From NCBI GenBank assembly GCA_963575645.1, contig OY754467.1, positions 51,617,108 through 51,681,107 on the forward strand: 64,000 bases of DNA, given 5' to 3'. Each line of letters opens with the position of its first letter. Position 1 is the first letter of the stretch. Position numbers and translations under genes: made by a program. Positions 1 through 64,000 of the stretch are shown one piece after another. Below the pieces are notes generated by a model. That model saw only the letters and a program-made list of their open reading frames with translations. It made no database searches and was not told where the DNA came from. Source of the DNA: Xanthostigma xanthostigma (taxonomy: Eukaryota > Arthropoda > Insecta > Raphidioptera > Raphidiidae).

Positions 1-411
1 TGGGTCACGCACTGGTGTGGCCTAGCATAACTACATCCCATTATTTTAATAAATTAGTTCAATAAAGCTTTGACTTTTCTTAATGCATTAATATAATATG
101 ACGCCTGTTGTTCAAGCAAAACGATTATTCAACTCCATTGATAGCGTTAATAATATCATCTTAGGAAATAAAATTATTCAATTATTATTACATTAGTCCA
201 TTTAATTATTACCACGAAACTTTAATTTCAGTACAGACAGTGTTGCAACAATGCTTAGCAGTTACACGCAGTTTACACGAGGCTCGTTTAGTGTTTGCTC
301 ACACGTGTGTGTTGTGTATACATTACTACAAGTCTGACGTCACATTTTAAACTATCATGCCGGGTAGCATTTTCTGACACGTGCTTTTCTGAGTAGAAAT
401 CGATAATTTGG

Positions 412-540
412 ATTTCTTATTGAAGTAAAACTTCTTTACGCACGCTTGACTTACGCACGCCTGACTTACGCACGCTTGACTTACGCACGCTTGACTTGGG
501 GAGTAAGCTGGTGAATGCGTGACGAGAGCCTTACGAAAAG
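412..540 (+). repeat. partial copy of the GAAGTAAAACTTCTT-ended repeat
   Basis: It starts with GAAGTAAAACTTCTT and contains the phrase CACGCTTGACTT repeated in tandem with ACGCACGC spacers. GGGGAGTAAGCTGGT follows. The same start occurs at 5239 and 53029. This copy is cut off by other DNA after about 130 bp. The GA/CT-rich stretch after it (595-640) has no gene. Confidence 0.55.
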
Positions 541-740
541 TGTGATCATAGCCAGTTACGTTTCGTATTGTCTATATCACACTGTAGGAGCAAGAGAGAG
601 AGCAGTGTGCGCGCACATTTTCTTTCTCTCTTCCTCTCATAGCCAGTGTATGAAATATATATATATATCTCAGTCAGTAGTTTGTTTGCGTAGTATTTTG
701 AATGATTAGTAGTAGGGATACACTTTGGATATTAACTTAC

Positions 741-914
741 AATTAACTCTGAGCTGGATGACTTTTCCAATACCAGTACCAATACCATTGTTTGCCTGGC
801 ATAAATAAAATCCTTCCCGATCTTCTTTAACGTTTTGCAACATTAGTGTTCCATTTCCTAACAATTTTGTGTACATCCGCTCTCGAACTTCCTCGTACTC
901 TCCCGATTTACTCC
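741..914 (-). CDS. Dscam2: Dscam2 exon, second half of Ig8
   Basis: This 174-nt exon completes Ig8 and is too short to show up as a long ORF. On the minus strand the acceptor reads TTCCAG before 914 and the donor GTAAGT follows 741. The first two bases finish a glycine codon begun in the previous exon. The peptide then reads SKSGEYEEVRERMYTKLL, followed by the NGTL sequon (a likely N-glycosylation site) and the F-strand cysteine in GFYLCQANNGIGTGIG. The Cys pairs with the cysteine of Ig8a. The exon leaves phase 1 (one base T). The next exon, expected to open Ig9, was not found in the remaining 740 bp. Match to Dscam2 Ig8 is strong. Confidence 0.9.
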
Positions 915-1239
915 CTGGAACATGACATATATTTCAAACTAACAAGATAACGCTTTTTTATTGTGTGGATACATTTAGATGTTTTTGGTTACGCTTAAGC
1001 TCGTTTAACTGAATTTTTGGAAAGAAGTTCTTATGTGACGTTATGCATGCTTTGACAGCCAATTTGTTATGAAATAAAAATAATATTATATATTTTGATA
1101 ATAAGATTTGTTGTCTGATCGCTGGTTCTGGTTTAAATGGTCATAACTCATAACATTTTAGGGTAAGTAAAAATGCGTTAACCAGCTTGCATCCGGACAA
1201 AATGGATATGATGATTTCAAAGTTAGTTGTAATGCAAAC

Positions 1240-1359
1240 CTGTAGCTTTTTTCCATACAACCGTCGGCGTCGGGACGCCCTGGGCTTGACAATGAAGTGC
1301 AACGTGTCTGTTGCGTTCTACACTGACATCTGTCGGTTCGACGATCCAACGTGGAGGTA
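1240..1359 (-). CDS. Dscam2: Dscam2 exon, first half of Ig8
   Basis: This 120-nt exon has an acceptor ending CCTCTAG and begins with two bases (TA) that complete a valine codon with the G left by either Ig7 exon. The result is VPPRWIVEPTDVSVERN, then the B-strand cysteine (HVALHCQAQG) and the core tryptophan (VVWKKAT). It ends with a single G, and the following exon supplies GG, giving KKATGSKSGEYEE across the junction. The donor is GTTTGC, clearly the weakest 5' splice site of the set, with a short 325-bp intron after it. Ig8 begins the constitutive part of the ectodomain downstream of the alternative Ig7 choice. Confidence 0.9.
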
Positions 1360-2266
1360 CTAGAGGACACAAACACAAGGACAACTATTAGTTCGGCGAT
1401 CAATTCTGGAACCGTCGCAAACTATTTTATATTTTATGATAATATATTATTTTTTAATTAGTCAATTAACTGATTGATTGATTGATTTATATTATTAAAG
1501 GGGGGCTGTGTGAGAGCGTGTGATGGATACACTGACATTAATTACGACTACTAAATATCAAAACAGCCGGTTCGGTGTTTGAGAGAACGGAAGGGGGGTT
1601 TTCTACACAGTACTGGTTATATTGCTGCATGAAGCATATAAAATACTTGTGAGAGGGATAATATCCAATCAACTCCATCAATACTGCAATGATTACATAA
1701 TAAATACATAATAATATAATATATATAATATATACGTACGTACATAATAGATAGATACAATTTGCATAATAATAATAATAATCAACATTACGGCAGTCTG
1801 CAATACTGAGGCATGTTAATATGGCGTTATACGGATGGTTGTGCGCGACGACCCTAGGAGTCTTGCTGCTTCTACGCTACGCTACACATAAGGGAAAGTG
1901 CATGCCAATAATAATCAGAATAATAATAATAAAACATAAGAGGTGCAACAGTACCTTGTGAGATCAAGCCTGGGTTCCAGTCATCGATGCATTCCCAATA
2001 TATATATAAATAATAATAATAAAACTGTGCCAAAAGCGTTCGAGGATAGAGAAGAGTAATAAAGAGGTCTAAAGGCAGGTGATGTATATATTACATAATA
2101 TTAATGTAGTGGTGCGGTTAGCGGGCGGCGGCGGTGAGGGGGTATCGGTGGTGGTGGTGTCGAGGATAATAGTAAATACGGGGTATCAATTATATCATGT
2201 TGTGCCGGTCGACGGATGGTATGGATTTGACTGAATTGTGTTGTTGATGTTGCTGATGGACTTTAC
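1360..2266 (-). other. Dscam2 intron between Ig7B and Ig8
   Basis: This 907-bp intron is the common downstream partner of both Ig7 donors. Near its 5' end (about 2115-2165) the transcript carries a C-rich stretch with repeated CACC units (plus strand: GGGCGGCGGCGGTGAGGGGG and GGTGGTGGTG). The rest is AT-rich with TA and AAT runs around 1680-1790 and 1905-2030. No coding signal is convincing. The C-rich patch is a candidate binding region for a splicing regulator, by inference only. Confidence 0.5.
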
Positions 2267-2551
2267 CTTTGACCTGAAGCTTGGCCGTGTACCTGACCTC
2301 GGCGGCCGGGTTGCTCGCCACGCAAGTGTAGTCGCCGGTGTGTTGAGCGCCGAGGCTAGAAATGCTCAGGAGGCTGGAATAGGGGTCAAGGGCCGACACG
2401 TTGGCTCCCAGGCTGGCGGTAAGTGGCCGCCCGTCCTTGAGCCACGATACGGAGAGAGGCTGGTCCCCGCGACTAACGCCGCACACGGTGCGCGTGCGCA
2501 TGCCTTCGGACAGCTCGTCTTGGAAGGAAAAGGGCTCAATAATAGGAGGAA
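2267..2551 (-). CDS. Dscam2: Dscam2 alternative exon Ig7B
   Basis: A 285-nt exon encodes a whole Ig7 domain, the second of two alternatives in transcript order. The acceptor is TATTCCAG with a pyrimidine-rich tract and the donor is G|GTAAAG. It starts with TT completing valine (VPPIIEPFSFQDELSEGMR) and ends LQVK plus one G. The domain has Cys in RTVCGVSRGD, Trp in SVSWLKDG, and Cys in GDYTCVASN. One NVS sequon lies in the middle. The motif YTCVASNPAAEVRYTAKLQV is the typical Dscam2 Ig7 ending. Its phases equal those of Ig7A, so either exon, both or neither would preserve the frame. In fly Dscam2 and bee AbsCAM the two are used mutually exclusively and give homophilic specificity; that role is inferred here. 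Confidence 0.93.
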
Positions 2552-2649
2552 CTGGAATAGTATAGAGAAGAAGAAAACCCAATATGAGAGAGAGATAGAG
2601 ACAAGAGTAAAAGAAGCGCGCCGGCTATTAAAGTGGCGCGCGTGATTAC
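2552..2649 (-). other. 98-bp intron between the two alternative Ig7 exons, with GC hairpin
   Basis: The two Ig7 exons are separated by only 98 bp. In transcript orientation the Ig7A donor is followed within 10 nt by a 7-bp perfect GC stem (plus-strand arms GCGCGCC at 2616-2622 and GGCGCGC at 2635-2641, 12-nt loop). After it comes a long pyrimidine tract leading to the Ig7B acceptor. A stem so near a donor could mask it, and the short distance could hinder joining 7A to 7B. Both effects are inferences about mutual exclusion. Confidence 0.7.
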
Positions 2650-2940
2650 CGTTCACCACCAGCTGTTGGGTGTGCACAACTTCCGCAGCCTGGTTGCGCA
2701 CGGCGCAAGTGTAGTTGCCGTTGTGATCTGGTGATAAACTTTCAATCACAAGTATGCTAGTGAACTGGTCCACTTGAGTGATGGTCAGAGTGTTGTGAAC
2801 GGTCGGATCGACGGCGCGTCCGTCCTTGCGCCAGGAGATCGTCAACGGCAGATCGCCCTTCGTCACCGAACAGGTCAAGCTCGCCCGATCGCCCACGTGC
2901 AGCGTGTCCTCCGCGTAGAACGGGCTAAGCTTGGGAGGCA
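2650..2940 (-). CDS. Dscam2: Dscam2 alternative exon Ig7A
   Basis: A 291-nt exon encodes a full Ig7 domain, the first alternative met by the spliceosome. The acceptor is CACACGCAG. The first two bases TG complete valine (VPPKLSPFYAEDTLHVGDR). Core residues are Cys in SLTCSVTKGD, Trp in TISWRKDG, and Cys in GNYTCAVRN, whose NYT is a glycosylation sequon. It ends QQLVVN plus one G at the donor GTAATC. The sequence is clearly diverged from Ig7B while the frame and phase are the same, as expected for an ancient pair of alternative exons. Third-codon positions are much richer in G/C than the surrounding introns. Confidence 0.93.
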
Positions 2941-3345
2941 CTGCGTGTGCGCGCGCGACAACAACAAATACAAGAACACAACACAACGGTCATACTTGGA
3001 TGTACCAACAGCTGTCTATCATCATCATCTCTGTGTTGTCATTTAATAATTTAAATGTCAGTCAGTCGGTCGAGTGAATTGTATGTATTGTCGCACTATC
3101 ATCTATTTATCTATCTACTAATTATTTTACTAAACTGCAGTATTATACACAATAATGCGTGCAGCGGTGTGTTCGTATGGGGCTGTGCAACTGGGATCGG
3201 ACTGGGACGAGGCCAAGGCGGTGGGGATATCGAATAAAGCGCGGATGACGTGATTCAACATATTTATATATATAGACACAACAGCTGTCATCTGCAAAAT
3301 ATGCTCATCATTCTTCAGCGTAAAGATGATGCTTTATTTACGAGG

Positions 3346-3579
3346 CTAAATTATTATCCATAGATCATTGTCATTATTGCTGATGCCAACTTGGAACGAC
3401 TTAGACTTCTTGTTAACGACAACGGATAACGGCCCGATTTTTATGACGGGCGACGGGCCGTTAATGTGGGTGTTTGTTAACGCGACGGGCATGTAACCGT
3501 TGCAACAAAACTCAACGAATACCCGCACGTCGCCCCTCGGCGCAATGGCGGTCCATCCGAAGTAGTGGACCGCGTCATT
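3346..3579 (-). pseudogene. GC-rich coding-like fragment of unknown origin
   Basis: On the minus strand 77 codons stay open from just after a TGA at 3580-3582 to a TAG. The peptide includes VHYFGWTAIAPRGDVRVF and VEFCCNGYMPVALTNTH. Most third positions are G or C, unlike the AT-rich intron around it, which suggests descent from real coding sequence. There is no Ig signature, no obvious start codon at the front (a Met occurs only at 3528), and no splice partner with a matching phase could be picked out. It could be a decayed captured gene, a piece of an inserted virus or transposon, or an unrecognised exon. I do not recognise the family and assign no function. Confidence 0.35.
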
Positions 3580-3599
3580 TCATAGAAGTCTGTTGACGA

Positions 3600-5232
3600 C
3601 GACAGATGTGCGCGCGCGTTTTTACCTACCTTGTTCTGCTCATTGTGAATATGGAGTTTAAAATTGATATTGATTTTATCACAAATTATTTTACCACAAA
3701 TAAAAAAAAAGTTAAGCGGTTGTGTCTATATATTTAAAACTACTTCTCAATCATTCATACACTAAAATGTTCGGCGGCTGAAAAAAAAACATTTTTTCGC
3801 ATTGTCTGGCACGTGAAAAACTGAAAAATTAAATTATCAGCTTAGAAGCAAAACTTTTGGGTGATTTATATTAATATTGGCAAAAATTAATAGAATTTTT
3901 GTTTTTTTTAATAATTATTATGCTTCTAAACCGACTTTAAAACACATATTCATGACTAAACATTCTAGGGCTGAAAATAAAAAACAAAAACAACCGGATA
4001 TCGCATTCAATTTACACTCAAAAACTGCTGAAAAATCAAAATCAATCCACACTTTCAGTCATTCAACGCGCAATGGCTGAAAAGTTAAACTTAAGTAACA
4101 ATAAAAATAATCCCGACAAAAAATATAAGTCTGAGAAATGTAATTGTATTATTTAAACAAAACAATGCAATAAAATAATTGAAATAACATTTCATCGGTT
4201 CTATAAATGTAAGATGGAAAAAAAGGGTAAGGGCGATAATGGAACAAATTGGTTATTAGACTGGAAGGGAGAATCTGTATTATATTGTAAATCTAAAACA
4301 TAATAACGAATTACCAACACATTATAAATTATTTTTGCTTACGAATGTTTTTTCTCTCATTAAGTGCTTTCAAAATTTGTGTACAATAAAATAATTTGCA
4401 TTATTTAAAATTTCACAAATAAGCGGGTACTTGTTTTTTTTTTTGAAAAAAAAACATCCGTTCAGCAAAATGAAAAAAAATCTCATTGAAAAATATTAAT
4501 AACTTTTATCCGAAATGTTCGTATTTTTAAACATAATATAAAACAAAACTGAAGTTTTTAAAAAATAACCACAATTTAATAAAAATATTGCAGCAAAAAT
4601 TAACACTATAAATATATGTATGACACATATTTAAGAGCCTATAGATGTATTGAAAGACGTAGCCTACAATATTTAAATACAAAACAATTATTTACCTTTT
4701 TACAAAAAAATTGCCAATAACCGAAGAAAGCTCTTGAGCTTTGAATTTAAAACAAGTTATAAGCGTTATCAGGACATTAATTTGATAATGAAAAAACATA
4801 ACAAATAAAACATTATTTTTTATAATCATAATAATAAGAAAATTAATTAATTTTAATAAAAATAAAATATAACTAATACAATTTACTAAAAATACAACAT
4901 TCGCCTGTTTCAATTTTTGAGTGATATTTTTTCCTTTGAAATAAGAATTTTCTTAATGCCCTTTTAAACACGTTTGCCCAAATTTTACTAACGGAACCCA
5001 CGACCTTTGCACCACTGATCTTGCTAAATTGTCAATTAACAAGGCTTTTGACGCTGGGCTCTAAGTTGTAAAAATAATTAATTATTGTTGAATATGCACA
5101 ATATTTTTATTATTAAAACTGGATCATATGTAAATATTGCTTTTAGAAAATACATTTTTAAAAAGATCGATAGATTGTAGATTATAGACGCTCGACAGAA
5201 TTTTTAAAATGACGTTTAACGTCGAACTTAGA
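3600..5232. other. gene-free AT-rich intronic DNA
   Basis: Long A- and T-runs and short open frames rich in Lys, Asn, Ile and Phe codons. I see no conserved protein motif, no tRNA and no clear repeat boundary here. Confidence 0.6.
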
Positions 5233-5895
5233 ATTTTTGAAGTAAAACTTCTTTAGGCACGCTTGACTTGAGGAGTAAGCTGGTAAATGCCTGACGAAAT
5301 CGTTTAGGGAAGTGCATCATCGCGAACGAAATCGTTTACGGAAGTGCATCATCGCGAACGGTGCGTGATCGTTCGAGGCGAACGGTAGTTGAGAGGCAGA
5401 TATAAGTTAGTGAAGATAGTAAGAGAGAGAGAGAGAGAGAGTTACGTTGGAAGTTGAGAGGGAGATATAAGTTAGTGAGTGCGACAAAGACGGAGCATTA
5501 ATCGAAACTCTTTTTTTTGGACAACTATTTGACGTTCAAAATGAAAACAATTGTTTTTGTATCAAAAAAACATTTCATCGAATTTTGCTGCATTTTGTAA
5601 CGGGAAATAATGTAGGTTAGTTAAAATATCCTTTTAAATATATTATAAATTATGCTAATAAATATATATGCATATTTTGCCTATTAATTAATTAAAAAAA
5701 ATATTTTAAACATTTCGTCTTTGTAGATATGTGCTACAGAGTGAGGTTATATTCTGTTCGATAAACTTTGAGACGAACCGACTGCATATTAATGTTCGTT
5801 TATGAATTTAACATGAGCAAATTTGAGGTATTTACGCATTATTCTTAATAAATATATTTAAAATAATTATGGCAGGAAGAAGTTTTACTTCACTC
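5233..5895. repeat. MITE-like repeat with GAAGTAAAACTTC ends
   Basis: The left end GAAGTAAAACTTCTTTAGGC is matched in reverse near 5877-5895 (AGAAGTTTTACTTCACTCG). Between them are GA-repeats and AT-rich DNA. The family recurs at 53029-54110, where a Helitron sits inside it, and partly at 412. No coding capacity. The outer motif is itself palindromic. Confidence 0.55.
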
Positions 5896-6148
5896 GTGTG
5901 GTCTAAAGCATACTCGCTTTTCTGAAAATCTAAATGATTTCTTTCTTGTACAAGAATTGTTTATAAATTTCAATTTTTTACCAATATAAAATTATAAATA
6001 AAGAATATCATAATTATGAACTTTTTTTCATCGCCTTGATCAACATATCTTGACCAAATTTGTCTAAAATCTACGATCTACGAAATGTCCCTGCGTTATA
6101 TTGTGTACTATATTAAATCTAGTTATTCAAGTGAAGCACGTCTCATAC

Positions 6149-6421
6149 CGATAACTGAAACTTCTCCGCTTCTACGTGCGCTGTGGCCTTGTTTGTTGCG
6201 TGCCCAGCAAGTGTAGACGCCAGCGTCATTTTTCTTCTGTACGGGTCCGATCTGTAGGGTGCCGTCTGGAAGGACTTTTTGGCGCAGGTCGTCCGGCAAT
6301 TCCCGCCCGCCACGTTCCCAGTGTATCTCTTCTATCGGGTAACCGGCCACCGGACATTTCAGCGACAAGGTTTCCCCTGCCACGGCTGTGACTTTCGGAA
6401 TCAGGCGAATGTATGGCATAC
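6149..6421 (-). CDS. Dscam2: Dscam2 exon Ig6
   Basis: A single 273-nt exon encodes Ig6. Acceptor TCCTTCAG, donor G|GTATGA. GT at the start completes a glycine with the G from Ig5b, giving LNVYG-MPYIRLIPKVTAVAG over the junction. Core residues are Cys (LKCPVAGYP), Trp (EIHWERGG) and Cys (GVYTCWARNKQG). The exon ends SARRSGEVSVI plus G, which either Ig7 exon turns into the valine of VPP. The sequence is one of the most characteristic of Dscam2 in insects. Confidence 0.95.
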
Positions 6422-7449
6422 CTGAAGGATTCAAGCAGATTTCCTTTTCATTGTATTTTTATCGAAAATCACAATTCGGTGATTTAAATCATTCAAAGAA
6501 TATCATGTAAGCAAAGATGCATAAAATATATGTTTTATAACACGACTTTCTTTGAAGAGTGCCACCTATCTTGGTTATAAAATGTATAACAATGTCCCAA
6601 AATCAATAAGAGATTCCAAAGATTTTGATAAAAAGCTGAAACAATATATAATTAATATAGTTCCATATTCTATAAATGACTTGCTATCGGATTAATAAAT
6701 ATTTTAACATGTTTTAACTGTGTACTGACGTTTTATATAAGGGCGCAACAAATAAACATTTATTATTATTATATGAAAAGAGTGAAAGTTTATAAAAAAT
6801 ACATAAAACATAATCGCAAAAAGATCTGAAAAATATTAAACACATCTTTGAAATCAAAGAGTAGGTATTGTAAGTAAGCAATGTCCTAAGTCGTTTAGGA
6901 AATAACTATAATTCTCAAGGGTGGATCTAGATTTTTCGAGGCTTGTGGTTTATTAAAGTCCAATGGGGTCCTAGATTAAGAATTTTTAAATTTTGATTTA
7001 AAATTCATTTTTGATAACATCAAAATTCAAGAGGAAACTCGGTGACCTGACCAAACAAATAGTCAAAATTTACCCAAAAATTGAAAACACTCACTTATGA
7101 TATTAACTATTTTTTACTATACGATAAGAGATCACGGTTAACGCAAAAGTATCAAAAATGTATTTTAAAAGATAGATAGATATTTATTTGGTCAGTTGAG
7201 ACATACATCTATTTGACACGTCAACGAAATACAAGATAAAATTATAAAGCTATCAGCCACATAAAAATTCATTAACACTATAAAAGGCCCGTTCTCCTAA
7301 AAAATGTTTAATATTTTTCTTAAAAAGTAATGAGGTATTGTTTTTCAGCCTTTCAGGTAATTTATTATAAATATAGGCTGAATAATTTTCTGGACAATAT
7401 TTATAAATGCCTTTTGTTGCCAACGATAGTTTTATTAATAATTAATAAT

Positions 7450-7852
7450 AATTCAATTATCCGAAATGCGAATAATATAAGATCAGAATCATATCAAAAT
7501 GAGCTCAGAGCTGAGTGTGTGTATTGTGCTGTGCAATGCTACATGACTCCTGAGCTTGCATGATGACAGTTCACACCTCTGCAGTCTGCACGTATACGTT
7601 CTCTGGTCTGCACTCTTGTGGAGATAAGAGGTCCATGGTTAACGCAAAAGTTTCAAAAATGTATTTTAATAATAATTCAATTATCCGAAATGCGAATAAT
7701 ATAAGATCAGAATCATATTAAGATGAGCTCAGAGCTGAGTGTGTGTATTGTGCTGTGCAATGCTACATGACTCCTGAGCTTGCATGATGACAGTTCACAC
7801 CTCTGCAGTCTGCACTCTTGTGGAGCGCACGGAGCCAGCTCCTAATAAAGAG
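7450..7852 (+). repeat. two tandem partial copies of a hAT-type MITE interior
   Basis: Two blocks (about 7450-7580 and 7665-7815) share a stretch starting ATCCGAAATGCGAATAATAT and including ATGACAGTTCACACCTCTGC. The second ends GGAGCCAGCTCCTAATAAAG and GAGTCATGTGGACAC. The same sequence is the interior and right end of the complete element at 56103-56682 and of the remnant at 14417-14800. The short ORF over 7330-7563 is part of this repeat and is not a gene. Confidence 0.65.
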
Positions 7853-7912
7853 TCATGTGGACACTGTTTTCTGTTTTTTTAAAAAATGAAATGGAGAAAC
7901 AAATGCACTGAC

Positions 7913-8064
7913 CGTAAACATTGAGACGTGCCGAATGGCTGGTGCGTCCGGCACGATTCTCGGCTGTGCATGTATACTCTCCCCCGTCTTCCACCATTAC
8001 ATGGCTGATATTGACATGACTGATGACGTCACCATGCACGGTCACATATTGCCCAATCATAAAT
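7913..8064 (-). CDS. Dscam2: Dscam2 exon, second half of Ig5
   Basis: This 152-nt exon has the acceptor TTGTTTCAG and donor G|GTCAGT. The first base A completes an arginine codon (AG|A) from Ig5a, giving PTNGR-FMIGQYVTVHGDV. An NIS glycosylation sequon (HVNISHVMVEDGG) precedes the F-strand cysteine in GEYTCTAENRAG. It closes with SHSARLNVY plus G. The YVTVHGDVISHVNIS run is diagnostic for Dscam family Ig5. Its partner Ig5a lies 16.7 kb upstream in the transcript. Confidence 0.94.
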
Positions 8065-8283
8065 CTGAAACAATAAGCCTAATGAAATACATGATTTTCA
8101 ATTCCGTATTACAATACTAGAGTCTACAGGGTATATCACAGAAAACCAGGGAAACATAGGGAAAAGTCCATTGTGAAAATTAGTTAGGATCAACGATTAC
8201 TTTGGCCACATATGAGAATGGGTACCATGGTAACGCTGACTAACCATTATTTAATAACAATAATTGCTAATAATGAATAATTA

Positions 8284-9418
8284 AAAAAAAAAAAATTGGT
8301 TGTCTGTAAAGTCAGTTTACGGACGATAGTTTTACGTGATAACGTATTCCGTAATACATAACCTAAATTTATATAATAATTATAATATTGCATCTTTCGC
8401 TTCAAATTTAGGTAAATTTTATTTATTAAATTACTCACCACCTATAAAAATAATTTTTATTAACTTTCTTTCTTTCGTATTTATTTAAGTCTCAAAGATT
8501 AGCTGTCATAATATTTTGAAAACAATTGTTTCACTGTTTATATAAAATTCCAAAACCTACTTACAATATTTAAGTATTTTCATACGTCAAAAAATTGATT
8601 TTTAACTATAAAAAGTACACTATTATTATATAAAAAACAACTATGGCATGTATCTCTTTTGCGCATGCGCCGATTTTCCCCAAAAAATTTACAAAAATTT
8701 CTAGTAAAAATAGATAGAGTAAAAACCGTTTTAAAAACTATATTATTATTATATAAAACATCATTATAAGAGATATATTCTTTTACGCATGCGCCGATGT
8801 TCCCCAAAAACAATAGGCCACTTCATATTTGCATATCAAACATCCTCCCAAAATTTGGTTTCAATCCGCTTATCTTTGGTGTCGGAATGATAAGAAATGT
8901 CAAAAGTGACGTTTGCAACTGTCAAAGTATTATGTTCTAATAATAATTAGTTATTCCAATACTTAACTTAGAAGGCGTTGCATTTCACAAAATACTAATG
9001 TCAAAAAATTGAATTAAACATTAGAAATGCAGCCGTTTTCATGTTAAGACAAGACATACGTTATCTTCTAATTTCCATGTACGGCAAACAAAGACGACCG
9101 ACCGCGTCGTGCCATGCATTAGACAACATTGCATTTATACAGCTATTTTTCTATATAAATTTGTATAAAAAAACTGTTTAGGCAAATTCTGTTATACGAA
9201 ATCTATGTAAAATGTTCTCCTCTTTCGTTTAAGACTGGTTTCAAACCGATCTGATTTAAATTGAGCGAGCAATTAGCAAAAAGCACGCACAGGGTCAGGC
9301 GGAACGTTACGCGTTACGAACGTTAGAAACGTTACACTTTTTCGTGCATGCAGCCGGTGTTTTATCAATTTATAAGATTGGTGATTCATCAATTTATAAG
9401 ACGTTATCACGTCAAAAA
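8284..9418. repeat. dispersed repeat, second copy at 44650-45331
   Basis: Two segments (8284-8365 and about 8843-9418) are nearly identical to a continuous stretch at 44650-45331, including TTGGTTGTCTGTAAAGTC and TGCAGCCGGTGTTTTATC. The extra 480 bp in this copy contains TGCGCATGCGCCGATTTTC, a phrase shared with the 46077-48020 element. So two TE families are interleaved here. No protein coding seen. Confidence 0.65.
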
Positions 9419-9419
9419 T

Positions 9420-11470
9420 CAGTTATTTAGAAAATATTTTTTTTATTAATAATGAAACCAAACAAACAGTTAAAATAAAAATTAAAACAAATGTTCAAAT
9501 AAACCTTCATTTTGATTAAGCAGTATAGCTTAATCGGTTATAAAAACTTTGTCTCACTTTGTCTAACATTACAGGAATCACATTGAAACGTACTTCGGCG
9601 ATTTTGTCTTTAAGTTCATCCAGATTGTGCCACCATCTCCTGTAGATTTCATTATGTATAGAGGGCAAAGCAATCTCTGATCTTAACTAATTTGTACTGT
9701 GTAATTTTCCCTATGTATGGTTTCCTGTGATACACCCTGTATGTATATCTAGTGTCGTAAGGCGAGATGCGATATTATGCCTAAAACGAGTTGCAGTTTA
9801 CTTGGACTCTATAGCCAAAACGTTACTACTACGGTATGGATTTGTTAACAGTGTTAAAATAATAACAAAATATTTTTGTTAAACTTCATATGCATTCTCC
9901 CTTTTTAATGGGGAGATTTGATTAAAAATTCGATTATCCATCTTAAATTATGTAGGCAACTGTTGCATTTTAAAACAAAACAAGTGTACGAGCACGGTTG
10001 CTGTGCAACCAACATAACATCTGCTAGCGAGCCGGGATAGGTCAACATTATTTAATACAATAATAATTCTAATTGCAATAAATAACAAAACACAATTGCC
10101 AGTACACAAAACCGCAGTTTATTTCAAACAAAACAATGTAATGATAACGGTCAACAACAAATACCGCATTGCTGAAAAACGGACATGTCATTGTTTTAGT
10201 ACAACAGAGATGGGATTAGCGGTCAGTATAAACAAAGGTAGGTAAAGCTTAAATAAAATTATCTGCGGCAGATAAATTAAATAAATATTCGACTAAATAA
10301 CGTAGCATCATAATTTCAAGCGCATAGTCATAACATTGGTATATTATTCTAATGTGAAATTTCTTTAAAAGTACCAACCTAGTCAAACTATAAATGGGTT
10401 CAATTTATCCGTTCCATAATTTACTAGAAAACTATAACGAATTTAATACTTTTCTGTCCGTTGTTTCAAAGCCTAGATATTCTGAGTGTCACCAAATGTA
10501 ATAAATAATAAATAAAATTGCAGAAGTTATATTAATAATGATTAAAAATTAATTAGAAGAGACGTGAATTCAATGCTACAGCGACGGTTTCCAGATGAGA
10601 ACAACTTGAAAATTGAGATCACAATTTCTGTTTAGAACAATGTGTCTATGAGTTGGCGTTGCTGTCACAAAATCTTGGTAAAATATCAAACTAATTTCAA
10701 CGATATTGGCATAATCATGAAATCATAAACAAACAGTATGTATTAACTACTGAGCTCTATTATCTGAACTTTGAATAAACTAACTTGTACTATGCCATAA
10801 TATATAGACACCAGATTTAAGCATTTAATTATTATAGATCTAGGATAACTGATGTAATATCATTGATTTCCTGGTCTTCAGTGTTAATTTTGATAACTTT
10901 TTCATTTACTTATAGTTTACAATTTCATCTTTATTGGACCACAAACAGAGTAAATTCAGGGTACCATTGGATAAGCCGAATCCAGTTACCTACATCTTCT
11001 TATATTTCTCTAATCATATCGCTATTGCAGCGTTAAGGGGATTGCCTTGGATATACTTTTCGTATTTGTTCCTGTTTCCGGCTAGTCTCAGAAGCTGACT
11101 TAACATTTTCCCACAAGTCATAGTCACCTTCACCATCTCCTCTTGTTGCTTACAGAAATCTTAACTTTACGAATTGGGATTCCTACAAAACTGCTGCTAA
11201 TCAATTGTGACGATTGACAACATCATCGTATATGGACAATTATCTATTATGTAAAGTCAAAAAACCAAAGAATTTACCAAAGTACAATTCGTGCCAATTG
11301 AAAGAAACTCTTGGATAAACTTTTTTCGGGAATCTAAAATCTTCCAACGACCAACGGGTACAATGATCCATAAGGTACTCTCAAACAAATCCATGAAATT
11401 AATCATATCTGGAAAAAAGATTCTCAATCACATGGAGGAGACTTACTTCTCTGAGGTTAGATTCAAGTAA
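9420..11470. other. gene-free intronic DNA
   Basis: AT-rich sequence with no Ig, transposase or RNA signature that I can recognise. A phrase at about 9690-9740 (GTGTAATTTTCCCTATGTAT) resembles in reverse the stretch at 8140-8165, so some of this is also repeat-derived. Confidence 0.5.
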
Positions 11471-11479
11471 ATCAAATGA

Positions 11480-11790
11480 ACTTGCATGGTTCACGGGTGA
11501 CTCCAAAGCCTCGGTTGATACTGGATCCGGCTGTATAGATCAGATCAGAATATATTTTTTCTTGGGAGGCCATATAGCCTAGTCAAGAACTATTCTATGT
11601 ATTTTTCTCAAGAATTTCAGTTCTTGACTAGGCTAATACCACTATTCAGGCTGAACTATGTGCTATCACAGCCTGTATATAAGAAAATAAAAACAGGGCT
11701 TATATCACTTCTTCAGGGCATTTTACATATATATAAGTGATTGGTCGACTATCTCTTATACATAAAAGGGCAGTATAACATCATATAAAC
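11480..11790 (+). pseudogene. decayed LINE RNase H-like fragment
   Basis: In one plus-strand frame the DNA reads WFTGDSKASVDTGSGC (about 11488-11535). About 90 bp on, after interruption, it reads TTIQAELCAIT. These match the two hallmarks of RNase H-type domains in jockey/R1-like non-LTR retrotransposons (a TDGS-like box, then the QAE-x-x-AI box). A perfect hairpin (stem TAGCCTAGTCAAGAACT, 11576-11633 region) separates them. Frame breaks show it is dead. Identification rests on two short motifs. Confidence 0.45.
11576..11633. repeat. inverted repeat of about 18 bp arms
   Basis: AGCCTAGTCAAGAACT near 11577 is matched by AGTTCTTGACTAGGCT near 11617, with a loop of about 24 nt. It interrupts the RNase H-like fragment and may be a small insertion or its fold-back scar. 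Confidence 0.6.
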
Positions 11791-12774
11791 TTTATACAAC
11801 AGTATTTTCAGAGTAATTCAAAAGTAAATATTTGTTTTTTTGGTATGTTTTATTTTTTTCAAATAATAGTTTCAGCACGTTCAAGTAAAATAATTAAAAT
11901 TGTTTTCAAACAAACTGTTGAATGACCTGAATATGTTAGTGATTCAGGATATTCAGCTGTATATAATATGTACGTATTTTGTTCAACAAAGGAAGGTTCG
12001 GAGAAACTAATCACAGTTACTATTTAGTTGAATGAAGTCGAACGATATTGAACCGCCGTACTTTCGTAACTCCGTCTCTCAGCCATTATCGAAAATAGTT
12101 TGAAACCATATTATAGTTTTGAACTGACGAGATAATATGACGTAGAAAATACTGCTCTACGTTCACTTACAATAATTAACTTAAATGTTCATACATTTAA
12201 CGTAAGTTTTTCAAAATTTCTGATTTAATTCTTGTTATTACAAAAATAATGAGACCGCGGAGAAATCAGAACTAATTAATAAAGTAAATAATTTTTTTTA
12301 ATATACCACGTTTTTAAAACGAAGGTTGCGTTTCGACCCCTCCCTCTTTGGGCCATATAATATTTATATTTTTTTACGATGAATTTTTGTTTTTACTAAC
12401 TAAAAAGAAGAAAATAATAAAATAAATAAAAAACATTTTTAATATATACCACGTTTTTAAAACCAACTAAAAAGTATAAAATATTTTTTTTAACTTGTAG
12501 AATTTGAAACGAAAAACGTGGCTTCACTCGTCGAAAATGTATGTCATTAAGCCCTAGATACACAATCTACTATTGTACAAGAAAAACCAAGCACAGGACT
12601 CTTCTTTTAATGCTAATATAGCTTCTATAAAAGGAACTGAATTTCTTTTATAAAAAAAGTGAATTGATTGCTTTGATCATTTTCCACTATACTGCGACTG
12701 TATGAGCGGAAACGTACATAGGAATCAGGAATACACGTCGTACAGTTCACAAAATAAAAAAATAATACGATATA

Positions 12775-13345
12775 CAGTGTAAACTCCATTTAACGTCACT
12801 CGATATAGCGACAAACTCCTTAAAACGTTCGAAATTACTTAACTCTAGTTGGTTTACCTTGCTGCTCATACAATGATACACTCTAAATAACGACACATCC
12901 ACTCTAAATAACGACAACAATACGTCATCATTAAGCAATAAACAGTACTTGTTTGTTATTTTGTTGCTTTGTTGTCGGCATCATGCGTATCGATGATTCT
13001 TAGAAATTCGTTCTTTTTTGTTGGGATTATCTTTCATATGTTTAGCTCAGCTGCTTATCGATAGGTTATCATATTCTTAGTTGCCTACAAACTTGTAAAC
13101 TGTGAACATGGCGAGTAAAAGAAAATCTTTGTGTATTGACGAAAAAGTTTTATTAATACGCGCAATAGAGGCGGGAGAAGAGATAAGTGATGTTGGAAAA
13201 CGCTTTGGATTCAGATTTTATAAATTATAAGTAAATACATATTATACTTAGTAAAAAAATATTAATTCTCTCCGTTTAACGCCAACTCTCAACAACGTCA
13301 CAAAATGCACAGTCCCTTGAGTGTCGCTTTATAGAGTTTATACTG
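12775..13345 (+). mobile_element. pogo/Tigger-like element, internally deleted
   Basis: The ends are CAGTGTAAACTCCATTTAAC and, reversed, CAGTATAAACTCTATAAAGC. A TA flanks each side, as expected of the Tc1/mariner-pogo superfamily. At 571 bp it is far shorter than a full element. It retains the transposase start at 13108-13230. Confidence 0.75.
13108..13230 (+). pseudogene. pogo/Tigger transposase N-terminus, truncated
   Basis: Forty codons from ATG to TAA read MASKRKSLCIDEKVLLIRAI and then EAGEEISDVGKRFG. This is the first helix-turn-helix (CENP-B N-terminal / psq type) of Tigger transposases, which binds the TIR. Sequence after GKRFG is lost, together with the CENP-B second HTH and the DDE catalytic domain. 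It cannot encode an active transposase. It lies inside the element with matching TIRs. Confidence 0.7.
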
Positions 13346-13561
13346 TATTTTCAAATTTATGTTTTAAGTATTTGATTTTTGTATATGACGGATATTACCT
13401 TTTGGTTTCTTAATACGTTAACAATGCTTAAGACAGCAAATTTTTGAAAACGGTCGATTTCGAAAACGTTAAATAAGAAAGTGTTGAAATAACATTTTTT
13501 TAAGAATTTGTGTTATTGTAAATCACCGCATTTTTAAGAATGTACTCACATTTGTGTAGTT

Positions 13562-14084
13562 CAGAGGTTCCCAAACTTTTTTGTCTCGTAGACCACTTGC
13601 CATGTTTTTCGGTTTTGGGTAGACCCCCTGCTTTACTGATATTAATTTTTTGCAAATTCATTAATTTCAAATGTATTTTTGACAACCGGTATAGTGCTAC
13701 TCACTTTGAACGATTTAAATTTAAACGGTAGTGAAATGTAGTGTGAAATGTCTAGTTTTATACATTTATTAATTAGAATCAAATTAAAACGAACCAAATT
13801 AAAATTTAATTTCTGTTACATAAAATAACTAAGCAAAAAATAAATGCTTTTAGTGTGAGGGATGAACCTGATGCTTTAATAATAAATTTTCAACGTTTGG
13901 CATCAATTTAGTTAGATTTAATCTTAAATCTCTTCGGTTAACGATGTCCAGTTTGTTTCTTTTTTTGTTAGGAGATTCACTATCGTTAACCCCCATTTTC
14001 ATTTCATGGACCCCCAATTTTTCTTCCCCCTGATATGGACCCCTTGCAAGTTGTCGTCGATATAGACCACTTTGGGAATCACTG
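13562..14084. mobile_element. non-autonomous hAT element, TSD GTGTAGTT
   Basis: Starts CAGAGGTTCCCAAACTTTTT and ends GGGAATCACTG, with a perfect 8-bp duplication GTGTAGTT at 13554-13561 and 14085-14092. The 523-bp body is a reverse-orientation relative of 58917-59421. It includes, on the minus strand, the decayed C-terminal tail of a hAT transposase. Confidence 0.9.
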
Positions 14085-14416
14085 GTGTAGTTTATACGTC
14101 TCTATTAAAGAGTGTAATCTCAGTATTCGATATTGAAATCATAACCTGCTATCGATGTGTAAATCCAGTATTATGTATGTAAGGTTAGGTTGGTTCAAAT
14201 GGATGAAGGAATCTTGTATTCAGCAGGTATAGACTTATATGAAAACTTATTCGCATAGGTAGGTTAATACAAATTTTATATACCAATGCTAGAGGCCCCA
14301 TACTTCGTAATGCATAGTTTCTAATCTCTGAAAAGACTTTCCCCTAGTAATAGTCGTAAAATTTCCAATTTCATCGAAATTTCTCTAAATTTGAATATTT
14401 GTCGAAATATTAAACA

Positions 14417-14800
14417 ATCATTTAATGTTGAATGACACACTGTAAGTGCAATAGTACTAAGCTTACAGTGACTTAAACCATTCACATTGACGTCGTCGAC
14501 AAAGATATAATATTGTAACAATAAACATTATAATTGTTAAGCTTTTATTAACTTTATCCGAAATGCGGATAATATAAGATCAGAATCGTATTAAAATGAG
14601 CTCACAGCTGAGTGTGTGTATTGTGCTGTGCAATGCTACGTAACTCCTGATCATGTATGATGACAGTTCACACCTCTGCAGTCTGCACTCTTGTGTAGTG
14701 CGTACTGTTTAGTGTGAACGACCAGCTCTGAGCGACTCTTTTTCGTGAGCGGAGCGCACGGAGCCAGCTCCCAATAAAGAGTCATGTGGACACATCACTA
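14417..14800. repeat. remnant of the 56103-type hAT element
   Basis: Shares ATGTTGAATGACACACTGTA, GTGAGCGGAGC and the right end GGACACATCACTA with the complete element at 56103-56682. The left end is missing, so this copy is truncated. The ORFs across it are repeat-derived. Confidence 0.7.
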
Positions 14801-14882
14801 AAGATAACAAACTATCTGAACTACACTGTTTAAAAATTTAAATAGATAGCTAGTCTGTGAGCGTATTGTAGATAGTTTTTCG

Positions 14883-15061
14883 CAGATCCACGGGGGGGGG
14901 GGTTTCGGGTTCAAACCCCCCCTTCCAGAGAATCAAAAATCCCAAATTAAAAACTTACTGCGTGATAAAAAAAAAGTTTTTCATGTTTTTCATGAATTCT
15001 CCGCAAAAGGAGTAAAAATTTTTCAAGACCCCCCCTTGCCGTAATCCTGGATCCGCCACTG
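14883..15061. mobile_element. small hAT MITE, TSD GTTTTTCG
   Basis: Only 179 bp, starting CAGATCCACGGGGGG and ending GGATCCGCCACTG. GTTTTTCG is duplicated on both sides (14875-14882, 15062-15069). A C/G-rich interior with CCCCCCCTT flanks. No coding. Confidence 0.85.
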
Positions 15062-15549
15062 GTTTTTCGACTTCGCTGGCGTTGAGATAGTACAGTTTAG
15101 TTCGTAGTAGTCGACTAGGTATTTCAATCTCATTTGAAATGAACGTACCTATTTACCCATATCGGTATCAAGGGGTTTGACGCAATTCATGTAAATCGCC
15201 CCAAATTCCATTGGCAGCACTGATATTCAAATTTCTATGTAATATTTGTATAGATCGCGTACCACACCTTCCCCGTGCCATACACATGTTTTATAACTCT
15301 GTACAGCCTACTGGATCACACAATTGTAGATATACCTATAGGCGGTGTGCACGAAGCCTACTAGCGCCGCTAGTGGGCAATAGAGAATTATTGAACTCAC
15401 TTTTTATGGAAATCGCGACATGTTTCTAAGGTGATAAGTCAAAAACTTTAGTTGGCCATGATGTGTCAAATAAAAAATTTAATAAGTAAAACTGATGTTA
15501 ATTTTATATAGATACCATAAACTTCTGATTGAAAACTATTATATAAATA

Positions 15550-15790
15550 GCATAACACAAAAGGTATGTGAAAATTATTTATTTATCAATTATGCAGACG
15601 TATAGGTACGATATAGGTCAAACGGATGAACGGATTAAAAACCAAATTTTGGGATGTTGTTTGGTATGGAAATATGAAAAGCCTTATTGTTTTTGGAGAA
15701 AATCACATGCACATAAAAATGTATTTGCAGCCGGTTTTAAATTTTGCTCTAAATATACCACACATTTTTTTAAAACAATTCCACCGTTGA
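15550..15790 (+). repeat. fragment of the 46077-48020 TIR family
   Basis: Contains GTCAAACGGATGAACGGATT and TTGGGATGTTGTTTGGTATG, both close to the subterminal part of the long-TIR element at 46077-48020. The 92-codon ORF at 15568-15846 overlies this repeat and is not judged a gene. Confidence 0.55.
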
Positions 15791-16289
15791 TCAGATTATC
15801 TATTCATTTTGTGGTCATCAGCCTTGAACTAGTCATTAACACATAAAAATTACCGTTCAATTGTTATTTTAAATATTAAAAAAATACAACAAGAAAACAA
15901 TACTTGATAAACGTCATCATAGAGATATTAAAAATAAAATCCAAATGCGTAGTTAGGTATCACAATGCTCACTAAAATCTGTTTTTATATTAAATGATAT
16001 GAAAGAAATCAAACTATAAAAAGCGTGCGAAAGTAGGTAATTATTTTTTCATTTATTTTATATTGTTTGTCTTCTTAATTTACATAAACTTAATAATTTT
16101 TGCAGAGAATAATAAATAAATAAGTTTGGTATAACTAAATGTTATTTTAAAAAAATGACATCACTGTTCATTACATTTATCATTTTGTTATTCACTTTAC
16201 AACACTTTGTTATGTCATCTATTAAATTTTTTTTTATTATAGTCAACTTCTTGTTTTGTCAGCAAAAATAAACCATTTTATCACTTTTT

Positions 16290-16718
16290 TTAATTTGTTG
16301 ATAAATAATAAACATTTCCTTTGAACCACTTAATATCATAATGCATAATTTTTTCTATAGTAGCATCATCAACAAGGTACGTTAGCAGTGTTTGTCTTTT
16401 GTCAATCCGATTGTCAATTGTCCAACACAACGTATCACCTAGAGCTAACTTCCGATGACTGTCGTGACAACAGTTCACTTGGTTCAAAAACGAAATCACT
16501 TCACAACTTGTTGATTCGACGAAACATCGGATTTCTTCCATTAATTCCAAAGGAAGACTGATTCCATTTATGATTTCGATGACGAATCTCACTACTTCAT
16601 CTTTTTGTGCTCCATTAAATTCAGATATTTTCTCAAATCTGCGTCTTAAAAGATCCGAAGACCATAACTGTTGACAAACTGCATTTCTTGCCAGTGAAAA
16701 CAACGTCGGAACTCCCAT
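16290..16718 (-). CDS. 142-codon intronic ORF, function unknown
   Basis: A single open frame begins at ATG in an AAAATGGGA context (MGVPTLFSLARNAVCQQL) and ends in YYLSTN. It is predicted all soluble, with no signal peptide, no membrane segment and no Ig features. Leu, Glu and Cys are spread evenly and there are no long homopolymers, unlike the surrounding AT-rich shadows. The N-terminal half (leucine- and arginine-rich, then SLPLELMEEI) looks helical. It is vaguely like the Leu/Cys-x-Leu-Pro pattern of SOCS/VHL-box or LRR-cap regions, but that is a weak impression. It lies on the same strand as Dscam2 inside the Ig5a-Ig5b intron. An AATAAA (minus) near 16233 could serve as a poly(A) signal. 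It may be a small intronless or retrocopied gene, or a TE-borne ORF. Confidence 0.45.
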   Translation of the reverse strand: MGVPTLFSLARNAVCQQLWSSDLLRRRFEKISEFNGAQKDEVVRFVIEIINGISLPLELMEEIRCFVESTSCEVISFLNQVNCCHDSHRKLALGDTLCWTIDNRIDKRQTLLTYLVDDATIEKIMHYDIKWFKGNVYYLSTN

Positions 16719-17151
16719 TTTACGACAGCTCTATTGGCGTAATTTAGAAAACTATGTTTAAAACGTTTCGAATTTAAAACACAGAGGTTATAGTGCTTCA
16801 GAAAATTAACAATAAAAACACAGTTCTGTGACAGACACATATTTGATGTCTATTTTTACGACTTTAAAAATACATTTTGAAAGTTATTTCGATTAGATAT
16901 TATTAAAGTATGCGAAGAAAACAAAACAGCAGGTATTGAAGGCAACTTTTCACTTTTCTGACACTACTGAACATAAACAAAGTATTTCGTGTACGTTTAT
17001 ATATTTGTTATTCTTTAAATAATATACATAAATTACATTTACGAACAATAGAAGATTATATCTAAATGCAGTGGTGGAGTCACATCGGTGTCCGCATGAA
17101 AGTTCGTCACAGGTGACATTCATTTGTTTTGATTTATAGAAATATTAATTA

Positions 17152-17922
17152 CTAGCGGACCAGCCCGGTTTCACCTCGGGTGCAAAAGAGCGAATGGGGA
17201 ATGGAGGGACATGAGTATGCACATTCATCTTAGTTTACCATGATGAATGTTGTGTCCAAATTTCATAATGATCGGAGTTACCCTTCAAAAGTTTTTGTCG
17301 TTAAAAAGCAGTATTTATACATTTTTAAGTAATAAATTTTTTTTAAACAATAATTACTGCAATTAATAAAATATAATAAATATTTAATTGAAAACACTGT
17401 AGCAAAATTATTTTTATATGGGTATACCTATAGTTGTAACAGTTTTCAAGTGAGCTTTTAATTAGATTTATTTAATTTTAATTAGTCGTAATAAAATTTT
17501 TAAAAATTGAAATGTAAGCCTTAGAAGAAAGCAATGTAGAAAATAAAAAAAATAAAAATATATTTGCTGACGTGGGGCTTGAACTCAAGACTCTGGTATT
17601 AAGAGCCTTACGCTCTACCGACTGAGCTATCCGGGCTTGTGAATGTGAGGCGCAATATTTAGTTAAGGCATTTCATCTGATAATGTTTGTCGGGCGGACT
17701 AGTTTTGAGATACATCTTGCAACATTTTTCATTGATGTTCCGCTCCAATTGGTCGTAGCGTGATATTATATAGCCTATAGCCTTCCTCGATAAATGGGCT
17801 ATCCAACAAAAAAAATCAATTCGAACCAGTAGTTTGTGAGATTACCGCGATCAACCAAACAAACAAACATACAAACAAACATACAAACAAACAAACTCTT
17901 CAGCTTTATATATTAGTATAGA
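17152..17922 (-). mobile_element. non-autonomous Helitron with tRNA-Lys-like insert
   Basis: On the minus strand it starts TCTATACTAATATATAAAGC and ends with the hairpin CCCGAGGTGAAACCGGG, a few bases, then CTAG. It is inserted between A and T as Helitrons do. Length 771 bp, no Rep/helicase gene. It carries a tRNA-Lys-like sequence at 17565-17636. Related copies: 21152-21590, 53491-54077 and part of 55040-55284. Confidence 0.88.
17565..17636 (-). tRNA. tRNA-Lys(CTT)-like sequence inside a Helitron
   Basis: The 5' part reads GCCCGGATAGCTCAGTCGG with an intact A-box, D arm and an anticodon loop containing CTT. The T arm is altered (GAGTTCAAGCC instead of GGTTCGAGCC), and the 3' acceptor strand no longer pairs with the 5' strand. 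It is therefore probably a captured and decaying tRNA copy, not a working gene. Confidence 0.6.
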
Positions 17923-18191
17923 TGACTCCAACACTGTCGATTTTAATGAATACCTAGTATACCTCTTATCGAAAAATTTGCCATCACTATATAGATTATC
18001 TCTACAGATATAGTATATCTACGTATAGATATAGGTATGAAAATTCAATACAAAATTTGACAAATCAAACGTCAAATCTAGCCGGAAGAACTGTTTTAAA
18101 ATCGCAACCTACGCATAACTTTCTCGTTATGTTTTGATTAGTTATAGAATGTTTTCCAAACATTGATTGATATCTTCCTTTGACTTTATAC

Positions 18192-19016
18192 TAGGGTGTG
18201 CCATTTTTAGGCGACTTTTTTTTTCAATAAAAAAACAGGCTGAAAACCTTCGAAAATGTGAAAAAAAAGTCACACCAAAGATGAGTTCTTAATATTAAGT
18301 AATATTAAGAGGTGCCTGTTCCGAATTTTCCATTTTCCATCTAATAGGAAAAAAATCATTTTTTTGCTTATTTTTGTAGTTTAACAATAAAACAAATATA
18401 GTTACATCATTTACTTTTGATAGGACTTTATAATTTCTATTAAGTCTCAAAATTTCCATATACTTACAGATGAGAAGATTTTTTTTAATTTAAACTTTTC
18501 TTGAACCCAATTCATAAATACCTTTTGTTTAACCGTTAATCGAATAAAATATTATCTGAGACGTAAATTTTTTTTTTATTTCCTGATTTTCATTTTCTGA
18601 TTAAAATTAATTTTTAAGACATAAAAAAAGTCATCAGTATTAATCTAATAAACTAAAAGTCATAATTTTATATATTTCGAACTTTAAGTTTAAATATCTT
18701 CAGTAGGGTTCACTCTATGAAAAAATATATTGGAGATTTTTTGTAGAGCGTTCAATTTCCTGTTCAATTCCCTGTGAGAATCATATTCGGGGTTATTTTT
18801 ACAATGCTTTATTGTTAAACTACAAAAATAAGCAAAAAAAATGATTTTTTTCCTATGTTATTTAGATGGAAAATGGAAAATTCGGAACAGGCACCTCTTA
18901 ATATTAATATTAAGAACTCATCTTTGGTGTGACTTTTTTTTCACATTTTCGAAGGTTTTCAGCCTGTTTTTTGTTGAAAAAAAAGTCGCCTAAAAATGCC
19001 AAAATGGCACACCCTA
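18192..19016. mobile_element. hAT element with ~200-bp TIRs, TSD CTTTATAC
   Basis: The 825-bp element begins TAGGGTGTGCCATTTTTAGG and ends with its near-exact reverse (…AATGGCACACCCTA). A perfect 8-bp duplication CTTTATAC flanks it (18184-18191, 19017-19024). Terminal repeats extend about 200 bp and are still nearly identical. No transposase ORF inside. Confidence 0.92.
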
Positions 19017-19126
19017 CTTTATACATACGAATTTTTAAATTTAATGTAGGTAATAGGTACCTATATGTATCAGAATATCTGCATTTCGTTGATCTATATA
19101 TTTTTTAAACAACCTATTATATTTAA

Positions 19127-19618
19127 CTAGCTGTTACACGCGATCGAGATGAAACACGGATTCATTCCCATTATTTGGCATAGTTACTCCTTTTTCTACA
19201 GAGATCCCCCTAATAAATTTCAAAATTGATGACGTTCACGTGATCAACGTCCTGACAAACCTTGTTGATTTTTAGACTATTTACCTCTTTTCACTTCTCT
19301 GAAGGGGCTGTTTTTGAAAAAAAAAAAAACACGAGACACGTGTTTATTTATTTGTTTACAGGAGTAATCCTGCGCACTTTCGAATTTATACATCCTATCT
19401 TATATGATTCCTTCAAGCAAATAACCCTCGTCACACCCTTTTAAGGGTTGAATTTTCAAAAATTCGTTCTTAGCGAATGCCTACGTCATAATAATTATCA
19501 GTGTGCCAAATTTCAGCCCAATCCGTCCAGTAGTTTGAGCTGTGCGTTGATAGATCTGTCAGTTAGTCATTCAGTCAGTTAGTTCATCAGGCACGGTTTC
19601 CTTATATATATTTATAGA
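19127..19618 (-). mobile_element. Helitron-like element
   Basis: Minus-strand start TCTATAAATATATATAAGG preceded by A, and end CTAG followed by T, with a CG-rich self-complementary patch (CGCGATCG) near the end. The 492-bp body has no coding. The 3' hairpin is weaker than in other copies, so the class call is moderate. Confidence 0.5.
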
Positions 19619-19619
19619 T

Positions 19620-21150
19620 AATTTAAGTTTGTTCAGTCAGGTTTAAATTTTACCAAACATTCGAATCCAGGAACTTTTGCTGCTGAAGTAGGATCTACTA
19701 AATTCAAAATCTTTTGTATACATTCATAATAAATTATATTGTTATTATTATCTGTTTACCTGGAGAACATTTATTTCCTGAAAAAAACGCAGTCACTGAT
19801 TCATCTGAAATATTTATTATTCTTAATCATATTACTTGTCTAAAGAATTGGGTAGGAAAATAAATGTTTCACTTATATTAGTCATGAATTGTAATTTTAA
19901 AAACATGTAAAAACAAATAGATAAAATTTCTAATTTTAAACCAACAATACGTTTATTACTCACTTCAAATCAATTAGTAAAATAGTAGTGATAAAATAAA
20001 ATAAAATTAGTCTATGGTAACTTAATTGTCATAGATGCGTAATCTTCCTGCTGAGATTTTATATCTGTACGATAGCTTTAAACTGGCGGCTTCGCTCGCG
20101 CTAACGCCACTTAACAAAAACCTGATCGTAGCTGGGGAAAAAAGTATCTTATATCGAAGAATCTCGTTAGAGATTCTTTTCTGTGCTAAATGCCGACGAA
20201 TCTCTAACAGATTCTTATACATTGATTTTGCCTCTTTCCCATATAACGCCGTGTATATGAGGCCAGTTTCCAAGTTTTTTAGTTAGACTGATGAAAATTC
20301 TGAAATCATGTTTTCTCGTCTATGTCGCTATATCAGTTGTTGATGCCTTTGAATTTAAACAATGATATATAATAAAGTCTTTACCAATTACGATTTATTT
20401 TAATTATTTTCTAATATTTGTTTTTAAATTCCAATATTCCACAATGGGAAATAATAAACACATGAAGAAGTAATCGATCAGCCCGAAACTCGAATTCTAG
20501 GTTCCAGTCAGCGTTACTTACTAGTTAGTAAGTTGCTGATGATGTCATACTTAAATGGCGAAACGTCAAATTTATTAAAATTAAATTAATTTTTATCAAT
20601 ATTTCCAACTTTCTACGATTTATCTTATTATTATCTATTATTTTTACTAATTTCACAGAATTTGTTCATTAATAAACGTGAAATAGAAAGGAGGATATTT
20701 TTTAATATAATAATTAATATCTGTTTACATACTATAGAACAACACAATAATGCAATTAATATTCGTTAATTAATTAAAATATTTTCTTGTTCCTATATAT
20801 AAATTAAGTGGTTTATGTGCTTATTTTCAAGCTTCTTTATTAAAAAATACCTATATTAATTAAAATTTTCACCGAGAACCACATTTTTATCAGCTAATAT
20901 TTATATACCTTTTAACAATATTAGTTTTCTAGTTCACGTTAATTAATTAATAAAATGATTGAAATAATTATCTTCACGTTTTAACATAATATCTCATATA
21001 CAGTGAATTACATTTAAAATGCAATATACGTGGGTTTTGTTGATATGGTAGCCATGGAATTATAAATTAGAGATTCGTAAAGAAAAACTATTCCAAAATT
21101 ATTATATTAAATAAGCGCTTTCGACATTTACAGCCATCTTCAGATAATCA
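19620..21150. other. gene-free intronic DNA with a small two-strand open region
   Basis: At 20022-20290 both strands are open for 83 codons. The stretch contains GGCTTCGCTCGCGCTAACG and two near-palindromic units (GAATCTCGTTAGAGATTC; GAATCTCTAACAGATTC). I take this as a repeat, not a gene. The rest is AT-rich with nothing recognised. Confidence 0.45.
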
Positions 21151-21151
21151 A

Positions 21152-21590
21152 ATGAGCTATTAATTAGATTTATTTAATTTTAATTAGTCGTAATAAAATT
21201 TTTAAAAATTGAAATGTATAAGCCTTAGAAGAAAGCAATGTAGAAAATAAAAAAAAAATAAAAATATATTCGCCGACGTGGGGCTTGAACTCAAGATCCT
21301 GGTATTAAGAGTCTTAAGCTCTACCCTTGTGAATGTGAGACGCTAATATTGCAATATTTAGTTAAGGCATTTCACTTGATAATATTTGTCGGACGGACTA
21401 GTTTTGAGATACATCTTGCAACATTTTTTATTGATGCTCCTATTGGCCGTAGCGTGATATTATATAGCCTATAGCCTTCCTCGATAAATGGGCCATCCAA
21501 CAGAAAAAAACATTTTCAATTCGAACAAGTAGTTCCTGAGATTATCGCGTTCAACCAAACAAACAAACAAACTCTTCAGCTTTATATAGA
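21152..21590 (-). mobile_element. 3'-truncated Helitron, tRNA-Lys-like remnant
   Basis: Starts TCTATATAAAGCTGAAGAG (minus, at 21590) and follows the 17152-17922 element closely until about 21152, where its 3' end is lost. The tRNA-Lys-like segment (about 21268-21330) has lost its anticodon-stem and A-box part. Confidence 0.75.
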
Positions 21591-21859
21591 TTTGAACGTA
21601 TACTGTACCAAAGAATTCGAAACAACCAAATTATTGTAAACTCGGACGTTGTGCTCATAGCACTTTTGTCCCGTCAACATTTCTTAAAGCACACGTTCAG
21701 TATAATATAATGTGCTGTACTTATAGAATAGTTCTATAGAACCCCGCTTCCATTCATTCACACGCTCGAGGGATTGCTTTCAGGGGCGGCCATGTTGAAC
21801 ATAGCTCTTTAATGTAATTTTACATACACTTATATCGTGTGTTCTCTAAAACTTATCAC

Positions 21860-22242
21860 TATTTATGTCCGAATGTGATAAAACCTCGACCAATTTTTTT
21901 CAGACTATATATTGACAAAAAAATAATAAAATTATATATCAATATTTCTCTATAGATGACGTTTCGATCCGGATTTGGATCTTCTTCAGAAATAATCTAA
22001 AAAATATAAAAATTAATTCAAACTCCATTCTATTAGAAAATATAAGTAGATATAGGTACTATTATTAATATTTATACTTTTTAGGTTATTTCTGAAGAAG
22101 CTCCAAATCCAGAACGAAACGTCATCTAGTGAAATATTGAATTATAATTTTATTATTTTTGTGTCAATATATAGCCTGAAAAAAAATGGTCGATAATTTT
22201 ATTTATTTGAAGAAATAGGTTTTATCACATTCAGACATAAAT
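21860..22242. repeat. foldback MITE of the CGACCAATTTTT family
   Basis: The left arm (…GATAAAACCTCGACCAATTTT, CAGAC) matches the right arm in reverse (GTCTGAAAA-type, GGTCGATAATTTT and TTTTATCACATTCAGACATA). The interior has GAAGAAGCTCCAAATCC and its complement. A close relative lies at 34486-34843. Confidence 0.75.
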
Positions 22243-22278
22243 ACCTACTCTTCCCAAAATACACGATCGCTTTCCATC

Positions 22279-22572
22279 ATGGAATTTACACACACAAACA
22301 ACAAAGTAACCTCTAAAATGGCGCGGGAAAATAAATTAATATCGTCTTGGCATCGACGCAATTCTATGCACGCTGAAACTTGCATCATCATCACCGACTC
22401 GGCGTCGTGGCTCGCCGACCAAAATGGGATTCGAGATTCTGCATCGCTGCAAGCCGCAACTGATGCCAAATACGTGATTCAGTACTACTGCACACACTGC
22501 TACTTGCATCATGAAAACATAAGAGCCGATGCCTGCATCGCAGCTAACATCAAGGTGTGTAGATCGCTTTAG
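22279..22572 (+). other. GC-richer 97-codon ORF, function unknown
   Basis: Plus-strand ATG-to-stop frame with Cys/His pairs (HAETC, YYCTHCYLHHEN, RADACIAAN). These are suggestive of a metal-binding or TE-type protein but not of a definite zinc finger. The DNA (22290-22640) is richer in G/C than its surroundings. The opposite strand is also open for 74 codons, so the coding strand is not certain. It could be a TE fragment or a retained gene piece. Confidence 0.25.
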
Positions 22573-22973
22573 AACACGCTTTAGCTACTGCGCATGCGGG
22601 TGACGGTTTCGAAAGCGTTTGCTGGCTGCTTGGAACGAACCTATGTCACTGAAATGAGCCCGTTGGACACTCGACACTCTGTAGAAGATACGTGTGAAGT
22701 AATGTTAGAGATACGAATATATATACATTCATCTTAACATTTGGTTCACCATTCAGCAGCGGTCTGCCTTCAGTTAATCCTCGCGATCACCGCTATATGT
22801 TGCGGTGAGACTCCACAATGGCCTGCGGTGATATAACACATATGTATAATATTATGTATGTGTGTGTTTTCTTTAGTAGATTGTTGGCACAACTAACTTA
22901 TAACATAATCATTGTTAAGAAAATGTAAGTTTGTTAAGCGATTATAATTTATACGAATTCTCTACTTCAACCG

Positions 22974-23046
22974 AGCGGTGTAGCGTAGTGGTGAGAGCAC
23001 TAGACTCGCATTCGGGAGGTACCGGGTTCGAATGCCTGCTTCAGGT
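22974..23046 (+). tRNA. tRNA-Ala-like (CGC) sequence, probably a SINE/pseudo-tRNA
   Basis: A-box GTGTAGCGTAGTGGTGAGAG, anticodon-like CTCGCAT and B-box GGGTTCGAATGCC are present in the right order. The acceptor arms do not pair well, and an LTR-type repeat follows at once. A functional tRNA is unlikely. Confidence 0.4.
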
Positions 23047-23064
23047 TTTTACTTAAAAATTGTA

Positions 23065-23300
23065 CTATAATATTGTTGCGTGCTCTCTGTTGGAACGATA
23101 ATGTGTTCCATAGAATGTTCTAGACAACAAACAACAATGGAAAGCAGGTAAAAACCCGACCTTCTTAGAAAGCAATGCATCTAAAAAAGGTTGAGATGCT
23201 TCTAGAACATTCGACAGACGGGGGACGAAGCTATAAAATGCGAGCGGAGTGGTTGGCAAGTCAGTCAGCTGGTTAGTTGCAGCGCGTACGTACAGTGGAT
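23065..23300 (+). repeat. 5' part of an LTR (U3 region) related to 62309-62990
   Basis: Shares the phrases GACGGGGGACGAAGCTATAA-type, ATAAAATGC (TATA box), the Inr-like CAGTCAG and GTACGTACAGTGGATTACA with the solo LTR. It breaks off after the latter. No internal element is attached. Confidence 0.65.
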
Positions 23301-23459
23301 TACAGACAACTGTGGCGGATAATCAGCCACCAATTTCTAGCCTCGTTTGCAGCGGCCTTAAGTCAAAATTTCCAGAATTACCCTAGGTGTAAAAAGCATA
23401 TATTACAAAATTTACATCCACAAAGTTTATACGGTGGCTATAAATATACTTTTTTTAAT

Positions 23460-24800
23460 TTAACAATAATTTAATTTTGTGACATATAAAATACAAATTT
23501 TAATTGTCTTCAAAAGATGGAAAATTTAAGAGTAGTTTGCAGATTTCGTTTCCTCATATTTTAGGGGAGATCAAAATAAAATGAGGTTGTTTATTCAATT
23601 ATTAAATCACACAAATTTAATTTTCATTCAATCAGTGTGTGCAATTTTTTTTCTGCAACTGCGTTTCCAGGCTGTAAATTTAATGTCGCTCGCGAGTCAC
23701 GATCGATGTAGGTGGCTGTATAGTTGTGTATGACATTCCTACATTAGAGGTCGTTGCACTTACATAAATAAAGCTGGATTTACACTATGTTTTTTCATTT
23801 TTTAGATAATTCCCTGGGCATTCACCAACACTTAAAAGTTTTGAGTCTATCTATATCAACATTAAACGATTGCAATAGGCAACAAACACGTAAAAATATT
23901 AAACTAACTGTACCACACACAAGCATATTATAGTCTCGCTTGTACATGACAAGTAATAGAACATTCTTTTTTTTGTGTTCTGTAAATTTAAAACTAGGTG
24001 GTCAATATTTTTTTTACTATTATGCATAAGTTTTTTTTAAATATATTTTATTTTAATTAATTATCTCGATTTTGAGGAGGTCAATTATTTATTTGTAATT
24101 AAACTAATACAAAATCACCTTCATAAATAGGATTATTATTTATTTTTCAAAATTTTCTTGATGGTTTTTAGTGTTCCGAGTAAAACGAAATATTTATGGA
24201 ATTACTTCTGTATTCGTCCATCACGGTTCGGTTTTATGTGATTGAAGTTAACAATGCTCCATCAGTGATGGGCATTATGGCTGGTTTGAAGATAAAAAAG
24301 TCAGGGCTACTTATTATTTTCCAAAAAAAAAATTTATTATTTTCACTGTAAGCGTTTATATTATCAAACCAAGCATTTGTTATTGGCGAATATTTTAATG
24401 CGTGCTTCAAACAACCATTATTTTTGAGGTTTCATTGTGAACCTAACTTTAGAAAAATTAAATATAAAAAGAATATTTTTATGGAAAATTAAGTGGGAAT
24501 TCTATTATTAATGTTTTTTCATTGATCGTTTGAACACTACAATAAAAAAATTAGGTCGAGATGGTTTTTCTCGAAAAAGAAATGACGCCGTCACCCCAAG
24601 TCATTGTTACAAGTCTTAAAACATTATTTGGGGCCCCTAATAATAGTGCACTAAATGGCTCTTTTCATCATAAAACACATACTAGCATCCTACTAGTTCA
24701 TATTGAAGCCAACAAAAGAAACACCTAAAATTTTGCATAAATATACCTAAATATTTTGAATTAGTATCATTAGTATTGAATTAAACCATAGATTATAGAC
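23460..24800. other. gene-free intronic DNA
   Basis: AT-rich, no domain, no repeat boundary recognised. The piece before 24811 runs into the Ig5a donor. Confidence 0.5.
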
Positions 24801-24810
24801 CGGAGCTTAC

Positions 24811-24955
24811 CTTCCATTGGTCGGCAATGCAAATCCGTCCAGGGACCACGATATTTGCGGGGTGGGATTTCCGGTGGCACTGCACTTCAACGAGACAGCT
24901 GGTCCCGGCTGCAGGGTTTGCTCTATAAAACTGTATAGCAGAACAGGAGGAGCAT
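24811..24955 (-). CDS. Dscam2: Dscam2 exon, first half of Ig5
   Basis: A 145-nt exon isolated by 12.5 and 16.7 kb introns. Acceptor TTGTTTCAG, donor AG|GTAAGC. AT at the start completes an aspartate from the G left by Ig4b (ELQLG-D-APPVLLYSFIEQ). It carries Cys in VSLKCSATG and Trp in QISWSLDG. It ends PTNG plus AG, which the next exon's A makes arginine. The open frames of 76 and 89 codons read across here include intron sequence and are not separate genes. Confidence 0.94.
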
Positions 24956-25249
24956 CTGAAACAATATAGAAATAAATTAACCACAGTGTAACACGCACCC
25001 AACCCCCCCAGCTGTGACGACACTGACTCTTGTCGAATGTTATCGGTCTAACAATGACACACGCAGGTATTGCCAAATCCCTAAATTCTTAGAAATGCGA
25101 TGCTGGTCGAGACGGGTTTGGAACATTCGAGAAAAACAAAAATATAGTCGCAGGTAGATTTGTTCCAGAATATTCGACCACGTGCTTACAGTGCACAAGA
25201 CAGACACAGTTAAGACGTCATAGTGTTAACATATAGTGTTGTTCAGTCG

Positions 25250-25520
25250 CCAGACATAAATCAATTGAGTTCATATAAATTGCATAGAGCGCTTAGTAGA
25301 TAAATTTTGTATATAGACGTGTTATAGTGTTTTGTGTACGTAGAGAGTCAGTAATGACTTTGTATTTTTATTTTATTACTTAGTTGTTTTCTGTTACGTT
25401 TTTATTGTTTTGTTTTGTTACATTTTTCAATAGAAGTACTTTTAGTTTGTTGTTTCTTTGTTGTGTTAACGTTTCATTATTGTAAATAAATATTTTCCAC
25501 CACATCGAAGAACAGTTTCG
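25250..25520 (+). repeat. R-U5 part of an LTR related to 62309-62990
   Basis: Shares GTAAATAAATATTTTCCACC, AGAACAGTTT and the AATAAA context with the right half of the solo LTR. The left part of this insertion (from about 25085) has diverged. With the separate 5' fragment at 23065 it shows old LTR activity in this intron. Confidence 0.55.
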
Positions 25521-25608
25521 TCACAATATTGTTGATTCGATTCCTTAAGGCTGCTGCACATGAGGATGGAACTTTTTCCTGCTTCATAGAATCGCGAGAA
25601 TTTAAATA

Positions 25609-26064
25609 CACCCATCCCCCGATTTACACGGTACTTGTTTTACACGTTTTCGCTTTTACATGGTTTTCCAAATAAGTTTTTTTTTTGTTTTTATCGCACG
25701 CTACTAAATGCTACTGTAATTGAACACATGCGCTGTGTACACATCTCACGGGGAATCCCGAGCTTATGTGCTGACTTGCTGCACATGCACACTATGTCTG
25801 TATTTCTTCGCATAAAATTAAAGTTTTATCTACGGAAAATTGTATTTGAGTGAAAGTTTCACAGTTTCAGAACCTGTCAATGCATTTTATTTTTATTTCT
25901 GTGTACACCTAAAAATATTGAAAAAAATCACATCTGTTAAATAGCAAAATTATGCATTTTCTGCAAGCTTTTCGATTTACACGGTTTTGACTTGAAATTT
26001 TTTAATTTTCGATTTACACGTTTTTCTCAGGAACGTATCTACCGTGTAAATCGAGGGATAGGTG
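25609..26064. mobile_element. Tigger/pogo-like MITE, TA target
   Basis: The ends CACCCATCCCCCGATTTACA and (reverse) CACCTATCCCTCGATTTACA are matched over 24 bp with few differences, with TA on each side. The CCCTCGATTTACACGG end resembles Tigger TIRs. The 456-bp interior contains a further internal copy of CGATTTACACG. No transposase remains. An overlapping ORF is non-coding. Confidence 0.75.
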
Positions 26065-26069
26065 TATAA

Positions 26070-27940
26070 TCAAATTGTAACTGAAATAATAAGAATCAAA
26101 AAATTTATAAAAAATAAATTGAAAGAATAAAAGGCTTCACTCAAAATACAGTTTTAGAACACCTGTGCTTGAAAAAAAAAACATTTTTGCAATCAGTCAT
26201 GCTTACATAATTATATATTTCAGCGATTGTTAAATCCTTTGAAAGCATTAATTCATTTAATAAATTGTAAAAAAAAACATATTCATATCAGCACGGGTTT
26301 ATGAATCTGTGCGTGGATTCAAAGCGAATCAACTAATAAGCATTTGTTAAATAAAATTTTTCACAAAGGCGTAATCATTCCACACATGTACGGATAAAAA
26401 CGAGAACATTAACATTGCACTATTTAATATATTAATTAAAAATATTATCTCTAATGTTTTCCAGTTTGTTCGAAAAATAAGACCTACATTTAAATGTTCA
26501 ACGAAGTTATAACAGATATTTTAATCAATATAATATACGATGTCCCAACGAAAACTTGTATCCCAATAAAACTCGGCAAAAAAAAACGTTTTGACAAAAA
26601 TTATTATGTCAGCCATTATTAATTTATCAGGCGAATAAATATTTATATTCTGACGATTTATACCTGCAGTAAACTTAAATCTGTTTGGTGAATTGAATTA
26701 TCGCTATTTATTCGGAGGAATAGCTACCTGACGAACAAATCAACCTAATAAATAACACGTTCGGTGAATATGGCCATTACACTTTAAAAGCTTCTGATTG
26801 ACGGACTTACGACAAAACGTTGTTACAACAATATGATTCCACTAGTGTGACCTGTGCGAATTATTCGCACTAAATAAGTATAATACTTATCACTTTACAA
26901 AATTATTTTTTAAATATGATTGCAGGTATTCAATTCGTTTCTAATTTTGCACACTGCTTATAACGTTCTTTTTTTTGTTGTATTACAATATGAAGCTCAG
27001 ATGACAGATCGAAGAAATATTTTACTAAAATTGTCATATAGATTATAGAGGCGCAAGTAGCAAAAGCGTTGAGCTAAGCCGTCAGATGGCATCATGCAGC
27101 ATTGCTGTGACGTTGTTCAGCGTTGCTCGCTGTTTCAAAATTATAGCCGTCAGATGGCAGTATGCAGTGTTGTATTACAATATGAAGGTCAGATGACAGA
27201 TCGAAGTGTTGACGTTGTTTCAAAATTAAAGCCTTCAGATGGCAGACGTTGTTCAGCGTTGCTGTATTTTAATTAATTTACAAAAACAAAAGCAATAATA
27301 CATTTTTTAGTTGTGGATGTCAGTAGAGCAAGCAATTATCTGTAAAATGATATTTAATTTATGTGGAGAAATTGTGAGGTTTTTCCAAAAAAGGGAGGCA
27401 AACATCTTTAACCTTAGCGTATTAATATATATGATTATAATCCTAAAAACTATTAATAATTCTACATAATCTACTTTGCCTTGCGGACACAAATGTGCGA
27501 AATCATGCTGAGATTTGACTGTTAAGTAAAAGTTATAAACCATGCAGGTTCGTTGTTTTTATTTCCATAATATAAGCGCTATAAAAAATTAACACCTCTC
27601 AGGGGAGCCGCGGCGCAATCTTAACGGCGTACTGTGTCTGTGAAATAGGTGTTATAAACAGGGTGAGCGTGTATATCAGATTAAATTAAAAATAATTTGC
27701 TCCAAGGAAAATATCTACAGGTCGTTAAAATGCTGCTCCAAACACGATACCTATATTACATAACCTACATCAGTGATGGCGAACCATTTTGAGAAGTGGG
27801 TCAAATTTTGTTAACTATTTTTTTAGTACTAGCTTGTGGGCCACTAAGACAGTGGCGTTACTTGGAAAGAATGAGAGGGGATGGTTAAATATTATTTCTA
27901 AACAACCATAATTATTTCTAAACTTTTTTTAGACGACACA
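26070..27940. other. gene-free intronic DNA with a short repeated phrase
   Basis: Mostly AT-rich. Between 26990 and 27260 the phrases ACAATATGAAGCTCAGATG / ACAATATGAAGGTCAGATG and CAGATGGCA recur several times as a small imperfect tandem block. The rest of the stretch shows no gene. Confidence 0.5.
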
Positions 27941-27949
27941 CGACATTTT

Positions 27950-28665
27950 ATGATTTTGCAAAAGTTCCGACAGATTTTGGTTTTGAAAAATTACAAAAAT
28001 CGAATTCTTTAATACAATTTTAAATTGAGAATACTTACAGAAAAAAATACGCTGAATTCAATAAGTGTAAGCTTACGTCTGTATCTCTTTTAATTTGGAA
28101 ACTATACGGCCATTCGAATGTTTTATATGATTTTCTGAAAACTATAAACGCAAATAACTTCTAAACCAAAAGACATACAGACGTTTGTTTGTGCTCATTG
28201 GATTCAGCGTGTTTTTTTCTATAAGCATGATGATTTTGTAAAAGTTCCGACAGATTTCGATTTTAGGCAAAAATCGTATTTTTTAAAGGGGTATGCCTTG
28301 AAAAAATTGCAAAAATCGAATTCTTTAATATACTTTTGAAATTGAGAATGCTTACAGATAAATACGTTGAATTCAATAAGCGTAAGCAAACGTCTGTATC
28401 TCTTTTAGTTTGGAAACTACGGCCATTCGAAAGTTTTGTATGATTTTCTGAAAACTATAAACGCAAATAACTTCTAAACCAAAAGACATACAGACGTTTG
28501 TTTGTGCTCATTGGATTCAGCGTATTTTTTTCTATAAGCATAATGATTGTGCTAAAGTAGTTTTCGTCAAAAATCGCATTTTTTTAAACGGGTATGCCTT
28601 GAAAAAATTGCAAAAATAGATTTCTTTAATATACTTTTGAAATTTAGAAAGCTTATAGAAAATCA
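27950..28665. repeat. tandem array of ~280-310-bp units with internal inverted repeats
   Basis: Two complete and one partial copy, starting near 27950, 28232 and 28543. Each has AAAAGTTCCGACAGATTT, then GGCCATTCGAATGTTTTAT-type and AGACATACAGACGTTTG. Inside a unit, CGCTGAATTCAATAAG pairs with CATTGGATTCAGCG in reverse, so each repeat can fold. Not CRISPR-like (no regular short spacers). Confidence 0.65.
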
Positions 28666-28715
28666 GTAACAACTCTTAGTAATGCAGTGTAAGCAGCAAG
28701 TCTTTAAGAGCGACG

Positions 28716-28745
28716 GTGGTTCACTGGTAGAATGCTCGTCGGCCT
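28716..28745 (+). repeat. tRNA-Gly(GCC) 5'-half fragment
   Basis: The run CGGTGGTTCACTGGTAGAAT followed by GCTCG matches the first half of a glycine tRNA with its A-box; the anticodon and T arm are absent. Likely a SINE or tRNA fragment. Confidence 0.45.
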
Positions 28746-29392
28746 CGGAATTGTATTTTTTGTTTTTAGAATTGCAAATAACTTGATTGATTTATATTTT
28801 TTATTATTTTTAGAATTGCAAATCACTTGATTACTTTTTTTTATTCTGACTCACTTATCAAAACTTTTAATGTTTCCCGTTAACCTAGAATCTTGTTTGG
28901 CCGAAAATATTTAATAGTCTACACTTTACAGTGTCTAATGTATTTCCTAGTTATCCATCTTTGCTCACAGTCTATAGTCTATACAATATTCTAACCTTCA
29001 GTCGTCCAGTTCGCATATCCCAATTCTCTCATCCTTCCATTGTCCTGGCAGCCCAGTAACAATTCAATACTTTTCCAGGGTAATTCGATTGTTCATCAAA
29101 GCTTCAATAGACGCATCTAACAATGTGAATGGTTTCAATAGTTTGATCTATTTGCGATTCGATTGTATTGTTGCTCACGAACAATTGGTTTAATTGGAAT
29201 TGAATGTAAATTTGTTTGTATCAAACGTTTCTTTGACATACACTATCAAACTATTTTAGAGATTAATTTTAGTACTTAATTAACAATGTTGAAAAACTGT
29301 CAAAACAATTTTTATGATCAAATAATTAAAATCAACTTTTAAAATGTTTAAAGTATTTCAGTTTAGCCTCTATGCCCGTATTTTATTTTCTG

Positions 29393-29646
29393 CTAGTGGT
29401 CCGTTCCGGTTTTACCCGGGTGCAAAAAAACGAATGAGGGCGGGGGGGGGGGGTCATGAGTTATCTATTTTTTACACCTTGGGTTACATTATTGAAGTTT
29501 TCGTAGGGATTCCTAGGGAGCCTATGTTACTCAGTGATAATGTAGCATTCTAATAGTGAAAAAAATTTTAAAATCGGTCTAGTAGTTTTTGAGTTTATTC
29601 ATTACAAACAAAAATACAAATCTTTTCTCCTTATAATATTAGTATA
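29393..29646 (-). mobile_element. short Helitron-like element
   Basis: Minus-strand ends: near 29646 TTATACTAATATTATAAGG, and CTAG at 29393-29396 after the hairpin in CACCCGGGTAAAACCGG. A run of G interrupts the body. The flanking base after CTAG is C and not the usual T, so the boundary is tentative. Confidence 0.55.
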
Positions 29647-29787
29647 ATACTGGTAAAGAGTCGTTTGAATATAAAATATAGATACCATGTCTATAAGGTA
29701 ACTATATAATATTATTATTACATAATGAGTTTAATTATCTAATACAATTGTCTGTTTTAGCTTTTTCTGAAATTTATGGAATATAAA

Positions 29788-30038
29788 GCCTCCACTACAC
29801 ACGTGGCCAGCACCGCCACTTACAGGCACTCACGATTGTGTAGAGGGCATATTCGTCGGTGCGTGGACATAATCGCCTGTAATCGGTTGATTGTCGGTAC
29901 ATCAAAGGAATGCGTGGCCAGCATCGTGCGCCCGTACACACAATCGGACCGGCACGATTGTGTGGAGGGCTAGGCAATCATCGCGGCGATGATAGGCACT
30001 TATTTGAGTGGCGGTGCTGGCCACGTGTGTGTAGAGGC
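29788..30038. repeat. foldback MITE with 32-bp TIRs
   Basis: GCCTCCACTACACACGTGGC and the following CAGCACCGCCACT are matched in reverse at 30007-30038. ATAA may be duplicated outside. The interior is itself rich in CACGATTGTG phrases. Both strands give short ORFs that are artefacts of the palindrome. Confidence 0.75.
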
Positions 30039-30039
30039 A

Positions 30040-30650
30040 TAATACACAATAAAAAATAAATGTTAATAGTTTGGTTTACGCATGTTTTTCGACTAACGTA
30101 AATTTTTTTAGTACTTCCAAGTTACTGCACACGTGAGAAAGGAACAGTTCCATAGTCCCAGCGGGTTGATCCTAGAGTTGGTGGCCGTAGTTGCACGCGC
30201 ATATACAAACGTGCTTGCACTGTAGGGCCCCTCGTGTGTGGAACTAATAATGGCAGTGATGGGGCGAAGCTCTCTCTCTCTCTCTGTTCTATACCTACGT
30301 GTCTGTTGAGTGTTTACTGCACATTGAGAGGACAGCATATATATTGCTAGCAAAGATCGGGAAAAAGACTTAAACACCACACGGTGTAGACATATATACG
30401 TCTGTCTCACTTATTATACTCTGAGTGTCAAGCGAATGTCCGTGAATGGATGCGCGTCAGTTTGTACATGGAACTAAGTTGTAAAAGGGAGACGGCTTGC
30501 TCTTTTCCACTTACTATAATTGCCCCACTACAGACGCGACACTTACGGACAGCGGGTCAAGTAAAAAAAAGAGATAGAAAACAGTCATTTGCTGCCTCAC
30601 GCTTCTACTTACGGCCACTAGCAATATAGAAGTTATTAAATATATATATA
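30040..30650. other. gene-free sequence before the LTR element
   Basis: Contains a CT-repeat (30270-30285), several CAC/GTG-rich phrases and, before the LTR, a (TA)n run at 30640-30660 where the LTR element inserted. I see no convincing gene. Confidence 0.5.
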
Positions 30651-30659
30651 TATATATAT

Positions 30660-31002
30660 AAGGGTGTTAATTTTTCTCCAACAACAATAAACAAATTTGT
30701 TTCTCTGTAAAATATAAAGATTAGTTTATTACTAATTACAAGGGCTATTTACAATATTTACAAAGTTACCTGTAAAATATAAAGAAACGACAATTAAGTT
30801 TATTATTATTAATTCTCCTTTAATTCACTCAACGAAATCTATCTTTTAATTACTTCTATTATCTCTTGAAAATTATTTGTCTGTATCTCCAATTGTTTTT
30901 TAATATGTCAATTAATTCCATTTAGTGAGAGTTAATTGAAGTAGGCATATGTAGTGTGTGAAGCGCGGCAGATTCAAATGAAGAAAGCCTACTTTCTTTA
31001 CA
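30660..31002 (-). repeat. 3' LTR
   Basis: On the minus strand it begins TGTAAAGAAAGTAGGC and ends near TTAACACCCTTA. It is the copy that follows the polypurine tract. It is identical to 33707-34049 in my comparison. Confidence 0.88.
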
Positions 31003-31017
31003 TCTCCCCTTCCCACC
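31003..31017 (-). promoter_or_regulatory. polypurine tract
   Basis: GGTGGGAAGGGGAGA directly precedes the TGTAAAG start of the 3' LTR on the minus strand. This placement is the usual plus-strand primer site of LTR elements and fixes the LTR boundary. Confidence 0.8.
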
Positions 31018-31202
31018 GTGAAAATTATATCAAGAATTTTCATCCTCTATTGTTTCTTCTACTGGTATTAATTTTGTTTTATGGAATAATCCTTTTTCTT
31101 CATTTCTTCTTCCAGTTTTAATTTTGTATATTGAATTCGATATTTTTTAATATTATTTCGAATAGGCCAATCCTAAGTTCGTCTAGTTTTTCTCTGTTTA
31201 AT

Positions 31203-32573
31203 TTATTGCCATTTTCCACATATACTTAGGTCTCCTGTGTTGAATTCGTATTCTTTTCTGTTTTTATCAAAGAGTTTTTTATTGTATTCGTGTGATTTTA
31301 TGGCCCTTTGTACTGCTACTTTTCTATCTTTCTTCCAATCTTCTGAATTTTTATTTTGTATTAATTCTTCGGGTAACATACTTGTATCTGTACCGTCATT
31401 ATCAACTATCTTTCTTTTTATTTTTTGTAACATATTGTTTTCTTGTTGATCCTTTTTTATTTCATTTATCTTTATCAAATTTACTATTTTTAGCATATCT
31501 TGTGTTTTGACTGATTCTAATACCGGATTTCGACTAAGACAATCCGCTTCGAGGTTACATTTTACTGGTAAATACTTTATTTTGAAATCGAATTGTGATA
31601 GGTAGTATATCAACTCACCTAGTTCTGCGTCCGTTTTTACCTTAATATTAAGATGTTCTAAAGGTTTGTGTTCTGAATATACTTCAAAATATCTTCCAAT
31701 CAACCAATGTTCCCAATAATTTATTGCCTCTTTAATTGCCAGACATTCTAAATATATACCTTTTTTTCTCTTTTGTGTTTCTTTCAGTTTTTTTGAAAAA
31801 TAGGCTACTGCTTTTTCTTCTCCATTTTGTTGAACTTGTTTCAATATTGCACCCATGCTTTCTGGTGAAGTATCTGTATATATTTTTATGGGCAAATCTT
31901 TATCAAATATCTCTAGCACTGGTTGGGAGCATAATATTTTTTTTCCTTCATCTTTTTTAAAAGTCAGAGTCACTGGTGCCGCAAAAGGGCTATATGATTC
32001 TTCGATTAAGTTTTTCTCTAATAATTTTGTTACTTGCTGTTCTATTTCTTTTTTGTCTTTTCTAAAAATCATTTTGTATTTATCTATTAGTTTTTCTATT
32101 TTATATTTGTCTTTTTCACATAAGTGGTCCAATTTCATTTCAAATTCTTTTTCTTGGACATGTTCATTAAAGTTCACTCTAACTTCTATTGGGCTTATTT
32201 TTTTTGTGTCTGTTTTTATTTTGTTCTCTATTGATTTTTGAGAAATGTTTAAGTTCTCATCTTGAGTTAATCGAAATAGTTTTACCATATCCAGCCCAAT
32301 CAAGAAATCTGCAAAATCATCATTTTTCACTATAAATACATCTACTTCTTTTTCTATTTCAAATATTCTAATTTTTATTGTTACTAGTCCATTTGTTTGT
32401 GTCACACCATTGACTGTTTTTAATGATATTTTATTCATACCTTCTTTGTTTTCTTTTATTGTAATAAATTTTGAATTTATTATTGATATTTGTGATCCTG
32501 GATCATAAATTCCATCTATATTCAGTCTGTCCTCTAGTAACATTTTTACTTTTATCAATGGTGTGATGATTAG
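31203..32573 (-). pseudogene. pro-pol remnant with protease and RNase H, RT and IN cores missing
   Basis: The frame is entered by -1 shift at 32579-32573 and continues to a stop at 31203; the open frame begins with TTG, not ATG, which suits frameshift expression. Near its start is an aspartic protease-like active site (GIYDPGSQISIIN), with Pro where D-T/S-G is usual. A short RT N-terminal part (SPFAAPVTL) joins directly to RNase H (IKIYTDTSPESMGAIL, then LECLAIKEAINYW, YSEHKPL, EADCLSR). In the last pair the usual TDH aspartate is Glu. The C-terminal tail (KSHEYNKKLFDKNRKEYEF) is that of integrase after its core. So RT palm and IN catalytic core are gone in frame. Non-functional for transposition. 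Confidence 0.85.
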
Positions 32574-33682
32574 TTTTTTGATTCATCTTGTAAATTTACT
32601 TCTATGACTGCATTATTACCTATTATTTTTGGTTGTTCTTTAGTTCCATTTGGTTTGGTTTTAAACCAACATGTATCTTCTGGGTGGTATCTTGCACCTT
32701 TATTTAAGCTTTCACATGTCTTACATGGTTTCTTTTCTTCAGTCTTGTACTTCCAATCTTGATTAGTTTCTGTTGTTTTAAAATTACTCTTTTTACCTAT
32801 TTTTCCTTCATGTTTTTTTAATTCATTAAATAAGTCTGTTATATTTTCTAAATTTTCTCTATCTATGTTTTCCCTAATATTTTCTGGTAGACCAAATCCG
32901 ATTCTATCTATAACTGTGTCTATGTCCATATCTTTGTTAATTTCTAATAATAAGTTTTCTTTTTTTATTGCATAATCTAATAATGAGCCTTCTTTATATT
33001 TATAATAGTGAGCATATGCTCTACTATTCCATCCTTTATTTCCAAAAGTCTCTATGAATTTTTCTTTCCATGTATCCCATTGACTTTCTCTCTCTCTCAA
33101 CATCATTGAACTATACCAAGTTTGACTTGTGTCATCCAAAAAAAATCTTAATATTTCAATTTTATGTTCTTCTGTATCTACCTGCAATCTTGTACATTCT
33201 TTTTCATATGTAATTATCCATTGATGGGCATTAGATCTTTTGCTATTAAACTTTTCTACAATCAATTTATCTGCAATATGTTTTAAATTTTTTTCTTCTC
33301 CCTTTTTCTGAGAAGCTTCTACTAATTTTTCTAATATTTTGATTAAACTTGTATTTTCTATATCACTGTTTTTTTCATTATCTATCTCTTGCAAAATCCT
33401 ATCTTCAAATTGTAAATTTTCTGCTTCATCTATGTATATTTTCTTAAGATCATCTGTTAATATAAACCATGCACTAATTTTGTCATATCTTCTCTTCAAA
33501 TTTGCTTTTACTTTGGTATATGTCTTTTCTTTTAGCAGCTCTTTATGTGCACCAACATACATAACATCCTCTGGTAATACATACATTTTTCCATCCTCTG
33601 TTTTGATTGATATTATGGCTATCACATTTGACTTAGCATCATTCGGAGAAGCTACTACTTTAAAGGTAAATTGCAGCTTCAT
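32570..33682 (-). CDS. retrotransposon gag, 370 aa, intact
   Basis: An unbroken frame from ATG (MKLQFTFKVVASPNDAK) to TAA. The first 130 residues are basic and polar. The middle is rich in Trp and Lys (NAHQWIITYEKEC, SQTWYSSMMLRERESQWD), like the Ty3/gypsy capsid core. At the end is one zinc-knuckle-like motif, CKTC, nine residues, then H-x4-C (about residues 326-344), longer in spacing than the classical CCHC. It encodes the structural protein of the particle. A slippery A-AAA-AAC (32579-32573) abuts the stop codon, and the pol frame begins there. The start was chosen because it lies just after the 5' LTR and the leader. Confidence 0.85.
   Translation of the reverse strand: MKLQFTFKVVASPNDAKSNVIAIISIKTEDGKMYVLPEDVMYVGAHKELLKEKTYTKVKANLKRRYDKISAWFILTDDLKKIYIDEAENLQFEDRILQEIDNEKNSDIENTSLIKILEKLVEASQKKGEEKNLKHIADKLIVEKFNSKRSNAHQWIITYEKECTRLQVDTEEHKIEILRFFLDDTSQTWYSSMMLRERESQWDTWKEKFIETFGNKGWNSRAYAHYYKYKEGSLLDYAIKKENLLLEINKDMDIDTVIDRIGFGLPENIRENIDRENLENITDLFNELKKHEGKIGKKSNFKTTETNQDWKYKTEEKKPCKTCESLNKGARYHPEDTCWFKTKPNGTKEQPKIIGNNAVIEVNLQDESKN
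32573..32579 (-). promoter_or_regulatory. -1 frameshift slippery heptamer
   Basis: On the minus strand gag reads TCA AAA AAC TAA. The heptamer A-AAA-AAC fits the X-XXY-YYZ rule, and the stop follows at once. A -1 slip enters exactly the frame of the pro-pol remnant (CTA ATC ATC ACA). I did not find an obvious downstream pseudoknot by eye. Confidence 0.75.
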
Positions 33683-33706
33683 GTTTTACCAAAATTGTCG
33701 TTTTAT

Positions 33707-34045
33707 AAGGGTGTTAATTTTTCTCCAACAACAATAAACAAATTTGTTTCTCTGTAAAATATAAAGATTAGTTTATTACTAATTACAAGGGCTATTTACA
33801 ATATTTACAAAGTTACCTGTAAAATATAAAGAAACGACAATTAAGTTTATTATTATTAATTCTCCTTTAATTCACTCAACGAAATCTATCTTTTAATTAC
33901 TTCTATTATCTCTTGAAAATTATTTGTCTGTATCTCCAATTGTTTTTTAATATGTCAATTAATTCCATTTAGTGAGAGTTAATTGAAGTAGGCATATGTA
34001 GTGTGTGAAGCGCGGCAGATTCAAATGAAGAAAGCCTACTTTCTT

Positions 34046-34049
<4 letters not shown>
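33707..34049 (-). repeat. 5' LTR
   Basis: Minus-strand start TGTAAAGAAAGTAGGC, adjacent to the (TA)n run. Downstream the leader contains TTGGTAAAACATGAAG, where a TGGTA could be part of a primer-binding site, and gag starts in the same stretch. Confidence 0.88.

Positions 34050-34114
<65 letters not shown>
34050..34114. repeat. (TA)n microsatellite, about 32 units
   Basis: A run of alternating TA directly abutting the 5' LTR. The open frames of Ile/Tyr repeats over it are artefacts. Confidence 0.95.
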
Positions 34115-34116
<2 letters not shown>

Positions 34117-34262
34117 AGGACAGATTGGTGTAATGGTCGGCGTGCTCGCTTTTGAATCAAACTGTTGTGGGTTCGAATGCCATCTCTGCTCGTGAATGTT
34201 TTGCGATAGCGTTTATTTTAAAGCCCCAGCAGTATTTCCAGCCTCGTGTACAGCGGCATTAA
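34115..34262 (+). repeat. tRNA-derived SINE-like element
   Basis: GGAGGACAGATTGGTGTAAT opens with an A-box-like and a B-box GGGTTCGAATGCC; the anticodon-like loop is TTTTGAA. Downstream, ATTTCCAGCCTCGTGTACAG followed by CGGC is a core also found near 40545 and 23325. This head plus shared body is what a SINE looks like; no A-tail is seen. Confidence 0.5.
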
Positions 34263-34485
34263 CTGTATGTAGATTCAGTGTGTGGCTGGCCCTAAAACTA
34301 AGCGTTGACCACATCACACAGAGCTACTCGTCCGCCAGAGAGAACTCAATGGAACAGTGACCCAGATTTCGGACGGCAGGTTCTGTCAGAGAATGTTCGC
34401 ATCGTATATATTATATAATTCGACCATATACTTTTATTCTATACTGAGCATAGGAATTAAATCGCAATCGAACCATTAGGGTGCA

Positions 34486-34843
34486 AACATATACTCTTCA
34501 ATAAATAAAATTATCGACCAATTTTTCAGACAATATATTAACAAAAAATATCAATAATACACTTAACGTTTCGATCCGGATTTGGATCTTCTTCAGAACG
34601 GATCTAAAAATATAAAAAAAAAAAATAATATATTTTTTTTTATTATTTTTTTATTTTTTTATATTTTTTTTTAATATTTTTTTTTATATTTATTTATTTT
34701 TTTATATTTTTTTATATTTTTAGATCCGTTCTGAAGAAGATCCAAATCCGGATCGAAACGTTAAATGTATTATTGATATTTTTTGTTAATATATTGTCTG
34801 AAAAATTGATCGATAATTTTATTTATTGAAGAGTTATAATCAG
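34486..34843. repeat. foldback MITE, CGACCAATTTTT family
   Basis: ACTCTTCAATAAATAAAATT ATCGACCAATTTTTCAGAC-type ends pair across the element. The inner GGATCTTCTTCAGAACGGAT is matched at 34727-34746 in reverse. The centre is a T/A-rich simple stretch. Fragments: 47784-47820 and the window end at 63982. Confidence 0.8.
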
Positions 34844-34895
34844 ACGTTAATCAAAGATTTGCAAACATATACTTCTGTCTTTTTTACGCCGTAAG

Positions 34896-34993
34896 CACTG
34901 GCGTATCCAGGAGGGCAAAACAAGCACGGGGGACCCGGCTTAAGAAGTTTCTAATTTGCCCCCTCCTGGGCCAAAAGCTGGGTACGCCCATGT
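34896..34993. mobile_element. hAT-like small MITE (tentative)
   Basis: The ends CACTGGCGTATCCAGGAGGG and (reverse) CATGGGCGTACCCAGC are similar, with the interior CCCCCTCCTGG. No 8-bp duplication was found, so class and borders are uncertain. Confidence 0.35.
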
Positions 34994-35587
34994 TAACGTC
35001 ATAGAAAAAGACAAAGTTTTTGAAACAGAGATACTTTATTCAGATTGAATGCAAGTACATCAACCAATCCTATCATCGGAGAAATCAGGGAATATTACAT
35101 CGAAGAAAGAGACGCAGATATATTTTCGTTACGCTTTGTTGCGTTTACTCACCGCACATTGATATAGGCAATGATTCATATAGTTAATTAATAGATATAT
35201 GAATTCGACATACTGTGACAGTGCATTGGCAGTAGGTACATAGTGTTACAAAATGGTTGAAAAAAATCCTGTAAGCATTGTAGAGTTATTTTTGGTAAAA
35301 ACTGGAAGCTAACTAAGGAAATCTTTAGATCTTTTATTATTTGTTTTTTGTAAAAAATATCTAAAATGTTTTTCATTTTTTCAAACAATCCTTTGTTTCA
35401 CAATATTTTTAGGATAGTTAAAGAAAAGCTTTCCTAACGACCAATCTAATTAATACAACTTTTATCTTTTATCAAAAAGGAGCACTTGGTGGCAGAAACG
35501 CTCTCTTTAGTGTAGTATTAAGGTTGAGTCCCCCTTTACAAATCCGCTTAGTGGAGTAGGGGTCTGGCGGGTTGCGATACGACGCTG

Positions 35588-36127
35588 GGGCACTTAAAAA
35601 AAAACGGAAAAATTCAAAATTCCTCTACTAAATGATAGAAAAGGTATCTGGGGAGTTCTAATTGCAGAAAAAATATTTCCCTTACACAGACTGTCAGGAT
35701 AAAAAATAAATACAAACGGCAAGTGCATTAAGTTGGAAGATTCTGATCTAGCAGTGACAAAATTGGCAGATAATATTTTTTACAAACTTTTTCGGTACTA
35801 ATAGAAAGCCTGGTAAGAGTTTCTGCCACCGTGCCAATTTTTGCTTGTGCAAATTTTGAAGAATCATCGAAAGGGAGTGAGGTCACTTAGAGCCACGAAA
35901 ATTTTTTCTCGTATTCCGGGCCACCGAATCAACTATTTCGTCAAGTTTCAACTGCAAATTCAATAATATTTTTTTGACGTTTTCTTTCGATTTTTTGAAA
36001 GTCTCTGCAGGGAATAAAATGGCAGAAAACATTTTTTCTGCAATTAGGAGGTCCCCAGACGCCGTTCAGTAATTTTCTGCCATTTAGTAGAGCATTTTTG
36101 ATTTTTTCCGTTTTCTTTTTAATTGCC
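35588..36127. repeat. foldback element interrupted at its right edge
   Basis: The left arm (TTCCTCTACTAAATG and neighbours, 35588-35645) matches the right arm in reverse (CATTTAGTAGAG, 36080-36127). The interior has TTTCTGCCA phrases on both strands, so a second inverted pair lies inside (near 35477-35492 and 35815-35830). The hAT element at 36134 inserted just past its end. Confidence 0.55.
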
Positions 36128-36133
36128 TCAGCG

Positions 36134-37356
36134 CAGTGGCGGACTAAGGCTAAAGCGGGCCCTAAGCAATATTGTAATTCCGGGCCTATATTTTTCAGTC
36201 ATAACACATACTTTGCGTTTGGTAGTTTGGATATGTTATCGCTATTTTTTTAACAGAGAATATCCATCGGCGTATTATGCAAACAATAGACGTCGACTGA
36301 CAATTGAAATCAAAAATAGGTAGTTTTTTCAGCGCATATATTCAAAATATTAATTGACAATTAAAATTTCATTTTATTTTCCAAAAAGTAAAGAGAGTGT
36401 AAGTTTATGGTAATTTAAGGCTAAAATAGAGTTTTTATGTGACACAGACTACCAAGTCTAAAATCAGTAGAAAATAAACATTCAAATTGACGTTCTTATA
36501 TAAAATAGTAAAAATCGTAAATGTATCAAATGAGGATAGATTTTTTTAAATTAATTCCGACAGCCAATAACCAATACCCATAATAACGATCATAAACAAT
36601 TAAATCTGCTGTTCAACCATTGTTACTGAGTAAAATCACTTTCAACAAATAGAAATACTTGCAGTTATTGTTATATTCACACAAGCTGTCAAGTCATTGT
36701 CGAATTATGGGTTAAAAAAGAGTTAAATTCACATTCACAGCAAAAATGAAGATTACCTCAGATTATTATCAATAATAATTAAATATAAAACAATTATCGA
36801 GAACAAACAAACCAACACAACAACAAGTAAATTAAATACCGATTTTTAAAACAATATAAGGGTATATGCAAACATTTTTGCACGGGTACACTAGTTATAT
36901 ATTATTTTAATTAAATAATGTAGGACGTAGGTAATACTTTTATAAAAACTTACATTTTTATTTTAGGAATTTCAGAAAGTATTAACTATGAATCCAAAAC
37001 AATCTATTTGCAATCAAGTCTAGGTACTTAAGTCTTGATTGCACAATTTTCAATCACAACTCAATAAGATGCAATACGTTCAGGAGACACTGATTTTAAA
37101 TAGCTACGTTTGACTTTTTAAACACGTGCATACGCGGCGTGAATACATGAACATGCGGGAACGCTCGTCCACACTTGCCTACTTTATCAATCAACGATTC
37201 GGCATAATTTGGATACGTTTCAGCAATAATTATGAATATCACGTTTTTCTGATAAATAAAAATAAAAATTAAGAAATTAAAAGCCTAATTTTCGGGCCCC
37301 AAAAATTACGGGCCCTAGGCACGTGCCTAGGTTGCCTAGGCCTTAGTCCGCCCCTG
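36134..37356. mobile_element. hAT element, TSD CCTCAGCG, next to the Ig4b exon
   Basis: Begins CAGTGGCGGACTAAGG and ends CCTTAGTCCGCCCCTG, with the perfect 8-bp duplication CCTCAGCG (36126-36133, 37357-37364). It is 1223 bp long, has no transposase ORF, and ends only 72 bp from the Ig4b donor duplication side (37436). It therefore lies in the start of the following intron. Confidence 0.9.
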
Positions 37357-37435
37357 CCTCAGCGGTGTATCGCATTAAAATTGTGTGCATTGTGCAAATC
37401 ACGTGCATTATGGTTTTCATTCGATGTTGTTTTAC

Positions 37436-37638
37436 CTCCTAGCTGAAGCTCGGCGGATGCTTGAGCGGTATCGCCTTCGGCCCGTCTCACGACACATTGG
37501 TACATGCCACGATCTTCACGACCTACACCGCTGACGACCAGCGTCTCGCTAGCAGACCGACCAGTACTCGGCAACTGGCGTCCATCCTTGTACCACGTGA
37601 CCAAGTGTGGGCCGCCGCCATGTGCAGACACTATACAT
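37436..37638 (-). CDS. Dscam2: Dscam2 exon, second half of Ig4
   Basis: This 203-nt exon has the acceptor TTTCAACAG and donor G|GTAAAA. The first base A completes arginine after AEF, so AEFR-CIVSAHGGG-PHLVTWYKDG spans the junction. It carries the B-strand Cys (CIVSA), Trp (TWYKDG) and F-strand Cys (GMYQCVVRRAEG), then DTAQASAELQL ending in the G of the next junction. The GGG loop before PHL is a Dscam2 Ig4 trait. The acceptor is only about 42-100 nt from a giant inverted repeat in the upstream intron. The 185-codon open frame over this exon runs into that repeat and overstates the gene. Confidence 0.93.
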
Positions 37639-37679
37639 CTGTTGAAATGCAACAAAATACCCGTTATAATAAATACCTG

Positions 37680-38265
37680 CCATAGATACATATATATTAA
37701 CAGATAGCGGATGCCTATCCTTGGTGCGGAATGGTTCCAATTAGAAGCCATTTTGTACGTGGAAAACGCCGTAAAAAGCGCGCGGGATTCAAAAAGATTA
37801 AATATTCTATAGTATGATGTTAATGGAAAAACAATAAAACTCGCAGTAAACAGTGATATTTCGCTCCAAAACCTATTTTTATATTGAAACGTTTCAAAAA
37901 TTACAAAACTGAGCATAAATATAATATAAAGCTTAGAATATTTTACATTGTCAGATTGGCACCAATGCTTGTCAACCTTGATGCCAAATTGACAATGTAA
38001 AATGTTCTAAGCTTTTTACATTATATTTATGCTCAATTTTGTAATTTTTGAAACGTTTCAGTATAAAAATAGGTTTTGGAGCGAAATATCACTGTGTACT
38101 GTGAGTTTTGTTGTTTTTCTCAATAAAATCATATTATAAAATAATTAATATTTTCGAATATCGCGCGCTTTTTACGGCGTTTTCCACGTACAAAATGGCT
38201 TCTAAAAGGTACAGGAGGCGCTAGTGTATCCGCAATCTATTAAATATATATCTATAATACCTACA
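37680..38265. repeat. giant near-perfect inverted repeat beside the Ig4b acceptor
   Basis: Arms of about 280 nt with a loop of about 20 nt (37962-37980). Examples of matched segments: TTAGAAGCCATTTTGTACGT (37741 on) with its complement near 38206, GAGCGAAATATCACTG and its complement, and CATTGTCAGATTGGCA with TGCCAAATTGACAATG. The outer 60 nt pair less well. It is a foldback transposon or palindromic duplication; no transposase or 8-bp TSD was resolved. Confidence 0.85.
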
Positions 38266-38363
38266 TAAAACATGGGAAATGGAACGGTTAAAATAAGACG
38301 TTTATTTATTTTCATGAGTTTTCTCCGCGTTTGGATACAAAAACTACTATTTTAACACACCTG

Positions 38364-38877
38364 AACAAACCTGAAATTTTATATGTTCTTTATAGTAATA
38401 TTATAAGCCTATATTTATGATGGCAGACATTTCCTTCGGTTGTAACATCCCGGCAGACCCGGAAATTTAGGGAAATTTTTCCCCCTACGTGAGAGTGTAA
38501 ACAAATAAATTTACGAAGCTGTCAGAAAAAGCCATCGTTGGCTCTCACTTGCACTCATATGTTTGCGTAATAATATCTGCCATGACAATAATGTCTGCCA
38601 TCATAAATATAGGCCTATAATTGAAGGAAATGTATTTGGTTGAGGAACAATTGAAAAATAAACTTTACCAGAGTATCGCTTGTGGCCAACGTTTCGAAAA
38701 ATATATTTTCATCTTTTCGAAACGTTGACCACAAGCGATACTCTGGTAAAGTTTATTTTTCAGTTGTTCCTCAACCAAATAAATCTCCTTCCATACATAT
38801 TTTAGGAAAAAAACTTCTACTAACAAATAGGCTTATAATATTACTATAAATAACATATAAAACATTTCAGGTTTGTT
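38364..38877. repeat. nested palindromes (three in one another)
   Basis: Outer pair: AACAAACCTGAAATTTTATA (38364 on) with 38828-38877 in reverse. Inner pair 1: TATATTTATGATGGCAGACA (38408) with its complement (38592-38613). Inner pair 2: 38624-38793, with ATTTGGTTGAGGAACAA and ACGTTTCGAAAA reflected over a 12-nt loop. It lies within the intron between Ig3b and Ig4b. Confidence 0.8.
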
Positions 38878-38993
38878 AAAATATGTTTTGTCATCCGTCT
38901 ACTAGCTCTTAAGCTATTGAACTACACAATGTCATGACGATAACAGAAATAGTAACAAAGAGCAAATTTTTATGATATTGAAACTGTTTTTAC

Positions 38994-39236
38994 CTGAACT
39001 CGGCCGTGCCCCCCATGTGTATACTAAGCAATGGCGGCACAATCTCAACATGCATGGGGGTTTGTACGATCAGTCTAAGTTCGGCACTAGCCTCTCCACC
39101 CGCATTGGACGCCGAGCATCGGTAAACTCCGCCATCTTCGGGCGTAACCGCTTCTATTGCGAGTACGGGTCCGAGCTGTCGGATTCTTGGACCCGGAAGG
39201 ACTAACATCGGTTCCACTCCAGAGTGAGAATACCAT
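38994..39236 (-). CDS. Dscam2: Dscam2 exon, second half of Ig3 and first part of Ig4
   Basis: A 243-nt exon. Acceptor TATTTACAG, donor AG|GTAAAA. A at the start completes arginine with Ig3a (EYR-WYSHSGVEPML). It completes Ig3 (Cys in GVYRCSASNAGGEASAEL), crosses the linker QTPMHVEIVPP and opens Ig4 (LLSIHMGGTAEF plus AG). The tryptophan just after the acceptor is the core Trp of Ig3. The frame checks against both neighbours. The overlapping 68-codon frame is out of phase and not real. Confidence 0.94.
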
Positions 39237-39464
39237 CTGTAAATAATTAATATAAAACAATTTAGAATTTTTTACAGACATATTTTTAAACAAGAATTTA
39301 TAAATTTTCGGACTGTAAAAAACAAAGTATTGTTATCGACCATTTAGAATATTTTTTTCCTCGCCAACTAGTACTGATTGCGAAAAAAGCAGATAGTTTT
39401 TTAAAATATTTTGTACAAAATTATGGTGTTTTATCAAAAAAACTGTTTTAGTAACATGTAACGA

Positions 39465-39687
39465 CATCTGATAGAATTTACTCAAAGCTATTAGTTCAGA
39501 AGCAAACAAAAAAACTGGTTTAGTACCAAGCATCGACATCTGTTAGAATTCGTTCAAAACTATTAGTTCAGAAACAAATCTGGTAGAATTCGCTCAAAGC
39601 TATTAGGTCAGACGCCGGGCCGCAAACGAAATACATTTTGCAGAATTCTATCTATCGTGCCCGGGCGAAGCCGGGACGGACTACTAG
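39465..39687 (+). mobile_element. Helitron 3' region with internal minisatellite
   Basis: Ends with the hairpin CCCGG-GCGAAG-CCGGG, then CTAG at 39684-39687 followed by T. The 200 bp before consist of variable copies of CAAAGCTATTAGTTCAGAAG with CGACATCTG linkers (about 60-70 bp each). The same structure is at 51390-51624. The 5' end was not located. Confidence 0.7.
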
Positions 39688-39689
39688 TT

Positions 39690-40850
39690 ATTTGGTAAAA
39701 AAGATTCAAAAGTATAACATAATAATATCAAGTTTCTCGAGCTTAAAGGGTACAGTTTTATTTTAGCAGTAAAGTTTGCAATAATCTCAAAACTTTTACA
39801 TGTATGTATATTATTATGCTGTGCTTTTCATTTCTGTGCACGAAATTAGCTTGTTACATTGTTAGGTTGGTATTATGTTTCAAGATCGTTATGTTGATAC
39901 TTAACTTTATTATTGCTCTGCGTGAGTCACCGTGAAGCGTCTTTAAAGTTAAAATGTATTCGATGTTCTTACTTCAAAATCTTTAATTATTTACATACAA
40001 TTAGTTTCCAGTTGATTTCTTTGTCAGTTAAAATTATTTAAGTATACCTACAGACATTTGAACGGAATGTACTTAGTCATGTTTCCACTTCGATTGTCTT
40101 TAAGGTCATATTTTATCAATGAGGAAGCTGCCTGTATTTTTTTAAATTCCCACTGTAAAAATCAATGATTTTTAAAAAAATCAGGAAGTTATTGTTTTCA
40201 CCCTGATTTTTGAAAATCGAGTTTTCGTCAGATCTCGACGTTTTGAGGTCCTAGAAAGCTATCCTAGATCTTGCCTGGATATTGTCCGGCGCGGAGTGGT
40301 ATATTCAAAGTCTCTAATTATAAAATACTGTAACAATTATTATTATTTTCTTCAACATGTTAATTAACGTAATTTTGTAACATGAATATTATTTAATTCA
40401 ACACATTTATTAATTAAAGTTTTTTAATATGAACACTACTTCCTAGTTCTAATTTTAAAACCTATCTTGTGAGCTAGCAGGCCAGACCGCAGTGACGTCA
40501 TTTCTAGCTTCGTACCCAGCCTAACGGCTAGCAGAACTCCTAGCAGCATTTCTAGCCTCGTGTGCAGCGAACTATAAAATTTTATATCATAAATAGTGTT
40601 ACTATTAACTACTTACTAATATGACCAAATGTTTGGTTGCATATGCTTCGTCAGTGTATTTGAACCTGAATGTTATTTTGTATCATAAATGTAAAAATTA
40701 ATAGTGCTATTAAATTTTAGATTCACTTTAGTCTATGCAATATGCAGTTTTAACTTATTATAAAGTGACAAAATTTTAATAGCCCGTTTAACGAATGATA
40801 CAAAATGATATTTTAAATGCATATTGACATAAAATATCGAATGTTAACAA
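39690..40850. other. gene-free intronic DNA with a SINE-core patch
   Basis: No gene seen. At about 40485-40572 the SINE core TTTCTAGCCTCGTGTGCAGC recurs, with TAGCAGAACTCCTAGCAGC before it. Confidence 0.5.
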
Positions 40851-41175
40851 GATTATTTGACCTCAGTATTAATTTACATGTTCAATTTGTTGTTATTTTT
40901 TAACCGACTTCAAAAAAGGAGGAGGTTCTATGTTCGACTGTATATTTTTTTTTGTTTGTTTTTTTATGTATGTTCACCGATTTCTCCGTCAAATATGAAC
41001 CGATTTTCAAATTTTTTTTTTATTCGAAAGAGTGCAGTTCCCATCGGAACCAAGTCAGGATCTGATGGTGGAATCCGGAGAAATCGAGGGAAACTCTCAA
41101 ATTTCAAAGGCACGCATACTTGGCCTACCCATTGCAATACTTTATCTAACACTAAAAAGTAAAAATAAAATATTT

Positions 41176-41411
41176 TTAACAAAAAAATTGAACCGACTTC
41201 AAAATATGCACTAAAAAGTAAAAAAATAATAATTATTGTTATTTTTGGAGTCGGTGTCACATCGGAATTCGAAAGTAGCAATTTAAATCTTACATGTCTC
41301 TAATTTTTGGAATAGATTTCATTTTGGCTGACACCGACTCTAAAAATAACAATAATTATTATTTTTTACTTTTTAGTGCATATTTTGAAGTCGGTTCAAT
41401 TTTTTTGTTAA
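41176..41411. repeat. foldback element, TTAACAAAAAAATTGAACCG ends
   Basis: TTAACAAAAAAATTGAACCG is matched exactly in reverse at 41392-41411. The arms go on with ACTTCAAAATATGCACTAA and AATAATAATTATTGTTATT to a GAGTCGGTGTC centre. A preceding part (40900-41100, GACTTCAAAAAAGGAGGAGG) belongs to the same widespread repeat type. A relative is at 48930-49404. Confidence 0.75.
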
Positions 41412-41993
41412 AAATATTTTATTATATCTAAATTTAAATTCTATAGATATTTTTATCAGTTTTCAGAATAGAACTTATGAACTGGGTTTCGTAATTCAGG
41501 AGCTACAAATTAAAACGACGTCCTAAGAATGATTAATTTTTGAGTTTAAAAATAATTTACTTTCGCTAATATATTTTTTCAACAGAAAATCAAAAAAACT
41601 ATTTCTTTTTCGTCATCTCCACTTTTTATGTAATAAAATGATATGACGTGTGTTGAACGACCATGCTCGCTCCTTCTTGGCGGAGGTCAATTTCGAAGTC
41701 AGTCGGACGTGTAATTGCATCTTAAAAAGGTGCGAGCTAGAGTCATTTCGTAGGAACCGTATGCTAACATAGGTACACGTATAACATAATACCATCATTG
41801 ATTATAGCAACCTAATGGATTGTTCAAAATATGTTCGTCTAATGCCTTAGTTCCCCAGGGGTCCACGGGAGACTCGACTGGGGTCTACGTTGGCGTGACA
41901 AAAAAAAAAGACGGGTTGCACTCCGGGAGTGCCGGCAGAAGCAAAAACTTGAATATTAATGTCTTACGAATTTTCGATCAGGTCACGTGTCCT

Positions 41994-42268
41994 GACGCGA
42001 GTTTAACATTTTTTACCCATTACAAAAAAAGTGTACAAAAGTTTTCGTCTTACGAATTTTCGATCAGGTCTTACGCATTTTCGATCAGGTCTTACGAATT
42101 TTCGATCTGACGCGAGTTTAACATTTTTTACCCATTACAAAAAAAGTGTACAAAAGTTTTCGTCATACGAATTTTCGATCAGGTCTTACGCATTTTCGAT
42201 CAGGTCTTACGAATTTTCGATCTGATGCGAGTTTAACATTTTTTACCCATTACAAAAAAAGTGTACAA
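41994..42268 (+). repeat. 115-bp tandem repeat with 21-bp subrepeats
   Basis: The key phrase GACGCGAGTTTAAC (one GATGCGAG variant) recurs at 41994, 42109 and 42224, exactly 115 bp apart. Inside a unit, TCTTACGAATTTTCGATCAGG (21 bp) is repeated three times. It flanks degenerate hAT-like phrases (GGGGTCCACG). The repeated-peptide ORFs across it are artefacts. Confidence 0.85.
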
Positions 42269-42451
42269 CGCCGCTAAAGAAGTTTTCACTTCAAAAATGA
42301 GGGTTCACAATTCGTAAGCGGGGGTCCACGAAAATTTATCTGCTTTCAATAGTGAAGAGCTAAAATGTTGGCTTGACTTTACCTATCAATGTAAACAGAT
42401 AATATTTAAAGAAGCGCATATTCCATATTCACTTACCACTCCGAATAGGAA

Positions 42452-42630
42452 GTTTTTTAAATGAAATAAGTGAGAATTGATTGGTTATTTGCGCTGTGAG
42501 TAGGTGTCAAAAAGTAAAGTTGGATGGAATCACTTTTTTAATTGGCCAACTTTACTTTTTTGACATCCACTCACAGCACAATCAATTAATTAATTAACCA
42601 ATCATTTATCACTTATTTCATTTAGAAAAC
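42452..42630. repeat. foldback MITE
   Basis: AAATGAAATAAGTGAGAATT is matched by CACTTATTTCATTT in reverse and CCAACTTTACTTTTTTGACA by its complement. The loop region carries GGAATCACTTTTTTAATTG. Confidence 0.75.
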
Positions 42631-43125
42631 AACTGAATTTAATATTCCATTATGTTGAGCATTCCATAAAGAAACTGTACCTCAATGGATGTATAGAATG
42701 AACGATCAACGGAGATATTTTCCGTTTAATGAATATTTTAATGGGGAATTTATTCGGTCATAAATTTAATCCCCCCTTGATGCCTCCCCTGTACTCTCAC
42801 CTATTATTTCCCTCCATTCTAGACATGGGAAAACTTAACAATCGCAATTTGGAAATATTATGATACTTTTATTGAGTTACAATTTTTAATATTTTATTTT
42901 CTTATATTTCTTGATTTTGTTGCAAGTTGGCTTAATCAGTGCTAATATATTCGATATGTATAAAGGCAAACACAATACTGGAGAATTGTCCGAGATCGAA
43001 CCGCTAACGTTCTGCTTTCAAGGTAGACGCTTTTATTCCCTCAGCCATATTGAACAGACTTGCTTTACGTCTGCTAGGTATGTTGGTATAATATTACCCA
43101 TACTATTATAAATGCAAAAGTTACT

Positions 43126-43245
43126 CTGTTAACAATCCGTGTGTCATTGTTAGATTAACAATCCGTGTGTCATTGTTAGAATAACAATCCGATTGTTGCC
43201 CCACACCAATATGTGTGTCATTGTTAGAATGACGAGCCGATTGTT
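43126..43245 (+). repeat. short tandem repeats of AACAATCCGTGTGTCATTGT
   Basis: Three to four imperfect units about 23-35 bp long, with GTGTGTCATTGTTAGA common to all; some are split by GATTGTTGCCCCACACC. Confidence 0.65.
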
Positions 43246-43697
43246 GTCTCACGAAATTCTTTGTCGTCGCCTGCTGGGGGGGGGGTCTCTTACAATATAA
43301 ATTTAACAGGATTACGTTAAGTCTTATTTTCCTCAGCCCTGGTCTGGTCGTGGAGAAAGATTTCAGTTATACTCCATAGCAAGTCTGCGACGCTGTGCGT
43401 GTGTGTAACGTCTTGAACTTTCCGTGAGTCTCAACTTTTGTCATATATCTTCAGGGTCTTCAAAAACGTATTATTGAGAGAGTGTGAAAGCTGCATACGT
43501 TTTGCCAACATGTTATCTTTCAACTAGAATGTCTTTATTATCTCCTCATTCCGCCTTATCGATAGGTAGTTTTGTCTACTCAAATAGCTTAAGGGGTTAT
43601 GCCACCTTGACGATTGGAAAACTGGGTATAAAAAGAAACATTTTTTTGGCGCAGCCGTTAAGTATATAAAGTAATTCTTATTTGATATATGTATATA

Positions 43698-43837
43698 TGT
43701 CACCGGGATATTGTCAAACCCGTGATATTATTATTTCACTTAGTGAAATTATAATATCACGACTCTTTGTCAATCGTGATATTGTAATTTCACTAGTGAA
43801 ATTACAATATCACGGATTTGACAATATTCCGGGGATA
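43698..43837. repeat. 140-bp cloverleaf MITE, copy 1
   Basis: An outer stem TGTCACCGGGATATTGTCAA paired with 43817-43837, and two inner perfect or near-perfect hairpins CGTGATATTATTATTTCACT / TAGTGAAATTATAATATCAC and CGTGATATTGTAATTTCACT / AGTGAAATTACAATATCACG, separated by ACTCTTTGTCAAT. Exactly the same length and layout as the element at 55285-55424. Flanked by TATATA on both sides. Confidence 0.85.
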
Positions 43838-43839
43838 TA

Positions 43840-44640
43840 TATACAGTAGTTTTATGAACAATTTGCAGTATTGACGATTAAATGGCGGAGATATGAGCCG
43901 ATAAGTAGGACCCTATTTTGAAAATCCTCGGTGATGATGTAGATGATTTCTCTGTTAGGTATTGTCAGAAACATAATTTTTTTTCTTTGTTGAAAAATAA
44001 AATAGCTACAATGTGACGAAGGATAAAAATTTTCAAAATTTTCTTTAGAAATTTATTTACATCGAAATTTTGAGATTGAAAAATTTATAACTTTTGAACA
44101 AGGTACCCAATCAAAAAAGTCCTACGTCACATTGTAGATAATATTATAAAAAAACAAGTGTTATAAATTTTAAAGAAATCTGTTGAGTAGATCTTGAGAT
44201 ATCGTGTGCACCGTTTTGAAAAATGTAGTTTCGAAAAAAACGCAAAAGAAAAAACTAACTGATTGAATGCTCTGTGACTATATGAACTATTTATTGCTAT
44301 AACTTCGGTAATTTTGGAATAGCTAAACGCTTAAAATATTCTAAAAGTTATAAACAATTCATCTTTACCCTAAATATTCATAAAATTAGAAAGTTTCTGA
44401 TTTTATATTAATGTTATGGTTCAAGCCCTTGAAATAAATGGATCAAAACTCGAGATAGTTTTGTATTTCTGACTGACTGGGGTTTTTGAGGCAATCCTAG
44501 GTATAAAGAGCATAGCTGGCTAAAGATATAGGAACTAAAATATTCATTACGAACATTGAGTGGTCCAGTCAATTGTTGTACTACAGTGAATGATAAAGGT
44601 ATATAAAAATGAATACAGTAACGCCATCTCTCCGTGGCAA
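43840..44640. other. gene-free intronic DNA
   Basis: AT-rich, nothing recognised except partial phrases like ATGTGACGAAGGATAAAAAT; no conserved element identified. Confidence 0.45.
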
Positions 44641-44649
44641 AATCAACAG

Positions 44650-45331
44650 AAAAAAAAAATTGGTTGTCTGTAAAGTCGGTTTACGGACGATAGTTTTACG
44701 TGATAACGTATTCCGTAATACATAACCTAAACCTCCCAAAATTTGGTTTCAATCCGCTTATCCTTGGTGTCGGAATGATAAGAAATGTCAAAAGTGACGT
44801 TTGCAACTGTCAAAGTATTATGTTCTAATAATAATTAGTTATTCCAATAGTTAACTTAGAAGGCGTTGCATTTCACAAAATACTAATGTCAAAAAATTGA
44901 ATTAAACATTAGAAATGCAGCCGTTTTCATGTTAAGACAAGACATACGTTATTTTCAAATTTCCATGTACGGCAAACAAAGACGACCGACCGCGTCGCGT
45001 CATGCATTAGACAACATTGCATTTATACAGCTATTTTTCTATATAAATTTGTATAAAAAAACTGTTTAGGCAAATTCTGTCATACGAAATCTATGTAACA
45101 TGTTCTCCTCTTTCGTTTAAGACTGGTTTCAAACCGATCTGATTTAAATTGAGCGAGAAATTAGCAAAAAGCACGCACAGGGTCAGGCGGAACGTTACGC
45201 GTTAGGAACGTTACGTTAGGAACGTTACGACCGTTAGGAACGTTACACTTTTTCGTACATGCAGCCGGTGTTTTATCAATTTATAAGATTGGTGATTCAT
45301 CAATTTATAAGACGTTATCACGTCAAAAATG
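44650..45331. repeat. dispersed repeat, copy of 8284-9418
   Basis: Starts in A-rich DNA then AATTGGTTGTCTGTAAAGTC. It differs from the other copy by small changes, including an expanded AGGAACGTTACG stretch (45192-45250), and lacks the 480-bp insertion seen in the other copy. Confidence 0.7.
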
Positions 45332-46076
45332 TTCATTTGTGTCAATAAGGTTTATTACTATGGTGATGTAGGTAGAAATAAATACAGTAACGCGATCTTT
45401 CGGTGCAAAAATGAAAAGTCAAAATGTATTTGAATATTCCTGTAAATATTAAGGCTTTAGTAAATCGTCTGTCTCGTCGGTTTACCAATCGCCTTGATAA
45501 AGCATAATTATAGTGTGTGATCATTCAAAATGAGTAATAACACATACTAAATGTAATAAATTGTACCTACTCTAGATTCTGGAAGCTTGTGGTGGCTTGA
45601 AATTAGATATCCGCGGTGTTGATTTACTACAGTACGAAAGAGACAAGTGAATTGCGATCGTTAAAACCTACGCCAACTAGATAGAATTAGTTATGTATAG
45701 AATATTTTAATATAAATTTAGACATATTATATTTGAGGCCCTGGATTGTTTTGTATGCATGAAAGAGGAGATTTTATACTTAATTAGAATTTTTATAGCC
45801 TAAGTAGCTATTAAGTGTTAAGTTCAAGTTGTAGTAAATGGGTCGCAAAAGTTTATATTATACTGCTGATTGAATTTTAAATCACTATGCGTAGCGTGCA
45901 AAATCAGTCGCTGCTGTAATATTTTATTCCACCAAAAACAAAAAAAAGGGTCCAGTTCGCCTCGGGCATCATGGCGCGCAGTGCAAGAAAATCAAACTTT
46001 CGGCCCTTGTGATGTAATATACTATTATAACACATAAAACAGATTACAAAGTAAAACAAAATTGACAATGTTGAGT

Positions 46077-48020
46077 TTCCAGCCAATTGGGCGACGGGAC
46101 CATTCCAACTTCAAAAATGTTGACATTTGATTATAATAAAGAAAATAAAATTTCTGATATCGCCTGAGGTGACGCGGGTAATGGCTAGTATTCAATATGA
46201 TATTAACTATTCGTTGCCATGGTTACCTACATAATATGTTCCACGTCATGTAAAAATTAATCAAAACATGCCGAACTAGTTTATTTCTGACAGATCCAAA
46301 GAACAAAAGAGCGGCTGATTTTTTTTTATGTTCAAAATATTTCCGAAATTATAAAGTTTAGAAAAAAATTTTTTTAACGAAGCTTTCTTGAAAAAATAAA
46401 TAGAATAATAAGCCGTTATAAAAAGTATACCATTATTATATAAAAAACACCGTTTTAGCATATATCTCTTCTGCGCATGCGCCGATTTTCCCCAAAAACA
46501 ATAGGGCTCTTCATATTTGCATACCAAACATCCTCCCAAAATTTGGTTTCAATCCGCTCATCCGTTTGACATGTATCGTGTTCACAGACTAACAGACAAA
46601 CAGACGATCAGAATTTTTCCAAAAAGATGTTTTTTGGATTCGGAGGACCTCAAAACGGAAAGATATTGTAAAATTTTTGAAAAGTGACTTTTGACCTAAA
46701 CTAGTACCATTCCCCACTTGTGGGTTGGAATGGTAAAATTACTGACATGTTGAATTTATGTTGAACTGAAAAAAAAAAAAAAATATGATCAACTCCCGGA
46801 CGTTATTTTAAATATATATTTTTTAGAGTGAATGCAAAGTATGCGTAATAATAAATAAAATATAAACTGACATATCTATGTATGGACTCCTACAAAATGT
46901 GAAAATATGAATGCGTTTTAAAATGACCGCTATGAATTTTATATTATGAATTAGTTTATATTTTATGAAAGGTTGGTTGAAAAAGTGGAATAATTGTAAT
47001 AAAATAACATCAATGACGATGAAATTTATATTATATAGAAAACAGCACATTCAATTATTTGAAGATCTTGGATTCGATGTTTTCTATTTCATTTTGTTGG
47101 TCGTAAAATCACGATTTTTATTTGTATTTCTTTTTATTTTATATTGTCGTCTGGAAATTGAATGAAATGGTATAGACTGTCAATGTCAGCCATGATTTAC
47201 AGTGTTTTTTAATAAATTGCTATTTGATTTTGTTTTCAAAAAGTGCAGTATAATGTATTATTATTTATTTTATTTCGTGCTATGGAATTATTGTATCCAT
47301 CGATGTATATACATTTTACCATTCTAACCCACAAGTGGGGAATAGTACTAGTTTAGTTCAAAATTAAACCTTTCAAAATTTTACAATGTCTTTTCATTTT
47401 GAGGTCCCCCGAAACCAAAAAACATATTTTTGGAAAAACTCTGAGTTAGTCTGTTTGTCTGTGAGCACGATACATGTCAAACGGATGAACGGATTGTAAC
47501 CAACTTTTGGGAGGATGTCTGATACGCAAATATAAAGTGTCATATTGTTTTTGAGAAAAATAGGGCGCATGCGCAGAAGAGAAATATGTTATAACGTAGT
47601 ATTTTGTATAATAATGGTATACTTTTCATAACGACTTGTTATTCTATTTATTTTTTCAAGAAAGTTTTGTTAAAATTTTTTTTCTAAGCTTTATAGTTTC
47701 GGAAATATTTTAAAAATAAAAAATATCAGCTGTTCTTTTAGTTTGTAGATCTGTCAGAAATAAACTATGTAGTTAAGTTTATTGTCTGAAAAACTGGTCG
47801 ATAATTTTATTTATTAAACTAGTTGCGCATGCTTTGATTAATTTTTACATGACGTGGAACATATTATGAAGGCAACCATGGCAACGAATAGCAAATATCA
47901 TATTGAATACTAGCCATTACCCGCGTCACCTCACGCGATATCAGAAATTTTTATTTTTAATACTATATCAAATGTCAACATTTTGAAGTTGGAATGGTCC
48001 CGTCGCCCAATTGGCTGGAA
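46077..48020. mobile_element. 1.94-kb element with ~650-bp terminal inverted repeats
   Basis: TTCCAGCCAATTGGGCGACG at the left pairs with the reverse at 48001-48020. Within the arms GGTGACGCGGGTAATGGCTA, CATGACGTGGAACATATTAT and CCCACTTGTGGGTTGGAATG also match in reverse. A fragment of another MITE (47784-47820) is inserted in the right arm. No transposase found; ORFs of 60-87 codons are arm artefacts. Shorter relatives begin at about 54596 and 15550. Confidence 0.8.
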
Positions 48021-48160
48021 TATTTTTAATGCAAGCGAAAGTATACAAAATAATAAATTGATGATTTTTTATCTCTATATTTTAATAAAAATAAAAACGC
48101 ATATTTTTTAAGTGTTTTTGTACAGTGCAGTAGGTGTATAAAATAAATAACCAGTATATA

Positions 48161-48356
48161 TGTAGGGAAGGACGGGGTCAATTGTAACACGGGTCAATTG
48201 TAACAGTGACTATTTTAGTGACATCTACCAACAAAACCAGAAAATGATTCTAGTGCATTGATGTACATTCAGTCACCAGCGACTGTATGTACTTTATTTT
48301 GTTGGTAGATGTCACTAAAATAGTCACTGTTACAATTGACCCCGTCCTCCCCTACA
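48161..48356. repeat. TIR MITE of 196 bp
   Basis: TGTAGGGAAGGACGGGGTCA begins a TIR that is matched by TGACCCCGTCCTCCCCTACA at the right. Next to it lie GTCAATTGTAACAGTGACTA and its complement. The loop is about 70 bp. Confidence 0.75.
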
Positions 48357-48929
48357 TTTTGTCTCGTTGAGATTTTATTTATAAATGCAAAGCCAGAGGG
48401 ACTCCATTTAAATATTAAATATTAAAAAGTACGTACGAAGAACGAAACAAAATGTTTCTAACAAACCAACCCATATTTTTAATTGCTGTTTCATGTATAT
48501 TAAAAAAAAAAAACTTTTATAAAGATTATGTAAAAATAATCCAGCCTTTGTTGAGAAATATTTATCGTTTTTTTCCCGTATACACCGTGTGCTGTTTAGA
48601 TGTACAATTACAATTTATATGTAAATGTTTAACACTGTTTTTTCATAAGAAGAGTATTATTTTCATAGTTTAGTGCAGGCGCCAAGGGTACCTTTGTCTG
48701 CAAAATATGAGGATCGCAAACTCTTTTGAGATACCATTACTTAAAATAAGCTATTTTGGAATATGTATAGATAGTATGTAAACAGCGAAATAGGACAGCC
48801 TGTATATATTTTATGTTATTTTAAGGTCCACAAATATAACAAATACTGAAATATTCAGTGTCAATTTTGCGCTCACTGACCACTGACACAAACAAATTAA
48901 TATAACATCTGTTTGTATTAACATTTTAA

Positions 48930-49404
48930 TTAACAAAAAAATTAAACCGCCGAAAAACTGAGAAGCAAAAAATAATAAATCTTTTTATTTAACTAAGTTC
49001 TATCTAAGTAGTTGAACGTATGTGACAGTCTAGTATATCTAAGTAATTTTGAGTCGGCGTCAACAATCCTTCGCCGGAAATCTCTGAGCGTTCACGAAGT
49101 TAATATCAGCGACAGAGCAACCCTAACGGGCACACTGAGGGCACACGTCTTTGCGAGTGGTCGTGTGGAGAGCGCATGTTTAGAATGTTAATGTTTATCA
49201 ATGGAGATTTCACGTATCATTGTTAATTTGATTTGGTTATTTCTTTTAGAGATCTTTGTTCATTGATGGTTTGACGCCGACTCAAAATTACTTAGATATA
49301 CTAGACTGTCACATACGTTCAACTACTTAGATAGAACTTAGTTAAATAAAAAGATTTATTATTTTTTGCTTTTCAGTTTTTCGGCGGTTTAATTTTTTTG
49401 TTAA
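48930..49404. repeat. foldback element, TTAACAAAAAAATTAAACCG ends
   Basis: Arms of about 130 bp include ACCGCCGAAAAACTGAG and GTTGAACGTATGTGACAGTC, matched in reverse. The centre (GAGTCGGCGTCAAC) is close to that of 41176-41411, so the two are related. No ORF. Confidence 0.8.
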
Positions 49405-49409
49405 AAAGT

Positions 49410-50960
49410 TTTTATTTAATAATTTTTTGTGGCTATATAATTTATAATTGTAATATACACAACTCAGCATGAAAATCTGTGAGTGAACAATAAATCACCC
49501 CTATTTTCCCACCCTTAGGGTAGGAATTTTTTTTCCAAATCTATATGAGACGAACCTCGAGGTATACCCTATCCAATAAAAAAATAATTATCAAAATTGG
49601 ACCACTCTGTAAAAAGTTATGTGTGGTCATACATTACAATCAGTGAGTGAACAATCAATCATCCCCTGTTTTCCTACCCTTAGGGTTGGAATTTTTCTAC
49701 CAAATTTATATGGGACCAACTTCGGGGTATACCGTTTCAAACAAAAAAATAATTATCAAAATCGGACTACTCTGTAAAAAGTTTTGCGTGGTCATACATA
49801 AATAAAAAAAAAAATAAAAAAAAATAAAAAAAAAATAAAAAAAAAAAATATACGCGTCGAATTGAGAACCTCCTCCGTTTTTGTTTTTCGTCGGTTAAAA
49901 ATAACAAATCCTTACCTACATTTTTCCATTTTTAAATCTACTACGTATTTATAAAAAAAACGTACCGGTTAAATAATCTTTAATTATCCCCTTTAGTCAA
50001 TCGCAAAAACCTTTTTAAAATATATTTTTAAATTATGTTATTTGATAGCATTATTTAAAAAAACAAAAAACGAATACAGACGATAAAAAATCATGGTTTG
50101 AAAATTTAACGCATTTTTACAATTCTGTTGAACATTTAAAAAACATAATATTCTTGAAGTGCTGACGTGGTGTTCTACATAGAAATTTAGAAAATATAAA
50201 ATGACATTAAATAATATTAGAAAATAGAAAACATGAATTTGTACTACGCTTAGAAAATCATTTCCTTAAAAAAGTTGTATTATTATTTGTGTAAATATCG
50301 GTTAACAACGGAAACGTGCAATAAATGTTCAGGACCTAATTTATTTTGAATAAAAAATTAATTTGTTGTCTTACGACATAATATTACATAATACGGAATA
50401 TTCTGATCGTAATTTTTTTATATTACAGAGATCTTGTCGAGAAGTTCGTAAAAACTATTATTTTTTTCTTCCGTCCTCTTTGAAATGCGCGGCAGTACAT
50501 TAACCGGGCACATTTCTATTTGTAGGTTATGTTTATGACTCATTTACAATCATGTTTATGTTGACGTTGCCACATTTTCAATAACGCACTCTGGTTCAAT
50601 ATGTTACGTGATGTTTTTACAAATCGCGGCTGTTATTTAATAAATGGGAGACATGCGAGAATAAATAGACCGCAGTATTTTTTTAACAGTTTAAAAAATC
50701 TTAATCTTTTATAACGTAATGTTTTTGTGCAATCTTTCCTGCTAATACTTCGATAAATTTTTTAATTCTCAATATTATAATATTAGAAATGTTGTAATAG
50801 TCACCCATCACCTCCACCATATTGGATGCGCTACTTCCACCAATATATTTAAAACAAAATAATTAATCACAAAGTAAACATTTTTATGTCTTTTTTAACG
50901 TAATATGCTATCAATTCTATATGCATTAAGGAAGATGATAATATTAACAAGTTGTGAAAC
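49410..50960. other. gene-free intronic DNA with direct repeats
   Basis: Two versions of CAATCANTGAGTGAACAAT-type phrases (about 49480-49620 and 49640-49790) form a 150-bp direct repeat ending in GTGGTCATACAT. A long A-rich run at 49803-49850 precedes the reverse of a GAGGAGGTTCT-type repeat. Otherwise nothing is seen. Confidence 0.5.
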
Positions 50961-50965
50961 TTTTA

Positions 50966-51259
50966 AAGTGAAACTTTTATTCTATCGCCCCGAATTTTTC
51001 TGGCCGTCTGTTGCAAGTGAAAGGCGTTCGGAGTAAGCGCTCGGTAGAGCAGCCAAGGCCAATATGGCGGCGCCCATGGTTAGCATCAGCTGACCGTGTA
51101 GTATGTATAACATCGATAGTCAGTCTGTCATGCGGGCAAGTGCTGTACAGTGTTTACATGTTTTTATTCGTGTATTCATGTGAATATTGTTGTTTATAAT
51201 TAATCGTGATGGATAAGTGTCTACAATCCAACGCCTACAATCCAATAAAAGTTTCACTT
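50966..51259. repeat. MITE enclosing a promoter-like GC-rich core
   Basis: Ends AAGTGAAACTTTTATT and its exact reverse at 51244-51259. The interior (51010-51130) is GC-rich and includes CCAAT followed by ATGGCGGCGCCCATGG, which fits the YY1-type CAATATGGCGGC motif. The ORF at 51011-51199 is probably not a protein. Confidence 0.6.
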
Positions 51260-51389
51260 GCGTCGTGGTTTATTAAAACCACACAACTGTTTTTTTTTTA
51301 TATAAAGTCCCATAACTAACATTTTCCATGTTGGCTTCAAGAAATTGTGCGTACACTGAATTAATATCGTAATTATGTTTCCCTCTTTG

Positions 51390-51624
51390 CGACATCTCAC
51401 AGAATTTATTCAAAGCTATTAATTCATAAGCAAACAAAAAAAAAACTGTTTTAGTACCAAGTAGCGACATCTGTTACAATTCGCTCAAAGCTATTAGTTC
51501 AGAAGCAAACCTGGTAGAATTTGCTCAAAGCTATTAGTTCAGACGTCGCGGTCGGGCCGCAAACGAAATACATTTTGTAGAATTATATTTATCGCACCCG
51601 GATGAAACCGGGACGGACCGCTAG
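51390..51624 (+). mobile_element. Helitron 3' region with minisatellite, second copy
   Basis: Ends hairpin CCCGG-ATGAAA-CCGGG, then CTAG at 51621-51624 and T. Similar TTCAGAAGCAAAC units precede it as at 39465-39687. Confidence 0.7.
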
Positions 51625-51944
51625 TTGTAACATAGAATTGTACTTGTATACAAGTATTTTCACAGTAATATAGTGTGTACTGCTTCGACTGTAATTTTTG
51701 AATTAATAAATCAAATAGTGAACAGCATTGCGGGGTTCAGCGAATGCAGTTGCAAAGAGGCCGTGATTCGGCTCCAGTGTAAGATTAATATGAATATTCA
51801 TAAACGTTCACCAGTTATATTCCTACCGCCGTACCAGTAGTAGTGTGTACGTGAACAGACAATCAGTAGCGTACCATTGCTATATAATCAATTTTAGTAA
51901 TGGTCGTCTTGATCCCCCGACAAAATATCATGTTGACTAAATAT

Positions 51945-52429
51945 TAGAGATGCCACGAATATTCGGCTACTATTCGGTATTCGGCCTATTCGGCTACTTT
52001 TTTTAATATTCGGTATTCGGCCGAATGTTGCGTACTATTCGGCCGAATACCGAATATCAAATCATGAGGAAAAACGCACATATTACTAAAAAATATGCGA
52101 TTTTTTTCTTAAATAGTATTATTTTGTAAAGCTTTTGGTGAACAAACAGTGATATTTTTTAGTAATAAGGACTATTAATAACACAATTTGATGTAACAAT
52201 GAACAAATAATGCGTGTCGTGACACGGTCTAGTTGCGCAAATGAAACAAATACGCCCGCGGCGTTGCTACCGCACGCTCCGTAATGGGACAAGTCGTAAC
52301 CTGTCACCCGCGAAATGTACACATAATTTGCCGAACATTCGGCCGCCGAATATTCGGCGCTTGGGCCGAGAACATGGCCGAATATTCGGTATTCGGTATT
52401 CGGCAAAATCACTATTCGTGGCATCACTA
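51945..52429. mobile_element. hAT MITE, TSD CTAAATAT, ATTCGGCCGAATA-rich
   Basis: TAGAGATGCCACGAATATTC pairs with the right end ATTCGTGGCATCACTA. Perfect TSD CTAAATAT (51937-51944, 52430-52437). Between the ends, phrases of ATTCGGCCGAATAC are repeated near both termini, as multiple transposase-site-like motifs. No coding; the 102-codon and 81-codon ORFs are overlapping artefacts. Confidence 0.9.
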
Positions 52430-52879
52430 CTAAATATCATACGGGAAAAATATCCCCCGACAAAACAAGTATGTGAACAGCTTTAAGTTTGCAAAAGAGC
52501 TCGTACAGAGGGCATAGCACCGCATCGCGTAATGCCACACTATGCAGTCAGTGAAATACACATAAAAATGATTTGTGGGTGGCGCTCTGATGTGTCCGGT
52601 CTGTGTCCATCTGCACTGCGTCACCCATCCACACTACTGTATAATATACAGTATACCTCTATAATGTTCTGTAGTAGGTCTACTTCCATATATATAGTGG
52701 ACTGATTCGATACGAACGTTCTATTCAAATATTAACCAAGCCTGTACTACTACTGACTACTGCATTGTAGGTGTCAGAACAGTATTTACGTATATAATTT
52801 CAAAGCTTGCTTGGAATCTATCTGTGTTTTTATGTAATTAATTAATGTATTAATAACCGAGGTATGAAGAAAAATTGTA

Positions 52880-53003
52880 TACACCACACTGGCCGAAGGT
52901 GTGATAACTTTGCCCTGCGCTTCATGATGCCCTTGGCTTCGCCTCTGCAGGCATTATAGCGCGCAGGGCAAGAATATCACACTTTCGGCGCTTGTAGTGT
53001 AAT
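52880..53003. repeat. small inverted repeat
   Basis: CACACTGGCCGAAGGTGTGA is matched loosely by TCACACTTTCGGCGCTTGT; the inner GCCCTGCGC pairs with GCGCAGGGC. A related stretch is at about 45902-46020. Confidence 0.55.
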
Positions 53004-53490
53004 ATACTATTTATTTATTGAAGTTAAACTTCTTTAGGCACGCTTGACTTGGGGAGTAAGCTGGTAAATGCCTGACGAAAGCGTTTACGGAAGCGCATCA
53101 TCGGACGAGGCGAACGGTGCGTGATTATTAGAGGCGAACGGTAGTTGAAAGGGAGATATAAGTTAGTGAAGATAGTAAAAGAGAGAGTTACATTTCGTAT
53201 TTTGGAAGTTGAGAGGGAGATATAAGTTAACAATCGTTTTTGTATCAAAAATACATTTCATCGAATTTTGCTGCATTTTGTAACGGGAAATAATGTAGGT
53301 TAGTTAATAAATCCTTTTAAATGTATTATAAATTATGATAATAAATATATATGTACATATTTTGCCTATTAATTAATAAAAAATTATATTCTAAACATTT
53401 AGTCTTTGTAGATATGTGCTGCAGAGTGAGGTTATATTGTGTCGTTAAATCAGGATGTCCAATCAAAATATGGTGATAGATTAACGAATA

Positions 53491-54077
53491 AGAGTTTGTT
53501 TGTTTGAACGCGCTAATCTCAGGAACTACTGGTTCAAATTGAATAATTTTTTTTTTGTTGGATAGCCCATTTACCGAGGAAGGCAATAGGCTATATAATA
53601 TTACGCTACGACGATTAGGAGCGGAGCTTTAATGAAAAATGTTGCAAAAAGTATCTCAAAAATAAGCTTCTATTCATGTGAAATGCACTAACTAGATATA
53701 CTCATATTAGTGATGAAAGAACACAACCTCTGGTAGATCAATCAGTAGCGCATGCGACTGTCAATATCAGGGTCGTGGGTTCGAGCCCCACGTTGGGTGA
53801 ATATTTTTATTTTTTTTTTTTATTTTTTACATTGCTTTTTTCTAAGGCTTACATTTAAATTTATTTTAATTTTATTTAATTCATTTAAAAAAAATATTCG
53901 TTAAAAAAAGTTTAAATACTGCTCTTTATCGACAAAAACTTTTGAACGGTAACTCCGATCATCATGAAATTTCGACACAACATTCATCTTGGTAAACTAA
54001 GATGAATGTGTGTACTCATGTCCTTTCCTTCCCCATTCATTCTTTTGCACCCGGGTGAAACCGGGCGGGACCGCTAG
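53491..54077 (+). mobile_element. 5'-truncated Helitron with tRNA-Lys-like region
   Basis: Ends hairpin CCCGG-GTGAAA-CCGGG, GCGGGACCG, CTAG, then T. Reads TTTGAACGCGCTAATCTCAG and GTTGGATAGCCC near its front like the minus-strand copies. The 5' terminus TC… is missing. The tRNA-derived stretch is at 53729-53799. Confidence 0.8.
53729..53799 (+). tRNA. tRNA-Lys-derived sequence in a Helitron
   Basis: The B-box and 3' side are perfect (GGGTTCGAGCCCCACGTTGG). The 5' side, the A-box and the anticodon loop are mutated (loop CTGTCAA instead of CTCTTAA), so it is likely not a working tRNA. Confidence 0.5.
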
Positions 54078-55039
54078 TATTATATATGGCAGGAAGAAGT
54101 TTTACTTCAGTCGTGTGGTCTAAAGCACACTCGCTTTTTTATATATCTACCTGTTATGTCAAATATTATTTTTGGAGTTGAAATGGATGATATCGTCCAA
54201 TTAACTCGAATTTTATCTGAAATATTACGGTATAAGATTCGGACTGATAGCATACTAATCGAGCACTGAATTAAATCCGTCGTTTCTTTGAATAAATCTG
54301 CACAGATTGCGGAATAATTCAGCAGTGTATAATTGACAGCCAGGGTAGAGCGGAGCGGTGCGAAGCCGTAAGTCAGAGGCGAGCGGCCATCGACATTTTA
54401 CAGAAAAGGCAAGGCGAAGCGAGGGGTGGGACAGTGAGTCGGTAGCTCGCGGCATCGCTCATTAAAACTGGGACATGCGCCCGTTGTTTGCTAAATGACA
54501 ACATGGATGCGGTAGACTGGTACACATTTACATATATCTACACATTTACACGTTAAATTGTAGAGTACCGAACTATATTAGGAACTAAATTTCATTCAAC
54601 TGGGTGACGGGACTATTCCAACATCAAATATTGACATTTGACAAATGATATTAAAGAAAATGAAATTTATGTTAACGCGTACGGTGACGCGGGTAACGGC
54701 TAGTATTAAATATTATAATATTTGATATTATTTACAGAATATGTTATCATCTGATGTAAAAATTGAACAATGCATGTTTGTCAACTACCTAACAGATCTC
54801 TTTTTTCCAAAAAAACATTACAAAACTTTCTTGTAAAAATAGATAAAATAAATAACCGTTATTAAAAGTATGCCATTATTATATAAAAAAAAAACAACGC
54901 TCTAGCATATGTTACTTTTGCGCATGCGCCGATTTTCTCCAAAAAACATTTACAAAACTTACCAGGAAAAATAGATGGAATAGTAAACCGTTATGAAAAG
55001 TATATCGTTATTATATAAAAAACAACGCACATTCATATA

Positions 55040-55284
55040 AGTTTACCGAGATTAATGTTGTGTCCAAATTTCATGACGATCGGAGTTACCATTCAAAAGT
55101 TTTTGTCAGACGGACAAATTTTGAGTTGCATTTTGCAACATTTTTCATTGATGCTCCGCTCCTGTTAGTCGATATGATATAGCTTATAGTCTTCCTCAAA
55201 AAAAAAAAAAAAAAAATAATTGGAACCAGTAGTTCCTGAGATTAGCGCGTTCAACCAAACAAACACACTCTTCAGCTTTATATA
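55040..55284 (-). mobile_element. Helitron 5' part, broken by the cloverleaf MITE
   Basis: The minus-strand start region TATATAAAGCTGAAGAG is at about 55270, and the terminal TACTAATA-like part is displaced to about 55425-55437. So the MITE at 55285-55424 landed within the first 20 bp of the Helitron. Confidence 0.6.
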
Positions 55285-55424
55285 TGTCGCCGGGATATTG
55301 TCAAACCCGTGATATTATAATTTCACTTAGTGAAATTATAATATCACGACTCTTTGTCAATCGTGATATTGTAATTTCACTAGTGAAATTACAATATCAC
55401 GGATTTGACAATATCCCGGCTACA
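55285..55424. repeat. 140-bp cloverleaf MITE, copy 2
   Basis: Outer stem TGTCGCCGGGATATTGTCAA / TTTGACAATATCCCGGCTAC. Hairpin 1 (55308-55348, 20-bp near-perfect stem) and hairpin 2 (55362-55401, a 40-bp exact palindrome) are separated by ACTCTTTGTCAAT. It sits in TATA-rich DNA with a possible TATA duplication. Confidence 0.88.
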
Positions 55425-56102
55425 TATATATTAGTATCTAGATATAGATTAGTCTATACTCTATAGCATCGTACAAGTGTAATGTATTCCATCTCATTCT
55501 CTCGCACGTTAAATCCTACAGATATATATGTTTGTCTCTTTTGAAGCGGACGAGCGTAACGCCACACTTGAAGCGGTGGAGCGTAACGCCTCACCAATTG
55601 ATTTTACTACTCATAAAATTTCCGTACCGGGCCTTATAACTCAAAATCGTTTCTTAAGGAGTAAACTCAAAAAAAAAAAACAGTTTGTACACAAAGTTGT
55701 GAGTCAATCTTTGTAATACAAGCGAGCGTAGGGGAGCGCTGGGTCAGACGCAACTCGAGCACTACGGACTCGAAAGCGTATATGTAATGTCCGTGTCGAT
55801 TGTCTGTTAACAGCTGTGAATGTGTGCGAAGTGACGTAGGTACATGGTTCTGTCTATGTGCAGACATGCCCATGTAAATCTCCAATATCCGTTTTAGTAA
55901 TTTATTTACATAGTTTGCCGAAGGCTTACCTACTTCTGAACACGTTCGTCAAAATCATTTTCAGTCTGTAACGTTGTACGTTTGTGTATTCTGATTGCCG
56001 TTCGTATATACATGCGTTTATTGTTACTGATTTACCCTACATTCGCGTCGACAAATCCTAACAGGTAATAGTACAACGATTTAATTAATTATGAGATACC
56101 TG

Positions 56103-56682
56103 TAGTGATGTGTCGCTCCTGAGCGAGTTCATAATGAACGACTCCTTTCTCGGAGAGGAGCGAGTCGCTCTTTTTTTGTGAATGACTCGCTCTGAGTGCC
56201 ATTGCTCTGTGCTGTTGCATTCGCACATTTACAGAGCGCACACAGAACAGGCCACAGAGGCACTAGTGAATTTTGCACGTACGGAGTTATCTTTGCTGAG
56301 TCATTTAATGTTGAATGACACACTGTAAGTGCAATAGTACTGAGCTTACAGTGACTTAAACCATTCACATTGACGTCGTTGACAAAGATATAATATTGTA
56401 ACAATAAACATTATTATTGTTAAGCTTTTATTATACTTTATAGTTTATCCGAAATGCGAATAATATAAGATCAGAATCATAATAAAATGAGCTCAGAGCT
56501 GTGCAATGCTTCGTGACTCCTGAGCATGCATGATGACAGTTCACACCTCTGCAGTCTGCACTCTTGTGTTGTGCGTATTGTCTAGTGTCGCTCCTTTGAA
56601 CGACTCGCTCTGAGCAACTCTTTTTAGTGAGCGGAGCACACGGAGCCAGCTCCCAATAAAGAGTCATGTGGACACATCACTA
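56103..56682. mobile_element. complete hAT MITE, TSD GATACCTG
   Basis: TAGTGATGTGTCGCTCCTGA and the right end GGACACATCACTA, with the exact duplication GATACCTG (56095-56102, 56683-56690). The 580-bp body is the full version of the remnants at 14417-14800 and 7450-7852. Repeated GACTCGCTC/GAGCGAGT motifs occur near both ends. Confidence 0.92.
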
Positions 56683-56843
56683 GATACCTGCACGAAATAC
56701 AAATAACTCATACTTAAATTGTTTTTTTATGGATATTATTAATTGTATTGGCAATTTTAAAACTGACTATAACGTTCGATATAATGTTATGTATTCTCAA
56801 TCAGTTTTTATAAAAAGAAATAGAGTCAATTAGGCGACAGGAC

Positions 56844-56945
56844 TAGTGATTGCTCCCGGGAATTCCCGGTACTGAATTTCCCGGGAATTCCCGGAAAATT
56901 TCATCGCCTTCAGTACCGGGAAATGAAACCCATTTCCCGCGAATT
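56844..56945. repeat. left end of a CCCGGGAATT-type hAT element
   Basis: TAGTGATTGCTCCCGGGAAT starts a run of CCCGGGAATTCCCGG units, typical of one hAT family's subterminal repeats. The right end was not found. Confidence 0.45.
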
Positions 56946-56949
56946 CTAA

Positions 56950-58900
56950 TCCTAATTTAAATGTTTTAACTATTTTTTTGTTGTAAATGCTGTAATAGTA
57001 ATAAGTAATAACAATTTCTTTTTAGAATACGTAAAACATTTTTCTTTTCATTATCGTTATGTAAAAAAGTTACTGTCTATTACGACTATACGAGTTTAGT
57101 TCAGTTCGTAATTCATCCATAGGTAGATTTTATAACAGTACTGATGAATTTGAAACAAAAATGGAATGTTAAAAAAGGTATATAGGTATGTATGAAATGT
57201 TAACGATTTAGACTGAAATATTTTATTTTTATAATGCACATTTTTTTTTAACATCGGGGTTTTTTTTTAATGATTTGGTGTTCTGAAACGGACATACATA
57301 TTTTAATACTATGTATTAATATAGATGTTGTTTTTAATATTGCAAAAAGTTGTGAAATTTATGTTTTGTACGGGTACAGGTCGGTGCTCAGTGCAATGTT
57401 TTATGCGTAATCATAAACTACGTACGTACATTAACGGGTACACTCTCCGTTAAAATGTTTTAAATACTCGACAAGGAAAATCTTAGAGTCGTATAGAAAT
57501 AAATAGTTTGCAAAACCAGAAGTGCAAGTTTTCCACTGTAGGCACATAGGTATTATATCTAATGAAAAAAAATTGAGAAAATAGATTAAAAAAATAGAAA
57601 AAAAATTAAAAATAAAATGGAATAGAAAAAAAAGTATTACTTGTGTCAGCGGGAATCGAACCCGGCACCTTGCTATTACTGGACTAACGCTTTAACCGCT
57701 CGGCCATACCGATATCGCAGCAGTTATTCTACGTAATAAACTACATTTACAATAACAGTAATAGGTATTTTTTTGTTTTTTTTTTATTTTAACTATTAGC
57801 TGTCAAAAAGAATAAAATAAAACTGTTTATAAAAATTAAACTACTGAACACATTTATGTGAATTTAAATAGGGTTCTGGTCTGATAGTAAACAAAGTGAA
57901 TAAAATATAACCCAAGGCAATCCGACCAAAATTGCGATCTGTAGAGTCGTAACGTACATACGTACAGACCAACCGACAACTACTGTTTGTAATTTTCAAT
58001 TACAATTTTAATAGTATTTTTGAACTCGAATTGATTTAAAAATGGTTCTGTTTTATAGATCAGAATCTCCTCTTTTCAAAATGCTTCAATTTGAATGGAT
58101 TTCGTGTGAAATTAACTTAGATATAACTTCTTATATGAACGAAAGTCAGCTCTGACGCACAAAGCGATAATAAAGCACATACCGCACTAGTTTAGCGGTA
58201 TGTGCAATTAGTTGCTTTTTTAACAAACTTTATGAGGATAATACCAAAAAATTGCAAACAAAATTTACTTAACAACACAAAAACAAATTTTCTGTACATT
58301 TAATAACTTTTAAGGTTTTTTGATCTATTTACTTATCAAAACAAAGATATAACAAAATAGTTTTTTCAATATAACAGAATAAAACTCGCTAATTATGAAA
58401 ACCTTTAATACTGGACGGGAATCTCGTATGATATTTTTTATTATAACAAAGGCAAATTGGTTTTATTTTCCTTTGTTATATAAAAAAATATGATTTAACG
58501 TTTTGTATTTTAGACTTAAAACTTGTTACACCATCTTACAAAGCTTTTTTCACACAATAAAAAAATCAGGCGTTATTCATTTCTTAAAGTCTACCATAAT
58601 TGTATTGCAACCCTAACCAATTTAGAGTTTTAGTAATTTACAAAGATTTTTTGCAACTTTTGTCTGTGAATGTACCGCTATATTCGTATGTATAACTCAT
58701 TTTAGCAATTTCAACAGTTTTCAGAGATACTAATGTTGCATCTTAAATGATTTATTAGTGACAAATGTTTTTTGTGTCAGTACAAAAATTTAGTTAGCCT
58801 TTTTCATGTCAAAGCGATGTTAAAACTATTTAATTACTTTAAAATGTAGGCATACTTTTGGAGCGGAGTGATACCATACTCGACCATTTCTAAAGACACA
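56950..58900. other. gene-free intronic DNA apart from a tRNA-like sequence
   Basis: AT-rich with no conserved protein. Contains the tRNA-Leu-like sequence at 57642-57712. Confidence 0.45.
57642..57712 (-). tRNA. tRNA-Leu-like (CAG) sequence, uncertain function
   Basis: Reads GGTATGGCCGAGCGGTTAAA, then an anticodon loop TCCAGTA, then GGTGCCGGGTTCGATTCCCG (B-box intact). The acceptor arms (GGTATGG with …GACACAAG) pair poorly and the long variable arm of Leu tRNAs is reduced. It may be a divergent gene or a SINE-type tRNA relic; a covariance search would decide. Confidence 0.5.
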
Positions 58901-58916
58901 ACCAAATACTATAGAT

Positions 58917-59421
58917 CAGAGATTCCCAAAGTGGTCTATATCGACCCCCAGTGGTCGACGACAATTTGCAAGGGGTCCATGTCAGCGGGAAAAAAATTGG
59001 GGGTTCATGAAATGAAAATGAGGGTCAAAGATAGTGAATCTCCTAACAAAAAAAGAAACAAACTGGACATCGTTAACCGAAGAGATTTAAGATTAAATCT
59101 AACTAAATTGATGTCAAATGTTGAAAATTTATTATTAAAGCATCAGGTTCATCCCTCACACTAAAAGCATTTATTTTTTGCTTAGTTATTTTATGAACAG
59201 AAAGTGAATTTTAATTTGATTCGTTTAATTTGAATCTAATTAATAAATGTATAAAACTAAACATTTCACTACCGTTATAAATTTAAATCGTTCAAAGTAA
59301 GTAGCACTATACCGGTTGTCAAAAATACATTTGAAATTAATGAATTTGCAAAAAATTAATATCAGATAAACCGAAAAACATGGCAAGTAGTCTACGAGAC
59401 AAAAAAGTTTGGGGACTTCTG
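58917..59421 (+). mobile_element. non-autonomous hAT element with transposase tail, TSD CTATAGAT
   Basis: Ends CAGAGATTCCCAAAGTGGTC and GTTTGGGGACTTCTG, with perfect CTATAGAT duplications (58909-58916, 59422-59429). Reverse relative of 13562-14084. A plus-strand frame inside ends LLLKHQVHPSH before a stop. This resembles the C-terminus of ZBED-like hAT transposases and is what remains of the coding part. Confidence 0.88.
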
Positions 59422-60002
59422 CTATAGATGAACACTGTTACGCATTAGTGTGTCAAGCGCTAGATACTGAGTTTTGAATAAATTCACAGCTCAGCTAGGC
59501 CCCACTATCCTTCAACCAGGTCTTCGACTTTGTTTGATAGCTCTTGGATAGCACTAGGATCATTATTCGGTCCATTTCTGAATATATCTAGTATCAATAA
59601 TGCGGATTTGGTTGCGATTGCACCCTGACCCTTGGACCACTGTACAGTAAACGTAATATTATGGGTAACTTTTGTTTATAATAGGATCACTACGAAGTTA
59701 GTAACGATCTTAATAGTTGTTGAATCCTTCGACGGAGTTATTAATATAGATAAGCCAAATATGACAATTAATGCATAGGTATTTCGCAAGAAATTCCACA
59801 GCACTTTAAATTACGGTAGGTACTGTTTATTTTGGCAAATATATATAGGTCCTAGTTTCAACAATTTGCACTGAATTTTTGTAATTTGTATAAACTGCTT
59901 CGTTTCAGTTTAATCTATTACAGTATCAAACTTTCCTTAGAGAAAAAAAAAACTAACTTTGTTTCATTAGCCGTGAATAAAAAAAAAACGGGGATCAGTT
60001 AC

Positions 60003-60120
60003 CTGTATTCTGGTGATGGACAACCCTGAGCGACGCACAGTAGGGCTGCGCCTTCATCTTGCGACACGTGCACTGTACCAGTATGTTCCACAATCACAGG
60101 GGAGACGATACCGCGATGTT
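60003..60120 (-). CDS. Dscam2: Dscam2 exon, first half of Ig3
   Basis: The most upstream Dscam2 exon in the window, 118 nt. Acceptor TTGTTACAG, donor AG|GTAACT. AA at its start completes Glu or Lys from an unseen exon. It reads HRGIVSPVIVEHTGTVHVSQ, then DEGAALLCVAQGCPSPEY, with the Ig3 B-strand cysteine. The final AG joins the next exon's A as Arg-Trp. It is only 38 whole codons, but the phase match to the exon 20.8 kb away is exact. Confidence 0.9.
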
Positions 60121-60251
60121 CTGTAACAATAAAAAAATTTTGAATTTTATATTTATAAAAACATATAGCCGCATATAAAAATATAATAAATGTAATTCTT
60201 TAAAAGGCTTCGTCAATAGAATGTATGGTTTTATTAGATGCTTAAATATAC

Positions 60252-60897
60252 ATATCGCACGTTGAAAACAATAGTGACACTATATAAAAAAGTTAACTTT
60301 TCACCTTTTGTAAGATTCATTTTTTACTGCAAAAGTGTCACTATACGAAAATTTCCGTTTGCTTATAAATCCACTTACTTCCGCTAGACTGAGCTAGTGT
60401 CACTTTATATTTTGAAAGAATTGCCCATGGTCATGACTGATATAACGACACTATTTTAATTGTGTCAAAGCAGTTGTTTGGTACGCACGTCGTTGTAAGT
60501 GAAAAAGTGACACATTTTGTTAAACGACAGTTTACTGATTACAGTTGCTACAAAAATTAATGCCAGTAAGTAAATACATAAAATGACACATTTTGTTTAG
60601 TGACACTTTTTGCAGTTGAAGTCTCCAACTTACTGATTATAGGTTATGACAACAATGACACTAAACAAAAAATTATTGTAAAAAGGTCTTTTTTTTAATA
60701 ACTTTATTTTTAACATTGTGGTCAACAAATAAATTAAAACAATAATAAATTGTCTCATTATTAACAAAAGAATCTCTATAAGCAGTATTTTAATAGTAAC
60801 TTTTTTAGGACCAAACAATAATATTAAAACTAAAACATGCTCTACTGTAAAATGTCATTTTTTGCATAATGCAACTTTTGTTTTCAACGTGCGATAT
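60252..60897. mobile_element. TIR element with repeated GTGACACT motifs, just upstream of Ig3a
   Basis: ATATCGCACGTTGAAAAC is matched by GTTTTCAACGTGCGATAT at the right. Inside, GTGACACT or its complement AGTGTCAC occurs at least four times exactly, and similar 8-mers several more times, as subterminal transposase-site repeats do. The left edge is 131 bp from the Ig3a acceptor. Confidence 0.75.
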
Positions 60898-60899
60898 TT

Positions 60900-62300
60900 T
60901 CTATACAAAATGCAATAATTTTGAAACATAATTTTACTATTTATAACAATAAAAAATAATAAAGTCCTTTAAGTAATCGGCCTCAAAATTGATATATTAA
61001 TGTAACCATTTAACAGCAGTTACGGCCCGCGACCAGAATTTATTCAGTAAGGATTTTAGACATCTGACATCAACGAGCTTTTCAAAAACAAGAGACATTA
61101 GGTGTTTGGATTCTCAAGCTAAAGATAAGTTGAAGTCGTATATAAACAATATGTCACTGATTTCTCATTTTTTCTAAAAACGAAAAAAGTAAGAAGGGAG
61201 GACCCTACTTTCGAAATTGGAAAATTTTTGACAAAAAGTTCGCTCCGTTTCGATTGATATTATGCATAGTTATAGTCATTCTGAATCGATTCCGACCATC
61301 CGCAACCATGTATCTCTTGTAGTTTCAGAGATATGGCCAATTTTAACTGTTTAATTTTTTTTTCATTTTAAACCGTCATAGCGTCTAAACTAATCGAGAT
61401 ACGACTTTGTGCTTAGGCCTAATCGATTCAGCGCACTTTTTTCTATCAGACACGTCAATATTAAGCATATCGGAAATATTTATATATTTTTCAAAATATC
61501 GTAAATCGTTTCATGTTTTCATGCGTTTTGCAAATATGCAACTTTTTAAGACACTAATCGATTTTTGGTCTGTTTTAGATTAACCGGACTTAAAGAAAAA
61601 GTCAAGCTGAATCGATTCCGACCATCCGCATCCATGTACCTCTTGTAGTTAGTCACGGAAATCTTTTAGATTGACGTTCCGGAGACTCGTTAAAAAGAGT
61701 ACAAAAAACTGTTCACATACCTTCAAACAAAAACATATTTTATGGTTCAAATTTTGCTTTTATTTAATTTGCAATTTTAAAGAACCTCTTTAAAAATTCG
61801 CAGTAAACATCCAATTTCAATTTAAAAAGATTTTTATAAAACATTTTATGAATGAACACGATAACAATGTCATCATTACGAAGAAGGGCTTTATTTCTTT
61901 TATGAACGTTCATTAGATTCTCTTGTAAGACACGTATTTCGTGTTTTAATTCAACGGGCATCTTTAATTTATTTGCATTTATTAACTTCAGCATAAAACC
62001 GTTTCATTTATTAACATAAAATCCGATTACAAATTTACGACAAAACAGTAATTTTATTTATGTTTTAAGGGTTTTGCATACTGCTCCGCGTATAAAAAAT
62101 TCTTAAAAAGATCATTTTTATTGTAAATAAAAATACGCTTGAACATAAAACGTAACCTGCGTGCCAGGTATAAAAACATCTTTGTCACCAGAAAGACTCG
62201 CGGTTTTTCTTATACCAGAAAAAGTAGAAAAGTGCGAGTTAGACACGCGTGCCGAGGGTGCCGTACCATCAACCATATTATTAATTGCTTTTAATTGTCA
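60900..62300. other. gene-free intronic DNA
   Basis: The phrase GATTCCGACCATCCGCA is present twice (61288, 61616) about 330 bp apart, pointing to an imperfect tandem unit. A 76-codon minus ORF at 61764-61994 (Leu/Lys/Glu-rich) shows no family. No Dscam2 exon was found. Confidence 0.5.
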
Positions 62301-62308
62301 AAAACCGT

Positions 62309-62990
62309 ATCTGTTGGAAGCATCATATTAAGTTGCGCGCTCCCTGTTGGGACGACTATGCTTTCTGTGGAATATTCTCGCAACGACAAGAATGGAAAGC
62401 AGCTAGTCAAAACCCGACCTTCATGCCTGGAGAAGGCAATACATGTAAAGTAAGGATCTCGGTACTTCTAGAAACTTCTACCAGGCGGGGGACGAAGCTA
62501 TAAAATGCAAGCGGAGTCGTTGGCAGTCACTCAGTCAGTTGGTCAGTTGCAGCGTACGTACAGTGGATTACAATAAATTGTTCAGTGTCGGTACAGCAAG
62601 ACCAAGGTAGCTGCTAAGATAGAAGATAAATGAGCTGTGTAAACCATTGAGTGCAATTATATAAATCTAGTTCTACATAAATAGCTTCTGTGTTGAAATA
62701 ATCGTGTGAATATAGTTAATAGACAAATGCGAATAAGTGTACTAGATAAACTTCGGTGTGTTTGTGTAGGTACATAATTAGTAATTTATATTCTTCTGCT
62801 ACTTAGTTTTCTATTTTTGTTATTTAGAACCATTAGTTTTGTGTCTGTTAACGTTATTATTACTGTTTTTTAAAGAAGTACGCTTTCGTTGTGTGTTTAA
62901 CTGTTTTGTTAATAGTTTAATATTGTAAATAAATAATTTCCACCACGAATTAGAACAGTTTTGTTGCAATAATATTGCTGTAAAGTTCGA
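62309..62990 (+). mobile_element. solo LTR
   Basis: Contains a TATA box (GCTATAAAATGC near 62498), Inr-like CAGTCAGTTGGTCAG 30 bp on, and the poly(A)-type TGTAAATAAATAATTTCC. Related fragments lie at 23065-23300 and 25250-25520. It starts with TGTTGGAAGC; the exact right edge and the target duplication were not resolved. No internal coding sequence is present. Confidence 0.6.
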
Positions 62991-63345
62991 ACATGTTACT
63001 CATCGGTGTAATTGAGACCCTAAACTTTTCGTCCAGGTATCATCAAGAACGTAATATAATAATAACATAAATTAAATTAATGAATTCGTCATTAAAATCA
63101 GATTATTTCATTCTCCACCACTGTAATGTTCTCTCGTACGTGTGTATTATATCGACTGTCTCAAAAAATCGATAGAGTTAAACCAAAGACAATATAATTA
63201 GAGCTGACGCGCAAAAAAACCATGTCGTCCCAACTTTCTGACGCTTGGTACATACTCGTAAGCTATTTAAGTAATTTAGAGCATTTTTTTCTTATATGAT
63301 ATATATCCGGAATCTGGAGGGATGAAACATTTCAAAGGTGGTAAA

Positions 63346-63614
63346 TAAGGGTTGAAATTACAAAAAATTTTTGTCGCTTCGTTTTTAGGTTCTGTTAGAG
63401 TCAAATGACCGAGAAATACCAGCGGCAGAAATTTTTGACCAAGCCACTCCTAAGAAAGTGGCAGTATGATAATAAAATTATAAATCCACTTTCGTAAAAG
63501 TGGCTTGAGGAGAGTGCAATTGGTCAAAAATTTCAGCCGCAGGTATTTCCCGGTCATTTGGCTCTAACAGAACCTAAAAACTAAGCAGCAGAATTTTTTT
63601 AAATTATAACCCTT
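63346..63614. repeat. long palindrome / foldback MITE
   Basis: GGGTTGAAATTA and AGTCAAATGACCGAGAAATA are mirrored by GGTCATTTGGCTCTAACAGA and TATAACCC in reverse. CACTTTC… phrases form the loop. Confidence 0.75.
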
Positions 63615-63981
63615 TTACCTTTTCATTTATTTATCTGAGAATTAAACTGATTTATAATAATGATTCAAAATCGGTTGCGTTCTATTGTGTCATATTTATT
63701 ATTAGAATATTATATCTATCATTCGTAATTTTTAAAACTAATTAAACAAAAGTTTTTTCTTTAGTTAGGTTATGTGACATTTTTTTTTTTTTTTTTGTAA
63801 GCAAAACTTTCTTTCTTACTGGAAATTTATTTTTATAATATTGATGATACTGATGTGATTAGCTTTATTTAAATTGATGAGATAAAATAAATAAAAAAAT
63901 ATTTTTGTATTATTTCAACTATATTATCTAATATTTAATACGTATAAAAATAGAATAACATGTTATGAATAGTAACTCTTT

Positions 63982-64000
63982 TCAATAAATAAAATTATCG
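63982..64000. repeat. start of a further CGACCAATTTTT-family MITE
   Basis: The window ends in TCAATAAATAAAATTATCG, the left TIR of the family at 34486. Confidence 0.5.

Follow-up and report, generated by a model that had tools for sequence, protein, structure and literature searches.

On the minus strand of the window, by which we mean the whole 64,000-nucleotide stretch analyzed (C4:51617108-51681107 of the 623-Mb, 28-contig genome of Xanthostigma xanthostigma), lies a nerve-cell adhesion gene whose domains follow the order of Dscam: Ig3 to Ig6, Ig8, Ig9, FN, Ig10, and further FN pieces, the domain numbers and FN assignments being our own reading and the order spanning Ig3 onward. Assignment of the gene to the Dscam2 type, and its putative orthology with fly Dscam2 as against Dscam3 or Dscam4, are based on this architecture. 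Between Ig6 and Ig8 it carries two Ig7 exons, 7A and 7B (Table 1). The initial annotation had described a pair of Ig7 exons of 291 and 285 nt, both entered and left in phase 1 and lying 98 bp apart, and this description proved exact to the base.

Table 1. Exons, introns and predicted hairpin between Ig6 and Ig8, in transcript order and window coordinates
Feature	Position	Strand	Length	Remark
Ig6 exon	6421..6149	minus	273 nt	phase 1 to phase 1; upstream neighbor; Pfam run
Ig6-7A intron	6148..2941	minus	3208 nt	
Ig7A exon	2940..2650	minus	291 nt	
7A/7B spacer	2649..2552	minus	exactly 98 nt	GT-AG intron
Predicted hairpin GCGCGCC / 12-nt loop / GGCGCGC	2616..2641	minus		intron nt 9-34; branch-point-like CTTTAAT in loop
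Ig7B exon	2551..2267	minus	285 nt	
7B-Ig8 intron	2266..1360	minus	907 nt	
Ig8 exon, first half (VPPRW...)	1359..1240	minus		Pfam run
Ig8 exon, second half	914..741	minus		Pfam run

Exon 7A is preceded by an acceptor reading ...CACACGCAG ahead of TGCC and ends at the donor AACG/GTAATC, and 7B is preceded by ...CTATTCCAG ahead of TTCC and ends at AAAG/GTAAAG (slashes mark exon boundaries). The Ig6 exon ends in ...GTT ATC G/GTATGAG, with the donor GTATGAG at 6148, and the Ig8 exon begins with TA CCT CCA CGT TGG; because of this Ig6 end and the starts of 7A, 7B, and Ig8, the G/TG, G/TT, and G/TA junctions all lead to V-PP. With the boundaries of the Ig6 and Ig8 exons located and their phases matching, the earlier claim that both exons join Ig6 to Ig8 through V-PP was borne out. 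All of the junctions Ig6-7A, Ig6-7B, 7A-7B, 7A-Ig8, and 7B-Ig8 are in phase 1, and therefore transcripts with 7A alone, 7B alone, both, or neither would all stay in frame. Each Ig7 exon is open in its used frame only, stops being present in the other two frames of both. Retention of the spacer, in contrast, would break the reading frame: translation in the 7A frame would pass through all 98 nt without a stop and terminate inside 7B, shortly after 2369.

Both exons encode Ig7. Residues 2-90 of 7A align to 618-705 of 3dmk and residues 1-96 to 3-94 of 6zr7, and residues 3-94 of 7B align to 619-711 of 3dmk and residues 1-94 to 3-94 of 6zr7. The first of these structures is an eight-Ig Dscam chain, of which 7A and 7B match the seventh Ig at nearly full length, a region that we take to be Ig7 of fly Dscam1; in 6zr7 the matched part is the first Ig of the chain, presumably Ig7 of human DSCAM. 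For 7B the top row by E-value is titin 3b43, with a score that is a sum over six weaker domains. In the Pfam run, which covered Ig6, 7A, 7B, and Ig8 only, both Ig7 exons exceeded the cut-offs of Ig_3 and I-set. Since 7A and 7B are 43.2% identical with E=1.1e-17 (7B query, whole genome) and both lie above these cut-offs, their resemblance is not due to chance. Identity to 6zr7 is 50.0% for 7A and 45.7% for 7B, and because each exon is nearer to the Ig7 of 6zr7 than to the other, the duplication appears to be old; identity of each to Ig7 of two other Dscam-like genes in the same genome is 37-45%. In a tree of 32 Ig7 rows, which held no fly Dscam2 row and in which the forks are weak and several branches long, 7A and 7B were not joined.

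Searching the whole genome with 7B returned 32 matches at E <= 0.001, two of them at its own locus (7A and 7B), 26 in an array at C7:41.415-41.456M, and the rest comprising a whole Ig7 at C1:25.0556M, the two halves of one Ig7 at C13:7.627M, and a single weak match at C7:24.86M. Neither this search nor a local profile search of a 144-kb stretch found a third Ig7 at the Dscam2-type locus. The Dscam-like genes on C1 and C13 hold one Ig7 apiece in the stretches read (5.5 and 4.5 kb). In the latter gene (C13:7624501-7629000) Ig7 is split, its first half sharing one open frame with Ig6 and its second half sharing one frame with the start of Ig8. The C7 array is of the Dscam1 type and holds 26 whole-Ig7 exons of 282-294 nt (C7:41415142-41456152), separated by 25 spacers of 108 to 4413 nt; the models were constrained to the phase of 7A and 7B, and all 26 exons could be fitted with it. 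Splice sites of the array scored 3.7-13.1 (acceptors) and 0.5-6.7 (donors) with a hand-set matrix. The lengths of 7B and 7A fall inside the span of the array exons. An Ig7 array of this type is known from pancrustaceans (PMC3364881). With this large array sitting elsewhere and two Ig7 matches here, identity of our gene with Dscam1 (Dscam-hv) was rejected.

Two intact exons with matched phases and correct neighbors, together with the single Ig7 in each of two paralogs, support a Dscam2-type switch. Exon sets are classed as mutually exclusive in WebScipio-type searches by near-equal length differing in steps of three, a common phase, and homology (PMC5740500); here the lengths are 291 and 285 nt, the phase is 1-1, and identity is 43%. 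In fly Dscam2, two Ig7 exons are alternatively spliced (PMC3364881); which isoform is made depends on the cell type, and homophilic binding is isoform-specific (PMC11292952). We consider it very probable that the pair described here is used in the same exclusive way, one Ig7 exon per transcript between Ig6 and Ig8. The receptor would then exist as two isoforms that differ in their Ig7 domain and, presumably, in homophilic specificity. For the isoform switch proposed in the initial annotation, the sequence gives support: two ancient, intact Ig7 copies of matching phase stand where fly Dscam2 has its pair. The claim that splicing of 7A to 7B would need an "unusually short" intron is not upheld.

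Two ways in which exclusivity might be enforced were rejected. Frameshift leading to nonsense-mediated decay would not operate, given that 291 and 285 are both multiples of three and the frame is kept on double inclusion. Incompatibility of U2 and U12 sites is likewise untenable: the donors GTATGA, GTAATC, and GTAAAG are all unlike the U12 consensus.

Inclusion of both exons in one transcript, for a Dscam of 11 Ig domains, is very unlikely: the frame would survive it and introns near 98 nt are frequent in the genome, but there is one Ig7 place between Ig6 and Ig8 and both 7A and 7B occupy it, the ectodomain of Dscam-hv contains ten Ig domains (PMC3364881), and fly Dscam2 has two alternative isoforms (PMC11292952). 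Slimmer still is the chance that one exon is a relic out of use, which the very weak acceptor of 7A would suit but which is at odds with the full-length open frames and above-cut-off Ig domains of both exons and with GT-AG ends and phases that are intact despite divergence to 43% identity.

The length of the spacer was compared with computational intron models between Ig pieces of titin-like, C13, and Dscam-like genes, built with splice-site matrices hand-set from general knowledge. From 48 pairs examined, 46 were modeled, two were without a model, and 41 were kept at a score of at least 12. Ig pairs in one open frame or separated by more than 2,500 bases had been set aside at the outset, as had the Dscam1 Ig7 array and the Dscam2 gene. 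No fewer than 17 of the 41 models are 98 nt or shorter (68-98 nt), and the spacers of the Dscam1-type array go down to 108 nt. By these models, 98 nt is an ordinary intron length in the X. xanthostigma genome, and length alone is therefore no bar to double inclusion. The short spacer is in itself unremarkable, which corrects the earlier idea. If sterics matter, any steric bar would act through the position of the branch point and a hairpin predicted near the 5' end of the spacer.

The spacer consists of GTAATCAC, GCGCGCC, the 12-nt loop ACTTTAATAGCC, GGCGCGC, and a pyrimidine tract running up to CAG, the predicted stem being GC-only and 7 bp long. The fold of the intron alone has a free energy of -17.5 kcal/mol (z=-3.89, none of 200 shuffles as stable), and with short flanks z=-3.43 (one of 200 as stable); the stem is predicted with a probability of 0.93-1.0 across five contexts that range in length from 98 to 1001 nt. 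GC-only 7-bp stems were found in none of the 41 modeled introns of the same genome. With loops of 3-25 nt allowed, the 64-kb window has three such stems (one of them a poly-G run) and the 223,000 bases of other loci have one, the count covering the window and 24 of 44 fetched loci. A GC hairpin is, on the other hand, likelier here because the neighborhood is GC-rich: 7A and 7B have 58% and 62% GC and Ig6 has 56%, against 33% in the window, and 24 of the 26 Dscam1-type Ig7 exons have 42-54%. A further GC-only hairpin (CGGCCCG / CGGGCCG, 17-nt loop) lies at window 3430-3460 in the Ig6-7A intron, and at window 14892-14922 a poly-G run is followed by a complementary poly-C run.

Pyrimidines make up 82% of the 60 nt before the final triplet of the spacer, versus 38-70% in the 41 introns, a test that was picked after the sequence was seen. 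The AG-free zone, which reaches from the last preceding AG to the end of the spacer, measures 75 nt; this is long but not extreme, the range in the 41 introns being 5-126 nt, with three of them longer.

The two exons differ widely in the strength of their acceptors, which score -0.4 for 7A and 10.8 for 7B with the hand-set matrix; the donors score 5.1 and 7.8. At the end of the Ig6-7A intron, a GU-rich tract gives way to CGCGCGCGCACACGCAG; this 3' splice site is weak, scoring below all 26 acceptors of the Dscam1-type array. Words TGTT/TTGT before 7A number 11 versus 4.0 in shuffles, with none of 500 shuffles having as many, this test too having been picked with the sequence in view. Muscleblind is reported to regulate isoform choice of fly Dscam2, and YGCY is a Muscleblind-type motif. 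No enrichment of YGCY was found around 7A, with observed and shuffled counts of 0 and 1.2 in the 150 nt upstream, 5 and 6.3 in 7A, 2 and 2.6 in the spacer, and 3 and 8.2 in 7B; the 150 nt after 7B hold 4 versus 1.9, and 6.4% of shuffles have as many. The wide acceptor gap, the rank of the 7A acceptor, the GU-rich words, and the frequency of 68-98 nt introns in the genome are all in keeping with an explanation in which exclusivity is set by trans-acting regulators and by competition between the strong 7B and the weak 7A acceptor, without any role for hairpin or branch-point spacing. We hold the chances of this explanation to be about even, as competition would not stop 7A from joining 7B once both exons are defined, and the GU-rich test was chosen post hoc.

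An additional arrangement, which would supply such a stop, can be tentatively proposed, although we think it on balance unlikely to be correct. Exon 7B would be the default exon owing to its strong acceptor, and 7A, with a weak acceptor behind the GU-rich tract, would need activation; once 7A is defined, splicing of 7A to 7B would be blocked, so that 7A would join Ig8 only. The spacer contains three yTnAy branch-point candidates, at A+22, A+42, and A+65 nt from the 7A donor. The hairpin would shorten the path from that donor to all three, with A+22 placed in the loop and A+42 and A+65 cut to ~16 and ~39 nt (the latter from 65 by our own subtraction of the 26-nt hairpin), and the resulting distances would fall under a steric limit of ~50 nt. 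Two of the three candidates (A+22 and A+42) are under this limit even unfolded. A donor-to-branch-point limit of ~50 nt is cited for a vertebrate exclusive pair (PMC7969005), and 57 of 629 human clusters (9%) are ascribed to possible proximity of donor and branch point (PMC5740500). The candidate CTCTCAT at A+65 is 33 nt before the acceptor and has ordinary distances if the hairpin is open, so that double inclusion could still occur. This mechanism, drawn from one sequence, is the sole part of our account that goes beyond the known; among the papers listed in literature searches, no title or opening of an abstract describes a branch-point or hairpin mechanism for Dscam2, which is a weak form of absence.

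The predicted folds also involve the splice sites of 7A. In each of the five contexts, the unpaired probability of at least one base in the GT of its donor is no higher than 0.25; in the three contexts that include the acceptor, the corresponding value for its final G is no higher than 0.03. Because of this pairing, we lowered our already low confidence in the hairpin and branch-point mechanism a little further; the structure might simply repress 7A rather than bar the joining of 7A to 7B alone. In a stronger version, a built-in RNA device would make 7A-to-7B splicing physically impossible in this lineage: folding of the 98-nt intron by the GC hairpin behind the 7A donor would bring every usable branch point too near for the spliceosome, and the hairpin arms could instead pair with the CG tract at the acceptor of 7A, which would link exclusion to the choice of exon. 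This version seems to us improbable.

It is similarly improbable that RNA pairing picks the exon, either by a docking-selector arrangement as in the Dscam1 clusters or by pairing of a GCGCGC tract before 7A with GC arms after it, so that 7A is looped out or its splice sites are hidden and 7B is used. GCGCGC starts at 12 positions in the 64 kb, four of them (two overlapping) within 35 nt of 7A, the upstream tract and the 5' arm in the intron would pair with -15.5 kcal/mol, and the predicted folds leave little of either 7A splice site unpaired. Nevertheless, the local hairpin within the intron is stronger (-17.1 kcal/mol, with a probability of 0.93-1.0 in the folded contexts), and among the 25 longest of 182 inverted-repeat pairs (at least 11 nt, positions 1240-6160) none pairs across 7A/7B, and no arm of these pairs falls in the spacer or in the 300 nt preceding 7A. 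The plus strand carries three copies of a dispersed repeat, AAGTAAAACTTCTTTANGCACGCTTGACTT, with at most one mismatch, at window 423-452, 5240-5269, and 53021-53050, where none is expected by chance; the copy at 5240 sits in the Ig6-7A intron.

The Dscam2 Ig7 switch was known already, and X. xanthostigma is a further genome with such a pair. The hairpin and branch-point arrangement gives a concrete, testable hypothesis for what might prevent double inclusion in a Dscam2-type switch. In the exon 17 pair of Dscam1, steric hindrance is reportedly combined with RNA secondary structures (Yue 2013), and honeybee AbsCAM chooses between two Ig7 exons. The exon 17 pair differs from ours in coding for the transmembrane segment (PMC8042237). 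OGDH exons 4a/4b are a mutually exclusive pair with a long pyrimidine tract and with branch points closer than ~50 nt to the preceding donor, an arrangement similar to the one proposed for 7A/7B; they differ in being of vertebrates and in having mapped lariats, with no GC hairpin described in the part of the source consulted (PMC7969005); the branch points of the 7A/7B spacer, in contrast, are candidates, one of them, at A+65, conventional. The exon 9 (Ig7) array of Dscam1 (Dscam-hv) is also built of whole-Ig7 exons, which in this genome measure 282-294 nt, share the phase of 7A and 7B as imposed on the models, and have spacers of at least 108 nt between them, but the array comprises 26 exons rather than two and belongs to a separate gene on another contig. 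The closest parallel is Drosophila Dscam2, with two alternative Ig7 exons in a non-hypervariable Dscam (PMC3364881); the pair in X. xanthostigma, which is probably alternative as well, has no YGCY enrichment near 7A.
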